Shown here: one piece after another, positions 1 to 64,000 of the stretch
Numbering within the stretch: position 1 is the stretch's first letter
Layout of the letters: the number at the start of each line of letters is the position of its first letter
From: Lutibacter sp.
GTDB taxonomy: Bacteria; Bacteroidota; Bacteroidia; Flavobacteriales; Flavobacteriaceae
Direction of reading: 5' to 3'
DNA: 64,000 nt
Assembly: GCF_013041805.1 (NCBI RefSeq)
Contig: NZ_JABDRI010000018.1
Span: 1 to 64,000, forward strand
Made by a program: the position numbers and the translations under genes
The notes under the pieces: generated by a model
Seen by the model: only the letters and a program-made list of their open reading frames with translations
Databases searched by the model: none
What the model was told of the DNA's origin: nothing

Positions 1-97
1 AACAACTAGATCTAGGGAAGAACAGCGCAGGTTAAATGGAAGTTTACAAGATGAATATGACAAACAACTAAACGAAACAAAAAAAATTGAGGATTAG
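1..97 (+). CDS. mrdA: Penicillin-binding protein 2, C-terminal end (partial)
   Basis: Only the last 31 codons are inside the window, in the frame that starts at base 2 and ends with TAG at 95-97. The tail is charged and Gln/Glu/Lys-rich, with no domain visible. The assignment rests on context: the stop overlaps the start of rodA, and mrdA-rodA is the usual elongasome pair in this phylum (PBP2 transpeptidase with its RodA glycosyltransferase partner). The residues themselves do not prove identity. Confidence 0.6.
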   Translation, partial: TTRSREEQRRLNGSLQDEYDKQLNETKKIED

Positions 98-1364
98 AAA
101 GAAAAATATTTTTTTTGGAATAGATTGGCTACTTATACTCCTCTATTTCGTGTTAATTTTCTTCGGATGGAATAATATATACTCAGCTACTGTTAATGAA
201 GAAGCTGTTAATTTAATAAATTTTTCAACGGAATATGGAAAGCAATTAATTTGGATTGGACTTAGTTTTCCCATTATTATTTTAATATTATTTTTTGATG
301 CTAAATTTTATGAAAAATACGCCTCACTAATTTATTTGGTTGGGTTATCATCATTAGTTGGGCTTTTTATAATTGGGAAAAATATTAATGGGGCAACTTC
401 GTGGTATGATTTTGGAGGATTTAGTTTACAGCCTTCAGAATTTGTAAAAGCGGCAACCGCTTTAGCAATCGCAAAACTAGTAAGTGATAAACAATTTAAC
501 TTAAAGAAATGGAATACTCAAATACAATCTTTCCTGATTTTATTTTTCCCAGCTATCTTAATTACTTTACAACCAGATCCGGGATCAGCATTAGTGTATA
601 CTGCCTTTATTTTTGTTTTATATAGAGAGGGTTTACCTATATATTATATAACAATTGGGTTTGTTGCAATATTCTTATTTATTGTAACACTTTATTTTGG
701 CTATGTAAATGTAATTTTAGGTTCTTTTGCCTTTCTTATTATAATTCTTTTATACTTCAATTTTTACAGGAAAAAGGCATTAAAAAAAGGTTGGATTAGA
801 ATACTTGGAATTTATTTAATTTCTTTCCTTTTTATAACGAGTGTTGACTTTGTATTTAATAAAGTTTTTGAACAAAGACATAGAGACCGATTTGATATAT
901 TACTCGGTAAAACAAAGGATATTAAAAGTATTGGATACAATACAAACCAATCCGTAACAACAATTGCATCTGGAGGTATTACTGGAAAAGGATTTCTAGA
1001 GGGAGAACGAACTCAAGGTGATTTTGTTCCTGAGCAACAAACAGACTATATATTTACTACAGTTGGAGAGGAATGGGGCTTTATTGGTAGCTCAATAGTA
1101 GTAGTGATATTTATTTTATTTCTATTGCGAATAATTCATATCGCTGAAAGGCAAAAAACTAAATTCAGTAGAGTCTATGGCTACAGCATTACTGCAATAT
1201 TCTTTACTCATTTTGCTATTAATATAGGTATGGTATTAGGTTTATTACCTACTATTGGCATTCCACTTCCCTTTTTTAGCTATGGTGGATCAGCCCTTTG
1301 GGGATTTACTGTATTACTATTTATATTTATACGGTTAGATGCTAATCGTTCAAACGAATGGTAA
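87..1364 (+). CDS. rodA: Rod-shape SEDS glycosyltransferase RodA
   Basis: RodA polymerises lipid II glycan strands in the inner membrane during cell elongation, working with PBP2. The 425-residue protein is almost entirely hydrophobic segments, as expected for a ten-helix SEDS protein. It carries the family motifs QPSEF near residue 115, QPDPGSA near residue 162 (with the conserved Asp) and a C-terminal GIPLPFFSYGGSALWG block. The start is a TTG at 87 that overlaps the preceding stop by 11 bases. No in-frame ATG lies near the N-terminus, so the TTG is probably real and coupled to mrdA translation. The length matches flavobacterial RodA. FtsW at 28887-30080 is the division paralogue. Confidence 0.95.
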   Translation: MRIRKKNIFFGIDWLLILLYFVLIFFGWNNIYSATVNEEAVNLINFSTEYGKQLIWIGLSFPIIILILFFDAKFYEKYASLIYLVGLSSLVGLFIIGKNINGATSWYDFGGFSLQPSEFVKAATALAIAKLVSDKQFNLKKWNTQIQSFLILFFPAILITLQPDPGSALVYTAFIFVLYREGLPIYYITIGFVAIFLFIVTLYFGYVNVILGSFAFLIIILLYFNFYRKKALKKGWIRILGIYLISFLFITSVDFVFNKVFEQRHRDRFDILLGKTKDIKSIGYNTNQSVTTIASGGITGKGFLEGERTQGDFVPEQQTDYIFTTVGEEWGFIGSSIVVVIFILFLLRIIHIAERQKTKFSRVYGYSITAIFFTHFAINIGMVLGLLPTIGIPLPFFSYGGSALWGFTVLLFIFIRLDANRSNEW

Positions 1365-1387
1365 AAACAATGATTTTATTTTAAAAC

Positions 1388-1418
1388 AAAAAAACATCCT
1401 AAATAAGGATGTTTCTTT
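1388..1418. terminator. Bidirectional terminator between rodA and rpsT
   Basis: Perfect 9-bp stem (1392-1400 with 1406-1414) and a 5-base loop, with A-rich and T-rich flanks on the two sides. It sits between two convergent genes and can serve both rodA (+) and rpsT (-). Confidence 0.8.
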
Positions 1419-1439
1419 AAATATTATAGTAAATAAAAA

Positions 1440-1691
1440 TTAAAGAGCAGCTACGTACTTCGATAATTTAGATTTTAAGTTACTTGCTTTATTTTTATGG
1501 ATAATGTTTTTCTTAGCCAATTTATCAAGCATAGCAACAACTTTTGGAAATAATTCCTCAGCTTCCTTTTTCTCAGTAGTAGCACGCAAATCTCTAACAG
1601 CATTACGTGTTGTTTTGTGCTGATATTTATTTCTTAATTGCTTTACGCGACTACTTCTAATTCTTTTTAATGCTGACTTATGATTTGCCAT
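1440..1691 (-). CDS. rpsT: 30S ribosomal protein S20
   Basis: S20 binds 16S rRNA in the body of the small subunit. The 83-residue, Lys/Arg-rich helical protein begins [15 protein letters not shown], the S20 signature, and ends near the typical length. It lies just downstream of tRNA-Glu on the same strand (25 bases apart), and a good promoter precedes the tRNA, so tRNA and mRNA are probably cut from one transcript. The 1388-1418 hairpin would end that transcript. Confidence 0.97.
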
Positions 1692-1716
1692 TTTTAATTT
1701 TTTAATTAATTTCTTG

Positions 1717-1788
1717 TAGTCCGTAGGGGAATCGAACCCCTGTTACCAGGATGAAAACCTGGCGTCCTAACCCCTAGACGAACGGACC
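1717..1788 (-). tRNA. tRNA-Glu (anticodon TTC)
   Basis: A 72-base cloverleaf on the minus strand. The 7-bp acceptor (GGTCCGT with ACGGACT) and the anticodon arm CCAGG-TTTTCAT-CCTGG give anticodon TTC. The T arm contains GGTTCGATTCC. CCA is not encoded. It is probably co-transcribed with rpsT. Confidence 0.95.
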
Positions 1789-1829
1789 ATTTTTGTTTTT
1801 GCCTTGACATTATTCCGTCATTGCGGATG

Positions 1830-1858
1830 CAAAAATACAACTATTTTCTTATCTGCAA
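1830..1858 (-). promoter_or_regulatory. Promoter for tRNA-Glu/rpsT
   Basis: On the minus strand, TTG (1856-1858), an 18-base spacer and TATTTTTG (1830-1837) match the Bacteroidota housekeeping pattern TTG / TAnnTTTG. The predicted start of transcription is about 35 bases before the tRNA. Confidence 0.7.
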
Positions 1859-1874
1859 AACTTTTTTTAAAAAA

Positions 1875-3350
1875 TTAATAAGCTTTTGCAAATAATACTC
1901 TTTGAGTCGACTTTTTACCTGAATATATACACTTTCCTTCTTCCAATTTATTGTTCAAAGGTATACATCTTATGGTAGCCTTAGTTAAATCTTTAATTTT
2001 ATCTTCGGTCTCTGTTGTTCCATCCCAATGCGCTGAAACAAAACCAGCTTTTTCATCTAAAATAGTTTTAAATTCTTCAAATGTATTGACTTCAGTAATA
2101 TGATTATCTCTGTAATCTAAAGCTTTATTAAATAAATTATTTTGAATTTCTGCCAAGGTAGTTTCAACATAGGAAACAACATCATTTTGAGAAATACTAT
2201 TCTTTTCTAATGTATCTCTTCGTGCAATTTCAAGAGTTCCTTGTTCTAGATCTCTTGGACCCATAGCAATTCTTAGAGGTACACCCTTTAATTCATACTC
2301 TGCAAATTTCCAACCTGGCTTATAGGTTGTTCTATTATCAAATTTCACTGAAACACCTTTCTTACGTAACTCTTTAACTATGACATTAACTTTTTTTGAA
2401 ATAGCATCTAATTGTTCATCATTTCTATGAATAGGAATTATTACAACCTGAATTGGAGCTAAATTTGGAGGAAGAACTAATCCTAAATCATCTGAGTGTG
2501 TCATAATTAACGCCCCCATTAATCGAGTTGAAACTCCCCAAGAAGTTGCCCAAACATGTTCTCTTTTACCTTCTTTAGAAGTAAATTGGACATCAAATGC
2601 TTTCGCAAAATTCTGACCTAAAAAGTGCGAAGTCCCAGCTTGCAAAGCTTTTCCATCTTGCATTAAACCTTCAATACAATATGTTTCTACCGCACCAGCG
2701 AAGCGCTCACTTTCAGTTTTCAACCCTTTAATAACAGGCATTGCCATGTAATTTTCAGCAAAATTTGCGTATACATCTAAAATTAATTCTGCTTCTTCAA
2801 CAGCTTCTTTTTTAGTAGCATGAGCCGTATGACCTTCTTGCCATAAAAATTCTGCAGTTCTTAAAAATAGTCTAGTACGCATTTCCCACCGAACAACATT
2901 TGCCCATTGATTTATCAATAAAGGTAAATCTCTGTATGATTCAATCCATTTTCTATATGTATCCCAAATAATAGTTTCAGAAGTAGGTCGAACTATTAAT
3001 TCTTCTTCTAATTTCGCATCAGGATCAACTATAACACCACTACCGTCTTCAGCATTTTTTAGTCTATAATGCGTAACCACAGCACATTCTTTAGCAAATC
3101 CTTCAACATGTGCCGCCTCTTTACTTAAATATGATTTTGGAATAAAAAGGGGAAAATATGCATTCTCATGACCAGTTTCTTTAAACTTTCTATCTAGCTC
3201 TGCTTGCATTTTTTCCCAAATTGCATAGCCATATGGTTTAATAACCATACAACCTCTTACTCCTGAATTTTCTGCTAAATCTGCCTTTACAACTAATTCA
3301 TTATACCACTTAGAATAGTCTTCATCTCTCTTTGTTAATTTCTTACTCAT
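1875..3350 (-). CDS. proS: Prolyl-tRNA synthetase (short, archaeal/eukaryotic-like type)
   Basis: Charges tRNA-Pro with proline. The 491-residue protein has the class II motifs: [20 protein letters not shown] (motif 2) in the middle and [15 protein letters not shown] before the anticodon-binding domain. It ends in the C-terminal zinc-binding-like domain of the short type, with no editing insertion of the long bacterial form. I chose the ATG at 3350 ([16 protein letters not shown]). The frame stays open to 3437, but those upstream codons lie in and beyond the predicted promoter and look unlike the family. Divergent from the lipoprotein gene at 3456. Confidence 0.95.
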
Positions 3351-3406
3351 AATTAAAGGTTTGGCATAAATATTGCATATTTTTATAATAAAAATACTAT
3401 TTTCGA

Positions 3407-3437
3407 CAAAACTAGTTATTTTTAGATTGTTCAACAA
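3407..3437 (-). promoter_or_regulatory. Promoter for proS
   Basis: Minus-strand TAGTTTTG at 3407-3414 with TTG 17 or 20 bases further upstream (3432-3434 or 3435-3437). It predicts a leader of about 50 bases before the ATG at 3350 and rules out the longer reading frame. Confidence 0.6.
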
Positions 3438-3455
3438 TAAAATTTACAACTGATT

Positions 3456-4631
3456 ATGGAAGTTTCAAAAATTATTAATGTAAAAAACTTACAACGAAGC
3501 ATTTTATATGTATTTGCTGTTAGTTTATTTTCTTGTGGGACATATCAAAGTGCTTATAATTATGATGATGATGGAATTTATGCCTCAAGTCAAAGAAATA
3601 ATCAGGACCGAGACAATGTTGTAATTGTTGAAAATAACTCAACATTTGATAAAAATTATTTTTCGCGTCAGTTAGAAGATCTTCAGAACATTCGTAACGA
3701 AGACACCTTTACAAATATAGATGAATATTATTATGATGATGGCACTTATGAAAATGACAGCATATATAGTGATAATTACAATGGTCCATGGGAATATACT
3801 AATGATGTAACGATTACATTTAATAATGGATTTTTCGATCCATTCTTTTATGGGAATGGTTTTTACGGGGATCCTTTCTTTAATGGTTTTAGTTTCAGTA
3901 GATTTGGTTTCAATGGATTTGGTTTCAATAGATTTGGTTTTTATGGGGATCCTTTCTTTAATGGTTTTGGTTTCAATAGATTTGGTTTTTACGGGGATCC
4001 TTTCTTTAATAGATTTGGTTTCAATGGATTTGGTTTCAATGGATTTTACAATCCTTACTGGGGAGGTTATTATCCTTTTAACAATTTCTATTCAAATTCT
4101 AATTTTGGATTGAATAGATTTAATAGGTATGATTCATATGGGAAAAGAAATTCGTATGCTACAAACTCGAGAAGATCTAATAACCTAACAACTAACAGAA
4201 GAAATATCTCAAACACAAACACTAGAACTAATAGAGATTTGAATTCTTCAACCAGAAGAATTAATAATTCTACCAGAAACTCGAGCACTAGAACCTATAG
4301 ACAGCCTACTAGAATTAACTCTTCGTCTACTCGAAGTTCAAATGTTAGAAGTTCTTCAACAAGAACAAGAACTATTAGAAATTCAGCATATAATGAATCT
4401 AGAATTAGATCTCCTCGTTATGCTTCAAGTCAAACACCTAGAGTAAATTACAACCGATCTAGTTCTAACAATAATTCATCTGGAAACACTAGTAGTGTAA
4501 GAAGTTCGAGTTCTAGGAATAACTCTAGCGTACGACAAAGTAGTTCTTCTAGCTCAAATTCATCTAGATCTAGTACTTCTAGATCTTCCTCTAGATCATC
4601 ATCATCAAATAGAAGTTCAAAACGCAATTAA
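3456..4631 (+). CDS. Repeat-rich lipoprotein with Ser/Arg-rich tail, function unknown
   Basis: I do not recognise a function. The 391-residue product starts with a basic stretch, a hydrophobic segment and a lipobox-like LFSCG near residue 27, so it is probably an outer-membrane-anchored lipoprotein. Residues about 40-115 are acidic and Asn/Asp/Tyr-rich. Residues about 124-210 are a Gly/Phe/Asn/Tyr repeat region built from GFxxFGF and FYGDPFFN units. Residues about 225-391 are nearly all Ser, Arg, Asn and Thr. The low complexity suggests a disordered or fibrous surface protein. Only 10 bases separate it from the FadL-type gene downstream, so the two are probably co-expressed. Genes in this position are sometimes labelled vitellogenin-like, which says nothing about role. 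Confidence 0.7.
   Translation: MEVSKIINVKNLQRSILYVFAVSLFSCGTYQSAYNYDDDGIYASSQRNNQDRDNVVIVENNSTFDKNYFSRQLEDLQNIRNEDTFTNIDEYYYDDGTYENDSIYSDNYNGPWEYTNDVTITFNNGFFDPFFYGNGFYGDPFFNGFSFSRFGFNGFGFNRFGFYGDPFFNGFGFNRFGFYGDPFFNRFGFNGFGFNGFYNPYWGGYYPFNNFYSNSNFGLNRFNRYDSYGKRNSYATNSRRSNNLTTNRRNISNTNTRTNRDLNSSTRRINNSTRNSSTRTYRQPTRINSSSTRSSNVRSSSTRTRTIRNSAYNESRIRSPRYASSQTPRVNYNRSSSNNNSSGNTSSVRSSSSRNNSSVRQSSSSSSNSSRSSTSRSSSRSSSSNRSSKRN
3860..4050 (+). repeat. In-gene tandem repeats encoding GFxxFGF / FYGDPFFN units
   Basis: Short imperfect 15-base units coding for GFNRF/GFNGF are nested in a longer unit that carries GGGGATCC at 3867, 3945 and 3993 (78 and 48 bases apart, both multiples of 3). Unit length and copies keep the frame open. 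This pattern changes copy number easily by slippage or recombination. Confidence 0.8.
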
Positions 4632-4641
4632 ACAACATATT

Positions 4642-5994
4642 ATGAAAAAATTATATTTTATAGCAATGCTATGCGTTGCATATATTTCTAGTGCACAAAC
4701 TTTAAGCTATAATGATTTAGGTACTTTGTTCTCAAAAGAATCTATTAATGGTACTGCACGATATAATGCAATGAGTGGAGCTTTTGGAGCACTCGGTGGA
4801 GATTTATCATCGGTTGATACAAACCCAGCTGGTGCGGCTGTATTTTTGAAAAGTGAATTTGCAGTATCCTTAAATATTCGAAATATTGAGACTACTTCAA
4901 ATTTTTATAATACAAATGAACTTGTAGAAAATGACTATTCAAACCTTTCACAAGCAGGTGGTGTTTTTGTTTTTAACACACATCAAAATTCCAATTGGAC
5001 AAATTTTGCCATAGGCTTTAACTATAGTATAGCAAATGATTTTGAGAATTTTTGGTTCGCTAGTGGAAATAGCGGCTATGCTCCTATTACAGATTTTTAT
5101 GATAGTGATCCTGTTATTTATGGAAATTCTGATGGGCAATATGCTGAAAATTATACTGATGGACGAAATAATAAGTACTCATTCACTTTTGCTTCTCAGT
5201 ATGACAATGATTTATATGTAGGTCTATCTATCAATACTTATGATTTAGAATTCTATCAAAGTTCTCTAATTGATGAATATAATAGTGATGGAAATGGAAA
5301 CATTTTTGATGTTTCTCAAACACAAGAATTACTAACCTATGGAGATGGCTATTCCTTTTCTTTAGGTTTTATTTCAAAACCAACAGACAATATTAGGTTT
5401 GGGTTAGCATACCAATCTCCTGTATGGTATACTCTTTCGGAAGAATTTATTGAATTCGACGTAACTATCTTTGAAAATGACTTAAATATCACCAATGAAT
5501 TCTCAATAGGCGATACCTATTCAGGAATTAATGGTTTTGATTATGAATTAAGAACACCAAGTAAATTAACTGGAAGTTTTGCATTTATTTTTGAAAAACA
5601 AGGACTAATTAGCCTTGACTACATTTATAAAAATTACAGTAATATTAAGTTAAGTAACTCAAATTTTTCACAAGAGAATATTGCTTTTAATAATGATTTA
5701 GAAAGCACTGGACAATTGCGCTTAGGAACAGAATGGCGTTTCGACAACCTATCACTAAGAGGTGGTTATCATATCGAAAAAAGTCCATTTAAAGATGCAT
5801 TAGACTCTGACAACTTAGAAGGATTTTCATTGGGTGCTGGTTATAAATTCAGAGCAGGAAAATTTGATGTCTCTTATCAAAAATCTAGCAACACTTCTAG
5901 TTATAATTTTTATCCTCAATACAATCAAATTAATAGCACCAAATTAAATTTTGATCAATCCTTATTTACGGCAACTTTAATATTAAATATCTAG
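4642..5994 (+). CDS. FadL/OmpP1-type outer-membrane beta-barrel transporter
   Basis: Probably a hydrophobic-substrate or small-molecule porin of the OmpP1/FadL/TodX family; relatives in this phylum are often labelled hemin receptor without proof. The 450-residue protein has a clear signal peptide (MKKLYFIAMLCVAYISSAQT). A conserved N-terminal block, ARYNAMSGAFGALGGDLSS followed by NPAGAAVF, forms the hatch region of the family. Alternating amphipathic strands run to the end, with a C-terminal strand in hydrophobic alternation. Substrate cannot be told from sequence. It follows the repeat lipoprotein by 10 bases and is closed by a terminator at 6017. Confidence 0.85.
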   Translation: MKKLYFIAMLCVAYISSAQTLSYNDLGTLFSKESINGTARYNAMSGAFGALGGDLSSVDTNPAGAAVFLKSEFAVSLNIRNIETTSNFYNTNELVENDYSNLSQAGGVFVFNTHQNSNWTNFAIGFNYSIANDFENFWFASGNSGYAPITDFYDSDPVIYGNSDGQYAENYTDGRNNKYSFTFASQYDNDLYVGLSINTYDLEFYQSSLIDEYNSDGNGNIFDVSQTQELLTYGDGYSFSLGFISKPTDNIRFGLAYQSPVWYTLSEEFIEFDVTIFENDLNITNEFSIGDTYSGINGFDYELRTPSKLTGSFAFIFEKQGLISLDYIYKNYSNIKLSNSNFSQENIAFNNDLESTGQLRLGTEWRFDNLSLRGGYHIEKSPFKDALDSDNLEGFSLGAGYKFRAGKFDVSYQKSSNTSSYNFYPQYNQINSTKLNFDQSLFTATLILNI

Positions 5995-6016
5995 TAGTTA
6001 TAAATAAAAATATATG

Positions 6017-6048
6017 AACGCCTCAAAATTGAGGCGTTTTTTATTTTT
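6017..6048 (+). terminator. Terminator after the FadL-type gene
   Basis: Stem AACGCCTCA/TGAGGCGTT with a 4-base loop followed by a T-rich run. A frame opening at 6014 runs through this hairpin, which argues against that start for the next gene. Confidence 0.85.
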
Positions 6049-6075
6049 CAACTCAAATCATAAAGTATGTTTTAG

Positions 6076-6083
6076 TACTTTTG
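6076..6083 (+). promoter_or_regulatory. Probable -7 element for nfu
   Basis: TACTTTTG fits the TAnnTTTG box and lies 17 bases before the nfu ATG. No TTG is seen at the usual distance upstream, so support is partial. Confidence 0.4.
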
Positions 6084-6100
6084 CACAAATAACTAAAAAA

Positions 6101-7000
6101 ATGGAAAAAATTACTTTAAAAATAGAAAAAACAACATCTGAATCAATCATAAAATTTACTGCTAACACTGTTTTAATAAGTGGGAGTTATGAATTTAATA
6201 CTATTGATGAAGCTAAAAACTCTCCTTTAGCTCAACAACTATTTCATTTACCTTTTATAAAACGTGTTTTTATTTCTGCAAACTTTATTGCAGTTGAAAA
6301 GTTTGATATAGTTGAATGGAATGATGTACAAGAGGAAGTAAAAGAGCAAATTGAACATTACCTTAATAATCCTGGTGTTTTAGTTTTAGAAGAAACTAAC
6401 TCTCCTCAACAAAAAATACCTGTTGAAGTTTATGCTGAGTCTACTCCAAATCCTTCAGTTTTAAAATTTGTTGCTAATAAAAATTTAGTTGAAACCGATT
6501 TTGAATTCAAGAATAAAGAAGAAGCTAAAAATTCTCCTTTAGCTCTTAATTTGTTTGATTTCAAGTACGTTAAAGAAGTTTTTATTTCTGAAAACTATGT
6601 TTCCGTATCAAAAACCGAAGCTATTGATTGGGGAGAAATTACCGTTGAACTTCGAAGCTTCATTAGAGAATACATAGCAAATGGTGGAAAAATTATAAAT
6701 GAAAATTATAAACAAGAGAAGAATTCTCAAACTGCAGCCAGTGAAACAGCTAATCTAGACGATGTTTCTAAACAAGTAATTGATTTGTTAGATCAATATG
6801 TAAAGCCTGCAGTGGCAGCTGATGGTGGCAATATAGCATTTCAATCTTATGATGAAACAACACAAACAGTAAATGTGATCTTACAAGGAGCTTGTAGTGG
6901 ATGTCCTTCGTCTACAGTTACTTTAAAAAATGGCATTGAAAATATGTTAAAACAATTAATCCCAGGTAAAATAAGTCAAGTTGTAGCTATTAATTTGTAA
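6101..7000 (+). CDS. Nfu-type iron-sulfur scaffold with duplicated N-terminal domain
   Basis: Carries and hands on Fe-S clusters in the cytoplasm. The 299-residue protein has two tandem Nfu N-terminal domains, roughly residues 1-95 and 105-200. Each has an EAKNSPLA block and a V-F-I-S-x-N-Y/F segment at the same relative place. Then comes a NifU-like C-terminal domain with the cluster-binding CSGCPSSTVTLKNGIE motif. The ATG at 6101 is chosen because the longer frame from 6014 would read through a terminator and the predicted promoter. It heads a tight set with ubiE (6-base gap) and porT. Confidence 0.9.
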   Translation: MEKITLKIEKTTSESIIKFTANTVLISGSYEFNTIDEAKNSPLAQQLFHLPFIKRVFISANFIAVEKFDIVEWNDVQEEVKEQIEHYLNNPGVLVLEETNSPQQKIPVEVYAESTPNPSVLKFVANKNLVETDFEFKNKEEAKNSPLALNLFDFKYVKEVFISENYVSVSKTEAIDWGEITVELRSFIREYIANGGKIINENYKQEKNSQTAASETANLDDVSKQVIDLLDQYVKPAVAADGGNIAFQSYDETTQTVNVILQGACSGCPSSTVTLKNGIENMLKQLIPGKISQVVAINL

Positions 7001-7006
7001 AAATAT

Positions 7007-7735
7007 ATGAGCAAAAAAGTAAAACCTTATAAAAATTCCGAGTTAGGAAAGAAAGAACAGGTATCAAAAATGTTTGACACTATTTCTAAGGAATATGACG
7101 GCTTAAATCGTGTAATTTCTTTTGGTATTGATGTAAAATGGCGAAAAAAAGTTGTAAAAATTATTGGAGATACTCATCCAAAGTCAATCTTAGACATTGC
7201 AACTGGAACGGGTGATTTAGCAATTAATTTAGCTGAAACAAGTGCTACAAAAATTATTGGTTTAGATATTTCAAAAGGAATGCTAGATGTTGGAAGAGAA
7301 AAAATTGAAAAATTAAACTTAAGCAACACCATTGAAATGGTTTATGGAGATTCAGAAAAAATGCCTTTTGAAGATAATACGTTCGATGCTATTACAGTAG
7401 CCTTTGGTGTTCGTAATTTTGAGAATTTAGAAAAAGGCTTAGCTGAAATATTTAGAGTTTTAAAACCCGGAGGCACTTTTGCTGTATTAGAAACATCAAT
7501 ACCCACCAAAACGCCTTATAAACAAGGTTATAAATTCTATTCAAAAAACATTTTACCACTTATTGGCAAAGTATTTTCAAAAGACAAATCTGCTTATAAA
7601 TATCTCTCCGATTCGGCAGCTGCTTTTCCTTATGGAGAGACTTTCAACAATATTTTACAAAAAATTGGGTTTATAGCTATTGAAAACAAACCTCAAACCT
7701 TTGGGGTTGCGTCTATTTATATCGCAAAAAAGTAA
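7007..7735 (+). CDS. ubiE: Demethylmenaquinone methyltransferase (UbiE/MenG)
   Basis: SAM-dependent C-methylation, the last step of menaquinone synthesis. Flavobacteria respire with menaquinone, so the MenG activity is the relevant one. The 242-residue protein has [18 protein letters not shown], the SAM-binding [15 protein letters not shown] near residue 62, and [18 protein letters not shown], all classic for the family. It lies 6 bases after nfu and 3 bases before porT. Confidence 0.95.
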
Positions 7736-7738
7736 TTT

Positions 7739-8452
7739 ATGAAAAGAAATTTTGTAACGGTTATTTTAATTTTATTTATTGTAAATAATAGTACTGCGCA
7801 AAAAAGAGATATTGTTTCATATAAACAAAACTGGGATAAACAAGTTGTTTTTTGGGGTTATTATTTAGGATTAAATCAAAAAAGTTTTAAAATATCATAT
7901 ACTGAACCAGACACATATGTAAACGTTACTAGCACAAGTGGTTTTGAAGTTGGTTTAATTGGTGATTTAAGGTTACATAAAAATATTAATTTGCGTTTAG
8001 AACCTGGACTGTCTAGTAATACAAAATTGCTTGAATTTATGCATATTGAGGGATCAGAATATGTTAAAACAAGAGAAGTTAATGGTACTTATTTAAGGAT
8101 ACCTTTATTGTTGAAATTTAGTGCAGATAGACTAAATAATATGAGGCCCTATGTAATTGGTGGCGCTTCCTATGATTTTAATTTTTCAAGTAACCAAGAC
8201 AATCCTAATGATAATTTAGATGGGGAATTTAGGATGACAAAAAACAATTTTACTTATGAAATTGGTGTGGGTGTTGATTTATATTTACCCTATTTTATTT
8301 TTTCTCCTTCAATAAGAGGTGTTTTCGCTATAAATAATGAACTCGTTAGAGATGTTGACCCTAATGGAAATATTGACCCTAATAGTCCTTGGACTGGACC
8401 CATAGATTTTTTTGGAACTAGAGGTATTTTTATAAAATTTGCGTTTCATTAA
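7739..8452 (+). CDS. porT: PorT/SprT family outer-membrane protein (type IX secretion)
   Basis: PorT (SprT in Flavobacterium) is an outer-membrane beta-barrel needed for the type IX secretion system and gliding. The 237-residue product has a signal peptide ending in STAQ. The WGYYLGLNQKSFKI segment, strand-rich body with YLRIPLLLKF and YVIGGASYDF, and short barrel length fit the family. Position after ubiE agrees with the arrangement known in other flavobacteria. It ends 7 bases from the convergent methyltransferase gene. A generic porin-family annotation would also be defensible. Confidence 0.8.
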   Translation: MKRNFVTVILILFIVNNSTAQKRDIVSYKQNWDKQVVFWGYYLGLNQKSFKISYTEPDTYVNVTSTSGFEVGLIGDLRLHKNINLRLEPGLSSNTKLLEFMHIEGSEYVKTREVNGTYLRIPLLLKFSADRLNNMRPYVIGGASYDFNFSSNQDNPNDNLDGEFRMTKNNFTYEIGVGVDLYLPYFIFSPSIRGVFAINNELVRDVDPNGNIDPNSPWTGPIDFFGTRGIFIKFAFH

Positions 8453-8459
8453 AAGAATA

Positions 8460-9188
8460 TTACATTCCTCTTTTAAACTCACTTAATAAGATAGCTGTTG
8501 CTGTAGCAACATTTAGACTTTCAGTTTGTTGATTCTCTCCAAATCTTGGGATTGAAATTGAATTAGTTAGGTATTTTAAAATTTCTGAGCTTATTCCATT
8601 AGCTTCATTACCCATCACTAAAATTGCATTACTTGGCAAACTTGTTTTATATACATTTTCACCCTCTAACAATGTTGCATATTTAGGTAAATTCATTTTA
8701 TTTAAATATATCTCCAAATCGACATATAAGATTGAAACCCGAGCTAAAGACCCCATAGTTGCTTGCACCACTTTTGAATTATAACAGTCTACAGTATTAG
8801 CTGAGCAAATAAGTTGATCTATCCCAAACCAATCACATAAACGTATAATAGTTCCCAAATTTCCAGGGTCGTTAATATCATCCAATGCAAGAATTAATCC
8901 TTCACTTTTAATACTTTCTACCGCTGGAATTTTAAACAAACCAACTACATTATTTGGAGATTTGTAGGTACTAATTTTTTTTAGTTCAGCTTCTGAAATT
9001 TTAGTGACATTTTCAATATGTAAATAGTTTGAATTGTCAACACAAAACAACTGATCCAATTCAAAAATTGAGTTTAAAAATTCATTCACAACCTTTGTTC
9101 CTTCAGCAATAAATAAATTATTTTTTAGGCGGTACTTTTTTTGCTGTAAACTCGTTATTAGTTTTAACTGATTTTTACTTAAACTCAT
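8460..9188 (-). CDS. TrmH/SpoU-family RNA 2'-O-methyltransferase
   Basis: Methylates a ribose 2'-OH in rRNA or tRNA; the target base is not readable from sequence. The 242-residue protein has an N-terminal substrate-binding domain and a SPOUT knot domain. Conserved motifs are NDPGNLGTIIRLCDWFGI (motif 1), VMGNEANGIS (motif 2) and SIPRF..QQTESLNVATATAILL (motif 3). Divergent from tamL. Its predicted promoter (9247-9277) overlaps the start of that gene. Confidence 0.9.
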   Translation of the reverse strand: MSLSKNQLKLITSLQQKKYRLKNNLFIAEGTKVVNEFLNSIFELDQLFCVDNSNYLHIENVTKISEAELKKISTYKSPNNVVGLFKIPAVESIKSEGLILALDDINDPGNLGTIIRLCDWFGIDQLICSANTVDCYNSKVVQATMGSLARVSILYVDLEIYLNKMNLPKYATLLEGENVYKTSLPSNAILVMGNEANGISSEILKYLTNSISIPRFGENQQTESLNVATATAILLSEFKRGM

Positions 9189-9212
9189 ATTTTTAATTAT
9201 AAAAAATTGTAA

Positions 9213-9243
9213 TTTGGTAAAACCTTTAAAAGGCTTACTTTTG
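9213..9243 (+). promoter_or_regulatory. Promoter for tamL
   Basis: TTTG at 9213-9216, exactly 19 bases, then TACTTTTG at 9236-9243: a textbook Bacteroidota promoter. The predicted 5' leader is only about 15-20 bases. Confidence 0.8.
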
Positions 9244-9246
9244 AAA

Positions 9247-9277
9247 CAAATTTAAACTCTTATTTATTGAAAAACAA
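9247..9277 (-). promoter_or_regulatory. Candidate divergent promoter for the TrmH-family gene
   Basis: Minus-strand TTG (9275-9277), a 20-base spacer, then TAAATTTG (9247-9254). It overlaps the leader and start codon of tamL, so the two promoters would face away from each other across shared DNA. Confidence 0.5.
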
Positions 9278-11735
9278 TATTATAATATTAATTCTATTCT
9301 TAGGAATATCTTATAGTTTTTCATCGTGTAATTCTATTAAGTATGTCCCAGAAAATAAATCCTTACTCACCAAAAACACTGTTTATGTAAATGACAAAAA
9401 AAATGTTGATGATGAAATTAATGATTATATTGTTCAACGTCCAAATCAATTAGTCCTTGGGGTACCCTTCCCTCTCCACTTTTATAATATTGGTAACAAA
9501 AATTTTGAAACTGATTTTGACAAATGGAAACTAGAAAATCCTAACTGGTATAAATTTACCGCTGGAGTTTTTTCAGAAAAACAAGCCAAAGGAATTAGAA
9601 ACTTTAAGTATAAAACGCATCAATGGTATCTTAATAATGGTGAATCTCCAGTTATTTTAGATGAAAAAAAATCAAAACAAACCGTTGAAAATTTAACAAA
9701 GCATTATTTAAATGAAGGTTTTTTTAAAGTAAATGTCTCATTTGAAGAAAATCAATTAAAAAATAAAAAAAGTGAAATAAATTACTTGATAAAGACTGAT
9801 GAGCCCTATACTTTAGACAGTGTCTCAACTACTATTAAAGCCTCTATTTTAGATTCTATTTACAATGCGAATCTCATCAATTCTTTTATTAAAAAAGGAA
9901 ATCAATTTAAATTATCTTCTTTTATAAATGAACAAAATAGAATTTCTAAATTATTTAGAAATTCTGGAGTTTTTAGATTTAATAAAAATGCTATTACATT
10001 TGAAGTAGACACCTTAGACTATACTGCAAATGTTGATCTTATTATTAATGATAGTATTGGTAATGTTCCTTTTAAAGTTCAAAAAATTAAGAACATTAAA
10101 ATTTACACTGACTTTTCGTATAATAAAAAAGATGACCCGGTAAAAGACAGTCTAAATTATAATGGATTTTCTTTTATGGCCTATAATGAGATAAAATATA
10201 ATCCTAAATTATTATTGAATTCAATATTTATTGAGCCAAACTCAATTTATAAAGATGAAACTCGAGAATTAACTCGTAAAAACTTGAGAGGCTTATCAAA
10301 TTTTAGATCGGTTGATATAAAATATACCGAATTAGAAAATGATATGCTTGATGCTTCCATTTATTTAACGCCTCTTAAAAAATATTCCTTAGGGTTTAAT
10401 ACTGAATTAACACATTCAAATATCCGTCAACTTGGAATATCAGGAAAATTATCTTTTTCCAATAGAAATATTTTTAAAGGTGCTGAAATTCTGAAATTTT
10501 CAGTTCAAGGCTCCTTTTTAGATTCGAAAGATGCTGCTGATAACGAAAGATTACTAAATGCTTGGGAGATTGGTGGAGATGTTTCATTAGAGCTTCCTCG
10601 ATTTTTATTACCTTTTAAGACTGATAAAATTATATCTAAAAGAAAATCTCCCAAAACAACATTTACAATAGGTACTAGTTTGCAAAAAAATATTGGTTTA
10701 GACAATCAAAAATTTACTGGAATAATTGATTATACGTGGGAATCCTCTATTACTAAAAAACATAGTTTTCAATTGTTAAACGCACAGTTTATCCAAAATT
10801 TAAATGTAAGCTCCTATTTTACTATTTATAATTCTGAATTTACCCAAATACAAAATATTGCAGACACCTATTTCAATGAAACCATAACAACAACAAACGC
10901 TATTGAATTTATTAATACCAATATCAATTCTAGTTTTGAAGCAACAAACCCATTAGAATTTAAAGTTGCGCAGAATGTGAAAAATAGGTTTAATATTATC
11001 ACTGAAGATGTTTTTGTTCCATCAGTGTCCTATACATTTACTTATAATAATAGTAAAAACTATAAAGATATTGACTTTTCATTTTTTCGAGCTCGTCTTG
11101 TTTCTTCTGGTAACTTAACAACATTATTAACAAGTCAAAAAGACGCTAACAATGTAAAAACATTACTTAAAACACCAATTGCACAATATTTAAAAACAGA
11201 TTTTGAATATAAAAAGTTTTGGAATTTATCTTTAGAAAATGTACTTGCATTTAGAAGTTTTTTAGGAGTTGCAATTCCTTATGGAAATTCAAGCACAATA
11301 CCATTTAATAGAAGTTATTTTGTAGGAGGACCTAATGATTTACGCGCTTGGAAAATATACGATTTAGGTCCCGGATCAACTCAAAGCGGTTTAGAATTTA
11401 ACGTGGGGAATTTAAAGTTTATAAGTAGCTTAGAATATCGATTTAAAATAATTAACAGCATAAAAGGTGCATTATTCGTTGATGCAGGAAACATTTGGGA
11501 TATTACAAATTCTGCTATCACAACCTCTGAAGCAAAATTTAATGGTTTTAATTCACTAAAAGATATTGCCATTGGTTCAGGATTTGGAATCAGATACGAT
11601 TTAAGTTTTATTTTGTTACGTTTAGATTTAGGTTTTAAAACGTATGAACCATATCTATCCAATCAAAATAAGTGGTTTAACAATTACAACTTCCAAAAAA
11701 CTGTATATAATTTTGGTATAAGCTATCCGTTTTAA
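9267..11735 (+). CDS. tamL: TamL-like lipidated BamA/TamA-family outer-membrane assembly protein
   Basis: Omp85-superfamily protein involved in outer-membrane biogenesis. Bacteroidota have a TamA relative that is itself a lipoprotein, called TamL. The 822-residue product has a signal peptide with lipobox FSSCNS near residue 20. Periplasmic POTRA-like repeats span roughly residues 30-370, and a C-terminal 16-strand D15/Omp85 barrel follows, with the VGGPNDLRAWKIYDLGPGS block and the SLEYRFKIINSIKGALFVDAG strand near the end. The start codon is TTG, placed by the promoter at 9213-9243. No partner tamB gene is in the window. PorT is a near neighbour on the same strand. Confidence 0.85.
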   Translation: MKNNIIILILFLGISYSFSSCNSIKYVPENKSLLTKNTVYVNDKKNVDDEINDYIVQRPNQLVLGVPFPLHFYNIGNKNFETDFDKWKLENPNWYKFTAGVFSEKQAKGIRNFKYKTHQWYLNNGESPVILDEKKSKQTVENLTKHYLNEGFFKVNVSFEENQLKNKKSEINYLIKTDEPYTLDSVSTTIKASILDSIYNANLINSFIKKGNQFKLSSFINEQNRISKLFRNSGVFRFNKNAITFEVDTLDYTANVDLIINDSIGNVPFKVQKIKNIKIYTDFSYNKKDDPVKDSLNYNGFSFMAYNEIKYNPKLLLNSIFIEPNSIYKDETRELTRKNLRGLSNFRSVDIKYTELENDMLDASIYLTPLKKYSLGFNTELTHSNIRQLGISGKLSFSNRNIFKGAEILKFSVQGSFLDSKDAADNERLLNAWEIGGDVSLELPRFLLPFKTDKIISKRKSPKTTFTIGTSLQKNIGLDNQKFTGIIDYTWESSITKKHSFQLLNAQFIQNLNVSSYFTIYNSEFTQIQNIADTYFNETITTTNAIEFINTNINSSFEATNPLEFKVAQNVKNRFNIITEDVFVPSVSYTFTYNNSKNYKDIDFSFFRARLVSSGNLTTLLTSQKDANNVKTLLKTPIAQYLKTDFEYKKFWNLSLENVLAFRSFLGVAIPYGNSSTIPFNRSYFVGGPNDLRAWKIYDLGPGSTQSGLEFNVGNLKFISSLEYRFKIINSIKGALFVDAGNIWDITNSAITTSEAKFNGFNSLKDIAIGSGFGIRYDLSFILLRLDLGFKTYEPYLSNQNKWFNNYNFQKTVYNFGISYPF

Positions 11736-11799
11736 GTTTAAACTATTACGATTTCGCGTATTTTTCTTTTTAAATTACCTTTTAAAAATTATTATTCAT

Positions 11800-11807
11800 T
11801 AATTTTG
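11800..11807 (+). promoter_or_regulatory. Probable -7 element for fbaA
   Basis: TAATTTTG fits TAnnTTTG and lies about 40 bases before the fbaA ATG. No TTG sits at the expected spacing upstream. Confidence 0.4.
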
Positions 11808-11848
11808 CTAAAATCAAAAATATCAATACTAATTACACATAAAATATT

Positions 11849-12916
11849 ATGAGTCATACAATTAAACCAGGAGTAGCGACAGGAAAAAATGTTCAAGAAA
11901 TTTTCAAATTAGCAAAGGCTAAAAATTTCGCTTTACCTGCAGTAAACGTTACAGGTTCAAACACAATAAATTCAGTTTTAGAAACTGCAAAAGAACTAAA
12001 TGCACCCGTTATCATTCAATTTTCTAATGGAGGTGCTCATTTCAATGCTGGAAAAGGATTATCTAACGAAAATCAAAAGGCTGCAATTGCTGGTGCCATT
12101 GCTGGTGCAAAACACGTTCATACCTTATCAGAAGCTTATGGTGTTCCAGTAATTTTGCATACAGATCATTGTGCAAAAAAATTATTGCCTTGGATAGATG
12201 GGTTATTAGATGCAGGAGAACAATTTTACAAAGAAAATGGTGTTCCACTTTTTAGTTCTCACATGATTGATTTATCTGAAGAATCTCTTGAAGAAAATAT
12301 TGAAATTTGCAAAACGTATTTAAAGCGTATGAGCAAAATCGAAATGACTTTAGAAATTGAATTAGGAATTACAGGAGGTGAAGAAGATGGTGTTGACAAT
12401 TCTGATGTTGATGCGTCAAAATTATATACACAACCTGAAGAAGTTGCCTACGCCTATGAAGAGCTTAAAAAAGTAAGTGACTGCTTTACAATCGCAGCAT
12501 CTTTTGGAAATGTGCATGGGGTTTACAAACCAGGAAATGTTAAATTAACACCGAAGATTTTAGATAATTCTCAAAAATATATTGAAAATAAATTCAATAC
12601 TGAAAAGAATCCTGTAGATTTTGTATTCCATGGTGGTTCAGGTTCTGCCCTTGAAGAAATTAGAGAAGCAATTGGATATGGAGTTATTAAAATGAATATT
12701 GATACTGATTTACAGTTTGCATTTACTGAAGGTATTAGAGATTATATGACCGGGAAAATTGATTATTTAAAAACACAAATTGGTAATCCTGATGGTGCTG
12801 ATCAACCAAATAAAAAATATTACGATCCAAGAAAATGGTTACGTGAAGGTGAGCAAACTTTTAAATCACGTTTAATAAAAGCCTTTGAAGATTTAAATAA
12901 TATAAACACTTTATAA
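11849..12916 (+). CDS. fbaA: Class II fructose-bisphosphate aldolase
   Basis: Zn-dependent cleavage and formation of fructose-1,6-bisphosphate in glycolysis and gluconeogenesis. The 355-residue length is that of the E. coli FbaA (class IIA) type. Visible motifs are ILHTDHCAKKLLPW near residue 107 with the metal His, the Glu-rich LEIELGITGGEEDGVDN metal/activator loop, VHGVYKPGN, and the phosphate-binding FHGGSGS near residue 265. Closed by the terminator at 12941. Confidence 0.96.
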   Translation: MSHTIKPGVATGKNVQEIFKLAKAKNFALPAVNVTGSNTINSVLETAKELNAPVIIQFSNGGAHFNAGKGLSNENQKAAIAGAIAGAKHVHTLSEAYGVPVILHTDHCAKKLLPWIDGLLDAGEQFYKENGVPLFSSHMIDLSEESLEENIEICKTYLKRMSKIEMTLEIELGITGGEEDGVDNSDVDASKLYTQPEEVAYAYEELKKVSDCFTIAASFGNVHGVYKPGNVKLTPKILDNSQKYIENKFNTEKNPVDFVFHGGSGSALEEIREAIGYGVIKMNIDTDLQFAFTEGIRDYMTGKIDYLKTQIGNPDGADQPNKKYYDPRKWLREGEQTFKSRLIKAFEDLNNINTL

Positions 12917-12940
12917 TCAATACTATAAATTGCTAAATTT

Positions 12941-12981
12941 ATAAAGAGAACATTTTTTTAGGTGTTCTCTTTATTTTTTTT
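12941..12981 (+). terminator. Terminator after fbaA
   Basis: Stem ATAAAGAGAAC/GTTCTCTTTAT (12941-12951 with 12964-12974) followed by a run of T. Confidence 0.85.
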
Positions 12982-13023
12982 AGTAATTTGCACTCCAATT
13001 TCAAACCTAAAACAAAATAAGTT

Positions 13024-13884
13024 ATGTCATCTTGGTTTCAAAGAAAAGATAAAGGAATTCAAACTCCAACTGAAGACAAAAAAGATGTACCAAAAGGCTT
13101 ATGGTACAAAACACCAAGCGGTAAAGTTATTGATACTAAAGAACTAAAAGAAAACTACTATGTAAGTCCAGAAGATGGATATCACGTAAAAATAGGTAGC
13201 GCCGAATATTTTGAAATTCTATTTGACAATAATGAATTTAAAGAATTCGATAAGAATATGGTGTCAAAAGACCCATTGAAATTTTCTGATAGTAAAAAAT
13301 ATACAGACCGATTAAAGCAAGCATACGAAAAAACGAACTTAAAAGATGCTGTAAGAACAGCCGTTGGTAAATCGTTAGGTAAAGATTTAGTAATCGCAGC
13401 CATGGATTTTAGTTTTATTGGAGGCTCTATGGGAAGTGTTGTAGGAGAAAAAATTGCTCGAGCAATCGACTATTCTATAAAACATAAGATTCCTTTTTTA
13501 ATGATTTCAAAATCTGGAGGAGCTAGAATGATGGAAGCCGCAATATCATTAATGCAATTGGTAAAAACATCTGCTAAGTTAGCACAACTTGCAGAGGTTA
13601 ATATTCCTTATATTTCTTTATGTACAGATCCAACAACTGGGGGAACTACAGCATCGTACGCTATGCTAGGTGATATTAATATTGCAGAACCTAATGCATT
13701 AGTAGCATTCGCAGGACCAAGAGTTGTAAAAGATACTACGGGTAAAGAATTACCTCCTGGATTTCAACGTTCAGAATTTGTATTGGAACATGGTTTTTTA
13801 GACAAAATTGTGGAACGCAAAAATTTAAAAAAACAAGTAAATTTATATATAGATTTAATTCAAAATTTACCAATTAGAAAATAA
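13024..13884 (+). CDS. accD: Acetyl-CoA carboxylase carboxyltransferase beta subunit without zinc-ribbon cysteines
   Basis: Transfers carboxyl from biotin to acetyl-CoA to make malonyl-CoA for fatty acid synthesis, with AccA. The 286-residue protein has the crotonase-like core: [36 protein letters not shown] and [15 protein letters not shown]. The N-terminal region aligns with the zinc ribbon of E. coli AccD, but the four Cys positions read T30, G33, S48 and D51 (KTPSG and VSPED). The structural zinc must be absent. Other flavobacterial AccD proteins look the same from memory, so this is a lineage trait rather than damage. Confidence 0.95.
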
Positions 13885-13885
13885 A

Positions 13886-13916
13886 AAAAGCGAGCTATTT
13901 ACAGCTCGCTTTTTTA
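13886..13916. terminator. Bidirectional terminator between accD and the lipoprotein gene
   Basis: Stem GCGAGCT/AGCTCGC (13890-13896 with 13903-13909) flanked by A-run and T-run, between convergent genes. Confidence 0.85.
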
Positions 13917-13930
13917 TTTAAAATGTGTTT

Positions 13931-14779
13931 TCACATACCTCTTCTCAAAGTGATTTCAGTTTCTACACCTTCACTATTAGTGAAAATTGCGATATTATCG
14001 CATGTTCCATCCCCAAAATTTAAAGTTCCTTTTCTATCATTCTTTTCTAATTCTACTAAACCACTCACCATAAATCTACAAGCCATCTCTCTTCGTAAAG
14101 GCTCCAAAACTTTTGAAGAAACATTAGTACCATCTCTAAAAGTTGCTGACCAACTACCAGTAATTAAAAATACATTATCTCCAAAAGGTCGTGTATCAGC
14201 ACCTTCTACCCATTCTCTAACTTTTACACCTTCTCTAGAGGCATAAACTCCATCAGGCCAAGTTAAAGTTGTTCCGAATGTTATAGAAGATTGTGGATTT
14301 CCTTGATTATTTTCTCGGATCCTAACAATTGAATTAATACCTTCAACACTTATCTCATTAAAATAAAAGTTTTCATAAGCATGGATAACCGTTAATGAGT
14401 TTACGTTTGAATCAATTGCATAACTCATTAAAATTTTTCCACTTAAAACATTTCCACTTGGCAATTCGCAACCTTCACCAAAATCTAATGTCACTTCTTT
14501 TGTTGTGGTAGTTAATACAATAGTTTTTATAACACAAGGTAATAAATCTTCTATCTTTCCTTCAGTATCAGAACTTTTAGAAAAATCTTCATTTTCAATT
14601 AGAAAATCATCAATTATATTACTGACCTCATCAGTCACATCATCTAACTCCGCAAGAAGATTTGCTTCGTTTGCAGTAATTGGCTCGCTCAAATCAACAG
14701 TATCACTTTTATTACAACTTACTAAAAAGAAACCGCTAATAACAAAAACAATTAACAGTTTTGGATTTAAAATTTTCAT
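13931..14779 (-). CDS. Flavobacterial lipoprotein of unknown function
   Basis: Function not recognised. The 282-residue product has a signal peptide with lipobox LVSCNK near residue 22, so it is a lipoprotein. After an acidic linker (residues about 30-75) come two similar halves. The first has LDFGEGCELPSGNVLSGKI near residue 98 and the second LNFGDGTCDNIAIF near residue 253; both contain a D-F/N-F-G-x-G-x-C pattern after a beta-rich stretch. A middle segment has TLTWPDGVYASREGVKVREW. It reads as an extracytoplasmic beta protein, possibly duplicated. It is alone in its transcription unit, closed by the hairpin at 13886. Confidence 0.75.
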   Translation of the reverse strand: MKILNPKLLIVFVISGFFLVSCNKSDTVDLSEPITANEANLLAELDDVTDEVSNIIDDFLIENEDFSKSSDTEGKIEDLLPCVIKTIVLTTTTKEVTLDFGEGCELPSGNVLSGKILMSYAIDSNVNSLTVIHAYENFYFNEISVEGINSIVRIRENNQGNPQSSITFGTTLTWPDGVYASREGVKVREWVEGADTRPFGDNVFLITGSWSATFRDGTNVSSKVLEPLRREMACRFMVSGLVELEKNDRKGTLNFGDGTCDNIAIFTNSEGVETEITLRRGM

Positions 14780-14891
14780 ACGTTTACTATTTAAATTGGT
14801 TTAACAAAAAATTAACTTTTAATATATCTAAGACCTTACTAATTTGAAAAGGTTTAATTTGATGAATATTTTAAGATGATAAGGCTGTTAA

Positions 14892-14921
14892 TTGTTAATC
14901 AAAATAATAATAGTATATTTG
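14892..14921 (+). promoter_or_regulatory. Promoter for rpsO
   Basis: TTG (14892-14894), exactly 19 bases, TATATTTG (14914-14921). Predicted transcription start near 14928, about 57 bases before the ATG. Confidence 0.8.
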
Positions 14922-14928
14922 CGGCCTG

Positions 14929-14948
14929 ATTGCTTACTTTTAAGCAAT
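14929..14948 (+). promoter_or_regulatory. Stem-loop at the predicted 5' end of rpsO mRNA
   Basis: Perfect 8-bp stem ATTGCTTA/TAAGCAAT with loop CTTT. It begins at or next to the predicted start of transcription. There is no T-run, so it is not a terminator. It could protect the 5' end or be part of an S15-binding leader. Confidence 0.5.
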
Positions 14949-14984
14949 TATACATAAAAATTATTAATAAAAATTAATGTTAGC

Positions 14985-15254
14985 ATGTACTTAACAAAAG
15001 AAAAAAAAGCAGAAATTTTTGCTAAACATGGCGAAAATGCAACAAACACAGGTTCAACCGAAGGTCAAATTGCATTATTTACTTTCAGAATTAACCATTT
15101 AACTGAACACTTAAAAAATAATCGTAAAGATTATAATACTGAGCGTTCATTAGTTAAATTAGTAGGTAAAAGAAGAAATTTACTTGACTACCTAATTAAA
15201 AACGATATTGTAAGGTATCGTGAAATTATTAAAGAATTAGGTTTAAGAAAATAA
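14985..15254 (+). CDS. rpsO: 30S ribosomal protein S15
   Basis: S15 binds the central domain of 16S rRNA and often represses its own mRNA. At 89 residues it has the full family length. Signature blocks are GSTEGQIALFTFRINHLTEHL and VGKRRNLLDYL..DIVRYREIIKELGLRK. It precedes pnp, as in many bacteria, but a terminator at 15261-15290 separates the two. Confidence 0.98.
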   Translation: MYLTKEKKAEIFAKHGENATNTGSTEGQIALFTFRINHLTEHLKNNRKDYNTERSLVKLVGKRRNLLDYLIKNDIVRYREIIKELGLRK

Positions 15255-15260
15255 TTTCAC

Positions 15261-15290
15261 AAAAAGAGGCAACTATTGCCTCTTTTTTTT
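15261..15290 (+). terminator. Terminator between rpsO and pnp
   Basis: Stem AAGAGGCAA/TTGCCTCTT with loop CTAT and eight or more T. Some read-through into pnp is possible. Confidence 0.85.
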
Positions 15291-15391
15291 TAAATTAAAA
15301 CCCCTTTAAAAAAGCATATATTAAACTTTTCATTGGTTCATATACAACACAACAACAAACCAAATTGTTTAATTAAATTAAAACACTATTT

Positions 15392-17605
15392 ATGATACCA
15401 AAGGTATTCAAAGAAATTATTGATTTAGGAGATGGAAGAACTATCTCTTTAGAAACAGGAAAACTAGCAAAACAAGCACACGGTTCGGTTGTTGTTCAAT
15501 CAGGAAAATGTATGTTATTATGTACAGTTGTTTCCAATTACAAACAAAGTGATGTTGACTTTTTACCGTTAACAGTAGATTATCGCGAGAAATTTGCAGC
15601 AGCAGGTCGTTACCCTGGTGGATTTTTCAAAAGAGAAGCAAGACCAAGTGATGGCGAAGTATTAACTATGCGTTTAGTGGACAGAGTTTTACGTCCACTA
15701 TTTCCTAAGGATTATCACGCTGAAACGCAAGTAATGATTCAGTTAATGTCTCATGATGATGACGTAATGCCAGAAGCAATGGCTGGATTGGCTGCATCTG
15801 CAGCAATTCAATTAAGTGACTTCCCATTCGAATGCGCTATCTCTGAAGCTAGAGTTGGTCGAATTAATGGTGAGTTCGTTATAAACCCAACACGTTCTCA
15901 ATTAGAAGAATCAGACATCGATATGATGATTGGAGCTTCAGCAGATTCAGTAATGATGGTTGAAGGTGAAATGGATGAAATTTCTGAAGAAGAAATGGCA
16001 GATGCAATTAAATTTGCTCATGAAGCTATTAAGGTTCAAATTGACGCTCAAATTCGTTTAGCTGAAGCTTTTGGCAAAAAAGAAGTTCGTGAATATAATA
16101 CTGCTGAAGATAATGAAGAATTACAGAAAAGAATACACGATTTAGCTTACGATAAATGTTATGCTATTGCCAAAATGGGAACATCTAAAGCTGAGCGTAG
16201 TGCTGCATTTGCTGAAATAAAAGAAGAGGTAAAGGCTTCATTTACTGAAGAAGAGATGGAGGAATTTGGTCATCTTGTTGGAGGATACTATAGCAAAGCA
16301 GAAAAAGAAGCTGTTCGTGAATTAACATTAAGTGAAGGCTTGAGGTTAGATGGTAGAAAAACTGATGAAATCAGACCAATTTGGTGTGAAATAGATTACT
16401 TACCATCCACACACGGATCTGCAATTTTTACTAGAGGTGAAACTCAAGCATTAGCAACAGTTACTTTAGGTACATCTAGAGAAGCTAATAAAATTGATAT
16501 GCCGTCTTTCGAAGGAGAAGAATCATTTTATTTACATTATAACTTCCCTCCTTTTTGTACAGGTGAAGCACGCCCATTAAGAGGTACTTCTCGACGTGAA
16601 GTTGGTCATGGAAATTTAGCACAACGTGCATTGAAAGGAATGATTTCTGAAAATTGTCCTTATACAGTTCGTATAGTTTCTGAAGTATTGGAATCTAACG
16701 GATCATCGTCGATGGCAACCGTTTGCGCTGGAACAATGGCACTTATGGATGCTGGTGTAGAAATGAAAAGACCTGTATCTGGGATTGCAATGGGATTAAT
16801 TTCTGATGGAGATCGTTATGCTGTGTTAAGTGATATACTTGGTGACGAAGATCATTTAGGTGATATGGACTTTAAAGTTACTGGTACTGCTGATGGTATA
16901 ACTGCTTGCCAAATGGATATTAAAATTAAAGGTTTATCATATGAAATTTTAGTGAACGCACTAAAACAAGCTCGTGATGGTAGATTACATATTTTAGGAA
17001 AAATAACTGATACTATTGCTGAAACAAATGCTGAAGTTAAAGCACATGCTCCAAAAATGATTTCAAGAAGAATTCCTAATGAATTTATTGGTGCTTTAAT
17101 TGGACCTGGAGGAAAAGTTATTCAAGAAATGCAAAAAGAAACTGGATGTACAATTGTGATCAATGAAGATCCTGTTACTGAAGAAGGTATTGTTGAAATT
17201 TTAGGAACAGACCCTGCTGGTATTGAAGCTGTTTTAGCAAATATTGATTCATTATTATTTAAACCAGAAGTTGGAAGTGTTTATGAAGTGAAGGTAATAA
17301 AAATGTTAGACTTTGGTGCTGTTGTAGAATATACAGATGCTCCTGGTAATGAGGTTTTATTGCATATTTCTGAATTAGCTTGGGAACGAACTAACAACGT
17401 TAAAGACGTTGTTAATATGGGTGATGTTTTTGATGTTAAATATTTTGGAAGAGATCCGAAAACAAGAAAAGAAAAAGTATCTCGTAAGGCAATTTTACCA
17501 AAACCAGAAGGTTTTAAAGAAAGACCTCCAAGAGAAAGAGATGATAGAGGTGGACGCGATAATCGCGGAAGAGATAGAGATAGAAAACCTAGATCTAGAG
17601 ATTAA
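15392..17605 (+). CDS. pnp: Polynucleotide phosphorylase
   Basis: Phosphorolytic 3'-5' exoribonuclease of mRNA decay. The 737-residue protein has two RNase PH domains (about 10-145 and 315-540) around a helical linker and a KH domain with [19 protein letters not shown] near residue 570. An S1 domain starts near residue 628 ([20 protein letters not shown]). The last 30 residues are an unusual Arg/Asp/Gly tail ([13 protein letters not shown]...), probably disordered and RNA-contacting. No clear promoter box was seen in the 100 bases upstream. Confidence 0.97.
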
Positions 17606-17626
17606 TTCTCGAAAATTATATTTTAT

Positions 17627-17659
17627 AAAAAAAGCTTCTCAAATTGAGAAGCTTTTTTT
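17627..17659 (+). terminator. Terminator after pnp
   Basis: Stem AGCTTCTCA/TGAGAAGCT followed by seven T. Confidence 0.85.
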
Positions 17660-17707
17660 ATGTTAAGATTTCTAACCCAGAAATAATTTTAATAATTCAG
17701 TTATTTT

Positions 17708-17760
17708 GAGAGTTCCAATCACTAGCTATTACTAATGATTGGCTTACTAACTCTCTTTTT
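17708..17760. other. Long compound hairpin between pnp and the MscS gene
   Basis: Outer stem GAGAGTT/AACTCTC (17708-17714 with 17749-17755) encloses an inner stem CCAATCACTAG/CTAATGATTGG (17715-17725 with 17732-17742, one mismatch), with a 6-base loop and a 6-base one-sided bulge. TTTTT follows on the plus strand only. It lies downstream of both convergent genes. It could be a second terminator, the 3' end of the MscS transcript, a small RNA or a mobile-repeat remnant. The rest of 17660-17842 shows nothing clear. Confidence 0.6.
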
Positions 17761-17842
17761 AATAGAAATAACTAACCCAAGCATCTCTATTAATCTTTAT
17801 CACAAATTTCTGCTTTTACAAAAATATTGTTACCAATATTAT

Positions 17843-18667
17843 TTACTTTATTTCTACTTTTTGATCAACAAAATATTTAATTGGCAACACTACTATGCCT
17901 TCCTTTGTTTTAATAGAAATAAATATATTATCAATTTGCTGAATAACCCCTTCAATCTTTTTAGTTTTTATATGCTGGCCTATTTCAAAGTTTTTTCGAG
18001 AATAAAAACCAAAAAGTAATCTCGTAACTATATCTCTTGCACCAAGTCCAAAGGCTATTGTAAATGAAACCAAAATTGAGCCTAATATTAAGGTAATGTT
18101 GCTAGTAATAATATCGGTATCAACACCCGCTTGGTTTAAAGCCGTTATTGAAATAAATATTACTATTAAATAAAACACAATATTCCCAACCAAATTACCA
18201 CCAGTAAGCTCCATTGATTTAAATGTGTCTTGAATCGTTTTTTTTATTATTGACCCTGCGTAAATCCCTAATACAAAAATAAATAGAGAACTTATTAAGA
18301 TCGGTAAATAAGCTATAAAACTTCCGATTCCTTCAGACACCATTTTTAAACCTAGCATATCTGAAGCAATAACTACAAAACCTAAAATCAATAAATATTT
18401 TACAAACTTTAAAACAATTTTAGAAGGTACTACACTATAATCGCTTTTACCAAATAACTCAGCGTCATTCAGTTTTGTTGTCAAAGAATCTATTTTTGAG
18501 GTTTTCAATAACTTTTTAAGTACAACATGAACAACTTTTAAAATTATCCAAGCAATTATAATAAATCCTATACCCAATAAAATTTTAGGCATTACGTGTA
18601 AAAATTGGTTCCATAAATCTTGTGCAAATGTTAAGTTAACACTTTCTAATTGGATTATTGTTTTCAT
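17843..18667 (-). CDS. MscS-family small-conductance mechanosensitive channel
   Basis: Inner-membrane channel that releases solutes on hypo-osmotic shock. In the 274 residues I see an N-terminal helix near 25-48, hydrophobic segments around 88-108, 122-142 and 155-180, and the pore-lining helix ILGSILVSFTIAFGLGARDIV near 190-210. A short MscS beta domain (GQHIKTKKIEGVIQQIDNIFISI) follows. The cytosolic vestibule is shorter than in E. coli MscS (286 residues with a larger C-terminal part). It is the third gene after an ECF sigma factor and a 65-residue protein, 28 bases from the latter, which suggests stress-linked expression. Confidence 0.85.
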   Translation of the reverse strand: MKTIIQLESVNLTFAQDLWNQFLHVMPKILLGIGFIIIAWIILKVVHVVLKKLLKTSKIDSLTTKLNDAELFGKSDYSVVPSKIVLKFVKYLLILGFVVIASDMLGLKMVSEGIGSFIAYLPILISSLFIFVLGIYAGSIIKKTIQDTFKSMELTGGNLVGNIVFYLIVIFISITALNQAGVDTDIITSNITLILGSILVSFTIAFGLGARDIVTRLLFGFYSRKNFEIGQHIKTKKIEGVIQQIDNIFISIKTKEGIVVLPIKYFVDQKVEIK

Positions 18668-18695
18668 TTTATATTCAAATTTGGGTTAGTAAACT

Positions 18696-18893
18696 TTAGT
18701 TTTCTTTCTTTTTATTTTTAATAGGTTTTTTTTCAGTATCTAAAATTTCTCCTATCGTATTAGGATACTTTATTACAAACAAATCTGCCATATCAATAGA
18801 GAGTTTTATTAATGAAATATCATTAATAACTCGTTCTCTAAGTACTTTTGGTACTTCTTCATTATGTAATATTTTCTTAAACGGATTTTCCAT
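18696..18893 (-). CDS. 65-residue protein coupled to an ECF sigma factor, unknown
   Basis: Not recognised as a named family. It is small, charged, without a membrane segment, and has a Lys-rich tail. Its ATG overlaps the TAA of the sigma factor by one base (TAATG), so it is probably translated by the same ribosomes. Position and size would suit a soluble regulator of the sigma factor, but it lacks the transmembrane helix and zinc motif of common anti-sigma factors. Role is inferred from context only. Confidence 0.7.
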   Translation of the reverse strand: MENPFKKILHNEEVPKVLRERVINDISLIKLSIDMADLFVIKYPNTIGEILDTEKKPIKNKKKEN

Positions 18894-19462
18894 TATTTAA
18901 GATTTTTATATACACTAATTAATTTTTCCTTTGCTCTTTTCAATCTCATTTTTACTGCACTCTCACCAATATCCATTGCCTCCTGAATTTCTTTTATCGA
19001 AAAATCATCCTGATATTTCAATAATAAAATCATTTTCTCATTTGGATCTATTCGTTCTAATGCCTTTTTTAATGTATCAGATTTCATGTTGTAAATTGAT
19101 TCATCACTTGAATCTGTCCTTTCTGAATCATCTGATAACTCTCCTTCAAAATTCTTTTCATTTTTCTTATAATTATTTCTGCTAACATAATTCACACAAA
19201 AATTATAAGTAAAAGAATAAAGCCAAGTTGAAAACTTAGCAGTTCCTTTAAATGTTCTAAGCTTAACAAAAAGTTTAATAAAAACATCATGTGTTAGATC
19301 TTGCGCTTCTTCTTTGGAAGATGCAAATCCATAACACTTATTATAAACTACACCCACGTAACGATCATATAAAATAGCAAACAAATGAGTATCATTGGTT
19401 TTTACAATTTTAACAATAAGTTCGTTGTCACTTAATATCGATATTTCTTCTTTTGATTTCAA
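18893..19462 (-). CDS. ECF-family RNA polymerase sigma factor
   Basis: Redirects RNA polymerase to a stress regulon. The 189 residues carry region 2 (FAILYDRYVGVVYNKCYGF, DLTHDVFIKLFVKL, FKGTAKFSTWLYSFTYN) and region 4 (LERIDPNEKMILLLKYQDD, FSIKEIQEAMDIGESAVKMRLKRAKEKL). A charged linker, about residues 105-125, is Ser/Asp/Glu-rich. Possible -7 boxes TATTTTTG lie on the minus strand at 19551-19558 and 19591-19598; only the second has a TTG at 20 bases. Divergent from the primary sigma gene. Confidence 0.92.
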   Translation of the reverse strand: MKSKEEISILSDNELIVKIVKTNDTHLFAILYDRYVGVVYNKCYGFASSKEEAQDLTHDVFIKLFVKLRTFKGTAKFSTWLYSFTYNFCVNYVSRNNYKKNEKNFEGELSDDSERTDSSDESIYNMKSDTLKKALERIDPNEKMILLLKYQDDFSIKEIQEAMDIGESAVKMRLKRAKEKLISVYKNLK

Positions 19463-19612
19463 ATATCTACGCTTGGGTTATAAGTTTTAAGACACATTTA
19501 TTAAATAGAAGTCACAAATTCATAATTTATTAAACATTTTGTAACATTTTCAAAAATACTACGTATAATATAATGTACACCATATACTAACAAAAATATC
19601 TAAACTATTTAA

Positions 19613-20476
19613 ATGAGACAACTTAAAATTACCAAACAGGTTACTAACAGAGAAACTGCATCATTAGATAAATATTTACAGGAGATTGGAAAAGTAGATT
19701 TAATTACTGCTGAAATGGAAGTTGAGTTAGCTCAACGAATTAGAGCTGGTGACCAAGTTGCTTTAGAAAAATTAACAAAAGCTAATTTACGTTTTGTTGT
19801 TTCTGTGGCTAAACAATATCAAAATCAAGGATTAACACTACCAGATTTAATTAATGAAGGAAATTTAGGGTTAATTAAAGCTGCTAAACGTTTTGATGAA
19901 ACTCGTGGTTTTAAATTTATTTCATATGCTGTATGGTGGATTCGTCAATCAATTTTACAAGCGTTAGCTGAACAATCTCGTATTGTACGTTTACCATTAA
20001 ATAAAATTGGCTCCATTAATAAAATAAATAAAATGTATGCATTTTTAGAGCAAGAAAACGAGAGACCTCCTTCTGCTGAAGAAATTGCAAAGAAATTAGA
20101 TATGACTATTAATGACGTTAAAGAATCTATGAAAAATTCTGGTCGTCACGTATCTATGGATGCTCCATTAATTGAAGGAGAAGATTCAAACTTATACGAT
20201 GTGTTAAACACTGGCGAATCTCCAAATCCAGATAGAGCCTTATTACACGAGTCATTAAAAGTTGAAATTGAACGTGCTCTTGAAACCTTAACACCTAGAG
20301 AAGCTGATGTAGTTCAGTTATATTTTGGTTTAGGTGATGCACATCCAATGACATTAGAAGAAATTGGAGAAACATTTGATTTAACGCGTGAACGTGTTCG
20401 TCAAATAAAAGAAAAAGCTATTCGAAGACTTAAGCATACTTCAAGAAGTAAAATATTAAAAACTTATTTAGGATAA
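19613..20476 (+). CDS. rpoD: Primary (housekeeping) sigma factor, short Bacteroidota type
   Basis: Directs transcription from the TTG / TAnnTTTG promoters found through this window. At 287 residues it lacks the long region 1.1 and non-conserved region of E. coli RpoD. Visible blocks are region 1.2 ([15 protein letters not shown]), 2.1-2.4 ([40 protein letters not shown]), region 3 with RIVRLPLN, and 4.2 ([20 protein letters not shown]). Monocistronic, with a strong terminator downstream. Confidence 0.96.
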
Positions 20477-20477
20477 T

Positions 20478-20517
20478 AAAAGAAAAACGCTCGAAAATTC
20501 GAGCGTTTTTCTTTTAT
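20478..20517 (+). terminator. Terminator after rpoD
   Basis: Long perfect stem (AGAAAAACGCTCGAA with TTCGAGCGTTTTTCT) followed by a T-rich stretch. Confidence 0.85.
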
Positions 20518-20522
20518 TATAA

Positions 20523-20530
20523 TACTTTTG
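20523..20530 (+). promoter_or_regulatory. Probable -7 element for rpe
   Basis: TACTTTTG fits TAnnTTTG, 20 bases before the rpe ATG. The expected TTG would fall inside the terminator stem and is not seen. Confidence 0.4.
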
Positions 20531-20550
20531 CAAAAACAACAATTAATAAA

Positions 20551-21213
20551 ATGAATAAACTAATTGCTCCTTCAATTCTAGCCGCAGATTTTGGCAACTT
20601 ACAACGTGATGTAGAAATGGTAAATAATAGCAAAGCAGACTGGTTTCATATTGATGTTATGGATGGAGTTTTTGTACCAAACATTTCATTTGGAATGCCA
20701 GTTATAAACGCTATAAAAAAGCATGCTACTAAAACTATGGATGTTCATTTAATGATTGTTAATCCTGACAGATATATTACAGACTTTAAAAAAGTGGGTG
20801 CTGATATTTTAACAGTGCATTATGAAGCCTGTAGCCATTTGCATAGAACCGTGCAAGCCATAAAAGCTGAAGGGATGAAAGCAGGGGTTTCATTAAACCC
20901 ACACACACCTATTGCCGTGCTAGAAGATATCATAATTGATTTAGACTTAGTGTTAATTATGAGTGTAAATCCTGGATTTGGCGGACAAAGTTTTATTGAA
21001 AATACCTATAAGAAAGTTGAACAACTAAAACACTTAATTGAATATACAGGTTCTAAAGCAATCATTGAAGTAGATGGAGGTGTAACTGATCAAAACATAG
21101 AACAGCTTTCTGAAGCTGGCGCAGATGCCTTTGTAGCTGGAAGTTTTGTATTTAAAAGTGAAAACCCTACAAAAACTATTGAAAATTTAAAAAATTTAGT
21201 CTCGCCAGAATAA
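20551..21213 (+). CDS. rpe: Ribulose-phosphate 3-epimerase
   Basis: Interconverts ribulose-5-phosphate and xylulose-5-phosphate in the pentose phosphate pathway. The 220-residue TIM barrel carries the family motifs PSILAADFGNL, DWFHIDVMDGVFVPNISFG, MDVHLMI, MSVNPGFGGQSFI and IEVDGGV, including the metal-binding His and Asp residues. It stops one base before the end of the convergent CBS gene. Confidence 0.97.
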   Translation: MNKLIAPSILAADFGNLQRDVEMVNNSKADWFHIDVMDGVFVPNISFGMPVINAIKKHATKTMDVHLMIVNPDRYITDFKKVGADILTVHYEACSHLHRTVQAIKAEGMKAGVSLNPHTPIAVLEDIIIDLDLVLIMSVNPGFGGQSFIENTYKKVEQLKHLIEYTGSKAIIEVDGGVTDQNIEQLSEAGADAFVAGSFVFKSENPTKTIENLKNLVSPE

Positions 21214-21672
21214 TTAATTCAATTCTAATTCATACTGATTCAACAAATATTTTAATATATCTGTTGTTGTAACTATTCCTACTAGAATATTATTCTCTAC
21301 AACAGGTAATGCATGAAATTCATTCTTGGATAATATTTCCACAACCGATTTAATAGTAGTAGAAGAATTTACTTTTATTAAATTTTTAACCATTAGCTGG
21401 CCAATATTTAACATATTATAAATTGCATTATCAATTTTTGTTTCACTTGCATCAAATGCATCTAAAAAACTAATCCGCTCTAAATCTGTGAATCCAAGCA
21501 TTCCAATTATATGTTCATTTTCCACAATTGGTATATGACGAATATGATGTTCTTTAAATAATTTTTCAGCCTTAAATAAATCATCCATTAAAGTTAAGGT
21601 TACCAATTTTGTTGTCATTATTTTCGATACGGGATCCAAACGATTCATACTGCATAATTTTATATTCAACAT
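21214..21672 (-). CDS. Protein with two CBS domains
   Basis: Probable adenosyl-nucleotide sensor; the partner is unknown. The 152 residues form one CBS pair: VSKIMTTKLVTLTLMDDLFKAEKL through IVENEHIIGMLGFTDL, and QLMVKNLIKVNSSTTIKSV through VVENNILVGIVTTTDILKYL. No catalytic domain is attached. A second possible start is the ATG at 21648 (MNRLDPVSKIMT), which fits the domain boundary better. Related stand-alone CBS proteins of this length are common in flavobacteria. Confidence 0.85.
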   Translation of the reverse strand: MLNIKLCSMNRLDPVSKIMTTKLVTLTLMDDLFKAEKLFKEHHIRHIPIVENEHIIGMLGFTDLERISFLDAFDASETKIDNAIYNMLNIGQLMVKNLIKVNSSTTIKSVVEILSKNEFHALPVVENNILVGIVTTTDILKYLLNQYELELN

Positions 21673-21780
21673 AAAGTTCGAGAAATATAATGTGAATTAC
21701 TATGATTTAAATCATTAATAATTTGCAAATAAGTCAGTATAATTGTTCCTAACCTTTACGATTAACCTTCAATTATACAC

Positions 21781-21819
21781 AATATTAAAGAAACCTTCAA
21801 CTTATCAGATTGAAGGTTC
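21781..21819 (-). terminator. Terminator after tRNA-Arg
   Basis: Stem AACCTTCAA/TTGAAGGTT (21792-21800 with 21810-21818), then TTTCTTTAAT on the minus strand. It lies just downstream of the tRNA. Confidence 0.7.
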
Positions 21820-21824
21820 TATAG

Positions 21825-21898
21825 TGACCCCGACAGGATTCAAACCTGTAACCGCTGGAGCCGAAATCCAGTGCGCTATTCAGTTGCGCCACGAGGCC
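21825..21898 (-). tRNA. tRNA-Arg (anticodon TCG)
   Basis: A 74-base cloverleaf. Acceptor GGCCTCG/CGGGGTC has two G-T pairs, anticodon arm CTGGA-TTTCGGC-TCCAG gives TCG, and T arm contains GGTTTGAATCC. CCA is not encoded. Its 5' end is 9 bases after the yqeY stop, so it is probably processed from the yqeY transcript. Confidence 0.94.
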
Positions 21899-21907
21899 TA
21901 TTAAATT

Positions 21908-22357
21908 TTATCCTAAAAGTTGCTTTACAACTGTAGAAATCGCTTTTCCATCGGCTTTTCCAGCTAGTTGCTTAGAGGCAATTCCCATTACTTTACCCAT
22001 ATCTTTAATTGAAGTTGCTCCAATTTTTTCCATAATTTCAGCAATAACTTTCTTTAAATCTCCCTCACTCATTTGCTCTGGCAAAAATTGCGCAATTATT
22101 TGAACCTGAGCTAATTCTGGTTCGGCTAAATCATTTCTTCCTTGCTCAATAAAAATAGAAGCACTATCTTTTCTTTGTTTCACTAATTTTTGAAGTAACT
22201 TAATTTCTTCCTCTTTAGTTAATTCACTTGCCGCTCCTCCTTTTGTTTGAGCTAATAATATTTCAGATTTTATTGCTCTTAAAGATTCTAAGGATACTGT
22301 ATCTTTAGCTTTCATAGCTTCTTTCAACTTACTCATTAACTCTTGTTGTAAACTCAT
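21908..22357 (-). CDS. GatB/YqeY-domain protein
   Basis: A stand-alone version of the helical tRNA-binding tail of the GatB amidotransferase subunit; its cellular role is not settled. The 149-residue length and the blocks MSKLKEAMKAKDTVSLESLR, YLPEQ-like FLPEQMSEGDL and GKVMGIASKQLAGKADGKAI are typical. The tRNA-Arg gene follows within 10 bases, an arrangement that fits a shared transcript. A terminator for ftsZ separates it from the dcw cluster. Confidence 0.9.
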   Translation of the reverse strand: MSLQQELMSKLKEAMKAKDTVSLESLRAIKSEILLAQTKGGAASELTKEEEIKLLQKLVKQRKDSASIFIEQGRNDLAEPELAQVQIIAQFLPEQMSEGDLKKVIAEIMEKIGATSIKDMGKVMGIASKQLAGKADGKAISTVVKQLLG

Positions 22358-22382
22358 ACTTAACTATTTTTAGTTTGCTAAG

Positions 22383-22430
22383 ATAAAAAAAAGAACCCGA
22401 AAATCTTTATTTTTAGTAAAGGTTTCCGAG
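22383..22430 (-). terminator. Terminator at the end of the dcw cluster
   Basis: On the minus strand CTCGGAAA-C-CTTTA pairs with TAAAG-A-TTTTCGGG (22417-22430 with 22396-22409, one internal mismatch and G-T pairs), followed by an eight-T run. Confidence 0.75.
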
Positions 22431-22479
22431 TTTAAAACTTAGAAAATTCATCTAAGGGCAATCGTCTTTGGGCAATATT

Positions 22480-24396
22480 TTAATCTACATTGTCATGTAG
22501 AAATGAATTATTAGATCTAAATTGAATATCATCATTATCATCTACTTCAAGAGTTGTTCTTGATTGAGTAACTTCTGATGAGTGAGAGGTTTCATCAAGT
22601 TCTACTCCCATTCTTTTATAGGCTGGTTGTTTTTCAATTTCGTCAATATTTTTATTTACTTTATTTACAAATTTATAGTTGAAATTTTTCATTTTTTCTC
22701 GTCTTTGAGCAGCTCTTTTTTGTAGCTCTTCAATAGTTAAATCCAAAGGTGAAATTTCTTTATGGTCTATAACTTCATAATTTTCAATACTTACTTCAGA
22801 TTCTTCAGCAGTAGCTTCAGACCTGAGCGTAAAGTGTAAATCCTCATTTACTGGTTCCTCATCTGCAGCTGGTTTAGATGCTTTTGACAAATTAGCTTCT
22901 AATTCAGTGTAATCTTCTAAAGAAAAATAAATATCTTCTTCCACTTCTTTTGGAGCGCTTACTATTTGATGATCAACAACATTTAAAGAATTAATATCTG
23001 TTTTTGGCTCAACATTTTCAATCTGTTTTTTTGTTTCAGAAATGGGTAAATCAAAGGTTAAGGATATTTGATTTTCTTCATCTTCTTTAATTTCAACCTC
23101 TTGTTCCTTATTTTCATTCATTGAAGTGATTACAAAATCATCAGCTAATGTATCTGTTGAAACTTCTTCATAAACCACATCAATATTTTTAATAAACTCA
23201 GTAGTTGGAATTATTTCGAATTTTTCTTCAATTTCTTCACCTAAATCATAAACAATTTTATCTTCAACCTTAGGAGAATCTTCAATATGGGTGCTAACTG
23301 GATTTTTAAAAGAAGTATCTATATTTTTCTTAGAAAAATCATGTGTTGCTTCTTGTTCATCACCCAAAACATGCTTAATGATTTTAGGGTCAGTATTTGA
23401 AATTTCATGCTGTTGATCTTTATTAAAGCCTGTAGCTACTATGGTAACAGAAATGGCATCTCCTAAAGACTCATCTTCTCCAACACCCATAATTATATTT
23501 ACATCAGATTTGGCTTCAGATTGGATAAAATCGTTAATTTCTCCAATCTCATCAATAGTAATTTCTTCTGCACCAGAAACAATTAGAAGTAATACATTTT
23601 TAGCTCCAGTAATTTTATTGTCATTTAACAATGGAGAATCTAATGCTTTTGAAATTGCATCTTCAGATCTATTCACTCCACTAGCACTTGCAGAACCCAT
23701 AATAGCCGTTCCACTATTAGAAAGTACTGTTTTAGCATCTTTTAAATCGATATTTTGAGTATAATGGTGCGTAATAACTTCTGCTATACCTCTTGAGGCA
23801 GTTGATAACACTTCATCGGCTTTAGAAAACCCTGCTTTAAAGCCTAAGTTTCCATAAACTTCTCTTAATTTATTGTTATTAATTACAACCATAGAATCTA
23901 AATATTCACGTAATTTTTCAATACCCTTTTGAGCTTGTTCATTACGCATTTTACCTTCAAAACTGAATGGAGTAGTTACAATACCAATTGTTAATAAATC
24001 GAGTTCCCTAGCCACCTTAGCAATAATAGGTGCTGCACCTGTACCAGTACCACCACCCATTCCAACAGTAATAAAAACCATTTTAGAGTTTGAAGAAAGC
24101 ATATCTTTTATTTCTTGAATACTTTCTAAAGCTGCTTGCTCACCAACTTCTGGATTTGCACCAGCTCCTAATCCCTCCGTTAATGAAACTCCAAGTTGTA
24201 TTTTCGTAGGAATTGGACTGTTTTGTAATGCCTGAGCATCGGTATTACATATCACAAAATCGACGCCTTTTATTCCTTGTGCATACATATGATTGACAGC
24301 ATTACTACCTCCACCACCAACTCCTATAACTTTAATAACGTTGGATTGATTCTTAGGTAAATCGAATGAAATGTTGCTAAAATCTGAATTGCTCAT
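22480..24396 (-). CDS. ftsZ: Cell division protein FtsZ with very long C-terminal tail
   Basis: Tubulin-like GTPase that forms the division ring. Residues about 15-325 are the conserved core: [13 protein letters not shown] near 26-37, the tubulin signature [10 protein letters not shown] near 114-123 and [14 protein letters not shown] near 173-186. Residues about 326-638 form an acidic, Glu/Ser/Val-rich tail several times longer than the linker of E. coli FtsZ (383 residues in all). The tail is probably disordered. It ends in a short conserved-looking [15 protein letters not shown] peptide that would bind FtsA and other partners. Last gene of the cluster. Confidence 0.96.
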
Positions 24397-24430
24397 AATA
24401 TATTTTTATTGGTCTTTTCTTAATTTATTT

Positions 24431-25741
24431 TTATTCTGCATTGTCTAAAAAATCTCTGAACTTATCTCCCCATTTTTCAAAAATGGATTTTTTAGGTTCT
24501 TCAACTTTTTCATCTTCTTGTATTTCTTCTTCAATAGGTTCTGCATTAGCTGATTGAGATTCTTTTTCTTTATTTTTCTCAATCTTATTTAACCCATTCA
24601 TTAAAAGTCCTACCGCAGTTGCATATTGCGGACTTGACAAACTTTCATCTGAATCTCCAGCTAAATTTTCATTAGGATACCCAATTCTTGTATCCATTCC
24701 AGTAATATATTCTACCAGCTGCTTAATATGCTTTAATTGTGCACCTCCACCTGTTAATACAATGCCTGCAATCAATTTTTTCTTAGGCTCCTCATGGCCA
24801 TAATTTTTAATTTCTAAAAATACTTGCTCAACAATTTCTACCACCCTAGCATGAATTATTTTAGATAAGTTTTTTAGTGTAATTTCTTTTGGATCTCTAC
24901 CCCTTAATCCAGGAATTGATACAATTTCATTGTCCTTATTTTCTCCAGGCCAAGCAGAACCAAATTTTGTTTTTAATAATTCAGCTTGTTTTTCAATTAT
25001 TGAACAACCTTCTTTTATATCTTCTGTAATAACATTTCCTCCAAAGGGAACTACAGCAGTATGCCTAATAATTCCATTTTTAAAAATGGCTAAATCTGTT
25101 GTTCCTCCACCTATATCAATTAATGCAACCCCAGCTTCTTTTTCTTCATTACTTAAAACTGCTTCAGCTGATGCTAATGGTTCTAGAGTTATTCCTGCCA
25201 AATTTAATCCAGCACTTTTAATACATCTACCAATATTTCTAATGGAAGAAACCTGACCCACCACCACGTGAAAATTTGCTTCCAACCTTCCTCCATACAT
25301 CCCAACAGGTTCTGTAATTTCAGCTTGTCCATCAACTTTAAATTCTTGTGGAAGCACATGAATTATTTCTTCTCCAGGAAGCATTACTAATTTATATACT
25401 TGTTTTTCTAACTTTTCTAAATCTTCATCTGAAATAACTTCTTCAGAATTTGGACGGGTTATATAATCGCTATGTTGTAAACTTCTAATATGTTGACCTG
25501 CAATTCCTACAACAGCTTCATTAATTTTAATTCCTGATACAGCAATTGCTTCATCAACTGCCATTTGAATTGATTGTATTGTTTGGGTTATATTATTAAC
25601 AACACCTCTGTGCACACCTAAGCTTTTGGCCTTACCTATTCCAAGCAACTCAATTTTACCATATTCATTTCTGCGCCCAATCATAGCAACAATTTTTGTT
25701 GTTCCTATATCTAGCCCTACTGAAATATCATCATGTTCCAT
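24431..25741 (-). CDS. ftsA: Cell division protein FtsA
   Basis: Actin-like ATPase that tethers FtsZ to the membrane. The 436-residue protein has phosphate-1 GLDIGTTKIVAMIGR, the 1C subdomain region with VGIAGQHIRSLQ, phosphate-2 LIDIGGGTTDLAIFKNG and adenosine motif GIVLTGGGAQL. An acidic linker (about 390-415) precedes a short amphipathic end, KSIFEKWGDKFRDFLDNAE, that looks like the membrane-targeting helix. 34 bases separate it from ftsZ. Confidence 0.96.
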   Translation of the reverse strand: MEHDDISVGLDIGTTKIVAMIGRRNEYGKIELLGIGKAKSLGVHRGVVNNITQTIQSIQMAVDEAIAVSGIKINEAVVGIAGQHIRSLQHSDYITRPNSEEVISDEDLEKLEKQVYKLVMLPGEEIIHVLPQEFKVDGQAEITEPVGMYGGRLEANFHVVVGQVSSIRNIGRCIKSAGLNLAGITLEPLASAEAVLSNEEKEAGVALIDIGGGTTDLAIFKNGIIRHTAVVPFGGNVITEDIKEGCSIIEKQAELLKTKFGSAWPGENKDNEIVSIPGLRGRDPKEITLKNLSKIIHARVVEIVEQVFLEIKNYGHEEPKKKLIAGIVLTGGGAQLKHIKQLVEYITGMDTRIGYPNENLAGDSDESLSSPQYATAVGLLMNGLNKIEKNKEKESQSANAEPIEEEIQEDEKVEEPKKSIFEKWGDKFRDFLDNAE

Positions 25742-25744
25742 ATT

Positions 25745-26470
25745 TTACATTTTTGTACACACAACTTGCTTGTTGTATTTTAAATTAATTGTACTGTACT
25801 TTTCTATTGTTTTATCTGCCATTGTTTTATTAAAAAACGATTTCAAATTTTTAAACTTCTCTTCCAAATTAACTAGCCTTCCCAAAATAATTTTTTGACT
25901 ACCAACTCTAGTCTTTAAAACATACTCATTATTTAGAATCTTTGTAACGCTAATAATTTGTTTTTTTAAGAATTCGTCTTTCAAAATTCTTGTAACTAAT
26001 ACATGTATATCTTCTATATTTTCATCTATTATATCACCATAAACCAATAGCACTCTAGCTGTATAATTTTTTGATAGCGGCATTGCTTTCCCTTGTTTAT
26101 CAATATAATAGCTCTTTGCGCTTGATAAAACTCTTGCAATAGGGGTTCGTTGTTTTATCTTAGCTTTCAACAAACCATCAACTGTTAAAAAAATGGTTGC
26201 ATCTTCCACCATGGAGTGTGATAGTACATTTAACTCTAATTGATGTAAATCTATAACAGATTTCGGTTGGTTTTTAACTGTTAGATTATTTTGTATTAAC
26301 AATTTATTAACTATTTCATGACTCATAAACATGTTCTTTCCTTCCTCAAATTCAATCACAATATCCTTTACTTTTTTTACATGATTTTTCTGGTATGAAA
26401 ATCCATACAAAAATGCTACAAGTCCAAGTAAGACAAAACCTTTTATGTAAATCCAATTAATTTTCAACAC
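25745..26470 (-). CDS. ftsQ: Cell division protein FtsQ
   Basis: Bitopic divisome assembly protein. The 241 residues have one transmembrane helix (about 8-26), then a POTRA-like region (MFMSHEIVNKLL to DATIFLTVDGLLKAKI) and a beta-domain containing YYIDKQGKAMPLS. Sequence similarity in this family is low, so position between murC and ftsA carries much of the weight. The start overlaps the murC stop by 14 bases. Confidence 0.88.
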   Translation of the reverse strand: MLKINWIYIKGFVLLGLVAFLYGFSYQKNHVKKVKDIVIEFEEGKNMFMSHEIVNKLLIQNNLTVKNQPKSVIDLHQLELNVLSHSMVEDATIFLTVDGLLKAKIKQRTPIARVLSSAKSYYIDKQGKAMPLSKNYTARVLLVYGDIIDENIEDIHVLVTRILKDEFLKKQIISVTKILNNEYVLKTRVGSQKIILGRLVNLEEKFKNLKSFFNKTMADKTIEKYSTINLKYNKQVVCTKM

Positions 26471-27803
26471 TCAAATTATTTTTTATTACATCAACTAATT
26501 CACCTATATCTCCTGCACCAATCATAACAATTACTTGTGCATTAGATTTTAAAACGTTTTCTACTAATTTTTCTTTTGAAGAAACCTGTTTATTATTTCC
26601 AATAATTTTACTTAACAACCACTCTGAAGTTACTCCTTCAATTGGTAATTCACGCGCTGGGTAAATATTGAGTAAAATTATTTCGTCAAATTTTGACAAA
26701 CTTTTTGCAAAATCATCTGCAAAATCTTTTGTTCTACTAAATAAATGAGGTTGAAAAATACCAAGAACTTTTTTAGTTGGATACATTTCTTTTACGGAAC
26801 TAATAACTGCATTTATCTCTGTTGGATGATGTGCATAATCATCAATTAATACTAAATTTTCTGTTTTTATTTTATAAGAAAAACGTCTTTTTATGCCTTT
26901 GAATGTTAGTAAAGCTTTAGCAATGACAGGAATAGAAATTCCAAAAATTGTTGCCATTGCCAAAGCCGCCACCGTATTTAGCACATTATGTTTTCCTGGT
27001 AAGTTTATTTGTATATTTTTTATGTATTCATTTGGGGTTTGAATATCAAATTGATAAGTCCCGTTTTGAATTCTTATATTTTGAGCATCATAATCTGCTT
27101 GCTCTTCAATTCCAAAAGTAATACCATGAAGTGGTAACCCTTTTCGTACTATTAGAGTATCCGAAACTTTAGCCGCAAATTCGCTAAAAGATTTTTCCAA
27201 TTCAGAATGATTTCCATAAATATCTAAATGATCTGCATCCATAGAAGTAATGCATGCAATATTAGGAGAAAGTTTTAAAAATGATCTATCAAATTCATCG
27301 GCTTCAACAACAGTAACTTCAGTTCCTCCAAAAATTAAATTTGAATTATAATTCTCAGAAATTCCACCCAAAAAAGAGGTTGCATTTACATTTGCTTCAT
27401 TTAAAATATGACCTAAGATAGTTGACGTTGTTGTTTTTCCATGTGTACCAGCGACCGCTAAACAAATAGAATTTTTAGTAATTTCACCTAAAATTTCAGA
27501 ACGCTTAACTACACTAAAATTATTGGTTAAAAAATAATTAAGCTCAGAATGATTTATAGATACAGCCGGCGTATAAATAATCAGTGTTCCATTTTTTTGT
27601 TTAAATTCTAAAGGAATTAAATCTATTGAATCTTTAAAATGAATGGCTATTCCATTTTTTTGAAGTGAATTGGTAATTTGGGAAGCGTCTTTATCATATC
27701 CAGCAACGTTTTTGCCGCTACTTTTAAAATAACTTGCAATGGCACTCATTCCTATGCCTCCAATACCTATGAAATAAACGTTATGTATATTTTTTATATT
27801 CAA
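26457..27803 (-). CDS. murC: UDP-N-acetylmuramate--L-alanine ligase
   Basis: Adds L-Ala to UDP-MurNAc in the cytoplasm. The 448-residue Mur ligase has an N-terminal Rossmann fold with YFIGIGGIGMSAIASYF, ATP site AGTHGKTTTSTILGHI near residue 115, the central VVEADEFDRSFL and DADHLDIYG, and a C-terminal LIDDYAHHPTEI. The start lies 5 bases after murG. Confidence 0.97.
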   Translation of the reverse strand: MNIKNIHNVYFIGIGGIGMSAIASYFKSSGKNVAGYDKDASQITNSLQKNGIAIHFKDSIDLIPLEFKQKNGTLIIYTPAVSINHSELNYFLTNNFSVVKRSEILGEITKNSICLAVAGTHGKTTTSTILGHILNEANVNATSFLGGISENYNSNLIFGGTEVTVVEADEFDRSFLKLSPNIACITSMDADHLDIYGNHSELEKSFSEFAAKVSDTLIVRKGLPLHGITFGIEEQADYDAQNIRIQNGTYQFDIQTPNEYIKNIQINLPGKHNVLNTVAALAMATIFGISIPVIAKALLTFKGIKRRFSYKIKTENLVLIDDYAHHPTEINAVISSVKEMYPTKKVLGIFQPHLFSRTKDFADDFAKSLSKFDEIILLNIYPARELPIEGVTSEWLLSKIIGNNKQVSSKEKLVENVLKSNAQVIVMIGAGDIGELVDVIKNNLSVEN

Positions 27804-27808
27804 ACTAC

Positions 27809-28903
27809 TTAACTAATTAATAATTTTTCAATTTCCTTTACTATATTTTTTGTTGCATTTGGTAATGCCAACTTTTTAATATTATCACTTAATTTTTTTT
27901 GTAATTGTTCGTCATTTAACAACTCACTAAACATTGTTTGAAACATATTTAACTCTGATTGTTTCAATAATAGCGCAGCATCTTTTGTTACAACAGCCAA
28001 AGCATTTTTTGTTTGATGATCTTCAGCAACATTTGGTGATGGAATAAAAATGACAGGTTTACCAACAATGCATAACTCAGAAATTGAACTTGCTCCTGCT
28101 CTGCTAATTAAAAAATCAGCTGCGGCGTAGGTTAAATCCATTCTGTTTAAAAAAGCATAGGTTTTAACCCCTTCTAATTCATCATATTTTTTAAATTCAT
28201 CATAGTACAATTTACCCGTTTGCCAAATTACTTGAACCTTATTAGAAACAAGCCATTTAATATGTTTTTCAATTAAATTATTAACTGCTCTTGCCCCTAA
28301 ACTTCCTCCAATTATTACTAATGTTTTTTTATCAATATCTAATTTAAAATGAGCTTTTGCTTCTTCTTTTTTTCCTTCAATAGTTAATAGATCTTGACGA
28401 ACAGGATTCCCTGTTTTTATAATTTTTTCTGAAGGGAAAAAACGTTCTAATCCATCATAGGCAACACAAATTTTATCTGCTTTTTTTGATAATAATTTAT
28501 TGGTAATTCCTGGATATGAATTTTGTTCTTGTATCAGCGTTTTTATACCTTTTCTATTTGCCATAAACAAAGTTGGGCCACTTGCGAACCCTCCAGTTCC
28601 AATTACAATACTTGGCTTAAACTTTTTGATTATTTTGTGGGCATTCCACAAACTACTTATTAATTTAAATGGAAATGATAAATTTTTTAATGTTAATTTC
28701 CTTTGAATTCCAGAAATCCATAAACCTTTAATATCATATCCTGATTGAGGCACTTTTTCCATTTCCATTCTATCTTTTGCTCCCACGAACAAAAATTTAG
28801 CTTCTGGATATGAAACTTTTAGCTCATTCGCTATAGAAACCGCTGGATAAATATGTCCACCTGTTCCTCCTCCACTTAATATGATATTAACCGATTGCTT
28901 CAT
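27809..28903 (-). CDS. murG: Undecaprenyl-PP-MurNAc-pentapeptide GlcNAc transferase
   Basis: Makes lipid II from lipid I at the inner face of the membrane. The 364-residue GT-B protein has [19 protein letters not shown] at the N-terminus, GTGGFASGP near residue 104 and the donor site [21 protein letters not shown] near residue 270. Its first 17 bases overlap the 3' end of ftsW. Confidence 0.97.
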
Positions 28904-30080
28904 GTAAAATATCTAAAGGGTTTTCATCATTATCTATACTCTCTTTTTTTTCTTTATCAGCAGTTACACTTAATATAATACCCAATGCAAAACATGTCAT
29001 CCAAATTGAGGTACCTCCACTGCTTATAAGTGGTAATGTTTGTCCAGTTACTGGAAATAAATTAACCGCAACCGCCATATTAATTATTGCTTGAAAAATA
29101 ATGGGTAAACCAACTCCAATGATTAATAATGTAGCAAAAATGCTTGTTGCTTTTTTTGCTGCCATCACAATTCTAAAGAGCAATAAAAAATACATAAGTA
29201 TTACAACTGAAGCTCCTAACAGTCCATATTCTTCAACAATAATGGCAAAAATAAAATCGGATGATGATTGTGGTAAAAAGTTTTTCTGAATACTCTTTCC
29301 AGGTCCTCTTCCTTGCAAACCACCACTAGCTATTGCTATTTTGGCTTTTTCTACCTGATAACCTTCTTCAGCATTCTTGTTTGAAAAATTTTCTATTCTA
29401 CTCATCCAAGTATCAACTCTATTTGGCATTGCATCAGGAAATGCTTTTGCAACAAGCACAAATAGAGTTAAACTTAGAACACCTATTCCCACAACAGATG
29501 CAATATATTTTAATGGATAACCACCAATAAATGACAGTAATAGTATCATGCAAAAAACAATAGCAGTAGTTGAAAAGTTAGCAGGTAAAATTAAAGCTAA
29601 AATACAAGCGACTGGTAACCATAATTGAAGTGCTGTTTCTTTAAAAGTTATGTTTTCATTATCTTTATTACGAGCTAAATAACGCGCTACATAAACCATT
29701 AATACCAAACCGGCCAATGTTGAAGTTTGAAAACCGATTCCAATAAATGGAATTTGAATCCAACGACTTGCATTTGCACCTCCAATAGTAGTTCCTTGTG
29801 TAATGGTATAAATCAATAAAAATATAACCAGCGGAATCATTAATACTGACCCTCCACTGAAATACCTAAAAGGAATTTTATGAACAGCATAAATAATTAA
29901 GAAACCACAAATCAATAAAAAAGCATGCTTGAATAAATGAAACGTAGTAGTTCCATTATTTACTACATATACTAAATTTGTACTTGCACTATATACTGGT
30001 AAAAACGACAACACAGCCAATATGGTAACTATTGCCCAAATTGCGCGATCTCCTTCAATATTTTTGAGTATATTTTTCAA
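28887..30080 (-). CDS. ftsW: Division SEDS glycosyltransferase FtsW
   Basis: Septal peptidoglycan polymerase paired with FtsI. The 397-residue multipass membrane protein has [33 protein letters not shown] and the C-terminal [20 protein letters not shown] block that marks the family. The order murD-ftsW-murG is standard. RodA near the window start is the elongation counterpart. Confidence 0.96.
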
Positions 30081-30102
30081 GTTCTAGCTTCTAAAAATTA
30101 AA

Positions 30103-31434
30103 TTATAATTCTCTAACGGCTTGTTTAAATTTATTTCCTCTGTCTTCATAATTTTCAAATAAATCAAAACTAGCGCATGCTGGAGACAACAAAACATTAT
30201 CTCCTTTTTCTGCAATTTTATATGCTACTTTAACCGCTTCTTCTGCACCTGCAGTTTCCACGATTAAATCAACAACATTGTAAAATGTTTCTACAATTTT
30301 TCTATTATCGACCCCTAAACAAATTATTGCCTTAACTTTTTCTCGTACCAACGGCATTAAATCTAAATAATCATTTCCTTTATCTACTCCTCCAACTATC
30401 CAAAGTGTTGGAGATTGCATACTATCTAATGCATAAAATGTTGCATTCACATTTGTTGCCTTTGAGTCATTAATATAATCAACTCCGTTAATTGTTAACA
30501 CCTTTTCCAGTCTATGCTCAGCACCTTCAAAATCCTCTAAACTTTCTCTTATTAAGTCTTTTCTAACTTTTAGTATTGAAGCTGCCATAGCCGCTGCCAT
30601 AGCATTTTTTGTGTTATGTTTTCCTTTTAATGCTAGATTTGAAGTCTTCATTATAGTATCTTCTATTTTATATTTTATTATTATTGTATCTTCTTTTAAA
30701 TAAACACCTTTTTCTACTTCTTTTTTTAATGAAAATGGAACTAAAGTTGCCTTTACCTTATTGCGTTTTAACCAATCTAAAATAACTTCATCATCCGCGT
30801 CATAAATTAAAAAATCATCTTCTGTTTGATTTTTTGTAATTCTAAACTTTGAATTGATATAATTTTCAAATTGATAATCATATCTATCTAAATGATCAGG
30901 AGTTATATTAGTAATAATTGCAATATGTGGTGCAAAATCTTCAATACCATCTAATTGAAAACTACTTAACTCCAACACATGAAATGCTGAATCTTTTTCA
31001 GCAACTTGTTGTGCAAAACTATTCCCAATATTTCCTCCCATACTTACATTAAGTTTAGCTTTTTTTAATATATTATTTACTAACATTGTTGTTGTAGTTT
31101 TACCATTTGATCCTGTAATACCAACAATAACTCCATTTGTAAATTTTGCCGCAAACTCAATTTCAGAAATTACCAAAATCCCTTTTTCCCTCAATGCTCT
31201 CACCACATTAACAGAATCTGGAATTCCCGGACTCTTCATAACCAAATCAGCATCAAAAATTTTAACTTCTGTATGATTTCCTTCTTCAAAAGAAATATTA
31301 TTATTTAAAAGAACTTTTTTATACTTTTTTGCAATTATTCCTTTATCAGAAACAAAAACATTATATCCTTTTTGTTTTCCCAAAATGGCTGTTCCAACAC
31401 CGCTTTCACCTGCTCCTAGGATAACTAATTTCAT
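30103..31434 (-). CDS. murD: UDP-N-acetylmuramoylalanine--D-glutamate ligase
   Basis: Adds D-Glu to the stem peptide. The 443-residue Mur ligase has N-terminal LGAGESGVGTAILGKQKG, ATP loop GITGSNGKTTTTMLVNNIL near residue 107, NITPDHLDRYDY and the C-terminal INDSKATNVNATFYAL. Its start codon directly abuts the mraY stop. Confidence 0.97.
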   Translation of the reverse strand: MKLVILGAGESGVGTAILGKQKGYNVFVSDKGIIAKKYKKVLLNNNISFEEGNHTEVKIFDADLVMKSPGIPDSVNVVRALREKGILVISEIEFAAKFTNGVIVGITGSNGKTTTTMLVNNILKKAKLNVSMGGNIGNSFAQQVAEKDSAFHVLELSSFQLDGIEDFAPHIAIITNITPDHLDRYDYQFENYINSKFRITKNQTEDDFLIYDADDEVILDWLKRNKVKATLVPFSLKKEVEKGVYLKEDTIIIKYKIEDTIMKTSNLALKGKHNTKNAMAAAMAASILKVRKDLIRESLEDFEGAEHRLEKVLTINGVDYINDSKATNVNATFYALDSMQSPTLWIVGGVDKGNDYLDLMPLVREKVKAIICLGVDNRKIVETFYNVVDLIVETAGAEEAVKVAYKIAEKGDNVLLSPACASFDLFENYEDRGNKFKQAVREL

Positions 31435-32661
31435 TTATCGCAACTTTAAAGTTACTATTGCAAATACCGCTAATAAAATTCCAATAATCCAAAAGCGAGT
31501 AACAATTTTACTTTCATGATATCCAGTTTTTTGATAATGATGATGCAATGGTGACATTTTAAAAATTCGCCTTCCTTCTCCATACTTTTTTCTAGAATAT
31601 TTAAAGTAACTTACCTGAAGTATCACTGATAAAGTTTCAATGAAAAACACTCCTGCTAAAATGGGAATTAATAATTCCTTACGAACTGATATTGCTAAAA
31701 CAGCAATAATACCTCCAATAGTTAAGCTACCTGTATCTCCCATAAAAACTTGAGCGGGGTAGGTGTTATACCATAAAAACCCAACTAAAGCACCAACAAA
31801 CGCTGCGATAAAAATGGTCATTTCTCCAGAATTTGGTATGTACATAACATCCAAATAATTAGCGAAAATAATATTACCCGAAACCCACGCAAAAATCCCT
31901 AATGTAAGAACAATGATTGCCGAAGATCCTGCCGCTAACCCATCAATACCGTCTGTTAAATTTGCTCCATTCGAAACTGCAGTTATAATAAAAATTACAA
32001 TAGGGATAAAAATTATCCAAGCGTAATCCTTCAAACCTTTTCCAAACAATTCCAAAACACTCGCATACTCTAATTCATTATTTTTTAAAAATGGAATTGT
32101 TGTTTTTGTAGATTTCTCAGCATCCGCAAATAAAACTGGAACCCCCTTTTCTGTAACATATTGATCCTTTACAGGTAACTTTTCTTTCATAGTTACACTA
32201 GGATGAAAATAAAGCATTGCACCAACAAAAATCCCCAAAGTAACCTGACCCAAAATTTTGAATCTTCCTTTTAGTCCGTCTTTGTCTTTTTTGAAAATTT
32301 TAATATAATCATCAATAAACCCAATTGCACCCATCCACAAGGTTGTAACAATTAACAGAATTATATATATGTTATCTATTTGAGCAAATAATAATACCGG
32401 TATTAAGGTTGCTAAAATTATAATTACACCTCCCATTGTTGGTGTGCCAGCTTTTTCTACTTGTCCTTCAAGTCCTAAATCCCTCACCGATTCACCTACT
32501 TGCATTCGCTGTAAATAATTGATAATTCTTTTTCCATAAATTGTTGAAAAAAGTAATGAAAGAATAAAAGCCAATGCAGATCTAAAAGAGATATATTGAA
32601 ATAACCCTGCTCCTGTTACATTGTAATGATTTTCTAAATATTCAAATAAATAATATAACAT
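31435..32661 (-). CDS. mraY: Phospho-MurNAc-pentapeptide transferase MraY
   Basis: Integral membrane enzyme that makes lipid I on undecaprenyl phosphate. Conserved Asp motifs are [24 protein letters not shown] and [13 protein letters not shown], and the HHHYQKTG element lies near the C-terminus. At 408 residues it is about 45 longer than E. coli MraY. The excess is a soluble-looking insert near residues 158-205, between two membrane helices, with charged [20 protein letters not shown]. Such an insert appears typical of this phylum. Confidence 0.96.
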
Positions 32662-32665
32662 GCTT

Positions 32666-34129
32666 TTAGCTTTCTATGGATTTTAACAGTTTAGTTATTT
32701 TTTCATAATCGTCGAAATGCGATCGCTTTCCATTCACTTCTTGATACGTTTCATGCCCTTTTCCTGCTATTAAAATAATATCTCCATTATGAGCAAATTT
32801 GGTTGCTGTTTTAATAGCTTGTTCTCTATCTAAAATCGATACTGTTTTTTTAAAATTTTGAGGCTCAACTCCAGCTTCAATTTCCTCAATAATTGATTGT
32901 GGATTTTCACTTCTTGGATTGTCTGAAGTAAAAATCACCTGTGTACTCAACTGAGAAGCTATTCGTCCCATGATTGGACGTTTGGCTTTATCGCGATCTC
33001 CACCACATCCCACAACGGTAATAATTTGTTCATTACCCGTTTTTATATTATTAATGGTTTCTAATACATTTTTTAAAGCATCTGGCGTATGTGCATAATC
33101 AATTACAGCTGTAATACCATTGCTAGAAATAAAATGTTGAAACCTACCGCTGACACTTTCTAATTCACTAATATGTGTTAGTGTTTCCGTAGAATCTAAA
33201 CCTAACAAATTAGCAACTCCATACACAGCAACTAAATTATAAGCATTAAAACTACCTGTTAATTTTGTCCAAACTTCATTTCCATTGATATTGAGTAATA
33301 GCCCTGAAAATTGATTTTCCAAAATTTTAGCTTTAAAATTTGCCATCGTTTTTAAAGCATAGCCGTATTTTTTTGCAATTGTATTTTGAAGCATTACTCC
33401 TCCATTTTTATCATCAATATTTACCAAGGCAAAAGCAGACTTTGGCAAACCATCAAAAAATGATTTTTTTACATCTCTATATTCCTTAAATGTTTTATGA
33501 TAATCTAAATGATCGTGTGTTAAATTTGTAAATACACCTCCACTAAATTGCAACCCTTCTGTTCTTTTTTGATGAATTCCGTGAGAACTAACTTCCATAA
33601 AACAATAATCAATACCTAACTCAACCATTTCATTTAAGTACTTATTAATTAAAACAGAATTTGGTGTAGTGTGAGTCGCTTCATATTGAAATGTATCAAC
33701 CATAATTTTAACAGTTGACAAAAGCCCTGTTTTATAACCCGCTTTTTGAAACAATTGATATAATAGCGTTGTAATTGTAGTTTTTCCATTTGTACCAGTA
33801 ACACCAACTAATTTTAATTTTGAAGAAGGATTATCGTAAAAATTGGAAGCTATAATTGCTAATGCGCTATTTGAATCCTCAACTTGGATATAGGTAACAT
33901 TTTCAACTATTTTAGTTGGTAAATCTTCACAAACAATTGCACTTGCTCCTAAACTAATTGCTTTATCAATAAATTTATGTCCATCAAACACAAGACCTTT
34001 TTGAGCAACAAACAAACTATTTGACTTAACTTCTCTAGAATCAAATTCAATGCTTTGTACTTGTTTTTCAGTACTGCCATAAATAGCATTGATACTAACC
34101 TTATATAATATGTCTTTAATTAACCTCAA
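32666..34129 (-). CDS. murE: UDP-MurNAc-tripeptide synthetase (meso-diaminopimelate adding)
   Basis: Adds the third stem residue. The 487-residue ligase has [19 protein letters not shown] near residue 107, [13 protein letters not shown] and a DNPR motif ([10 protein letters not shown]) near residue 403. DNPR is the known marker for meso-diaminopimelate rather than lysine, so the cell wall is of the Gram-negative mDAP type. The stop of ftsI and this start are adjacent. Confidence 0.96.
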
Positions 34130-36121
34130 CTAAATTAATTTTAATACTATTGTTGCTCCTTTTACTAGCTTTTCACCAGCATTTATTGATTGTTCGTTCA
34201 CTTTCCCCTCACCTTGAAAATTTACAGTTAAACCTATATTTTCAAGTAAAGAAATGGCATCCATAGCTGCCATTCCTTTTACATTTGGGATTGAAGTAAA
34301 TTCCTTGTTTGATTTTGAATAATATGTATCATAGCTATTTTTAACACTTGCAAAATTTGGTGCAACATTATCAATCTTATTAATAATATAATTTGAAGTA
34401 TAAATTTTTTGTGCTATATCTTTAAATACTGGGCCAGAAACATCAGCTCCATAAAAACCAGTTTTAATATCAGGTTTATGAATAACTACAATGCAAGAGT
34501 ACTTGGGATTTTCAGCTGGAAAATACCCAGTAAATGACGAAATATACTTCTTGTCTTTTTGCCATTCCACACTATTTCCATATTCTGTTCTGGCAGTACC
34601 TGTTTTACCTGCCATGGAGAAATGTTCGTCATACAATTTTTGACCAGTTCCTCTTACCACTACATTTTTCAAAATTTCTTGAACTTTACTAATCGTCTCT
34701 TTTGAGCAAATTTGAGGGTCAATTACTTCTTTTTCGAAAACTTGAACATTTTTATTCCAAGCACGAATTTCTTTTACAAATTTTGGTTTTATCATTTCAC
34801 CATTATTTGCAATTGCATTGTAAAATGTCAACGTTTGTAAAGGCGTTAATGTGAGATTGTAGCCATAAGCTATAGATGCTAATGCATTTTTACTCCATAT
34901 TTCATCTCCTGGACTTGGAATATTTGGCTTCCCTTCTCCTTTTATTGATAGCCCAATTTGATTATTTAAATGCATTTTTTTTAAGCTATTTATAAACTTG
35001 TCAGGTTGCTCATAAAAATTTTCATCAATCAATCTGGCAAATCCAATATTTGAAGAAACCTCTAAGGCACGGGCCGCAGAAATTTTACCATATCCACCTC
35101 TTTTAGAATCATTAATATATCTTCCGTGCATTTTAAATCTTCCTTCACCAGTATCAACAACTGTGCTTGTATCAATTGCTCCTAATTCTAAAGCTGCAAC
35201 CATTGACATTACTTTAAAAGCTGATCCAGGTTCATGAGATTCATAAATTGCATAGTTTCTTTTCTCATAATATTTCCCTTGGGAACTTCTTCCTAGGTTA
35301 GAAATTGCTTTAATTTCACCTGTCTTAGTCTCCATAACAACTACACAACCATGCTCTGCTTGATAATACTCCAATTGTTTTAACAAAGAATGATGAGCAA
35401 TATCTTGAATGTTAATATCAATAGTGGTTACAATATCTTTACCATCAATTGGCTCCTTTTCATTTGTATCATTTATTGGTTTCCATTGACCTTGAGCAAT
35501 TTTTTGTTTCATTCTCCAACCGTGCTTTCCTTTCAAATAACTTCTGTATGCACCTTCAATTCCTGGCCCACCTCTGTAATCATCATAACCTATAGTTCTT
35601 TCAGCAACTTTACCTAGTGGATGTGCTCTCACTGTAGACTGCTCTGCAATAAAGCCTCCTTTATACATTCCTAACTTAAAAATTGGAAAACTCTTAATCT
35701 TCATATAATCGTTATATCCCAATTTTTTAGTAATAAACAAATACCGGTTTCTATTGTTTCGTGCTTTTCTAATTTTTGATTCCCAATAAGAAGCTTTATT
35801 TCCAAGCATTGTTGATAACTCAACAGAAAGATTTCTTATTTCATTTTCAAATACTTTTGCATCAACTGTAACAGCATCCATTCTAATTTCATATTGAGAC
35901 ATTGATGTTGCTAATAAACTCCCATCAGCTGAAAAAACATTTCCTCTATTTGCAAAGATGGTGTCGTTTCTAAGTGTCAATTGTTCTGACAAGTTTCTAT
36001 ATTTTTCACCATCAGCAAATTGAATAGTTGTTAGTCTAAAAATTATAGCTATTAAAAACAACGTGATAAATACGAATACAACGTATAGTTTATTTAATAT
36101 GTTTTTTTGTGTAACAGCCAA
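34130..36121 (-). CDS. ftsI: Septal transpeptidase FtsI/PBP3 with C-terminal PASTA domain
   Basis: Class B penicillin-binding protein that cross-links septal peptidoglycan. The 663 residues have an N-terminal membrane anchor (about 12-30) and a dimerisation domain. The transpeptidase has SxxK (GSAFK near residue 300), SSN and KTGTARTEYG near residue 505. A single PASTA domain follows at about 600-663 (IPNVKGMAAMDAISLLENIG). E. coli FtsI has no PASTA; Bacteroidota members often do. It pairs with FtsW in the same cluster. Confidence 0.95.
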   Translation of the reverse strand: MAVTQKNILNKLYVVFVFITLFLIAIIFRLTTIQFADGEKYRNLSEQLTLRNDTIFANRGNVFSADGSLLATSMSQYEIRMDAVTVDAKVFENEIRNLSVELSTMLGNKASYWESKIRKARNNRNRYLFITKKLGYNDYMKIKSFPIFKLGMYKGGFIAEQSTVRAHPLGKVAERTIGYDDYRGGPGIEGAYRSYLKGKHGWRMKQKIAQGQWKPINDTNEKEPIDGKDIVTTIDINIQDIAHHSLLKQLEYYQAEHGCVVVMETKTGEIKAISNLGRSSQGKYYEKRNYAIYESHEPGSAFKVMSMVAALELGAIDTSTVVDTGEGRFKMHGRYINDSKRGGYGKISAARALEVSSNIGFARLIDENFYEQPDKFINSLKKMHLNNQIGLSIKGEGKPNIPSPGDEIWSKNALASIAYGYNLTLTPLQTLTFYNAIANNGEMIKPKFVKEIRAWNKNVQVFEKEVIDPQICSKETISKVQEILKNVVVRGTGQKLYDEHFSMAGKTGTARTEYGNSVEWQKDKKYISSFTGYFPAENPKYSCIVVIHKPDIKTGFYGADVSGPVFKDIAQKIYTSNYIINKIDNVAPNFASVKNSYDTYYSKSNKEFTSIPNVKGMAAMDAISLLENIGLTVNFQGEGKVNEQSINAGEKLVKGATIVLKLI

Positions 36122-36123
36122 TT

Positions 36124-36453
36124 TTAGTTGTTTTTTGAAGTTACCCTTATAACTTGTGGCGGATTGTCACTTGGTTTTAATTCCAAATCCAATACTTTAT
36201 TTCTAATTGTTGATTCTAATTTTAATTTCATTGAAATTGAACGCGTATCAACAAATTCTGATTGCAATTCTTTTATTTGTTTATTTAATCTTGCAATCTC
36301 CATCACTTTTTTATCTGAGCTATGCGAACTTGCAATCATTAGCAACATTAACATCACCACAAACAAAATAAAGCGCCAATTTTTAAAGGAATTATCACTT
36401 ACTAAAAAATTCCCTTTTAATATATCGTATATGCTTCTCTTGAATGTTGACAT
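36124..36453 (-). CDS. ftsL: FtsL-like bitopic division protein
   Basis: Small divisome protein expected to form a coiled coil with FtsB and FtsQ. The 109 residues have a basic N-terminus, one membrane helix (about 27-43) and a heptad-like MEIARLNKQIKELQSEFVD coiled coil. The family diverges fast, so the name rests on size, topology and position between rsmH and ftsI. Its ATG overlaps the rsmH stop by one base (TAATG). Confidence 0.85.
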   Translation of the reverse strand: MSTFKRSIYDILKGNFLVSDNSFKNWRFILFVVMLMLLMIASSHSSDKKVMEIARLNKQIKELQSEFVDTRSISMKLKLESTIRNKVLDLELKPSDNPPQVIRVTSKNN

Positions 36454-37361
36454 TATTTTAATGTTGCTATTCTCAATTTTGCACTTCTAGCTCTATTATT
36501 TTCTTTTATTTCCTGAAAAGAAGGAACAATCATTTTTCCTACTTTTTTCATCGGAACATTTATATTTCCATAAAAATCCTTTTCTGGCTCACCCTCAAAA
36601 AGTCCGTTTCTAATAAATCTTTTAACCAATCTATCTTCTAAGGAATGATATGAAATTACACTCAAACGCCCTTCTGTATTCAACACTTCCGGTATCTGTA
36701 ACAAAAATTCTTTCAATACTTCAATCTCTTGATTTACCTCTATTCGAATAGCTTGAAATATTTGAGCTAAAACCTTATGTTCAACAGATTTTGGCACAAA
36801 TGCACTTAATACTTCTTTTAATTGAAAACTTGTTCTAATTTTCTTTTCAGCTCTAGTTTCAACTATTTTTTTCGCAATAGCTCTAGCATTTCTTAACTCT
36901 CCATATTGAAACAATACATCTGCTAATTTTTCTTCAGTATAGAAATTAACCACTTGAAAAGCTGATAACTCATCTGATTGATTCATTCTCATATCCAAAT
37001 CCGCGTCAAATCTTGTTGAGAATCCACGATCAGCTTCATCGAACTGATGAGATGAAACACCCAAGTCTGCTAAAATTCCATCTACTTTTTTCACTCCATA
37101 AAAACGCAAATACCTTTTTATAAATCTAAAATTCTGAGGAATCAACGTAAAACGTTCATCATCAATTATATTATTTTTTGCATCATCATCTTGATCAAAA
37201 GCAAATAGTTTTCCTTTTTCATTTAACCTACTTAATATTTCTTTTGAATGACCTCCACCACCAAAAGTAACATCAACATATACTCCGTTTGGCTTTATAT
37301 TCAAACCATCCACACTTTCTTTAAGTAAAACAGGGTTATGATACTCCATCATCATCGTCAA
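36453..37361 (-). CDS. rsmH: 16S rRNA (cytosine-1402 N4) methyltransferase
   Basis: SAM-dependent modification of the ribosomal P site. The 302-residue protein has YHNPVLLKESVDGL, SAM motif VDVTFGGGGHSKEIL near residue 28, DLGVSSHQFDEADRGFS and ISYHSLEDRLVKRF. Four in-frame ATG codons occur in the first five positions; the start may be 37361 or up to 12 bases later. Either way it overlaps the mraZ stop, implying coupling. Confidence 0.96.
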   Translation of the reverse strand: MTMMMEYHNPVLLKESVDGLNIKPNGVYVDVTFGGGGHSKEILSRLNEKGKLFAFDQDDDAKNNIIDDERFTLIPQNFRFIKRYLRFYGVKKVDGILADLGVSSHQFDEADRGFSTRFDADLDMRMNQSDELSAFQVVNFYTEEKLADVLFQYGELRNARAIAKKIVETRAEKKIRTSFQLKEVLSAFVPKSVEHKVLAQIFQAIRIEVNQEIEVLKEFLLQIPEVLNTEGRLSVISYHSLEDRLVKRFIRNGLFEGEPEKDFYGNINVPMKKVGKMIVPSFQEIKENNRARSAKLRIATLK

Positions 37362-37812
37362 ATTTTACAGTTCCCATAACCTCTTCCGCTAATTCTCCAA
37401 AACCATCAGCTAAATCTTCAACTACTTTTTCGTATGCTTCTTTGTCCCAAACCTCAATAATATTCACTGCTGAAGAAAGCACTACATCTTTCGTAATTCC
37501 CGCAAATGTTTGTAAGTCTTTCGGAATTAATAGTCGACCTGAAGCATCTAATTCAATAATTTTTACACCTGCTGTAAACCTTCTAATAAAATCATTATTC
37601 TTTTTTACAAATCTGTTAAGCCTGTTAACTTTTGACATCAAAACATTCCATTCCGACATTGGATACAATTCTAAACATGGATGGAAAACAGCACGTTTAA
37701 TCACAAACCCTTCTTGAAGAATGGGTGAAAGCTGTTTCTTTAATGCTGACGAAAGGGTAAGTCTTCCTTTAGTATCAGCTTTACATTCGTATGTCCCAAT
37801 TAAATTTACCAT
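37336..37812 (-). CDS. mraZ: Transcriptional regulator MraZ
   Basis: DNA-binding regulator of the dcw cluster. The 158 residues hold two AbrB-like swapped-hairpin domains, GTYECKADTKGRLTLSSALK and LDASGRLLIPKDLQTFAGI. I chose the ATG at 37812 (MVNLIGTYECKADTKGR). The frame is open to 37863, but those codons cover the MraZ boxes and the predicted promoter, so they cannot be coding. First gene of thirteen. Confidence 0.95.
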   Translation of the reverse strand: MVNLIGTYECKADTKGRLTLSSALKKQLSPILQEGFVIKRAVFHPCLELYPMSEWNVLMSKVNRLNRFVKKNNDFIRRFTAGVKIIELDASGRLLIPKDLQTFAGITKDVVLSSAVNIIEVWDKEAYEKVVEDLADGFGELAEEVMGTVKFDDDDGVS

Positions 37813-37830
37813 GGTTAAATTGACTGTATT

Positions 37831-37838
37831 CAAAAATA
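37831..37838 (-). promoter_or_regulatory. -7 element of the mraZ/dcw promoter
   Basis: Minus-strand TATTTTTG matches TAnnTTTG and puts the transcription start about 12 bases before the mraZ ATG. The MraZ boxes begin 10 bases upstream and take the place of the -33 region. Confidence 0.6.
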
Positions 37839-37848
37839 TAAATTTTTT

Positions 37849-37873
37849 CCCACAATTCCCCACTTTTACCCAC
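37849..37873 (-). promoter_or_regulatory. Three MraZ boxes (operator of the dcw cluster)
   Basis: GTGGG on the minus strand at 37849-37853, 37859-37863 and 37869-37873, exactly 10 bases apart. Direct GTGGG-type repeats at 10-bp spacing are the known MraZ target in other bacteria. The boxes lie between the -7 element and the region upstream, so bound MraZ would contact the -33 area. Confidence 0.8.
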
Positions 37874-37988
37874 TTTGTTAATAACTTTTAGAATTCCTAC
37901 TCTTGAAACAACTAATTTTTTGAAAAACAGCGAATTAAATTTTTATTTACCTTCAATTATAAAAAAGTGGTATTTTAGAAAAAAAAAC

Positions 37989-37996
37989 TACCTTTG
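37989..37996 (+). promoter_or_regulatory. Probable -7 element for the hydrolase-engB-rluA unit
   Basis: TACCTTTG fits TAnnTTTG, 25 bases before the ATG at 38022. The expected TTG position reads TGG. Confidence 0.45.
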
Positions 37997-38021
37997 TGGT
38001 CAGGATAAAAATTGAAATTTA

Positions 38022-38786
38022 ATGGGTAAAACTCTTATAAAAGAAGGAAAATTTAGTTATTTAGAAGCTGGAGAAGGACAGCCAATAATTATACTTCACG
38101 GGCTAATGGGAGCTTTAAGTAATTTTGATGATGTTTTGAGCTATTTTTCTGCTAAAGGTTACAAGGTAATTATTCCTGAACTTCCAATTTATTCTTTACC
38201 ATTGTTAAAAACAAATGTTAAAAGCATTTCTAAGTTTTTAAAAGAATTTATGATTTTTAAAAATATTGACAATGCTATTCTACTCGGAAATTCTTTAGGA
38301 GGACATATTGCCTTATATTTTACAAAATTAAATTTAAAAAATGTTTCTGGACTTGTACTTACAGGAAGTTCTGGCTTGTATGAAAAATCGATGGGAGACA
38401 CTTACCCTAAGAGAGGAAATTACGAGTATATAAAAGAAAAAACACAAGAAGTATTTTACGATCCTGAAATTGCAACTAAAGAGGTTGTTGATGAAGTATA
38501 CTCTTCAGTTAATGATAGAAGCAGAGTTATAAAAACACTAGCAATTGCTAAAAGTGCTATTAGACATAATATGGCGAAAGATTTGCCAGATATGAATACT
38601 CCAACCTGCTTAATTTGGGGTAAAAATGACCTTGTAACTCCTCCTGAAGTTGCTATCGACTTCCAAAAATTAATGCCAGATGCGAATTTATATTGGATTG
38701 ACAAGTGCGGACACGCCCCTATGATGGAGCATCCTGAAGAATTTAATAGAATTCTAGAAAACTGGCTAAAAGAAAGAAACTTATAA
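38022..38786 (+). CDS. Alpha/beta hydrolase
   Basis: Serine hydrolase of unknown substrate. The 254 residues show the oxyanion segment ILHGLMGALSNFDD, nucleophile elbow LLGNSLGGHIAL near residue 88-99, acid in IWGKNDLVTPPEV near residue 205 and catalytic His in DKCGHAPMMEHPEEF near residue 230. No signal peptide, so cytoplasmic. It is followed by engB after 3 bases; the pairing is common in flavobacteria, but a functional link is not known to me. Confidence 0.9.
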   Translation: MGKTLIKEGKFSYLEAGEGQPIIILHGLMGALSNFDDVLSYFSAKGYKVIIPELPIYSLPLLKTNVKSISKFLKEFMIFKNIDNAILLGNSLGGHIALYFTKLNLKNVSGLVLTGSSGLYEKSMGDTYPKRGNYEYIKEKTQEVFYDPEIATKEVVDEVYSSVNDRSRVIKTLAIAKSAIRHNMAKDLPDMNTPTCLIWGKNDLVTPPEVAIDFQKLMPDANLYWIDKCGHAPMMEHPEEFNRILENWLKERNL

Positions 38787-38789
38787 CTA

Positions 38790-39401
38790 ATGAAAATCAA
38801 AACAGCTGATTTTGTAATTAGTAATTCCGATGTGGCTAAATGTCCAAAAGAAAGGTTGCCAGAGTATGCATTTATTGGACGTTCTAATGTTGGAAAATCA
38901 TCCTTAATTAATATGCTAACTGGTCAAAATAAGTTAGCGAAAACCTCAGGAAGACCCGGAAAAACACAACTTATTAATCATTTTAAAATAAATAACAATT
39001 GGTTTTTAGTGGATTTGCCAGGATATGGTTATGCAAGAGTTTCCAAAACTGTTAAAAAAACTTTTCAAAGTTTTATAAAAAATTATTTCTTACAACGTGA
39101 GCAACTAATCTGTTCTTTTGTACTAGTTGACTGCAGACATGAACCTCAGAAAATTGATTTAGAGTTTATGGAGTTTTTAGGTGAAAATGAGATTCCATTT
39201 TGTATTATTTTTACAAAATCAGATAAATTAAAACTCTCTGAATTAAATAAAAATATCAAACTGTATACTAAAAAAATGACGAGCACTTTGTGGGAAACAA
39301 TGCCACAATATTTCGTTACTTCAGCAAGTTCCTCAAATGGGAAAGAAGAAGTACTTCAATATATTGATGAAATAAATCAGCAGCTCTCAGATAATTTATA
39401 A
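38790..39401 (+). CDS. engB: Ribosome-biogenesis GTPase EngB (YihA/YsxC)
   Basis: Essential GTPase in 50S assembly. The 203 residues have G1 GRSNVGKSSLINMLTG near residue 29, G2 with TSGRPGKTQ, G3 DLPGYGYA and G4 TKSDK near residue 143. It lies one base from the next gene. Confidence 0.95.
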   Translation: MKIKTADFVISNSDVAKCPKERLPEYAFIGRSNVGKSSLINMLTGQNKLAKTSGRPGKTQLINHFKINNNWFLVDLPGYGYARVSKTVKKTFQSFIKNYFLQREQLICSFVLVDCRHEPQKIDLEFMEFLGENEIPFCIIFTKSDKLKLSELNKNIKLYTKKMTSTLWETMPQYFVTSASSSNGKEEVLQYIDEINQQLSDNL

Positions 39402-39402
39402 A

Positions 39403-40089
39403 ATGGCTTCAACCATAAATAATTTAAATGTACTATTTGAAGACAACCATTTGATTGTTGTTAATAAACAATCGGGTGATATTGTACAAGGGGATAAAAC
39501 GGGTGATACTCCATTAAGTGAAATTGTTAAACAGTATATAAAAGTAAAATACGATAAGCCTGGAAATGTTTTTTTAGGTGTTGTGCACAGACTTGACAGG
39601 CCTACAACTGGTATAGTTGTTTTTGCAAAAACATCAAAAGCTTTAGAACGTTTTAACAAAATGCTTCGAGATAAAACCGTTAACAAAACCTATTGGGCAG
39701 TTGTAAAAAACAAACCAAAAAAGGATATTGACACCCTTATCGGTTTTCTAAGAAAGAATCCTAAAAATAATAAATCCACTTCCTACTCTTCTGAAATTAA
39801 AGGAAGTAAAAAAGCGATTCTTCATTATAAATTGTTAAAATCTTTAGATAATTACCATCTATTAGAAGTTGATTTAGAAACAGGGCGCCACCACCAAATT
39901 AGATGTCAGTTAGCTGCCATTGGATCACCAATAAAAGGCGATCTAAAATATGGTTTTGACAGAAGTAATAAAGATGCAAGTATACATTTACATGCACACA
40001 AAATTGAATTTATTCACCCAGTATCAAAAGAACAAATTACTATTTTTGCCCCAACACCAAAAGATCCAATTTGGGATGCTTGTAATTAA
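39403..40089 (+). CDS. RluA-family pseudouridine synthase
   Basis: Converts uridine to pseudouridine in rRNA or tRNA; the target cannot be assigned. The 228 residues have the catalytic block VVHRLDRPTTGIVVFAKTS with its Asp near residue 67, and LETGRHHQIRCQLAAIGSPIKGD. There is no N-terminal S4 domain. Convergent with argH across 39 bases in which I see no strong terminator. Confidence 0.9.
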   Translation: MASTINNLNVLFEDNHLIVVNKQSGDIVQGDKTGDTPLSEIVKQYIKVKYDKPGNVFLGVVHRLDRPTTGIVVFAKTSKALERFNKMLRDKTVNKTYWAVVKNKPKKDIDTLIGFLRKNPKNNKSTSYSSEIKGSKKAILHYKLLKSLDNYHLLEVDLETGRHHQIRCQLAAIGSPIKGDLKYGFDRSNKDASIHLHAHKIEFIHPVSKEQITIFAPTPKDPIWDACN

Positions 40090-40128
40090 CAAATAATTAT
40101 AGCTTTTTAGCACTTATACATCAGCGAT

Positions 40129-41406
40129 TTAAGCTTTATTTTTCTTGGCTACTATTTCATCTAAACACAAATTACTAATACTCCCTTTATGCGTATGAAC
40201 TACATTTTTACCCGGATCAAAGTTACCTTCATTAATGTTTTTCCCAACAATTTTATAGGCGTCTCTAAATGGAACACCACTTTGAACTAATTTATTAACT
40301 TCTTCTACACTAAATAAATACACGTATTTTTCATCCTCAACAATATCCTCTTTCACTTGAATATTTTTTAATGAATACGTTAACATTTCTAAACACGATT
40401 TTAAGGTTGAAAAAGATGGAATTAATCCCTCTTTCAATAACTGTAAATCTCTGTGATAACCACTTGGTAAATTATTTGTAATTAAAGTAAACTCGTAAGG
40501 AAGTGCTTGTAATTTGTTGCATTTACCTCTAATTAATTCAAAAACATCTGGATTTTTTTTGTGAGGCATAATACTTGAACCTGTAGTTAATTCATCAGGG
40601 AATGAAATAAAATTAAAATTCTGACTCATATACAAGCAAATATCCATGCTCATTTTAGATAATGTACTTGCTACTGAGCTAATAGCAAACGCTACTGACT
40701 TCTCTAATTTTCCTCTACCCATTTGAGCAGCCACGGAATTGAACTTTAAGGTTTCAAAATTTAGTTCTTTTGTGGTAAAATCTCTATCAATAGGAAATGA
40801 ACTTCCATAACCAGCCGCCGAACCTAACGGATTTTGATCTGCAACTTTATAGGCTGCTTTTAAAAAATAAATATCGTCAATTAAGGTTTCCGCATACGCT
40901 GAAAACCACAATCCAAATGATGATGGCATTGCTACTTGTAAATGGGTATAACCTGGCAATAAAACAGCTTTATAATGCTCTGCCAATGTAATTAGCAAGT
41001 CAAAAAGCTCGTCAACACCATCTTCAATTTCTTCTAATGCATCTTTTATATACAAATGAACATCCACCAAAACTTGATCGTTTCTTGATCGAGCAGTATG
41101 AATTTTTTTTCCCGCATCTCCCAACTTCTCTGTTAACAAAAATTCAACTTTAGAGTGCACATCTTCAAATGAATCTTCAATAGTGAAATTTCCATTCTTT
41201 ATATCTTCCAAAATTAACTCCAACTCTATTTCTAATTGCCTCAATTCTTTATCCGTTAACAAACCAATACTATACAACATTTTTGCATGAGCAATATTTC
41301 CAACAACATCATATTTTGCCAAAATTAAATCAAGCTCTCTGTCGTTTCCAACAGTAAATAAATCTATCTTTTTATCAGTTGAAAATCCTTTATCCCAAAG
41401 TTTCAT
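40129..41406 (-). CDS. argH: Argininosuccinate lyase
   Basis: Last arginine step: argininosuccinate to arginine and fumarate. The 425-residue fumarase-superfamily protein has SRNDQVLVDVHLYIKD, LPGYTHLQVAMPSSFGLW and the catalytic loop GSSIMPHKKNPDVFELIRGK near residue 280. It is the last gene of the arginine run; a 74-base gap separates it from argE, so a secondary promoter is possible. Confidence 0.96.
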   Translation of the reverse strand: MKLWDKGFSTDKKIDLFTVGNDRELDLILAKYDVVGNIAHAKMLYSIGLLTDKELRQLEIELELILEDIKNGNFTIEDSFEDVHSKVEFLLTEKLGDAGKKIHTARSRNDQVLVDVHLYIKDALEEIEDGVDELFDLLITLAEHYKAVLLPGYTHLQVAMPSSFGLWFSAYAETLIDDIYFLKAAYKVADQNPLGSAAGYGSSFPIDRDFTTKELNFETLKFNSVAAQMGRGKLEKSVAFAISSVASTLSKMSMDICLYMSQNFNFISFPDELTTGSSIMPHKKNPDVFELIRGKCNKLQALPYEFTLITNNLPSGYHRDLQLLKEGLIPSFSTLKSCLEMLTYSLKNIQVKEDIVEDEKYVYLFSVEEVNKLVQSGVPFRDAYKIVGKNINEGNFDPGKNVVHTHKGSISNLCLDEIVAKKNKA

Positions 41407-41480
41407 TTTATAAATTTTTAAGCGTTAAATTGTTTAAGTTTTAAATTATAACCATTACACGATTCAATAATTAAAAAGTT

Positions 41481-42539
41481 TTATATTATTTCATTTAATA
41501 TTTTAATGTACAAATCGATTCCTTCTTTAATTTCTTGAATGTAAATAAATTCATCAGCCGTATGAGAGCGCAAACTTTGTCCTGGCCCTAGTTTTAAAGA
41601 AGGACAACTCAGCACTGCTTGATCAGATAAGGTTGGAGAACCATAGGTTTCTCTTCCTAATTTAATTCCGGCTTCAACAATTGGGTGATTTTTTGGTATG
41701 AAAGATGAATTTAAACGAATTGATCTTGGGCATACTTCAGATGTTACGTTTGAGTTTATGATATCAAAAACTTCTTGATTACTATAAGAGTCCGTAACTC
41801 TCACATCTACAACATATTTACAACTTGCTGGTATAACATTATGCTGATGACCAGCTTCAATTTGCGTAACAGTCATTTTAACTTTCCCTAGTGTTTCAGA
41901 CACCTTTGGAAATTCAAAATTTTGGAACCAATTGATGTCTGCAATAGCATTGTAAATGGCATTATCACCTATTCCATGCGCTGCATGGCCCGCAGTTCCT
42001 CTAGCTTCACAATTCAAAACCATTAAACCTTTTTCGGCAATTGCCAATTGCATTAATGTTGGTTCTCCAACTATGGCAAAATCTATTCGCGGAATAATTT
42101 TTAACATACTATTTAAACCATTTGGACCTGAATTTTCTTCCTCGGCAGACGCCACAATTACAAAATTGTACTTTAAATTTTCTTTATTGTAAAAGTATGT
42201 GAAAGTAGCCAGTAAGGACACCAAACATCCACCCGCATCGTTACTTCCTAATCCGTATAATTTTCCATCAATTACTTCTGGCTTCAAAGGGTCTCTCGTG
42301 TATCCTTTATTTGGTTTTACCGTATCATGATGCGAGTTTAAGAGTATTGTTTTTTTTGAAGTATCAAAATATTTGTTTTTTGCCCAAACATTATGTTTAT
42401 CGCTTTCAAACTTGATATCATGACTAGAGAACCACTGCATAATTAAAAGTGCAGTTTCGTTTTCTTCTCCTGAAAATGATTGTTTAGAAATTAAATTTTT
42501 GAGTAAATCTATGGCTTCTGTAGTTAATATATCTATCAT
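41481..42539 (-). CDS. argE: M20-family deacylase, probable N-acylornithine deacylase (ArgE role)
   Basis: Expected to free the acyl group in arginine synthesis. In this operon the substrate should be N-acyl-citrulline (succinyl or acetyl), because the carbamoyltransferase acts on acyl-ornithine. The 352-residue metallopeptidase-like enzyme has LLNSHHDTVKPNKGY, LYGLGSNDAGGCLVSLLA, and the metal/catalytic ASAEEENSGPNGLNS. I chose the ATG at 42539, which overlaps the argB stop by one base (TAATG). A frame open to 42632 would cover the end of argB and is unlikely. Confidence 0.88.
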   Translation of the reverse strand: MIDILTTEAIDLLKNLISKQSFSGEENETALLIMQWFSSHDIKFESDKHNVWAKNKYFDTSKKTILLNSHHDTVKPNKGYTRDPLKPEVIDGKLYGLGSNDAGGCLVSLLATFTYFYNKENLKYNFVIVASAEEENSGPNGLNSMLKIIPRIDFAIVGEPTLMQLAIAEKGLMVLNCEARGTAGHAAHGIGDNAIYNAIADINWFQNFEFPKVSETLGKVKMTVTQIEAGHQHNVIPASCKYVVDVRVTDSYSNQEVFDIINSNVTSEVCPRSIRLNSSFIPKNHPIVEAGIKLGRETYGSPTLSDQAVLSCPSLKLGPGQSLRSHTADEFIYIQEIKEGIDLYIKILNEII

Positions 42540-43324
42540 TATTCTAGACTTAATGTTGTATGTAATTCGTTTGTTCCTTTTATTAGAGATGCATTTCCTA
42601 TTTTCACTTTTTGAACACCCTTCTGTAAACAATTAAAACAGTTATGAAGTTTTGGAATCATACCTTCGGAAATAATACCTTGTTCAACTAATTTTTCATA
42701 TTTGTTTAAATTAATTTTTGAAATAACAGAGTTTTCATCTTCAATATGCTCTAAAACTCCTTTTAATTCAAACACATAGTTTAATTGAACATCAAATAAA
42801 TTACTCATCGCTATTGCAACTTCTGATGCAATTGTATCTGCATTTGTATTTAATAATTGTCCATTTTTATTATGTGTTATAGCGCAAAAAACAGGAGTAA
42901 CTTTATGCTGTAATAACGCATTGATAAATTCAGAATTCACACTATCAACATCCCCCGCAAATCCATAATCAATACCTTTTACAATTCGTTTATGAGCTAC
43001 AATACAGTTTGCATCGACACCAGACAATCCCAAAGCATTACAGTCATTATGCTGTAAGATTGCTGTGATATTTTTATTTAATAAGCCGGCATACACCATT
43101 GTTACTACTTCTAAATTAGCTTCATCAGTTACTCGTCTTCCATTGACCATTTTCGGTTGTAATCCCATTTCAGAAGCAATTTCTGAAGCTCTTTTTCCTC
43201 CACCGTGAACCAATATTTTAAGCCCTTCAAGTGCTGAAAAATCTTTTAAAAATGAATTTAATTCACTCTCATTATTAATAATATTTCCACCTATTTTAAC
43301 AATATGCAAGGTTTGTTTAGCCAT
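42539..43324 (-). CDS. argB: N-acylglutamate kinase
   Basis: Phosphorylates N-acetyl- or N-succinylglutamate. The 261-residue amino-acid kinase has KIGGNIINNESEL at the N-terminus, HGGGKRASEIASEMG, VNGRRVTDEANLEVV and LNTNADTIASEVAIAM near residue 170. Its ATG overlaps the end of argF' by 8 bases, so the two are coupled. Confidence 0.94.
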   Translation of the reverse strand: MAKQTLHIVKIGGNIINNESELNSFLKDFSALEGLKILVHGGGKRASEIASEMGLQPKMVNGRRVTDEANLEVVTMVYAGLLNKNITAILQHNDCNALGLSGVDANCIVAHKRIVKGIDYGFAGDVDSVNSEFINALLQHKVTPVFCAITHNKNGQLLNTNADTIASEVAIAMSNLFDVQLNYVFELKGVLEHIEDENSVISKINLNKYEKLVEQGIISEGMIPKLHNCFNCLQKGVQKVKIGNASLIKGTNELHTTLSLE

Positions 43325-44267
43325 TATTCTCTAAAATTTTCTTTAATACAATTTGTGCTGAATACGTTCTATTGTTTGCTTGTTCTATCACAATTGAATC
43401 CTCAGAATCTAGTACCTCATCAGTTACAATCACATTTCTACGCACGGGTAAGCAGTGCATAAATTTCGCATTGTTGGTAAATTTCATTTTATCAGCAGTA
43501 ATCATCCAACTAGCATCTGTGTTTAAAACTTGGCCATAATTTTCATAAGAACTCCAATTCTTTACATATATAAAATCAGCATTTTCAAATGCCTTTTCCT
43601 GATTGTATTCAATTGTCGAATTTTTTGTTATTTCAGGATTTAACTCATATCCTTTTGGATGTGTAAGTACAAAATCTGCATCTTGTAATTGCATCATTTC
43701 TATAAATGAATTTGCCACAGCGTGTGGTAGTGCCTTGGGATGTGGTACCCACGACAATACAACCTTAGGTTTTTTAACAGCTTTATATTCTTCAATAGTA
43801 ATTGCATCTGCCAAAGCTTGCAAAGGATGGCCGAGAGAGCTTTCCATATTTATAACTGGAACTCTTGCATATTTTTTGAAATTAGTCAAAATGATTTCCG
43901 TCTCATCTTTTTCTTTATCTGTTAACGAAGCAAAAGCTCTAATTGCTATAATGTCACAATACTGAGAAATTACTTTTGCAGCCTCTTTTACATGCTCTGA
44001 CTTATTTTGACTCATGATAACCCCGTCCTCAAACTCTAGCTCCCAACCCTCACTACCAAAATTCATTACAATTGTATTTAATCCTAAATTTTGTGCAGCT
44101 TTTTGAGTACTTAAACGGGTTCGTAAACTATTATTAAAAAATAACAAGCAAATAGTTTTCCCCTCTCCTAATACTTTAAATTGCAATGGGTTTTTCTTTA
44201 AATCAATAGCTTCTTTTATTGTGCTTTTAAGGTCAACGATATCTGACAAATTGCAAAAATTATTCAT
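43317..44267 (-). CDS. argF': N-acylornithine carbamoyltransferase, probably N-succinylornithine type
   Basis: Carbamoylates acyl-ornithine instead of free ornithine. The 316 residues have the carbamoyl phosphate site FNNSLRTRLSTQKAAQNLG near residue 44, RAFASL, SLGHPLQALADA near residue 145 and HCLPVRRNVIVTDEV near residue 272. FNNSLRTR in place of the STRTR of ordinary ArgF marks the acyl-ornithine group. At the position I align with the residue that sets acetyl versus succinyl choice (Glu in Xanthomonas, Pro in Bacteroides fragilis, as I recall), this protein has Ser90 in NKSEH. That favours succinyl. Overlaps both neighbours by 8 bases. Confidence 0.88.
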   Translation of the reverse strand: MNNFCNLSDIVDLKSTIKEAIDLKKNPLQFKVLGEGKTICLLFFNNSLRTRLSTQKAAQNLGLNTIVMNFGSEGWELEFEDGVIMSQNKSEHVKEAAKVISQYCDIIAIRAFASLTDKEKDETEIILTNFKKYARVPVINMESSLGHPLQALADAITIEEYKAVKKPKVVLSWVPHPKALPHAVANSFIEMMQLQDADFVLTHPKGYELNPEITKNSTIEYNQEKAFENADFIYVKNWSSYENYGQVLNTDASWMITADKMKFTNNAKFMHCLPVRRNVIVTDEVLDSEDSIVIEQANNRTYSAQIVLKKILENNG

Positions 44268-45390
44268 CTAACAAGTTTTTTAAATCATTTATAAACTCAC
44301 TTATTTGTACTGTTGAAATAGTTAATGGAGGTAAAATTCTGAGTAGCTTTTTATTGTTTGAACCTCCTGTAAATATGTGCTTATCAAAAATTAATTTTTT
44401 TCGTAACTCTCCGACTTCAAAATCGAATTCTACACCCAACATTAAGCCTTTTCCTTTTACTTTTTTAACTTGAGGAATTGCTTTAATTTCCTCTAAAAAG
44501 TAGTTGTAAACTTCATTCACATTTACAATTAAATTCTCTTCTTCAATTATTTCTAGCACAGAAATTGCAGCTGCGCATGCTAAATGATTTCCGCCAAAAG
44601 TTGTTCCTAACATTCCTAATTTAGCCTCATATATATCTGAAATTAATACACCTCCAATTGGAAATCCGTTTGCCATTCCTTTGGCAATTGTGATAATATC
44701 AGGCTGAATATGATGATGTTGAAATGCAAAAAATTGTCCGCTTCTACCATATCCTGATTGTATTTCATCTAAAATTAAAGGCACATTCTTTTTATTACAT
44801 ATTGCCTGTACTTCTTGAAAAAACTCAGTAGTACCTTCATCTAAACCTCCAACACCTTGAATTCCCTCAATAATAACAGCAGCAACATCGTTTTTGCCTA
44901 ATTCGTGGATTACCAATTCAATATTATTTAATGGTAAAAAGGTTACTTCTTGCTGTAAATTAATAGGTGCGTTTATATTTTTATTATCCGTTGTAGCTAC
45001 AGCTGCAGATGTTCGTCCGTGAAACGCATTATTAAAAGAAACTATTCTACTTGTACCTGTTATAAATGAAGCTAATTTTAAAGCGTTTTCATTTGCTTCA
45101 GCACCTGAATTACACAAAAACAAGTTGTAATTTTCGCAACCGGATACCTTTCCTAATTTTTGAGCTAATTCTTGTTGCAACGGATTTTGAATTGAGTTAG
45201 AATAGAACCCTATTTTACTTAACTGTTCTGATAATGATTTAACATATTTAGGATGTGTATGACCAATCGAAATTACACCATGACCACCATATAAATCTAA
45301 ATATTTGATATTATTTTTATCCCAAACATAAACTCCTTCAGCTTTTACCGGAGTTACATTATAAAGCGGATATACATTAAATAATTCCAT
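44260..45390 (-). CDS. argD: N-acylornithine aminotransferase
   Basis: PLP-dependent transamination giving N-acylornithine. The 376 residues have LYGGHGVISIGHTHPKYV, FLCNSGAEANENALKLA, ILDEIQSGYGRSGQFFAFQ and the PLP lysine in IITIAKGMANGFPIGG near residue 235. I chose the ATG at 45390 (MELFNVYPLYNVTPVKAEG); the frame is open to 45423 but that would overlap proC. Ordinary members are named acetylornithine aminotransferase. Confidence 0.93.
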   Translation of the reverse strand: MELFNVYPLYNVTPVKAEGVYVWDKNNIKYLDLYGGHGVISIGHTHPKYVKSLSEQLSKIGFYSNSIQNPLQQELAQKLGKVSGCENYNLFLCNSGAEANENALKLASFITGTSRIVSFNNAFHGRTSAAVATTDNKNINAPINLQQEVTFLPLNNIELVIHELGKNDVAAVIIEGIQGVGGLDEGTTEFFQEVQAICNKKNVPLILDEIQSGYGRSGQFFAFQHHHIQPDIITIAKGMANGFPIGGVLISDIYEAKLGMLGTTFGGNHLACAAAISVLEIIEEENLIVNVNEVYNYFLEEIKAIPQVKKVKGKGLMLGVEFDFEVGELRKKLIFDKHIFTGGSNNKKLLRILPPLTISTVQISEFINDLKNLLDE

Positions 45391-45400
45391 AGTATTTTTT

Positions 45401-46195
45401 TTAAATCTGATTGATTTTCTCAAAAGAGGTGACTAAACCTTTTATAATTGATGAGCTTAATCCTTGATGTTCCATTTCATTTAAACCAGAAATTGTACAA
45501 CCGCTTGGCGTGGTAACTTTATCAATTTCTTGTTCTGGATGACTTCCTGATTGGATTAATAAACTAGCGGCTCCCAAACAGGTTTGCATGGCCAATTCCT
45601 GTGCTTCATCAGCATGAAAACCTAGTTGAACAGCTCCTTGAGCTGTGGCGCGAATTAAACGCATCCAAAATGCAATTCCACTTGCGCAAATTACAGTTGC
45701 AGATTGCATTAATTTTTCTTCAATATATAGTGTATTTCCTAAAGAATTAAAAATCGTTTTTGCGAATTCAATATTTTCCTTCCCTTTTTCATTCGCACTA
45801 ATACACGTCATAGATTGCCCTACAGAAATAGCAGTATTTGGCATACTTCTAATAATAGCAATTTCGCCTCCAACAATGGCTTCAATCTCATGAATTTTCC
45901 TGCCAGTTATCACTGAAATTATAGTGTGTCGCTTAGTATCAATTACGGTTTTAACTTCCTCTAAAACAGCAATCAACTGATTGGGTTGAACAGCAAGTAT
46001 AATTACATCTGAGTATTGTATTGCTTCTTTATTATTTGATGAAATTTTGACTTTTGGAAACTTTTCAAATGAACTTAACGAACTTTTATTTCGTTTTGTT
46101 AAATACAAATTATCTAGGGTAAAGTTATCTTGTGATAAAATTCCTTGTGCTATTGAATACCCTAAATTTCCTGTTCCTATTATTGCTATTTTCAT
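45401..46195 (-). CDS. proC: Pyrroline-5-carboxylate reductase inside the arginine operon
   Basis: Final proline step, NAD(P)H-dependent. The 264 residues have the Rossmann start IGTGNLGYSIAQGIL, RSMPNTAISVGQSMTCI near residue 118, and the C-terminal IDKVTTPSGCTISGLNEME signature. It lies 6 bases after argC and 10 before argD, so it is certainly part of the run. proA and proB are not in the window. Confidence 0.94.
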   Translation of the reverse strand: MKIAIIGTGNLGYSIAQGILSQDNFTLDNLYLTKRNKSSLSSFEKFPKVKISSNNKEAIQYSDVIILAVQPNQLIAVLEEVKTVIDTKRHTIISVITGRKIHEIEAIVGGEIAIIRSMPNTAISVGQSMTCISANEKGKENIEFAKTIFNSLGNTLYIEEKLMQSATVICASGIAFWMRLIRATAQGAVQLGFHADEAQELAMQTCLGAASLLIQSGSHPEQEIDKVTTPSGCTISGLNEMEHQGLSSSIIKGLVTSFEKINQI

Positions 46196-46201
46196 ACTAT
46201 T

Positions 46202-47179
46202 TTAAAATGACGTTGCTTTTAATTGTAATCCTTCTGTTTCAGAAAACCCAAACAATAAATTCATATTTTGAATTGCCTGTCCTGAGGCTCCTTTTAATAA
46301 ATTGTCAACAACCGAAGTAATTAACAATTTGTTGTTATACTTTTCTAAATGAATAAAACAATTGTTCGTATTTACTACCTGTTTTAAATGCACAGGTATT
46401 TTTGAAATATATGTAAATGGAGCATCTTTATAAAAGTCTTCAAATAATTGAAAAGCTTCATCAGTACTTTTATCAAAATCTAAATATATAGAAGCAAAAA
46501 TTCCTCTGCTAAAATTTCCTCTATTTGGGATAAATAACAGTTCTTCAGAAAACCCTTTTTGCAATGTCGCTAAACTTTCATGTATTTCGCCTAAATGCTG
46601 ATGCTTAAATGCTTTATATACTGAAAAATTATTATCTCTCCAACTAAAATGGGTTGTTGCGCTAGGTGAAACACCTGCACCTGTTGATCCCGTGGTTGCA
46701 TTTATGTGTATCGAACTCTTTACTAATTTATGTTTAACCAATGGTAATAACCCCAATTGTATAGCTGTAGCAAAACATCCTGGGTTAGCTATATTGGATG
46801 CATTTTTAATTTTATCTTTATGTAGTTCTGGTAGTCCATAAACAAACTCTTTTCCTTGAAAAAAAGCGTCATTTTTCAATCTAAAATCGTTGCTTAAATC
46901 AATAATTTTAGTGGTGGAAGAAAATTTATTCTTTTCCAAAAACCTTTTAGAATTTCCATGACCTAAACATAAAAAAACTAAATCAACATTTGAATTGACA
47001 GTTTTGGTAAATTTTAAATCTAATGAACCTAATAAGTCTTGATGTACATTGTAAATATAATTCCCTGTATTTGAAGTACTGTAAACAAAATCAAGTTCAA
47101 TTTTAGAATGATTTATCACCAATCTAATTAATTCTCCCGCTGTATAACCTGCGCCACCAATTATTCCAACTTTAATCAT
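46202..47179 (-). CDS. argC: N-acyl-gamma-glutamyl-phosphate reductase
   Basis: NADPH-dependent reduction to N-acylglutamate semialdehyde. The 325 residues begin VGIIGGAGYTAGELIRLV, and have YGLPELHKDKI, the catalytic Cys in ANPGCFATAIQLGLLPL near residue 134, and TGSTGAGVSPSATTHFSW. The gap to argG is 2 bases. Confidence 0.96.
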   Translation of the reverse strand: MIKVGIIGGAGYTAGELIRLVINHSKIELDFVYSTSNTGNYIYNVHQDLLGSLDLKFTKTVNSNVDLVFLCLGHGNSKRFLEKNKFSSTTKIIDLSNDFRLKNDAFFQGKEFVYGLPELHKDKIKNASNIANPGCFATAIQLGLLPLVKHKLVKSSIHINATTGSTGAGVSPSATTHFSWRDNNFSVYKAFKHQHLGEIHESLATLQKGFSEELLFIPNRGNFSRGIFASIYLDFDKSTDEAFQLFEDFYKDAPFTYISKIPVHLKQVVNTNNCFIHLEKYNNKLLITSVVDNLLKGASGQAIQNMNLLFGFSETEGLQLKATSF

Positions 47180-47181
47180 AC

Positions 47182-48363
47182 TTATGAGTTTACACTATGA
47201 TAAATTTTGTTTGCTGTTCCTAAAATTTTAATAAATCCTTTTGCATCTTCTGAGGTCCACGCCTTGTTTGTTTCTCCATATTCACCAAATTTAGACTTCA
47301 TTAAATCGTGTTTAGATTCAATACCATTTACACTAAAATGGTAGGGTTTTAGAGTCACATACACTTCCCCTGTCACTGTTTTTTGAGAATCTTCTAAAAA
47401 GGCTTCAATGTTTCTCATTACAGGTTCAAAATATTGGCCGTCGTGCAATAACATTCCATACCAACTCCCTAACTGTTCTTTTAAATTTTGTTGCCATTTA
47501 GACAATACATGTTTTTCTAACGTATGATGCGCCTTGATGGTTACTACCGCTGCTGCAGCTTCAAAACCAACTCTTCCTTTAATTCCAACAATAGTATCCC
47601 CTACATGAATATCTCTCCCAATAGCATATTTTGATGCAATCTCTTCTAACTTTAAAATGGTATTTACTGAAGTGTCAAATTCATCATTCAAACCAATCAA
47701 TTCTCCCATTTTAAAATGAAGTTTAATATCTGTTGGGGTTGTTTTTTCTAATTGACTTGGATAAGCTTCTTCAGGCAGAGCTTGGTGAGAAGTTAATGTT
47801 TCTACCCCTCCAACACTTGTGCCCCAAATTCCTTTATTAATGGAGTACTTTGCTTTCTCCCAAGGATAATCCACACCATTTTCTTTTAAGTACGCTATTT
47901 CTTCTTGTCTAGACAGTTTTAAATCTCTAATTGGTGTAATAATTTCAATTTCAGGCGCCAATGTTTGGAAAATCATATCAAACCTCACCTGATCATTTCC
48001 TGCACCTGTACTTCCGTGTGCAATGTATTTTGCCCCAATTGCTTTTGCGTATTCAACTACTTCAATTGCCTGAAATACACGTTCAGCACTCACCGAAAGC
48101 GGATATGTGTTATTTTTCAATACATTTCCAAAAACCATATACTTAATTGCTTTTGTATAATATTCTTGTAAAATATTTTTATTTACATGAGAAGTAACAC
48201 CCATTTCATAGGCTTTTTGCTCAACAACTTTCAACTCATTAGTTGAAAATCCACCTGTATTTACAAGTGCACTATAAACTTCTAAATTTAATTCGTTCAT
48301 TAAATATTTAACGCAATAGGAAGTATCTAAACCTCCACTATATGCTAGTACTACTTTGTCCAT
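47182..48363 (-). CDS. argG: Argininosuccinate synthase
   Basis: ATP-dependent joining of citrulline and aspartate. The 393 residues begin with the PP-loop LAYSGGLDTSYCVKYL, and have YIAHGSTGAGNDQVRFD near residue 110 and DYPWEKAKYSINKGIWGTS. It follows the GNAT gene by one base. Confidence 0.96.
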   Translation of the reverse strand: MDKVVLAYSGGLDTSYCVKYLMNELNLEVYSALVNTGGFSTNELKVVEQKAYEMGVTSHVNKNILQEYYTKAIKYMVFGNVLKNNTYPLSVSAERVFQAIEVVEYAKAIGAKYIAHGSTGAGNDQVRFDMIFQTLAPEIEIITPIRDLKLSRQEEIAYLKENGVDYPWEKAKYSINKGIWGTSVGGVETLTSHQALPEEAYPSQLEKTTPTDIKLHFKMGELIGLNDEFDTSVNTILKLEEIASKYAIGRDIHVGDTIVGIKGRVGFEAAAAVVTIKAHHTLEKHVLSKWQQNLKEQLGSWYGMLLHDGQYFEPVMRNIEAFLEDSQKTVTGEVYVTLKPYHFSVNGIESKHDLMKSKFGEYGETNKAWTSEDAKGFIKILGTANKIYHSVNS

Positions 48364-48364
48364 T

Positions 48365-48982
48365 TTACTTTTTGTTTTTTTTAAGAAATAATGCTTGCTT
48401 AATATTTTTTAATCTGCTTAATACTTTTGAATTGTATTGATGCGTTTTTATATTTTTTTCATATTTTGGGTCATATAACATACCAGTACACAAACACATT
48501 TTTTTATCTGTTCTCATTAAAACATCATAATTTTTACACGTTTTACAACCATTCCAAAAAGCCTCATCTGTAGTGAGTTCAGAAAAAGTTACTGGTTGAT
48601 AACCTAACTCATAATTAATTTTTAAAACTGCTAAACCCGTTGTGATTCCAAAAATTTTAGCATCTGGATATTTTTCTTTAGAATATTCTAAAATTCTCTT
48701 TTTAATTTTTTTGGCTAACCCTTGATTTCTAAAATTAGGATGTACAATCAACCCTGAGTTTACAACAAACTCTTTGTTATCCCAAGTTTCTATATAGCAA
48801 AACCCTGCAAATTCATCATTGTGAATTGCAATAATGGCATCACCTTTAATTATTTTTTTTGAAACATAGTCAGGAGTTCTTTCTGCAATTCCTGTTCCTC
48901 TCACTTTTGAAGATTCTTTTATGGTTTCACAAATGATTTCTGCATACTTTATATGCAAATTATTAGCTACAACAATTTTCAT
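48365..48982 (-). CDS. GNAT acyltransferase with C-terminal Cys cluster, probable N-acylglutamate synthase
   Basis: Heads the arginine operon, one base from argG, and no argA or argJ is present, so it is the best candidate for the first step (acylation of glutamate). The 205 residues have a GNAT fold with the CoA-binding loop HPNFRNQGLAKKIKK near residues 81-95 and FGITTGLAVLKINYELGYQPV near 111-131. After the fold comes a Cys cluster, CKTC (146-149) and CLC (163-165), of the kind that could bind a metal, then a Lys-rich tail. From memory, a homologue in Bacteroides thetaiotaomicron has been linked genetically to N-succinylglutamate synthesis. Activity here is inferred. Confidence 0.75.
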   Translation of the reverse strand: MKIVVANNLHIKYAEIICETIKESSKVRGTGIAERTPDYVSKKIIKGDAIIAIHNDEFAGFCYIETWDNKEFVVNSGLIVHPNFRNQGLAKKIKKRILEYSKEKYPDAKIFGITTGLAVLKINYELGYQPVTFSELTTDEAFWNGCKTCKNYDVLMRTDKKMCLCTGMLYDPKYEKNIKTHQYNSKVLSRLKNIKQALFLKKNKK

Positions 48983-49024
48983 TGCTTACTTAGGTATTAT
49001 AAAAATTAAATATTGATGTTTTTT

Positions 49025-49051
49025 GAAGAAGAAATCGGACGCACCGTTTTC
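49025..49051 (-). terminator. Candidate attenuator hairpin before the arginine operon
   Basis: On the minus strand GAAAACGG, loop TGCGT, CCGATTTC form an 8-bp stem with one A-A mismatch (49044-49051 with 49031-49038), followed by TTCTTC. The T-run is imperfect, so it is a weak terminator at best. It begins 9 bases after the leader stop. A second small GC stem, GCCC/GGGC at 49065-49077, covers the Arg codons of the leader. Confidence 0.45.
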
Positions 49052-49060
49052 AATAGATAT

Positions 49061-49126
49061 TTAAGCCCGCAAGGGGCGACGAGGAAAAAAGCGTACTACT
49101 ACTATAAGTGAATTCTCGTTTTTCAT
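49061..49126 (-). CDS. Arginine-rich leader peptide of the arginine operon (candidate)
   Basis: A 21-codon ORF with ATG at 49126 and TAA at 49061-49063, lying about 80 bases before the GNAT gene. It begins MKNENSLI and its last 13 residues are VVVRFFPRRPLRA, with Arg at 12, 16, 17 and 20 encoded by CGC, CGT, CGC and CGG. A hairpin follows at once. The segment 49033-49092 is close to 50 percent G+C in an AT-rich chromosome. The layout is that of a transcription attenuator sensing charged tRNA-Arg. I found no convincing promoter box upstream: TACTATTG at 49132-49139 has one mismatch and no TTG partner. The rest of 49127-49242 shows nothing clear. Alternatives are chance, or an unrelated GC-rich repeat. 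Confidence 0.5.
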   Translation of the reverse strand: MKNENSLIVVVRFFPRRPLRA

Positions 49127-49242
49127 TGGTACAATAGTACATAAAATAATTAATACTAGAGCTATTTCATGTAATTTTTAATAAAATCTCAGTTTAAAGT
49201 TAATATTTTTAGTAATTATCGTCAAAATAATCAAAAAACACC

Positions 49243-50505
49243 CTAAATTAAGAATTGAAACAGCTCCGGTTTTTCATTCAAATATTCACCTAAAAAGCCT
49301 TTTTGCTTCATTCTTTCTAACAGAGGTTCAAAATCGTCTTTAGAATCTAATTCAATTCCAACTACCGCTGGCCCTTTATCTCTGTTGTGTTTTTTAGTAT
49401 ATTCAAAATAAGCAATATCATCATTTGGCCCCAACACATCTACCACAAATTCTTTTAGAGCTCCCGCGCGTTGCGGAAATTTGATAATGAAATAGTGCTT
49501 CAATCCTTCATAAAACAATGCACGCTCTTTCATTTCTTCCATTCGAGTAATATCATTATTACCTCCACTTACAACGCAAACAATTGTTTTCCCTTTTAAT
49601 TCATCTTTATAATCTTCAAGAGCGGCAATCGATAATGCTCCTGCCGGTTCTACAACCATTGCATTTTCATTATACACTTTTAAAATTGTTGAACAAATAA
49701 GTCCTTCGCAAATTAAATCTGTACTATATAATAAGTCCTTACAAATATTGAAATTTAATTCTCCTATTCGTTTAACTGCAGCTCCATCTACAAAATTATC
49801 AATCTCACTTAAGGTTGTGTTAACACCTTTCTCTAAAGAATTTGTTAAAGAAGGAGCTCCAACTGGCTCCACACCAATAATCTTTGTAGCTGGACTCAAT
49901 GCATTAAAAACACTTCCAACACCCGATGCTAAGCCACCTCCTCCTACTGGAAGAAATAAAAAATCTATGTGAGATTGACTATCATTTAAAATTTCTAATC
50001 CCACTGTTCCTTGACCTGCAATAACCTCTAGATCATCAAACGGATGCACAAATGTGCTTTTATGCGTATTACAAAAATCTATTGCTGCTTTTTTACTATC
50101 GTCAAAACTATCTCCAAAAAGCTGAATTGAAATAAACTCCCTACCAAACATTTTTACCTGATCAATTTTTTGATGTGGTGTTGTTACTGGCATAAAAATT
50201 GTACCGTGAACTTTTAATTTCTGACAAGCATAAGCAACTCCTTGCGCGTGATTACCGGCACTTGCACAAACAATTCCGTTTTTTAATTCATCTTTTGATA
50301 AGCCTTGAATTTTATTATAAGCCCCCCTAATTTTGTAGGAACGAACTACTTGTAAATCTTCTCTTTTGAAGTAAATTTTAGCTTGATAGCGGTCAGAAAA
50401 ATTTTGCATAAAAACCAAAGGAGTTTTTTCTACAACTCCTTTGATATTATGCTGAGCTTTATATATTTCTTCTAATGAAATGCTATTTTTTATAGTTGTA
50501 CTCAA
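49243..50505 (-). CDS. ilvA: Threonine dehydratase (biosynthetic)
   Basis: Threonine to 2-oxobutanoate, entry to isoleucine. The 420 residues have the PLP lysine in VRSYKIRGAYNKIQGL near residue 57, VCASAGNHAQGVAYACQKL, the PLP-phosphate loop LPVGGGGLASGVGSVF near residue 186 and one ACT-like domain from about 330 on (HYFIIKFPQRAGALKEFVVD). It is shorter than E. coli IlvA (514, two ACT-like subdomains). Last gene of the ilv operon; no clear terminator follows. Confidence 0.93.
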   Translation of the reverse strand: MSTTIKNSISLEEIYKAQHNIKGVVEKTPLVFMQNFSDRYQAKIYFKREDLQVVRSYKIRGAYNKIQGLSKDELKNGIVCASAGNHAQGVAYACQKLKVHGTIFMPVTTPHQKIDQVKMFGREFISIQLFGDSFDDSKKAAIDFCNTHKSTFVHPFDDLEVIAGQGTVGLEILNDSQSHIDFLFLPVGGGGLASGVGSVFNALSPATKIIGVEPVGAPSLTNSLEKGVNTTLSEIDNFVDGAAVKRIGELNFNICKDLLYSTDLICEGLICSTILKVYNENAMVVEPAGALSIAALEDYKDELKGKTIVCVVSGGNNDITRMEEMKERALFYEGLKHYFIIKFPQRAGALKEFVVDVLGPNDDIAYFEYTKKHNRDKGPAVVGIELDSKDDFEPLLERMKQKGFLGEYLNEKPELFQFLI

Positions 50506-50529
50506 TAAAATGTTATTACAAAATTTGAA

Positions 50530-52002
50530 TTAAACAATTTTTATCATGGCTGTCATAGACTCACGTAAGAACTCCCCAATATCTTCTACTGGATGATTTC
50601 TAATTGCTGCATTTACTTCAATTAATTCTTTATTATCAACACTATTAGATCCATCATTAAACGGTCTTCCAATAAAATTACTCGGTGCATTTTTTACATA
50701 TTCAGCAATTAGTGGTTTACAAGCGTGGTCAAATAAATAACATCCATACTCAGCAGTATCAGAAATTACACGGTTCATTTCAAATAATTTTTTTCGTGCA
50801 ATTGTATTTGCAATTAATGGTGTTTCGTGCAACGATTCATAGTATGCAGATTCTTCAATAATTCCAGATTCTGTCATTGCTTCAAAAGCCAATTCAACAC
50901 CTGCTTTTACCATAGCAACCATTAACACACCATTGTCAAAATATTCTTGCTCTGAAATTTCAACAGTAGCAGCCGGTGTTTTTTCAAATGCAGTTTCTCC
51001 AGTTGCTGCTCTCCATGTTAATAAATTAACGTCGTCATTCGCCCAGTCTTCCATCATTGTTTTAGAAAAATGACCTGACATAATATCATCCATGTGTTTT
51101 TGGAAAAGCGGACGCATAATATCTTTTAATTCTTCCGAAGCTTCAAATGCAGCAATTTTAGCTGGGTTAGAAAGTCTATCCATCATATTCGTGATTCCAC
51201 CATATTTTAAGGCCTCTGTTACAGTTTCCCAACCATATTGAATTAATTTTGAAGCATAACCTTTTTCAACGCCTTCTTCAACCATTTTATCGAAACATAA
51301 AATAGAACCTGTTTGTAACAACCCACATAAAATGGTTTGTTCACCCATTAAATCTGATTTTACTTCAGCAACAAATGACGATTCTAAAACTCCTGCTGTA
51401 TGACCTCCTGTTCCAACAGCGTATGCTTTTGCATAATCCCAACCTTTCCCTTCAGGATCATTTTCAGGGTGTACGGCAATTAATGTTGGTACACCAAAAC
51501 CTCTTTTAAATTCTTCTCGAACTTCAGAGCCTGGTGATTTTGGAGCTACCATAATTACCGTAATATCTTTACGAATTTGCATTCCCTCTTCAACAATATT
51601 AAATCCATGAGAATAAGATAAGGTAGCACCTTTTTTCATTAAAGGCATCACTGCAGAAACCACCGCTGTGTGCTGTTTATCTGGCGTTAAGTTTATTAAT
51701 AAATCAGCAGTTGGAATCATTTCTTCATAAGTACCAACTTTAAATTTGTTTTCAGATGCATTTAAAAACGATTGTCTTTTTTCAGAAATTGCAGCTTGCC
51801 TCAGCGTATAAGAAACATCCAATCCAGAATCTCTCATATTTAAACCTTGGTTTAAACCTTGTGCTCCACAGCCAACAATTACAATTTTTTTACCTTTTAA
51901 TGCTTCAACACCTTCAATAAATTCTGAAGATTCCATAAATCTACATTTTCCTAATTGATCTAATTTATCTCTTAAAGAAAGTTTGTTAAAATAATTTGCC
52001 AT
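50530..52002 (-). CDS. ilvC: Ketol-acid reductoisomerase, class II (long)
   Basis: Isomerises and reduces acetohydroxy acids in Ile/Val synthesis. The 490-residue length and duplicated C-terminal helical domain are of the E. coli type. Motifs are [20 protein letters not shown] near residue 36, [20 protein letters not shown] near residue 153 and [12 protein letters not shown] with its metal-binding Asp and Glu. The 24-base gap to ilvA keeps it in the same run. Confidence 0.96.
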
Positions 52003-52022
52003 TTGTATCTTTTTTATTCTTT

Positions 52023-52544
52023 TTAATTAATTTCTGCTAATAATTCTGAAATTGCCATTTTTGGCTTTGAAATTGCAATTCGTCCTGATCGTACAAATTG
52101 TAACAACCCAAAAGGTTTTAATTTTTCGTACATTCTATTAATATCTTCTCTATAACCTGAGGCTTCAATAACAAACCAGCGATCTGTTATAGCAATAATG
52201 TGAGCTCTTCTAAATTTCATTTTATTTTGAATTTCTTCATTATATAAATGCTCTGAAGAAATTTTAAATAAAGCAGTTTCATGATAAATAATTTCATCTT
52301 CAGTATGATAAAAAGATCCAAGAACTTCAATTTGCTTTTCTAACTGACCTACCACTTTTCTAATTAAAGTTTCTGGGACAATTACTACAAATGTAAATCG
52401 ATGAACGTTCTCTATTTCAGATTTTGAAACCGTCATACTTTCAATATTGATATGACGCTTTAAAAATATTGCTGAAAGTCTATTTAATATTCCTATATTA
52501 TTTTCGGTATATACCGAAACTGTAAAATTTTTGCTTTCTTCCAT
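52023..52544 (-). CDS. ilvN: Acetolactate synthase small (regulatory) subunit
   Basis: Binds the catalytic subunit and mediates valine feedback. The 173 residues begin with an ACT domain ([24 protein letters not shown]) having the N-x-x-G-x-L effector pattern, then a second ferredoxin-like domain with [21 protein letters not shown] and [15 protein letters not shown]. It is 2 bases from ilvB. Confidence 0.95.
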
Positions 52545-52546
52545 AA

Positions 52547-54280
52547 TTAACTTAATCTAATATCTGAAACACTTGCTCCCGTTGGTATCATAGGAAACAC
52601 ATTATCTTCTTGTTCTATTACAACTTCTAAAAAATACGCATCTTTTGAAGCCATCATTGTTTTAATTGCCCCATCTAAATCTTCTCGCTTTGAGACTTTA
52701 ACCGCCTCAATATCATAAGCTTCTGCTAATTTTACAAAGTTTGGACTTATCATTTCAGTAGAAGCATAACGCTTATCAAAAAATAATTCTTGCCATTGGC
52801 GAACCATTCCTAAATAATTATTATTTAAAACTACAATTTTAACTGCAGCTTTAGTTTGTAGAATCGTACCTAACTCATTACACGTCATTTGATAACCACC
52901 ATCTCCAATAATTGCAACTACTTCGCGTTCGGGTGCTCCCATTTTCGCCCCAATGGCTGCTGGCAACCCAAACCCCATAGTTCCTAACCCACCAGAAGTT
53001 ACATTACTTCTTGTTTTATTAAAAGTCGCGTAACGCCAAGCAAACATTTGATGCTGTCCAACATCTGAAACTATAATAGCATCGCCATTTGTTTCTTTGT
53101 TAATTCCTCCTAAAACCTCACCCATTGTTAATCCTTCTTTAGTAGGGTTTAACTGATCGTGAATTACAGTTTTATGTTCTATCTCATATAATTTATGAAA
53201 TTCCTTCATCCAATCTTTATGTTCACCATTATTTACGTACTGCATAATTTTAGTTAAAGATTCTTTAACATCTGCTATAACAGCAACATCTGTTTTTACA
53301 TTTTTGTCAACTTCTGCAGGATCAATTTCAAAGTGAATTACTTTTGCTTGTTTAGCATATGTTGCTAAATTACCTGTTACACGATCATCAAATCGCATTC
53401 CAATAGCAATTAAAACATCGCAAGAGTTAGTTAAAACATTCGGCGCATAATTCCCGTGCATACCAACCATACCAACATTTAAAGGGTGCTTTGTTTCTAA
53501 AGCTGAAAGACCTAAACCTGTAGAAGCCGAAGGAATATCAGTTTTCTCAATAAAATTTTTAAATTCTTGCTCTGCACCACCAAGGATAACGCCTTGTCCC
53601 CAAACAATAAATGGTTTTTTAGCACTATTAATTAACTCAGCGGCTTCCTTTAATTTCTCAAGGTTCAATTTAGGAATAGCTTTATAGCTTCTAATTTTTT
53701 CACATTTTTTATATGAAAAGTCGAATTCTTCAAACTGAGCATCTTTAGTTATATCTATTAAAACAGGTCCTGGTCGACCAGATTTAGCAATATAAAATGC
53801 TTTCGCAATTATTTCGGGAATTTCACTTGCCTTTGTAATTTGATAATTCCATTTGGTAACAGGCGTTGATATTCCAATAATATCTGTTTCTTGAAAAGCA
53901 TCTGAACCTAATAAATGTGAACCAACTTGGCCTGTAATACAAACCAAAGGAGTAGAATCTATTTGAGCATCTGCAATACCAGTTACTAAGTTTGTTGCTC
54001 CTGGACCTGAAGTTGCAAATACAATTCCCGGTTTTCCTGTTACACGTGCAAAACCTTGAGCTGCATGCGTTGCTCCTTGCTCATGTCGTGTTAGCACATG
54101 ATGAAACTGACCTCTATATTTATATATTTCGTCATAAACAGGCATAATAGCACCTCCAGGGTAACCATATGCTAAATTTGCTTCCTCTGCTAACAAACAT
54201 TTAACAACTGCCTCTGCACCAGTAATTCTAACTGTTGTCTCCGTATTTTTAACTTGAATATCTTTCTTTAACGTCTCCAT
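52547..54280 (-). CDS. ilvB: Acetolactate synthase large subunit
   Basis: ThDP/FAD-dependent condensation of pyruvate. The 577 residues have YGYPGGAIMPVYDEIYK with the catalytic Glu region, RHEQGATHAAQGFARVTGKP, FAD domain with GMVGMHGNYAPN, and ThDP motif IIGDGGYQMTCNELGTI..NNNYLGMV near residue 460-490. It lies 4 bases from ilvD. Confidence 0.97.
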   Translation of the reverse strand: METLKKDIQVKNTETTVRITGAEAVVKCLLAEEANLAYGYPGGAIMPVYDEIYKYRGQFHHVLTRHEQGATHAAQGFARVTGKPGIVFATSGPGATNLVTGIADAQIDSTPLVCITGQVGSHLLGSDAFQETDIIGISTPVTKWNYQITKASEIPEIIAKAFYIAKSGRPGPVLIDITKDAQFEEFDFSYKKCEKIRSYKAIPKLNLEKLKEAAELINSAKKPFIVWGQGVILGGAEQEFKNFIEKTDIPSASTGLGLSALETKHPLNVGMVGMHGNYAPNVLTNSCDVLIAIGMRFDDRVTGNLATYAKQAKVIHFEIDPAEVDKNVKTDVAVIADVKESLTKIMQYVNNGEHKDWMKEFHKLYEIEHKTVIHDQLNPTKEGLTMGEVLGGINKETNGDAIIVSDVGQHQMFAWRYATFNKTRSNVTSGGLGTMGFGLPAAIGAKMGAPEREVVAIIGDGGYQMTCNELGTILQTKAAVKIVVLNNNYLGMVRQWQELFFDKRYASTEMISPNFVKLAEAYDIEAVKVSKREDLDGAIKTMMASKDAYFLEVVIEQEDNVFPMIPTGASVSDIRLS

Positions 54281-54284
54281 ATTT

Positions 54285-55967
54285 TTAAAATTTATCCGTT
54301 ACACAACCTTCAGAGGCTGAAGAAACGGTTTTAGCATATTTATATAATATTCCTTTTTTATGTTTTAACTCAGGAGCTTTCCAATTAGCTTTTCTTTTTG
54401 CCAATTCCTCATCAGTTAATTTTACATTTATTGTTTTATTCTCAGCATTAATAACAATTACATCTCCATCTTGTATCAATCCAATTGCACCACCAGATTG
54501 TGCTTCTGGAGTAATATGTCCTACCACAAAACCGTGAGTTCCTCCTGAAAAACGACCATCAGTAATTAATGCTACCGATTTTCCTAAACCTGCACCCATA
54601 ATCATAGATGTTGGCTTTAACATCTCAGGCATTCCAGGACCTCCCTTTGGTCCAACATATCTAATTACTACTACATCACCTCTTGACACTTTTCCTTCTC
54701 CAATACCTTTGTTAGCTTCATCTTCACCGTCAAAAACAACTGCTTTTCCTTCAAATAAGTTTCCTTCTTTCCCACTAATTTTTGCAACTGCGCCTTCCGT
54801 AGCTAGATTACCAAACAATATTTGCAAATTTCCTGAAGATTTCAACGCTTTTTCTGTTGGGTGAATAACTTGTTGATCTTCTTCAAAACTTAGTGCTTCT
54901 ACATTGGCTAAATTTTCAGCCAAAGTTTTACCAGTAACCGTCATACAATCTCCGTGTAAATATCCCTTTTCTAATAAATATTTCATAACAGCTGGAGTTC
55001 CTCCTACACCGTGAACATCTTCCATTAAATATTCTCCACTTGGTTTTAAATCTGCTATTAAAGGAGTTCTGTCACTTACACGCTGAAAATCTTCTAAAGT
55101 AAATTCAATTCCTGCTGCGTGCGCAATTGCTAAATAATGTAGCACTGCATTGGTTGAACCTCCTAACGCATTTACCAAAGCAACGGCATTTTCTAACGAC
55201 TTTTTGGTGATAATATCTAAAGGTTTTAAATCTAGTTCTAATAAATTTTTAATTGCTTCAGCTATCCTTGAACTTTCACTTTCTTTATGTGGATTTTCGG
55301 CTGGAATAGATGAATTGTAAGGTAATGCAAAACCCATAGCCTCTATTGATGAAGCCATTGTATTGGCGGTATACATTCCACCGCAAGCACCTGCTCCAGG
55401 TATTGCATTTTTAATAATTTCTTTATAATCTTCTTCAGATATTGCTCCAGACAATTTTTGACCTAATGCTTCAAAAGCAGATACAATATTTAATTTTTGA
55501 CCTTTATATCTTCCTGAAGCTATGGTACCTCCATAAACCATTAATGAGGGACGGTTTAAACGTAACATTGCCATTATTGCACCAGGCATATTTTTATCAC
55601 ACCCAACAACAGTAACCAACCCATCATAACTTTGAGCGTTCATAACCACTTCAATAGAGTCGGCAATAATATCTCGAGATGGTAATGAATAATTCATCCC
55701 TGAAGTTCCCATTGAAATACCATCACTTACACCAATAGTATTAAAAATTAATCCTACCTGGCTTCTTTTATTAACTTCTTCCTTAATTTGAACTGCCAAA
55801 TTATTAAGGTGCATATTACAAGGGTTTCCATCATAACCTGTACTTGCTATACCTATTTGAGGATTCTTCATATCCTCTTCAGAAAGGCCAACACCATATA
55901 ACATGGCCTGAGATGCAGGCTGGGTAGGATCTTGGGTAACTCTTTTACTGTGTTTATTTAGTTGCAT
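54285..55967 (-). CDS. ilvD: Dihydroxy-acid dehydratase
   Basis: Third common step of Ile/Val synthesis, Fe-S dependent. The 560 residues have the three cluster Cys in [11 protein letters not shown] (near residue 51), [10 protein letters not shown] (near 123) and [17 protein letters not shown] (near 196), plus [16 protein letters not shown]. First structural gene after the leader and terminator described below. The roughly 200 bases between that terminator and the start (55968-56166) show no ORF or further strong hairpin to my reading. Confidence 0.97.
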
Positions 55968-56166
55968 TTATTTCAACTTTATTATTATTTAATTTTAAAA
56001 AACGTAATTATTTGTTCTACTTTTTAAACAAGCTGTAAATTTAATTTAGTTATTTATTTCACATCTTATCTACACCAATCTTTTACAATATCCACCTTGA
56101 ACATATGAGAGCTATATATCTGTAAACAAGAGTTTTATCAATTTTATTTTTACAATGATTATCCAA

Positions 56167-56202
56167 TAAAAAAACCTCCCTAAAGTTCAGCAGGAAGGTT
56201 TT
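56167..56202 (-). terminator. Attenuator terminator of the ilv operon
   Basis: On the minus strand AAAACCTTCC and GGGAGGTTTT (56193-56202 with 56171-56180) form a 10-bp stem with one mismatch and a 12-base loop, running into a seven-T tract. It lies 28 bases after the leader peptide stop and about 200 bases before ilvD, as an attenuator should. Confidence 0.75.
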
Positions 56203-56230
56203 ACAATTTTATATAAACTATAATTTATTC

Positions 56231-56296
56231 CTAATCTACTTGTGAAATAATCACAGAGACTTTACTAGAAATAGTATTAACAATTACTTTTTTCAT
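56231..56296 (-). CDS. Ile/Val-rich leader peptide of the ilv operon
   Basis: A 21-codon ORF, ATG at 56296, TAG at 56231-56233. It begins MKKVIV and contains SKVSVIISQVD at the end: five Val and four Ile in 21 residues, no Leu. It sits between a promoter at 56306-56335 and a terminator at 56167-56202, ahead of ilvDBNCA. This is the standard layout for attenuation by Ile and Val. The predicted transcription start is only a few bases before the ATG, so the message would be nearly leaderless. Confidence 0.75.
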   Translation of the reverse strand: MKKVIVNTISSKVSVIISQVD

Positions 56297-56305
56297 ATGT
56301 TTAGA

Positions 56306-56335
56306 CAAAATTGCTATTCATAATTTAATAAACAA
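56306..56335 (-). promoter_or_regulatory. Promoter of the ilv operon
   Basis: Minus-strand TTG (56333-56335), exactly 19 bases, CAATTTTG (56306-56313), one base off TAnnTTTG. It begins immediately after the stop codon of the gene upstream. Confidence 0.65.
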
Positions 56336-57880
56336 TTATTTAATTAACTTTTTAGCTTTTTGCTTGATAATATCTTCAACAGGAATATTTTGAATTTTAC
56401 TCTCGAGCCAAGATAGGATGTCTAAATATAAAAAGGAACGCTTTTCATAAGGGTGGTTTTCAAACTCACTTAATTCTTTATGTAAATTCACAAAAGCCTT
56501 GTGAAGATCTTGAGGATACATAGTACTTAATTTTTTCAAAAATGTAATCATCTTGCGCTGCACTTCGTGCAAATCATTCATTTTTATTAAAAATTTATAC
56601 GTTGAAATAATCAGTTTATCGATATCATAATCTAATCCAGCATCATAATGAGCAACTAAATTCAAAACTCGCGTATAGCATAATAAGTCTTCACGCATTT
56701 TTAAGTCTTTATTACTAATTATTTTCTCTAAATAAAAAATACATTCTTCATTTTTACCTGCCCCAAAATACATACACGCAATTTTATAGTAAAAAACCAT
56801 AATATGATGTACATCAATTTTAGATTCATAATCTTTAATTTGGTCTAATAATTTTAGTGTATAATTAATTCCTTTATGAAATCTTCCTTCTAAAAAATAG
56901 AGATTTAATTTATTTTGTGAATAATATAAAAACGTTAATGTATTTGTGTTTTCATTTAAAGCAATATTCTCGTTTTGAATATCAAAATTTAAGTTTTCAA
57001 GTACCTTATTGAACTTTGTTTTGTGCTTAATTAAATACAACGATTCTAGTAAATAATTAACACCTTTCAAGTAAAAAACGGGGTTTTGTTTTTTCATTTG
57101 AGGTTTTTCTTCAAACAAATCAACCCATTTTTGAGAATATTTATAGCTTAAAACAAAATCTTGCAAGATTAAACTATGCCACAAATAAGCTTGATATAAA
57201 AAAAGTTTTTCTCTAAAACCTAGGTCTGACAACTTGTAATCGGGTAATCTTTTTTCAAAATATAGTTTTACTATTTTTGAGTCGGCATCATTTTTTACAT
57301 ATCCTTCTTTAAGCAATAAACTATATAATTGGAGAGATAGATTTGATAATTTGCTAGTTCTAGTATTTTTTAAACTTAGTTCTTTCGCTTGCATTGAAAG
57401 CTCGTCTGCTCTATTGCTTAAACTTCTTGTGATATACTGAGATTCTATTACTTTTTCAAACTCAACTATTTCATAGGCTAAATTATTTTCACCATTTGTG
57501 AGTGCGAGTTCTTTCGCTTTATCTAAAATTTTTAAGCTTTGTTTATACAAACCTTTATTGTAAAGAATAGCAGCAAAATCAAATTGTTCCCTTATTTGAG
57601 ATCGTACATTCTGATGAACTGGGTTTAAACGTAAACTCACCAAAATTTGCTTATATAAATGTGCTTTCGTATTAGATATTTGCTGCTTTTTAATTTTAGT
57701 TTTTTTTAAAATCAAATCATCATCAAAAGCACTTACTTTATCCAATAAATTAAATAAAGAAATAAAGTTAGCTTCAGTATTGCCTCCCAACCTACCCACG
57801 TATAGCTTGAATTGACGTTTTTCAGATTTAGAAAGCGACTTTACTAATGTAAAAAGAACATCTTTTTGTTCTATAGCCAT
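56336..57880 (-). CDS. Conserved helical (TPR-like) protein of unknown function
   Basis: No catalytic motif or named domain recognised. The 514 residues have no signal peptide and no membrane segment. They are predicted nearly all helical, with Leu/Tyr-rich pairs of about 35-40 residues, for example GLYKQSLKILDKAKELALTN and YLEKIISNKDLKMREDLLCY, as in TPR-like scaffolds. The basic N-terminus (LSKSEKRQFKLYVGRLGG) could bind nucleic acid. It stands alone between the ilv operon downstream and the divergent leuA. The ilv promoter begins at its stop codon. A regulatory role for amino-acid genes is only a guess from position. Confidence 0.75.
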   Translation of the reverse strand: MAIEQKDVLFTLVKSLSKSEKRQFKLYVGRLGGNTEANFISLFNLLDKVSAFDDDLILKKTKIKKQQISNTKAHLYKQILVSLRLNPVHQNVRSQIREQFDFAAILYNKGLYKQSLKILDKAKELALTNGENNLAYEIVEFEKVIESQYITRSLSNRADELSMQAKELSLKNTRTSKLSNLSLQLYSLLLKEGYVKNDADSKIVKLYFEKRLPDYKLSDLGFREKLFLYQAYLWHSLILQDFVLSYKYSQKWVDLFEEKPQMKKQNPVFYLKGVNYLLESLYLIKHKTKFNKVLENLNFDIQNENIALNENTNTLTFLYYSQNKLNLYFLEGRFHKGINYTLKLLDQIKDYESKIDVHHIMVFYYKIACMYFGAGKNEECIFYLEKIISNKDLKMREDLLCYTRVLNLVAHYDAGLDYDIDKLIISTYKFLIKMNDLHEVQRKMITFLKKLSTMYPQDLHKAFVNLHKELSEFENHPYEKRSFLYLDILSWLESKIQNIPVEDIIKQKAKKLIK

Positions 57881-57990
57881 TGTAACTAATTTAGTTTTAA
57901 CCTATTGATTTTTAATTAATTATAAAAATAATAACTATTTGAATATAGTAAACAAATTATTTATTGAAATATACAAAAAACGTATACTAT

Positions 57991-57998
57991 TATTTTTG
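57991..57998 (+). promoter_or_regulatory. Probable -7 element for leuA
   Basis: TATTTTTG, 31 bases before the leuA ATG. The nearest TTG is 24 bases further upstream (57964-57966), longer than usual. Confidence 0.4.
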
Positions 57999-58029
57999 GT
58001 AATTCAAATGTGATAAAAAAAAATCAGAA

Positions 58030-59205
58030 ATGAGTAATAATAAAGTCCAAATTTTTGACACAACCCTTAGAGATGGCGAGCAAGTCCCTGGCTGTAAGCT
58101 AAATACAGAACAAAAATTAATCATAGCAGAACGCCTTGATATCTTAGGTGTAGACGTAATTGAAGCTGGTTTCCCTGTTTCAAGTCCTGGTGATTTTACT
58201 TCGGTAGAGAAAATTTCTAAATTAGTTAAAACGGCAACGGTTTGTGGACTGACACGTGCGAATAAAAAAGATATAGAAGTTGCTGCTGCTGCATTAAAAT
58301 ATGCAAAACGACCAAGAATTCATACAGGTATAGGCACTTCAGATTCTCATATTATTTACAAATTTAATTCAACTCCTGAAAAAATTATTGAGCGTGCTGT
58401 TCAGGCAGTAGCGTATGCAAAATCATTTGTTGAAGATGTGGAATTTTATGCTGAAGATGCTGGAAGAACAGATAATGCATATTTAGCCAAAGTTTTAGAA
58501 AAAGTGATTAAAGCGGGTGCTACAGTTTTAAATATTCCTGACACAACAGGATATTGCTTACCAGATGAATATGGTGCTAAAATAAAGTACTTAAAAGAAA
58601 ACGTAAAAGGAATTGATAATGTTACTATTTCTTGTCATTGCCATAACGATTTAGGTTTGGCAACTGCTAATGCAATTGCAGGAGTACAAAATGGTGCACG
58701 ACAAATAGAATGTACAATTAACGGAATTGGTGAACGTGCTGGAAATACTTCTTTGGAAGAAGTAGTCATGATTTTAAAACAACATCCTAATTTAAATTTA
58801 GATACTGGAATAAATAGTAAGTTATTATACAGTACAAGTCAATTAGTGCAAGAAAGTATGGGAATGAAAGTTCAGCCAAACAAGGCAATTGTTGGTGAAA
58901 ATGCTTTTGCACATAGTTCTGGAATTCACCAAGATGGTGTAATTAAAAACCGTGAAACTTATGAAATTATTAATCCGTCAGATGTTGGCGTAAATGAATC
59001 TTCAATTGTTTTAACTGCAAGAAGTGGTAGAGCTGCTTTAGCTTACCGTGCTAAAAATGTAGGCTATAACTTAACCAAAATTGAATTAGATGATTTATAC
59101 CCTCAATTTTTAAAATTTGCCGATTTCCATAAACAAGTTAATGATGAGGATCTTCATCATTTAATGGAATTAAACCACGTTCATAAAACTGCTGCTAATT
59201 TCTAA
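58030..59205 (+). CDS. leuA: 2-isopropylmalate synthase, short form without regulatory domain
   Basis: First leucine-specific step: 2-oxoisovalerate plus acetyl-CoA. The 391-residue TIM-barrel protein has [14 protein letters not shown] near residue 8, metal-binding [18 protein letters not shown] near residue 201, [16 protein letters not shown] and the accessory-domain [13 protein letters not shown]. It stops where the C-terminal leucine-binding domain of E. coli LeuA (523 residues) would begin. Related homocitrate or citramalate synthases are alternatives, but the neighbouring leuB supports LeuA. Confidence 0.88.
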
Positions 59206-59314
59206 AATAAAAAAATAACACTAAAAGTTAACTATTACAAAATAATTATTACTTTAACGGTTAAATTATTATGGCAAGTTCCATGTGATCTATAAACAAC
59301 CACAATTAAAACAC

Positions 59315-60430
59315 ATGAAATTAAAAATAGCTTTACTCCCTGGTGATGGAATTGGACCAGAGGTACTCCAACAAGCATTAAAAGTTTTAGATGCTATATC
59401 TGAAAAATACCACCATACTTTTGAGTTTATAACAGCTTCTATTGGAGCCATAGCTATTGAAGAATTTGGTGTTCCATTACCAGATGAAACTCTTCAAATA
59501 TGTTCTAAAGCAGATGCTATTTTGTTTGGAGCCATAGGCGATCCAAAATATGACAATAACCCAAGTGCAAAAGTTAGACCAGAGCAAGGCTTATTAAAAC
59601 TTAGAAAAAACTTAGGGCTTTTTGCAAATATTAGACCTTTAACAACATATGATTCATTAATTCATACATCTAATTTAAAAAAAGAGGTTATTAAAGGTAC
59701 TGATTTTGTGATATATAGAGAACTTACAAGCGGTATTTATTTTGGTGAAAAGAAATTGAGTGATGATGGCAACTCAGCATATGATAATTGTAGTTATACC
59801 GCAGAAGAAATTGATAGAATAGCGCATTTAGCGTTTAAGGCTGCTTCTCAAAGAAGAAAAAAATTAACATTAGTCGATAAGGCAAATGTGCTTGAAACTT
59901 CACGACTTTGGAGAAAAAGAGTACTTGAAATTTCCAAAGAATACCCAACTATTAAATTAGAATTTTTATTTGTTGATAATGCGGCTATGCAACTTATTTT
60001 AAACCCTAAACAATTTGATATTATTTTAACTGAAAATATGTTTGGCGATATTCTTTCTGATGAAGCTAGTGTAATATCAGGGTCTATTGGTTTATTAGCC
60101 TCTGCGTCTATTGGTAAACATACTGCTTTATTTGAACCTATTCACGGCTCATATCCAGAGGCGAAAGGAAAAAATATTGCAAATCCTTTAGCCGCAGTAT
60201 TATCTGCAGCAATGTTATTAGAACATTTTGATTTATTTGATGAGGCTGAAGATATTAGAAATGCTGTTGAAAAATCTATAGATTTAAATATTTCAACTCC
60301 TGATTTAAATTCAACCAATCATTTTTCTACATCAAGTGTTGGAAATTTTTTAAGAGACTTCATTTTAGACGAAGAAAATACATTTTATAATAAAAACAAT
60401 ATAGATTTAGGGCAATCAACTATTATTTAA
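59315..60430 (+). CDS. leuB: 3-isopropylmalate dehydrogenase
   Basis: NAD-dependent oxidative decarboxylation in leucine synthesis. The 371 residues have LLPGDGIGPEVLQQALKVLD, RPEQGLLKLRKNLGLFANIRP, ELTSGIYFGEKK, VDKANVLETSRLWRK and ENMFGDILSDEASVISGSIG. I chose the ATG at 59315; a GTG at 59285 is possible but adds ten residues outside the family alignment. leuC and leuD are not between leuA and leuB. Confidence 0.94.
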   Translation: MKLKIALLPGDGIGPEVLQQALKVLDAISEKYHHTFEFITASIGAIAIEEFGVPLPDETLQICSKADAILFGAIGDPKYDNNPSAKVRPEQGLLKLRKNLGLFANIRPLTTYDSLIHTSNLKKEVIKGTDFVIYRELTSGIYFGEKKLSDDGNSAYDNCSYTAEEIDRIAHLAFKAASQRRKKLTLVDKANVLETSRLWRKRVLEISKEYPTIKLEFLFVDNAAMQLILNPKQFDIILTENMFGDILSDEASVISGSIGLLASASIGKHTALFEPIHGSYPEAKGKNIANPLAAVLSAAMLLEHFDLFDEAEDIRNAVEKSIDLNISTPDLNSTNHFSTSSVGNFLRDFILDEENTFYNKNNIDLGQSTII

Positions 60431-60483
60431 CTGTTGAAATTTCAAAAATCTGAAGTAAAAAGTTTTTGTTTAGTTTTACAGCT

Positions 60484-61218
60484 ATGAAAAATACGACTAG
60501 TCTTATTGATGCTATTAATTACCGTAGATCTGTAAGAGTTTACGATGAAAACAAAGATATTGATTCTGAAATTGTAAAAAAGTGTATTCAACAAGCTACA
60601 TTGGCTCCTAATAGCAGCAATATGCAATTGTGGGAGTTTCATCACATCACTTCAGAAGAAATTTTAAAAAAATTAGCAGAAGCTTGTTTAGGTCAAAGTG
60701 CAGCAACTACTGCAAAAGAAATGGTAGTAATTGTTGTTCGTAAAGATTTATGGAAACAACGTGCAAAAGCACATCTAAATTATTTAACAACACTATTTGG
60801 TGTAAAACCTAAAAATGAATACTCAAGGCGTGAGAAATTTGCGCTAAATTATTATAAAAAAATTATGCCTTTTGTTTATGGTGAATTTTTAGGTTTGTAT
60901 GGTTACATAAAATATAGTATTTCTTGGTTAACTGGACTTTTTAGACCAAGCTACAGACAACTTCGAAAATCTGACATGAGAGTTGTTGCACATAAAAGCG
61001 CAGGATTAGCTGCACTAACTTTTATGTTGAGTATGGCTGCTGAAAATTACGATACCTGCCCAATGGAAGGAAGTGATACACTTCGCATTAAAAAAATATT
61101 AAATCTACCTATGCGCAGCGAAATTAATATGGTAATCTCATGTGGTATCCGTAAACCTGAAGGTGTTTATGGGGAACGTTTTAGAATTCCTTTTGAAAGT
61201 ATTTACAAAAAATGGTAA
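60484..61218 (+). CDS. Nitroreductase-family flavoprotein
   Basis: FMN-dependent NAD(P)H oxidoreductase of unknown substrate. The 244 residues have SLIDAINYRRSVRVYDENK at the N-terminus, ATLAPNSSNMQLWEFHHI and a C-terminal ISCGIRKPEGVYGERFRIP. A middle segment (about residues 85-155) with basic and aromatic residues is longer than in compact nitroreductases. I chose the ATG at 60484 over an upstream TTG at 60466. It lies 31 bases before cysE on the same strand. Confidence 0.85.
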   Translation: MKNTTSLIDAINYRRSVRVYDENKDIDSEIVKKCIQQATLAPNSSNMQLWEFHHITSEEILKKLAEACLGQSAATTAKEMVVIVVRKDLWKQRAKAHLNYLTTLFGVKPKNEYSRREKFALNYYKKIMPFVYGEFLGLYGYIKYSISWLTGLFRPSYRQLRKSDMRVVAHKSAGLAALTFMLSMAAENYDTCPMEGSDTLRIKKILNLPMRSEINMVISCGIRKPEGVYGERFRIPFESIYKKW

Positions 61219-61249
61219 TTAGTTTCAAAAAAAATCGTCAAACTTACAT

Positions 61250-62041
61250 ATGTCAACAAAAGAAGAAATCATACAAAAAATTATAGGGAATAAAAATAGA
61301 CCTCACTTAAATTTCAGCCTAAAACATAAAACTGAAAAATTTACAAATAATTTATTTTACACCTTATTTGATGCACAAGCATGCGTCGCTAGCAATATCA
61401 AACAATTAGAAGATGATTTTAAAGAAATCTATAAACTTGCCTGTTTAATTAAAGATGGTTCTTGTGAAACTATTTGGAATAGTTTTTTAATGAAACTTCC
61501 AACGATCTTAGAAAGTTTAAACTTAGATGCTCAAGAATTGGTAAATAATGATCCTGCTTCCAACACTATTGAAGAAGTTTATTTAGCGTATCCAGGTTTT
61601 TATGCTATTGCTATTTACCGCTTTAGCCACGAATTATTATTGCTGAAGACACCCTTAATTCCAAGACTAATGAGTGAGTATGCTCATAGTAAAACAGGAA
61701 CCGATATTCATCCAGGAGCAACCATTGGAAAATCTTTTTTTATTGACCACGCAACAGGAACAGTTATTGGTGAAACGTGCGTAATTAAAGATTATGTTAA
61801 AATTTATCAAGGAGTTACTTTAGGCGCTTTACAAGTTTCAAAAGAATTGAGAAACACAAAGAGGCATCCAACTGTTGAAAATAACGTAACCATCTATGCC
61901 AATGCTACCATTCTCGGAGGTGAAACTGTTATTGGTAAAAATTGTATTATTGGTGGGAATGTATGGATTACTAAATCAGTTCCTGAAAACTCATTAGTGT
62001 ATCATTCAACTGAAATGAAATTAAAACCGAAATTTAACTAA
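61250..62041 (+). CDS. cysE: Serine O-acetyltransferase
   Basis: Makes O-acetylserine for cysteine synthesis. The 263 residues have a helical N-terminal domain, then the left-handed beta-helix of hexapeptide repeats from about residue 150: GTDIHPGATIGKSFFIDHAT, GTVIGETCVIKDYVKIYQGV and NNVTIYANATILGGETVIG. Similar to the EpsC type. The stop overlaps the cysM start by one base (TAATG), so the enzyme and its partner are translationally coupled. Confidence 0.94.
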   Translation: MSTKEEIIQKIIGNKNRPHLNFSLKHKTEKFTNNLFYTLFDAQACVASNIKQLEDDFKEIYKLACLIKDGSCETIWNSFLMKLPTILESLNLDAQELVNNDPASNTIEEVYLAYPGFYAIAIYRFSHELLLLKTPLIPRLMSEYAHSKTGTDIHPGATIGKSFFIDHATGTVIGETCVIKDYVKIYQGVTLGALQVSKELRNTKRHPTVENNVTIYANATILGGETVIGKNCIIGGNVWITKSVPENSLVYHSTEMKLKPKFN

Positions 62042-62928
62042 TGGAATCTTACAATTTATTTAATTTTTTAGGAAATACACCTTTAGTTAAAGTTCAAAGA
62101 TTATTGGTAAAAGAAGGTGTAACCTTATTAATGAAATTAGAAGGAAACAATATAGCAGGAAGTATAAAGGATAGGCCTGCATTCAATATGATTTCTTCGG
62201 CTCTTGAAAGAAATGAAATAAAAAAAGGAGATTTTTTAATTGAGGCTACAAGTGGTAATACTGGGATTGCGCTGGCTATGATAGCTCAACAATTTGGTTT
62301 ACATATGGAATTGGTAATGCCTGAAAACTCTACAAAAGAGCGTATTCAAACTATGCAAGCTTATGGCGCAAAAGTAACATTAACCGCTGCTGAAATTGGG
62401 ATAGAAGGTGCTAGAGAATATGCAGAAAGACAAGTAATTGACAAAGGGTATTTTATGTTAAATCAGTTTGCAAATGATGACAACTGGAAAGCACATTATA
62501 AAACTACAGGCCCTGAAATTTGGCGCGATACTCATGGTAAAATAACTCATTTTACTTCAGCAATGGGAACAACAGGAACCTTAATGGGAACTTCAACTTT
62601 TTTAAAAGAAAAAAATAAAGCCATACAAATTATTGGGGTACAACCAACTGATAATTCAAAAATTCCAGGGATTAGGAAATGGCCTAAAGAATTTCTTCCA
62701 AAAATATTCAATCCTAAAAAAGTAGATGAAATTATTGAAGTAAGTGAAAAAGATGCCCGTGAAATGACTAAAAGATTAGCTAAAGAGGAAGGTGTATTTT
62801 CTGGAATGAGCGGTGGCGGCGCTGTGGCGGCTTCGTTAAAATTAGCAGAATCGCTCTCTAAAGGTATTATTGTAACAATAATCCCCGATAGAGGTGATCG
62901 TTATTTATCTTCTGATTTATTCGAATAA
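62041..62928 (+). CDS. cysM: Cysteine synthase B (O-acetylserine sulfhydrylase)
   Basis: PLP-dependent conversion of O-acetylserine and sulfide or thiosulfate to cysteine. The 295 residues have FNFLGNTPLVKVQRL, the PLP lysine in NIAGSIKDRPAFNMI near residue 41, EATSGNTGIALAMIAQQFG near residue 68 and GMSGGGAVAASLKLA. The CysM rather than CysK type is suggested by its length. Directly coupled to cysE. Confidence 0.94.
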   Translation: MESYNLFNFLGNTPLVKVQRLLVKEGVTLLMKLEGNNIAGSIKDRPAFNMISSALERNEIKKGDFLIEATSGNTGIALAMIAQQFGLHMELVMPENSTKERIQTMQAYGAKVTLTAAEIGIEGAREYAERQVIDKGYFMLNQFANDDNWKAHYKTTGPEIWRDTHGKITHFTSAMGTTGTLMGTSTFLKEKNKAIQIIGVQPTDNSKIPGIRKWPKEFLPKIFNPKKVDEIIEVSEKDAREMTKRLAKEEGVFSGMSGGGAVAASLKLAESLSKGIIVTIIPDRGDRYLSSDLFE

Positions 62929-62955
62929 AACGATATCGAAGTTAACTATATTTAA

Positions 62956-62970
62956 GATTGTTTAACAATC
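62956..62970. promoter_or_regulatory. Perfect inverted repeat over the -33 site of the aminotransferase promoter
   Basis: GATTGTT-T-AACAATC, 7-1-7, at 62956-62970. It contains the TTG at 62958-62960 and has no T-run after it, so it reads as a protein-binding site rather than a terminator. Confidence 0.45.
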
Positions 62971-62988
62971 ACTTTTATTGTATTTTTG
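62958..62988 (+). promoter_or_regulatory. Promoter for the DegT-family gene
   Basis: TTG (62958-62960), a 20-base spacer and TATTTTTG (62981-62988), 25 bases before the ATG. Confidence 0.7.
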
Positions 62989-63013
62989 ATGTTCTATTAT
63001 ATAATTACTTCGC

Positions 63014-64000
63014 ATGAAAAAAATACAAATGGTTGACCTACTTGGTCAATATGATAAAATACAAGAACAAGTTGATTCAAAAATATTAGAAGTTGTAAAA
63101 TCTGGAGCCTATATAAATGGTCCTGAAGTTCATAACTTTCAAAAAGAATTAGAAAATTACTTAGGTGTAAAAAACGTTATTCCTTGTGCTAACGGGACTG
63201 ATGCACTTCAAATTGCAATGATGGGACTAGGTTTAAAACCTGGTGATGAAGTAATTACAGTAGATTTTACTTTTGCTGCTACTGTTGAAGTGATTGCTTT
63301 ATTACAATTAACTCCTGTTTTAGTTGATGTTGAAAAAGATACATTCAACATGAATATTGAAGCTCTAAAAAAAGCCATTACTCCAAAAACTAAGGCAATT
63401 GTTCCTGTTCACCTATTTGGTCAATGTGCAAATATGGAAGCTATTTTAGAAGTGGCAAATAAGCACAACTTATTTGTAATTGAAGATACCGCACAAGCGA
63501 TTGGAGCAAGCTACACATTTAAAAATGGGACTAAAAAGAAAGCTGGAACTATAGGAAATGTTGGTACTACATCATTTTTCCCTTCAAAAAATTTAGGTTG
63601 TTACGGTGATGGTGGTGCAATTTTTACAAATGATGATGAATTAGCTCACACTTTAAGAGGAATGGTTAATCATGGAATGTATAAACGTTATTACCACGAT
63701 GTAGTTGGTGTAAACTCTCGCTTAGACAGTATTCAAGCTGCAATTTTAAATCTTAAATTACCTCATTTAGATGCTTATTGTGATGCTCGAAGGAAAGCGG
63801 CACGATATTATAACAATGCATTTAAAAATGAACAAAATATTGTAACTCCTAAAATGGGTAATGGTTGTAATTTTATTTGTGATACCTGTGATTGCCATGT
63901 ATTTCATCAATATACCATACAAGTATTAAATGGAAAACGTAACGAGCTACATCAACATTTGTTAGATAACGGTATTCCTAATGCAATCTATTATCCAGTA
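63014..64000 (+). CDS. DegT/DnrJ/EryC1/StrS-family sugar aminotransferase (partial)
   Basis: PLP-dependent transamination of a nucleotide-linked ketosugar, usually for polysaccharide or O-antigen sugars. 329 codons are present and the frame is open at the window edge. Motifs are GAYINGPEVHNFQKEL, NVIPCANGTDALQIAMMGLG, VDFTFAATVEVIALL, VIEDTAQAIGASY and the PLP lysine in TTSFFPSKNLGCYGDGGAIF near residue 196. Near residue 285-298 it has a Cys-rich stretch, CNFICDTCDC, just before the conserved HVFHQYTIQV. The sugar substrate cannot be named; the genes beyond the edge would show whether a polysaccharide cluster begins here. Confidence 0.9.
   Translation, partial: MKKIQMVDLLGQYDKIQEQVDSKILEVVKSGAYINGPEVHNFQKELENYLGVKNVIPCANGTDALQIAMMGLGLKPGDEVITVDFTFAATVEVIALLQLTPVLVDVEKDTFNMNIEALKKAITPKTKAIVPVHLFGQCANMEAILEVANKHNLFVIEDTAQAIGASYTFKNGTKKKAGTIGNVGTTSFFPSKNLGCYGDGGAIFTNDDELAHTLRGMVNHGMYKRYYHDVVGVNSRLDSIQAAILNLKLPHLDAYCDARRKAARYYNNAFKNEQNIVTPKMGNGCNFICDTCDCHVFHQYTIQVLNGKRNELHQHLLDNGIPNAIYYPV

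Follow-up and report, generated by a model that had tools for sequence, protein, structure and literature searches.

The arginine synthesis operon in the window (the whole 64,000 nt stretch of Lutibacter DNA that was analysed) is preceded by a short Arg-rich open reading frame and a two-hairpin RNA element. We propose a cis-acting arginine sensor that would control the acetyltransferase-arg operon through translation of the Arg-rich leader, and give this whole mechanism a probability of roughly 0.65; control by arginine is predicted from sequence. The leader itself is real, conserved and specific to arginine, and it extends well beyond the window. How arginine synthesis is controlled in bacteria that lack ArgR is an open question, and a testable answer is offered here for a large family, in which an RNA that reads a leader peptide would stand where other bacteria use a repressor. 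The features, in the order in which they are read, are as follows.

49132-49139, minus strand: -7-like promoter box TACTATTG, which differs from TAnnTTTG at one position and ends 5 nt ahead of the leader ATG (from sequence)
49061-49126, minus strand: leader ORF of 21 codons, MKNENSLIVVVRFFPRRPLRA and a stop (from sequence and a conserved Arg-rich ORF in relatives)
49028-49088, minus strand: whole two-hairpin element (match to covariance model R2, E 2.3e-4)
49065-49077, minus strand: hairpin h1, GCCC/GGGC with loop CUUGC, overlapping the last Arg-Pro-Leu-Arg-Ala codons (predicted fold and relatives)
49052-49064, minus strand: spacer separating h1 from h2; its counterparts in relatives are U-rich
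49031-49051, minus strand: hairpin h2, loop UGCGU (UGNGU in relatives), covarying stem (also in the predicted fold)
48365-48982, minus strand: GNAT acetyltransferase, first gene of the operon (Pfam GNAT models)
40129-48363, minus strand: argG-argC-proC-argD-argF'-argB-argE-argH (NCBIfam best hits)

The gene order GNAT-argG-argC-proC-argD-argF'-argB-argE-argH, as given by an earlier sequence-only reading, is borne out by NCBIfam for the arg and proC genes and by Pfam for GNAT. The best NCBIfam hits identify argF' as an N-acetylornithine carbamoyltransferase and argE as argE/dapE-type; the argD and argE matches are below the curated cut-offs. The GNAT gene begins 48 nt past h2, and argG and the remaining operon follow. 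A G+C content near 50% had also been noted here, and we find 48% over 49028-49088 versus 19-27% in neighbouring 100-nt windows.

The Arg-rich leader and its start

The leader ORF runs from an ATG at 49126 to a TAA stop at 49063-49061, with the four CGN Arg codons described before (CGC at 49093-49091, CGT at 49081-49079, CGC at 49078-49076, and CGG at 49069-49067). A missing promoter was counted among the doubts about operon control by this leader; the -7-like box now provides a likely one at the leader ATG. In Flavobacterium psychrophilum, the -7 box sits at -12 to -5 (PMC9723704, section 15), and this position applied to TACTATTG predicts a transcription start 1 nt before the AUG. An exact TAnnTTTG ends 4-8 nt ahead of the leader ATG in 33 of the 108 regions having an ATG-initiated Arg ORF, most often at a spacing of exactly 7 nt (18) or 4 nt (8); on the reverse strand, it lies within 12 nt of an ATG in 14 of 932 cases. 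This placement of boxes suggests that the leader ORF is probably leaderless or near-leaderless. Section 15 of the F. psychrophilum paper describes a lineage without Shine-Dalgarno sequences (PMC9723704), and a near-leaderless ORF in such a lineage bears on how translation of these leaders starts.

Regions preceding the same acetyltransferase gene were read in two samples, one of 41 genomes and one of 96 further Flavobacteriaceae genomes from 96 genera. The second sample was picked by the acetyltransferase gene and not by the leader, and comprises 96 of the 98 genomes bearing that gene, the remaining two being already included; one locus (L042) was left out before counting because its contig starts inside the gene. 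With a threshold of at least three Arg among the last 12 codons, a short ORF of this kind is found in 37/41 and 91/96 regions, against 5/41 and 14/96 on the reverse strand and 7% and 9% of shuffles. The conservation upstream of GNAT-argG that the sequence-only reading had proposed to look for in Flavobacteriaceae is seen in all but five of the 96 family regions, which fall below this threshold. Raising the threshold to at least four Arg leaves 28/41 and 79/96, against 0/41 and 5/96 on the reverse strand and about 1% of shuffles.

Most of the family leaders share an ending. A CGN-CGY-CC frame occurs in 79/96 family regions and finishes exactly as RRP-stop in 70 of these; the stop is placed further on in the other nine and in the window genus. 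The proximal leader has an ATG in 55/79 and only GTG or TTG in 24/79. Its N-terminal part is highly variable across the family, and its Arg codons are numerous and vary in position between leaders. Those upstream of CGN-CGY-CC are mostly CGN (AGA and AGG make up 25/182); in 33 genes of the window, by contrast, Arg is most often encoded by AGA (260/443). One leader (L033, MTVVFYRRPRRS) contains AGG codons; Arg is thus retained via both codon families, CGN and AGR. Under a loose rule, another Arg-rich ORF (of the type MKTLKNKIRCTIPGLPVRSRRR) lies about 140 nt further upstream in 35/79, and at least three of these 35 (L098, L110, and L119) resemble the tail of the upstream gene.

Some loci depart from this pattern. 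Most Arg codons are lost and the hairpins kept in four (L008, L010, L013, and L031). The first three, from the same genus, have also lost the leader stop; the frame runs on and overlaps the acetyltransferase start, and both hairpins are kept. At family loci such as L122, L140, and L153, a second, distal Arg-rich ORF with many CGC codons precedes the proximal one and ends in RRR, about 230 nt upstream of the acetyltransferase gene. Elsewhere in the class, outside this family, the same gene follows longer Arg leaders (L187, L188, L191, L193, L196-L200, L202, and L205), with family-specific endings such as VRPVFYIRR, RRPYMPRA, VPFFRRR, and similar. These sequences suggest that several lineages of Arg leaders exist in the class.

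The two-hairpin element

The stem-loop reported from 49051 is present and spans 49051-49031 (h2). It forms 7/8 pairs with one A-A mismatch and appears in the predicted fold. The smaller hairpin h1, absent from the sequence-only reading, has a 5′ arm built from the last Arg-Pro codons. The 102-nt fold is no better than that of shuffled sequence (z 0.21; 109/200 shuffles equal or better), so the structure is undemonstrable from the window sequence alone and is established by conservation and covariation in relatives.

In many genera, h1 has the form CGCCC-GUAA-GGGUG, which places the UAA stop within the tetraloop; the loop is GUAA in 36 of the 81 regions (out of 137) that fit the h1 pattern. The 12 nt after h1 in these 81 regions contain 59% U and 6% G, versus a background of 36% U in the last 60 nt. 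The h2 stem is variable in sequence and its loop is UGNGU; genera other than that of the window usually also have a bulge of 1-3 nt ending in A.

Model R2, for which sequences from 32 genera were used and Lutibacter was left out, has the leader element as its only match in the 64-kb window at E up to 0.1. It matches 90/96 family regions and misses six; 32 regions were used in building, and 58 of the 64 unused ones were matched. It also matches 28/33 same-genus loci and 68/80 named loci. No match arises in 72 further sources, of which 71 belong to other families. In the R2 alignment of the 90 family sequences, 96.4% of cells are paired and 9 of 13 element pairs change on both sides. The compensatory changes anticipated for the hairpin are seen in h2, with 90 double-changed cells versus 22.5 ± 3.7 in shuffled and at most 22 in slid versions of this structure-fitted alignment.

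An unfitted alignment (A3: 32 of the 96 family rows, selected by eye for a single-A bulge and a GUAA-type loop) has four h2 pairs with double changes and 97.7% of cells paired; three of five covariation measures beat all 500 shuffles, and two do not clearly do so (29/500 and 106/500). The picture is similar in A1, which holds 31 of 41 rows from the window genus and two relatives and excludes near-duplicates (L021, L022, L026, and L029) and loci of other architecture (L036-L041). A third alignment of 97 rows (A2) served only for viewing and for an exploratory listing of column pairs. Swapping h2 arms between species, in the 82 of 137 regions that fit the search pattern, weakens pairing (own arms -7.65 versus permuted -5.18 ± 0.17; 0/200), a test that relatedness aids. 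Some minimum-energy folds pair leader codons with the 5′ arm of h2; as an antiterminator, this pairing is unsupported by the swap test and is not species-specific (100/200 permutations as good).

We reject a mobile or scattered repeat on the distribution of matches to model R1, whose training sequences come almost entirely from the window genus and which does not pick up bulged forms of h2. Under strict filters and at E 0.1, R1 matched 176 of 397 family genomes. Its 30 best family matches (three of them same-genus training sequences, window included) all lie upstream of argG, with the acetyltransferase itself detected in 29; among 11 weaker matches, two lie upstream of acetyltransferase-argG and nine elsewhere are chance-like. 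The GC-rich block might have been found scattered at unrelated genes, and among these 30 best and 11 weaker matches we see no genuine second copy. Rfam has no family that matches the element in the window at gathering score, and at E up to 10, a search of nine loci gives only three unrelated weak matches. The covarying element is thus lacking from Rfam.

ArgR and the place of the leader

The ArgR domain (PF01316) is absent from the window genome and from 39/39 relatives searched; control genomes, Bacteroides included, are positive. It scores above cut-off in 11 of 247 class genomes, one of them marginal (G232, 26.9 bits). In six genomes with strong ArgR and acetyltransferase matches (G484, G524, G557, G588, G618, and G647), the ArgR domain is encoded on the same strand, 302-356 nt ahead of the acetyltransferase, so argR occupies the place held elsewhere by the leader. 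ArgR control serves the same operon in these six, with argR just upstream of the acetyltransferase gene, but it acts through a protein repressor that the window genome and the 39 relatives searched lack. An Arg-rich ORF (at least three Arg) occurs in one of the five argR-bearing regions read, and on the reverse strand in two of five.

A further 85 class genomes have an acetyltransferase match, and the upstream regions of 69 were read. Among 58 genomes outside the family without ArgR above cut-off, which are not independent since several share a genus, an Arg-rich ORF is found in 39 (at least three Arg) and 17 (at least four); the reverse strand gives 15 and 4, and shuffles 10-15% and 1-3%. The peptide signal beyond Flavobacteriaceae is weaker, though still clear. 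In this marine Lutibacter and most of the relatives examined, a ribosome that stalls, and not a repressor, is the probable sensor of arginine supply.

Sensing, output and known systems

Arg codons lie at the end of the leader, beside or inside a hairpin arm, ahead of arginine genes and in genomes without ArgR, a setting that points to sensing of charged tRNA-Arg. We consider it very likely that the ribosome senses Arg codons. The transcript probably starts no more than about 3 nt ahead of the leader AUG. With charged tRNA-Arg plentiful, the ribosome would pass the Arg codons and depart; h1, with the last Arg and Pro codons as its 5′ arm, would then fold before the U-rich spacer, and RNA polymerase would stop. 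With arginine short, the ribosome would stall at the Arg codons and cover the 5′ arm of h1, and the operon would be transcribed. That the folding of h1 is what halts transcription seems reasonably likely to us.

The earlier proposal that ribosome stalling at Arg codons controls the operon is supported as regards the leader, which is conserved and accompanied by the absence of ArgR, and unsupported as regards the hairpin at 49051 as terminator. The T-rich tail ascribed to that hairpin is the sequence TTCTTCAAAAAA, which is no U-run. We reject h2 as a terminator on this ground; its loop is also conserved, and the upstream h1 is the better candidate. A scan of 48850-49350 finds no canonical terminator. 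The window stretch before the first gene contains no intrinsic terminator (hairpin plus U-run), and the relatives show only the U-rich spacer. The same scan is positive at another leader in the window. A Val/Ile-rich ORF of 21 codons (MKKVIVNTISSKVSVIISQVD and a stop; 56296-56231, minus strand) lies upstream of ilvD, which starts at 55967, and behind it is a canonical terminator at 56202-56171 (minus strand) with 12 pairs and a T tail (one found; shuffles mean 0.0). This pair resembles the branched-chain attenuators of textbooks and would serve the adjacent ilv operon. Ordinary attenuator anatomy thus exists in the window, and the arg element departs from it.

Ribosome position could have a different effect under the same Arg-codon sensing: it may set the access of Rho or govern a site for an RNase, and h2 would then be a hairpin for processing or stability. 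The lack of a canonical U-run at both h1 and h2 and the conserved loop and bulge of h2 are consistent with this, and Salmonella speF orf34 is a precedent (PMC6386406); the U-rich, G-poor spacer immediately after h1 argues against it, and we regard such an output as rather unlikely. In speF orf34, Arg codons of a leader ORF likewise sense arginine by ribosome pausing, but polyamine synthesis is controlled, the output uses Rho and RNase G, and the peptide and the bacteria are unrelated (PMC6386406). The Staphylococcus aureus rbfL leader peptide also senses Arg; it differs in blocking translation of a biofilm regulator, in having two AGR codons, and in having no arginine operon (PMC13009471).

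The leader could also be an arrest peptide, on which free arginine (or ornithine) bound by the ribosome causes stalling at Pro-stop. TnaC, which stalls with tryptophan, likewise ends in Pro-stop, and the RRP-stop ending of 70/79 family frames resembles it. A reading of this kind is hard to square with the stop further on in the window genus and in 9/79 frames, the highly variable N-terminal part, the numerous Arg codons of shifting position, and a Pro codon that doubles as h1 arm, and we give it little credence. Even less credible is a DNA-binding regulator that acts on the promoter, with the leader as a by-product of a GC-rich hairpin arm. Among same-genus loci, 14/33 do have a palindrome, TTGTTAANNATTNAACAA, about 190 or 350 nt ahead of the acetyltransferase (for example L003:2303-2320 and L004:1295-1312), and it is a possible operator. 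Near the window leader it is absent even when up to three mismatches are allowed, it occurs in 1/96 family loci, no ArgR is found in 40/40 genomes, and Arg codons are also present outside h1, in distal leaders, and as AGR.

The conservation of h2 lies outside what stalling and h1 folding account for. We tentatively suggest, as a wider and doubtful reading, that control of the arginine operon by an Arg-reading leader may be of old date in much of Bacteroidia, with leader and argR able to replace each other at one chromosomal site, and that Flavobacteriaceae may have gained h2 as an RNA receptor for a second signal (with a conserved UGNGU loop and a bulged A), often with two near-leaderless Arg peptides in series.

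Classical attenuators, such as those of the Escherichia coli trp and his operons, attenuate transcription through a leader peptide. The arg element resembles them in having a short ORF in which codons for the end product abound, directly upstream of the operon and beside RNA hairpins. Unlike trp and his, it lacks a canonical terminator in the window, and an antiterminator is unsupported; it also differs in the amino acid (arginine), the near-leaderless ORF, the conserved h2, the stop codon within the h1 tetraloop in many members, and often a second Arg ORF upstream. The element would act in the manner of leader-peptide attenuation, but one classical feature is lacking (the terminator) and another unproven (the antiterminator), so we do not file it as a classical attenuator.

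This kind of control is known, since leader-peptide attenuation has been proposed at amino-acid operons of F. psychrophilum, with 5′ elements of pheA and hisG named (PMC9723704, section 19). Our case shares the family and the general idea; the main text of that paper leaves the arginine operon unnamed and mentions arginine once, on cyanophycin. The arginine case, the RNA element, and the exchange with argR were not seen in the literature searched. No leader peptide of an arginine operon in Bacteroidetes is among the literature matches listed, a scope that most subscription papers fall outside; the paper by Lopatovskaya et al. (2010) on attenuation across bacteria, cited in PMC4833913, may contain such a prediction. 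The window also contains a known RNA leader, the S15-Flavobacteria ribosomal protein leader (RF03161), at 14914-14987 on the plus strand (47.0 bits versus a gathering score of 46.5).
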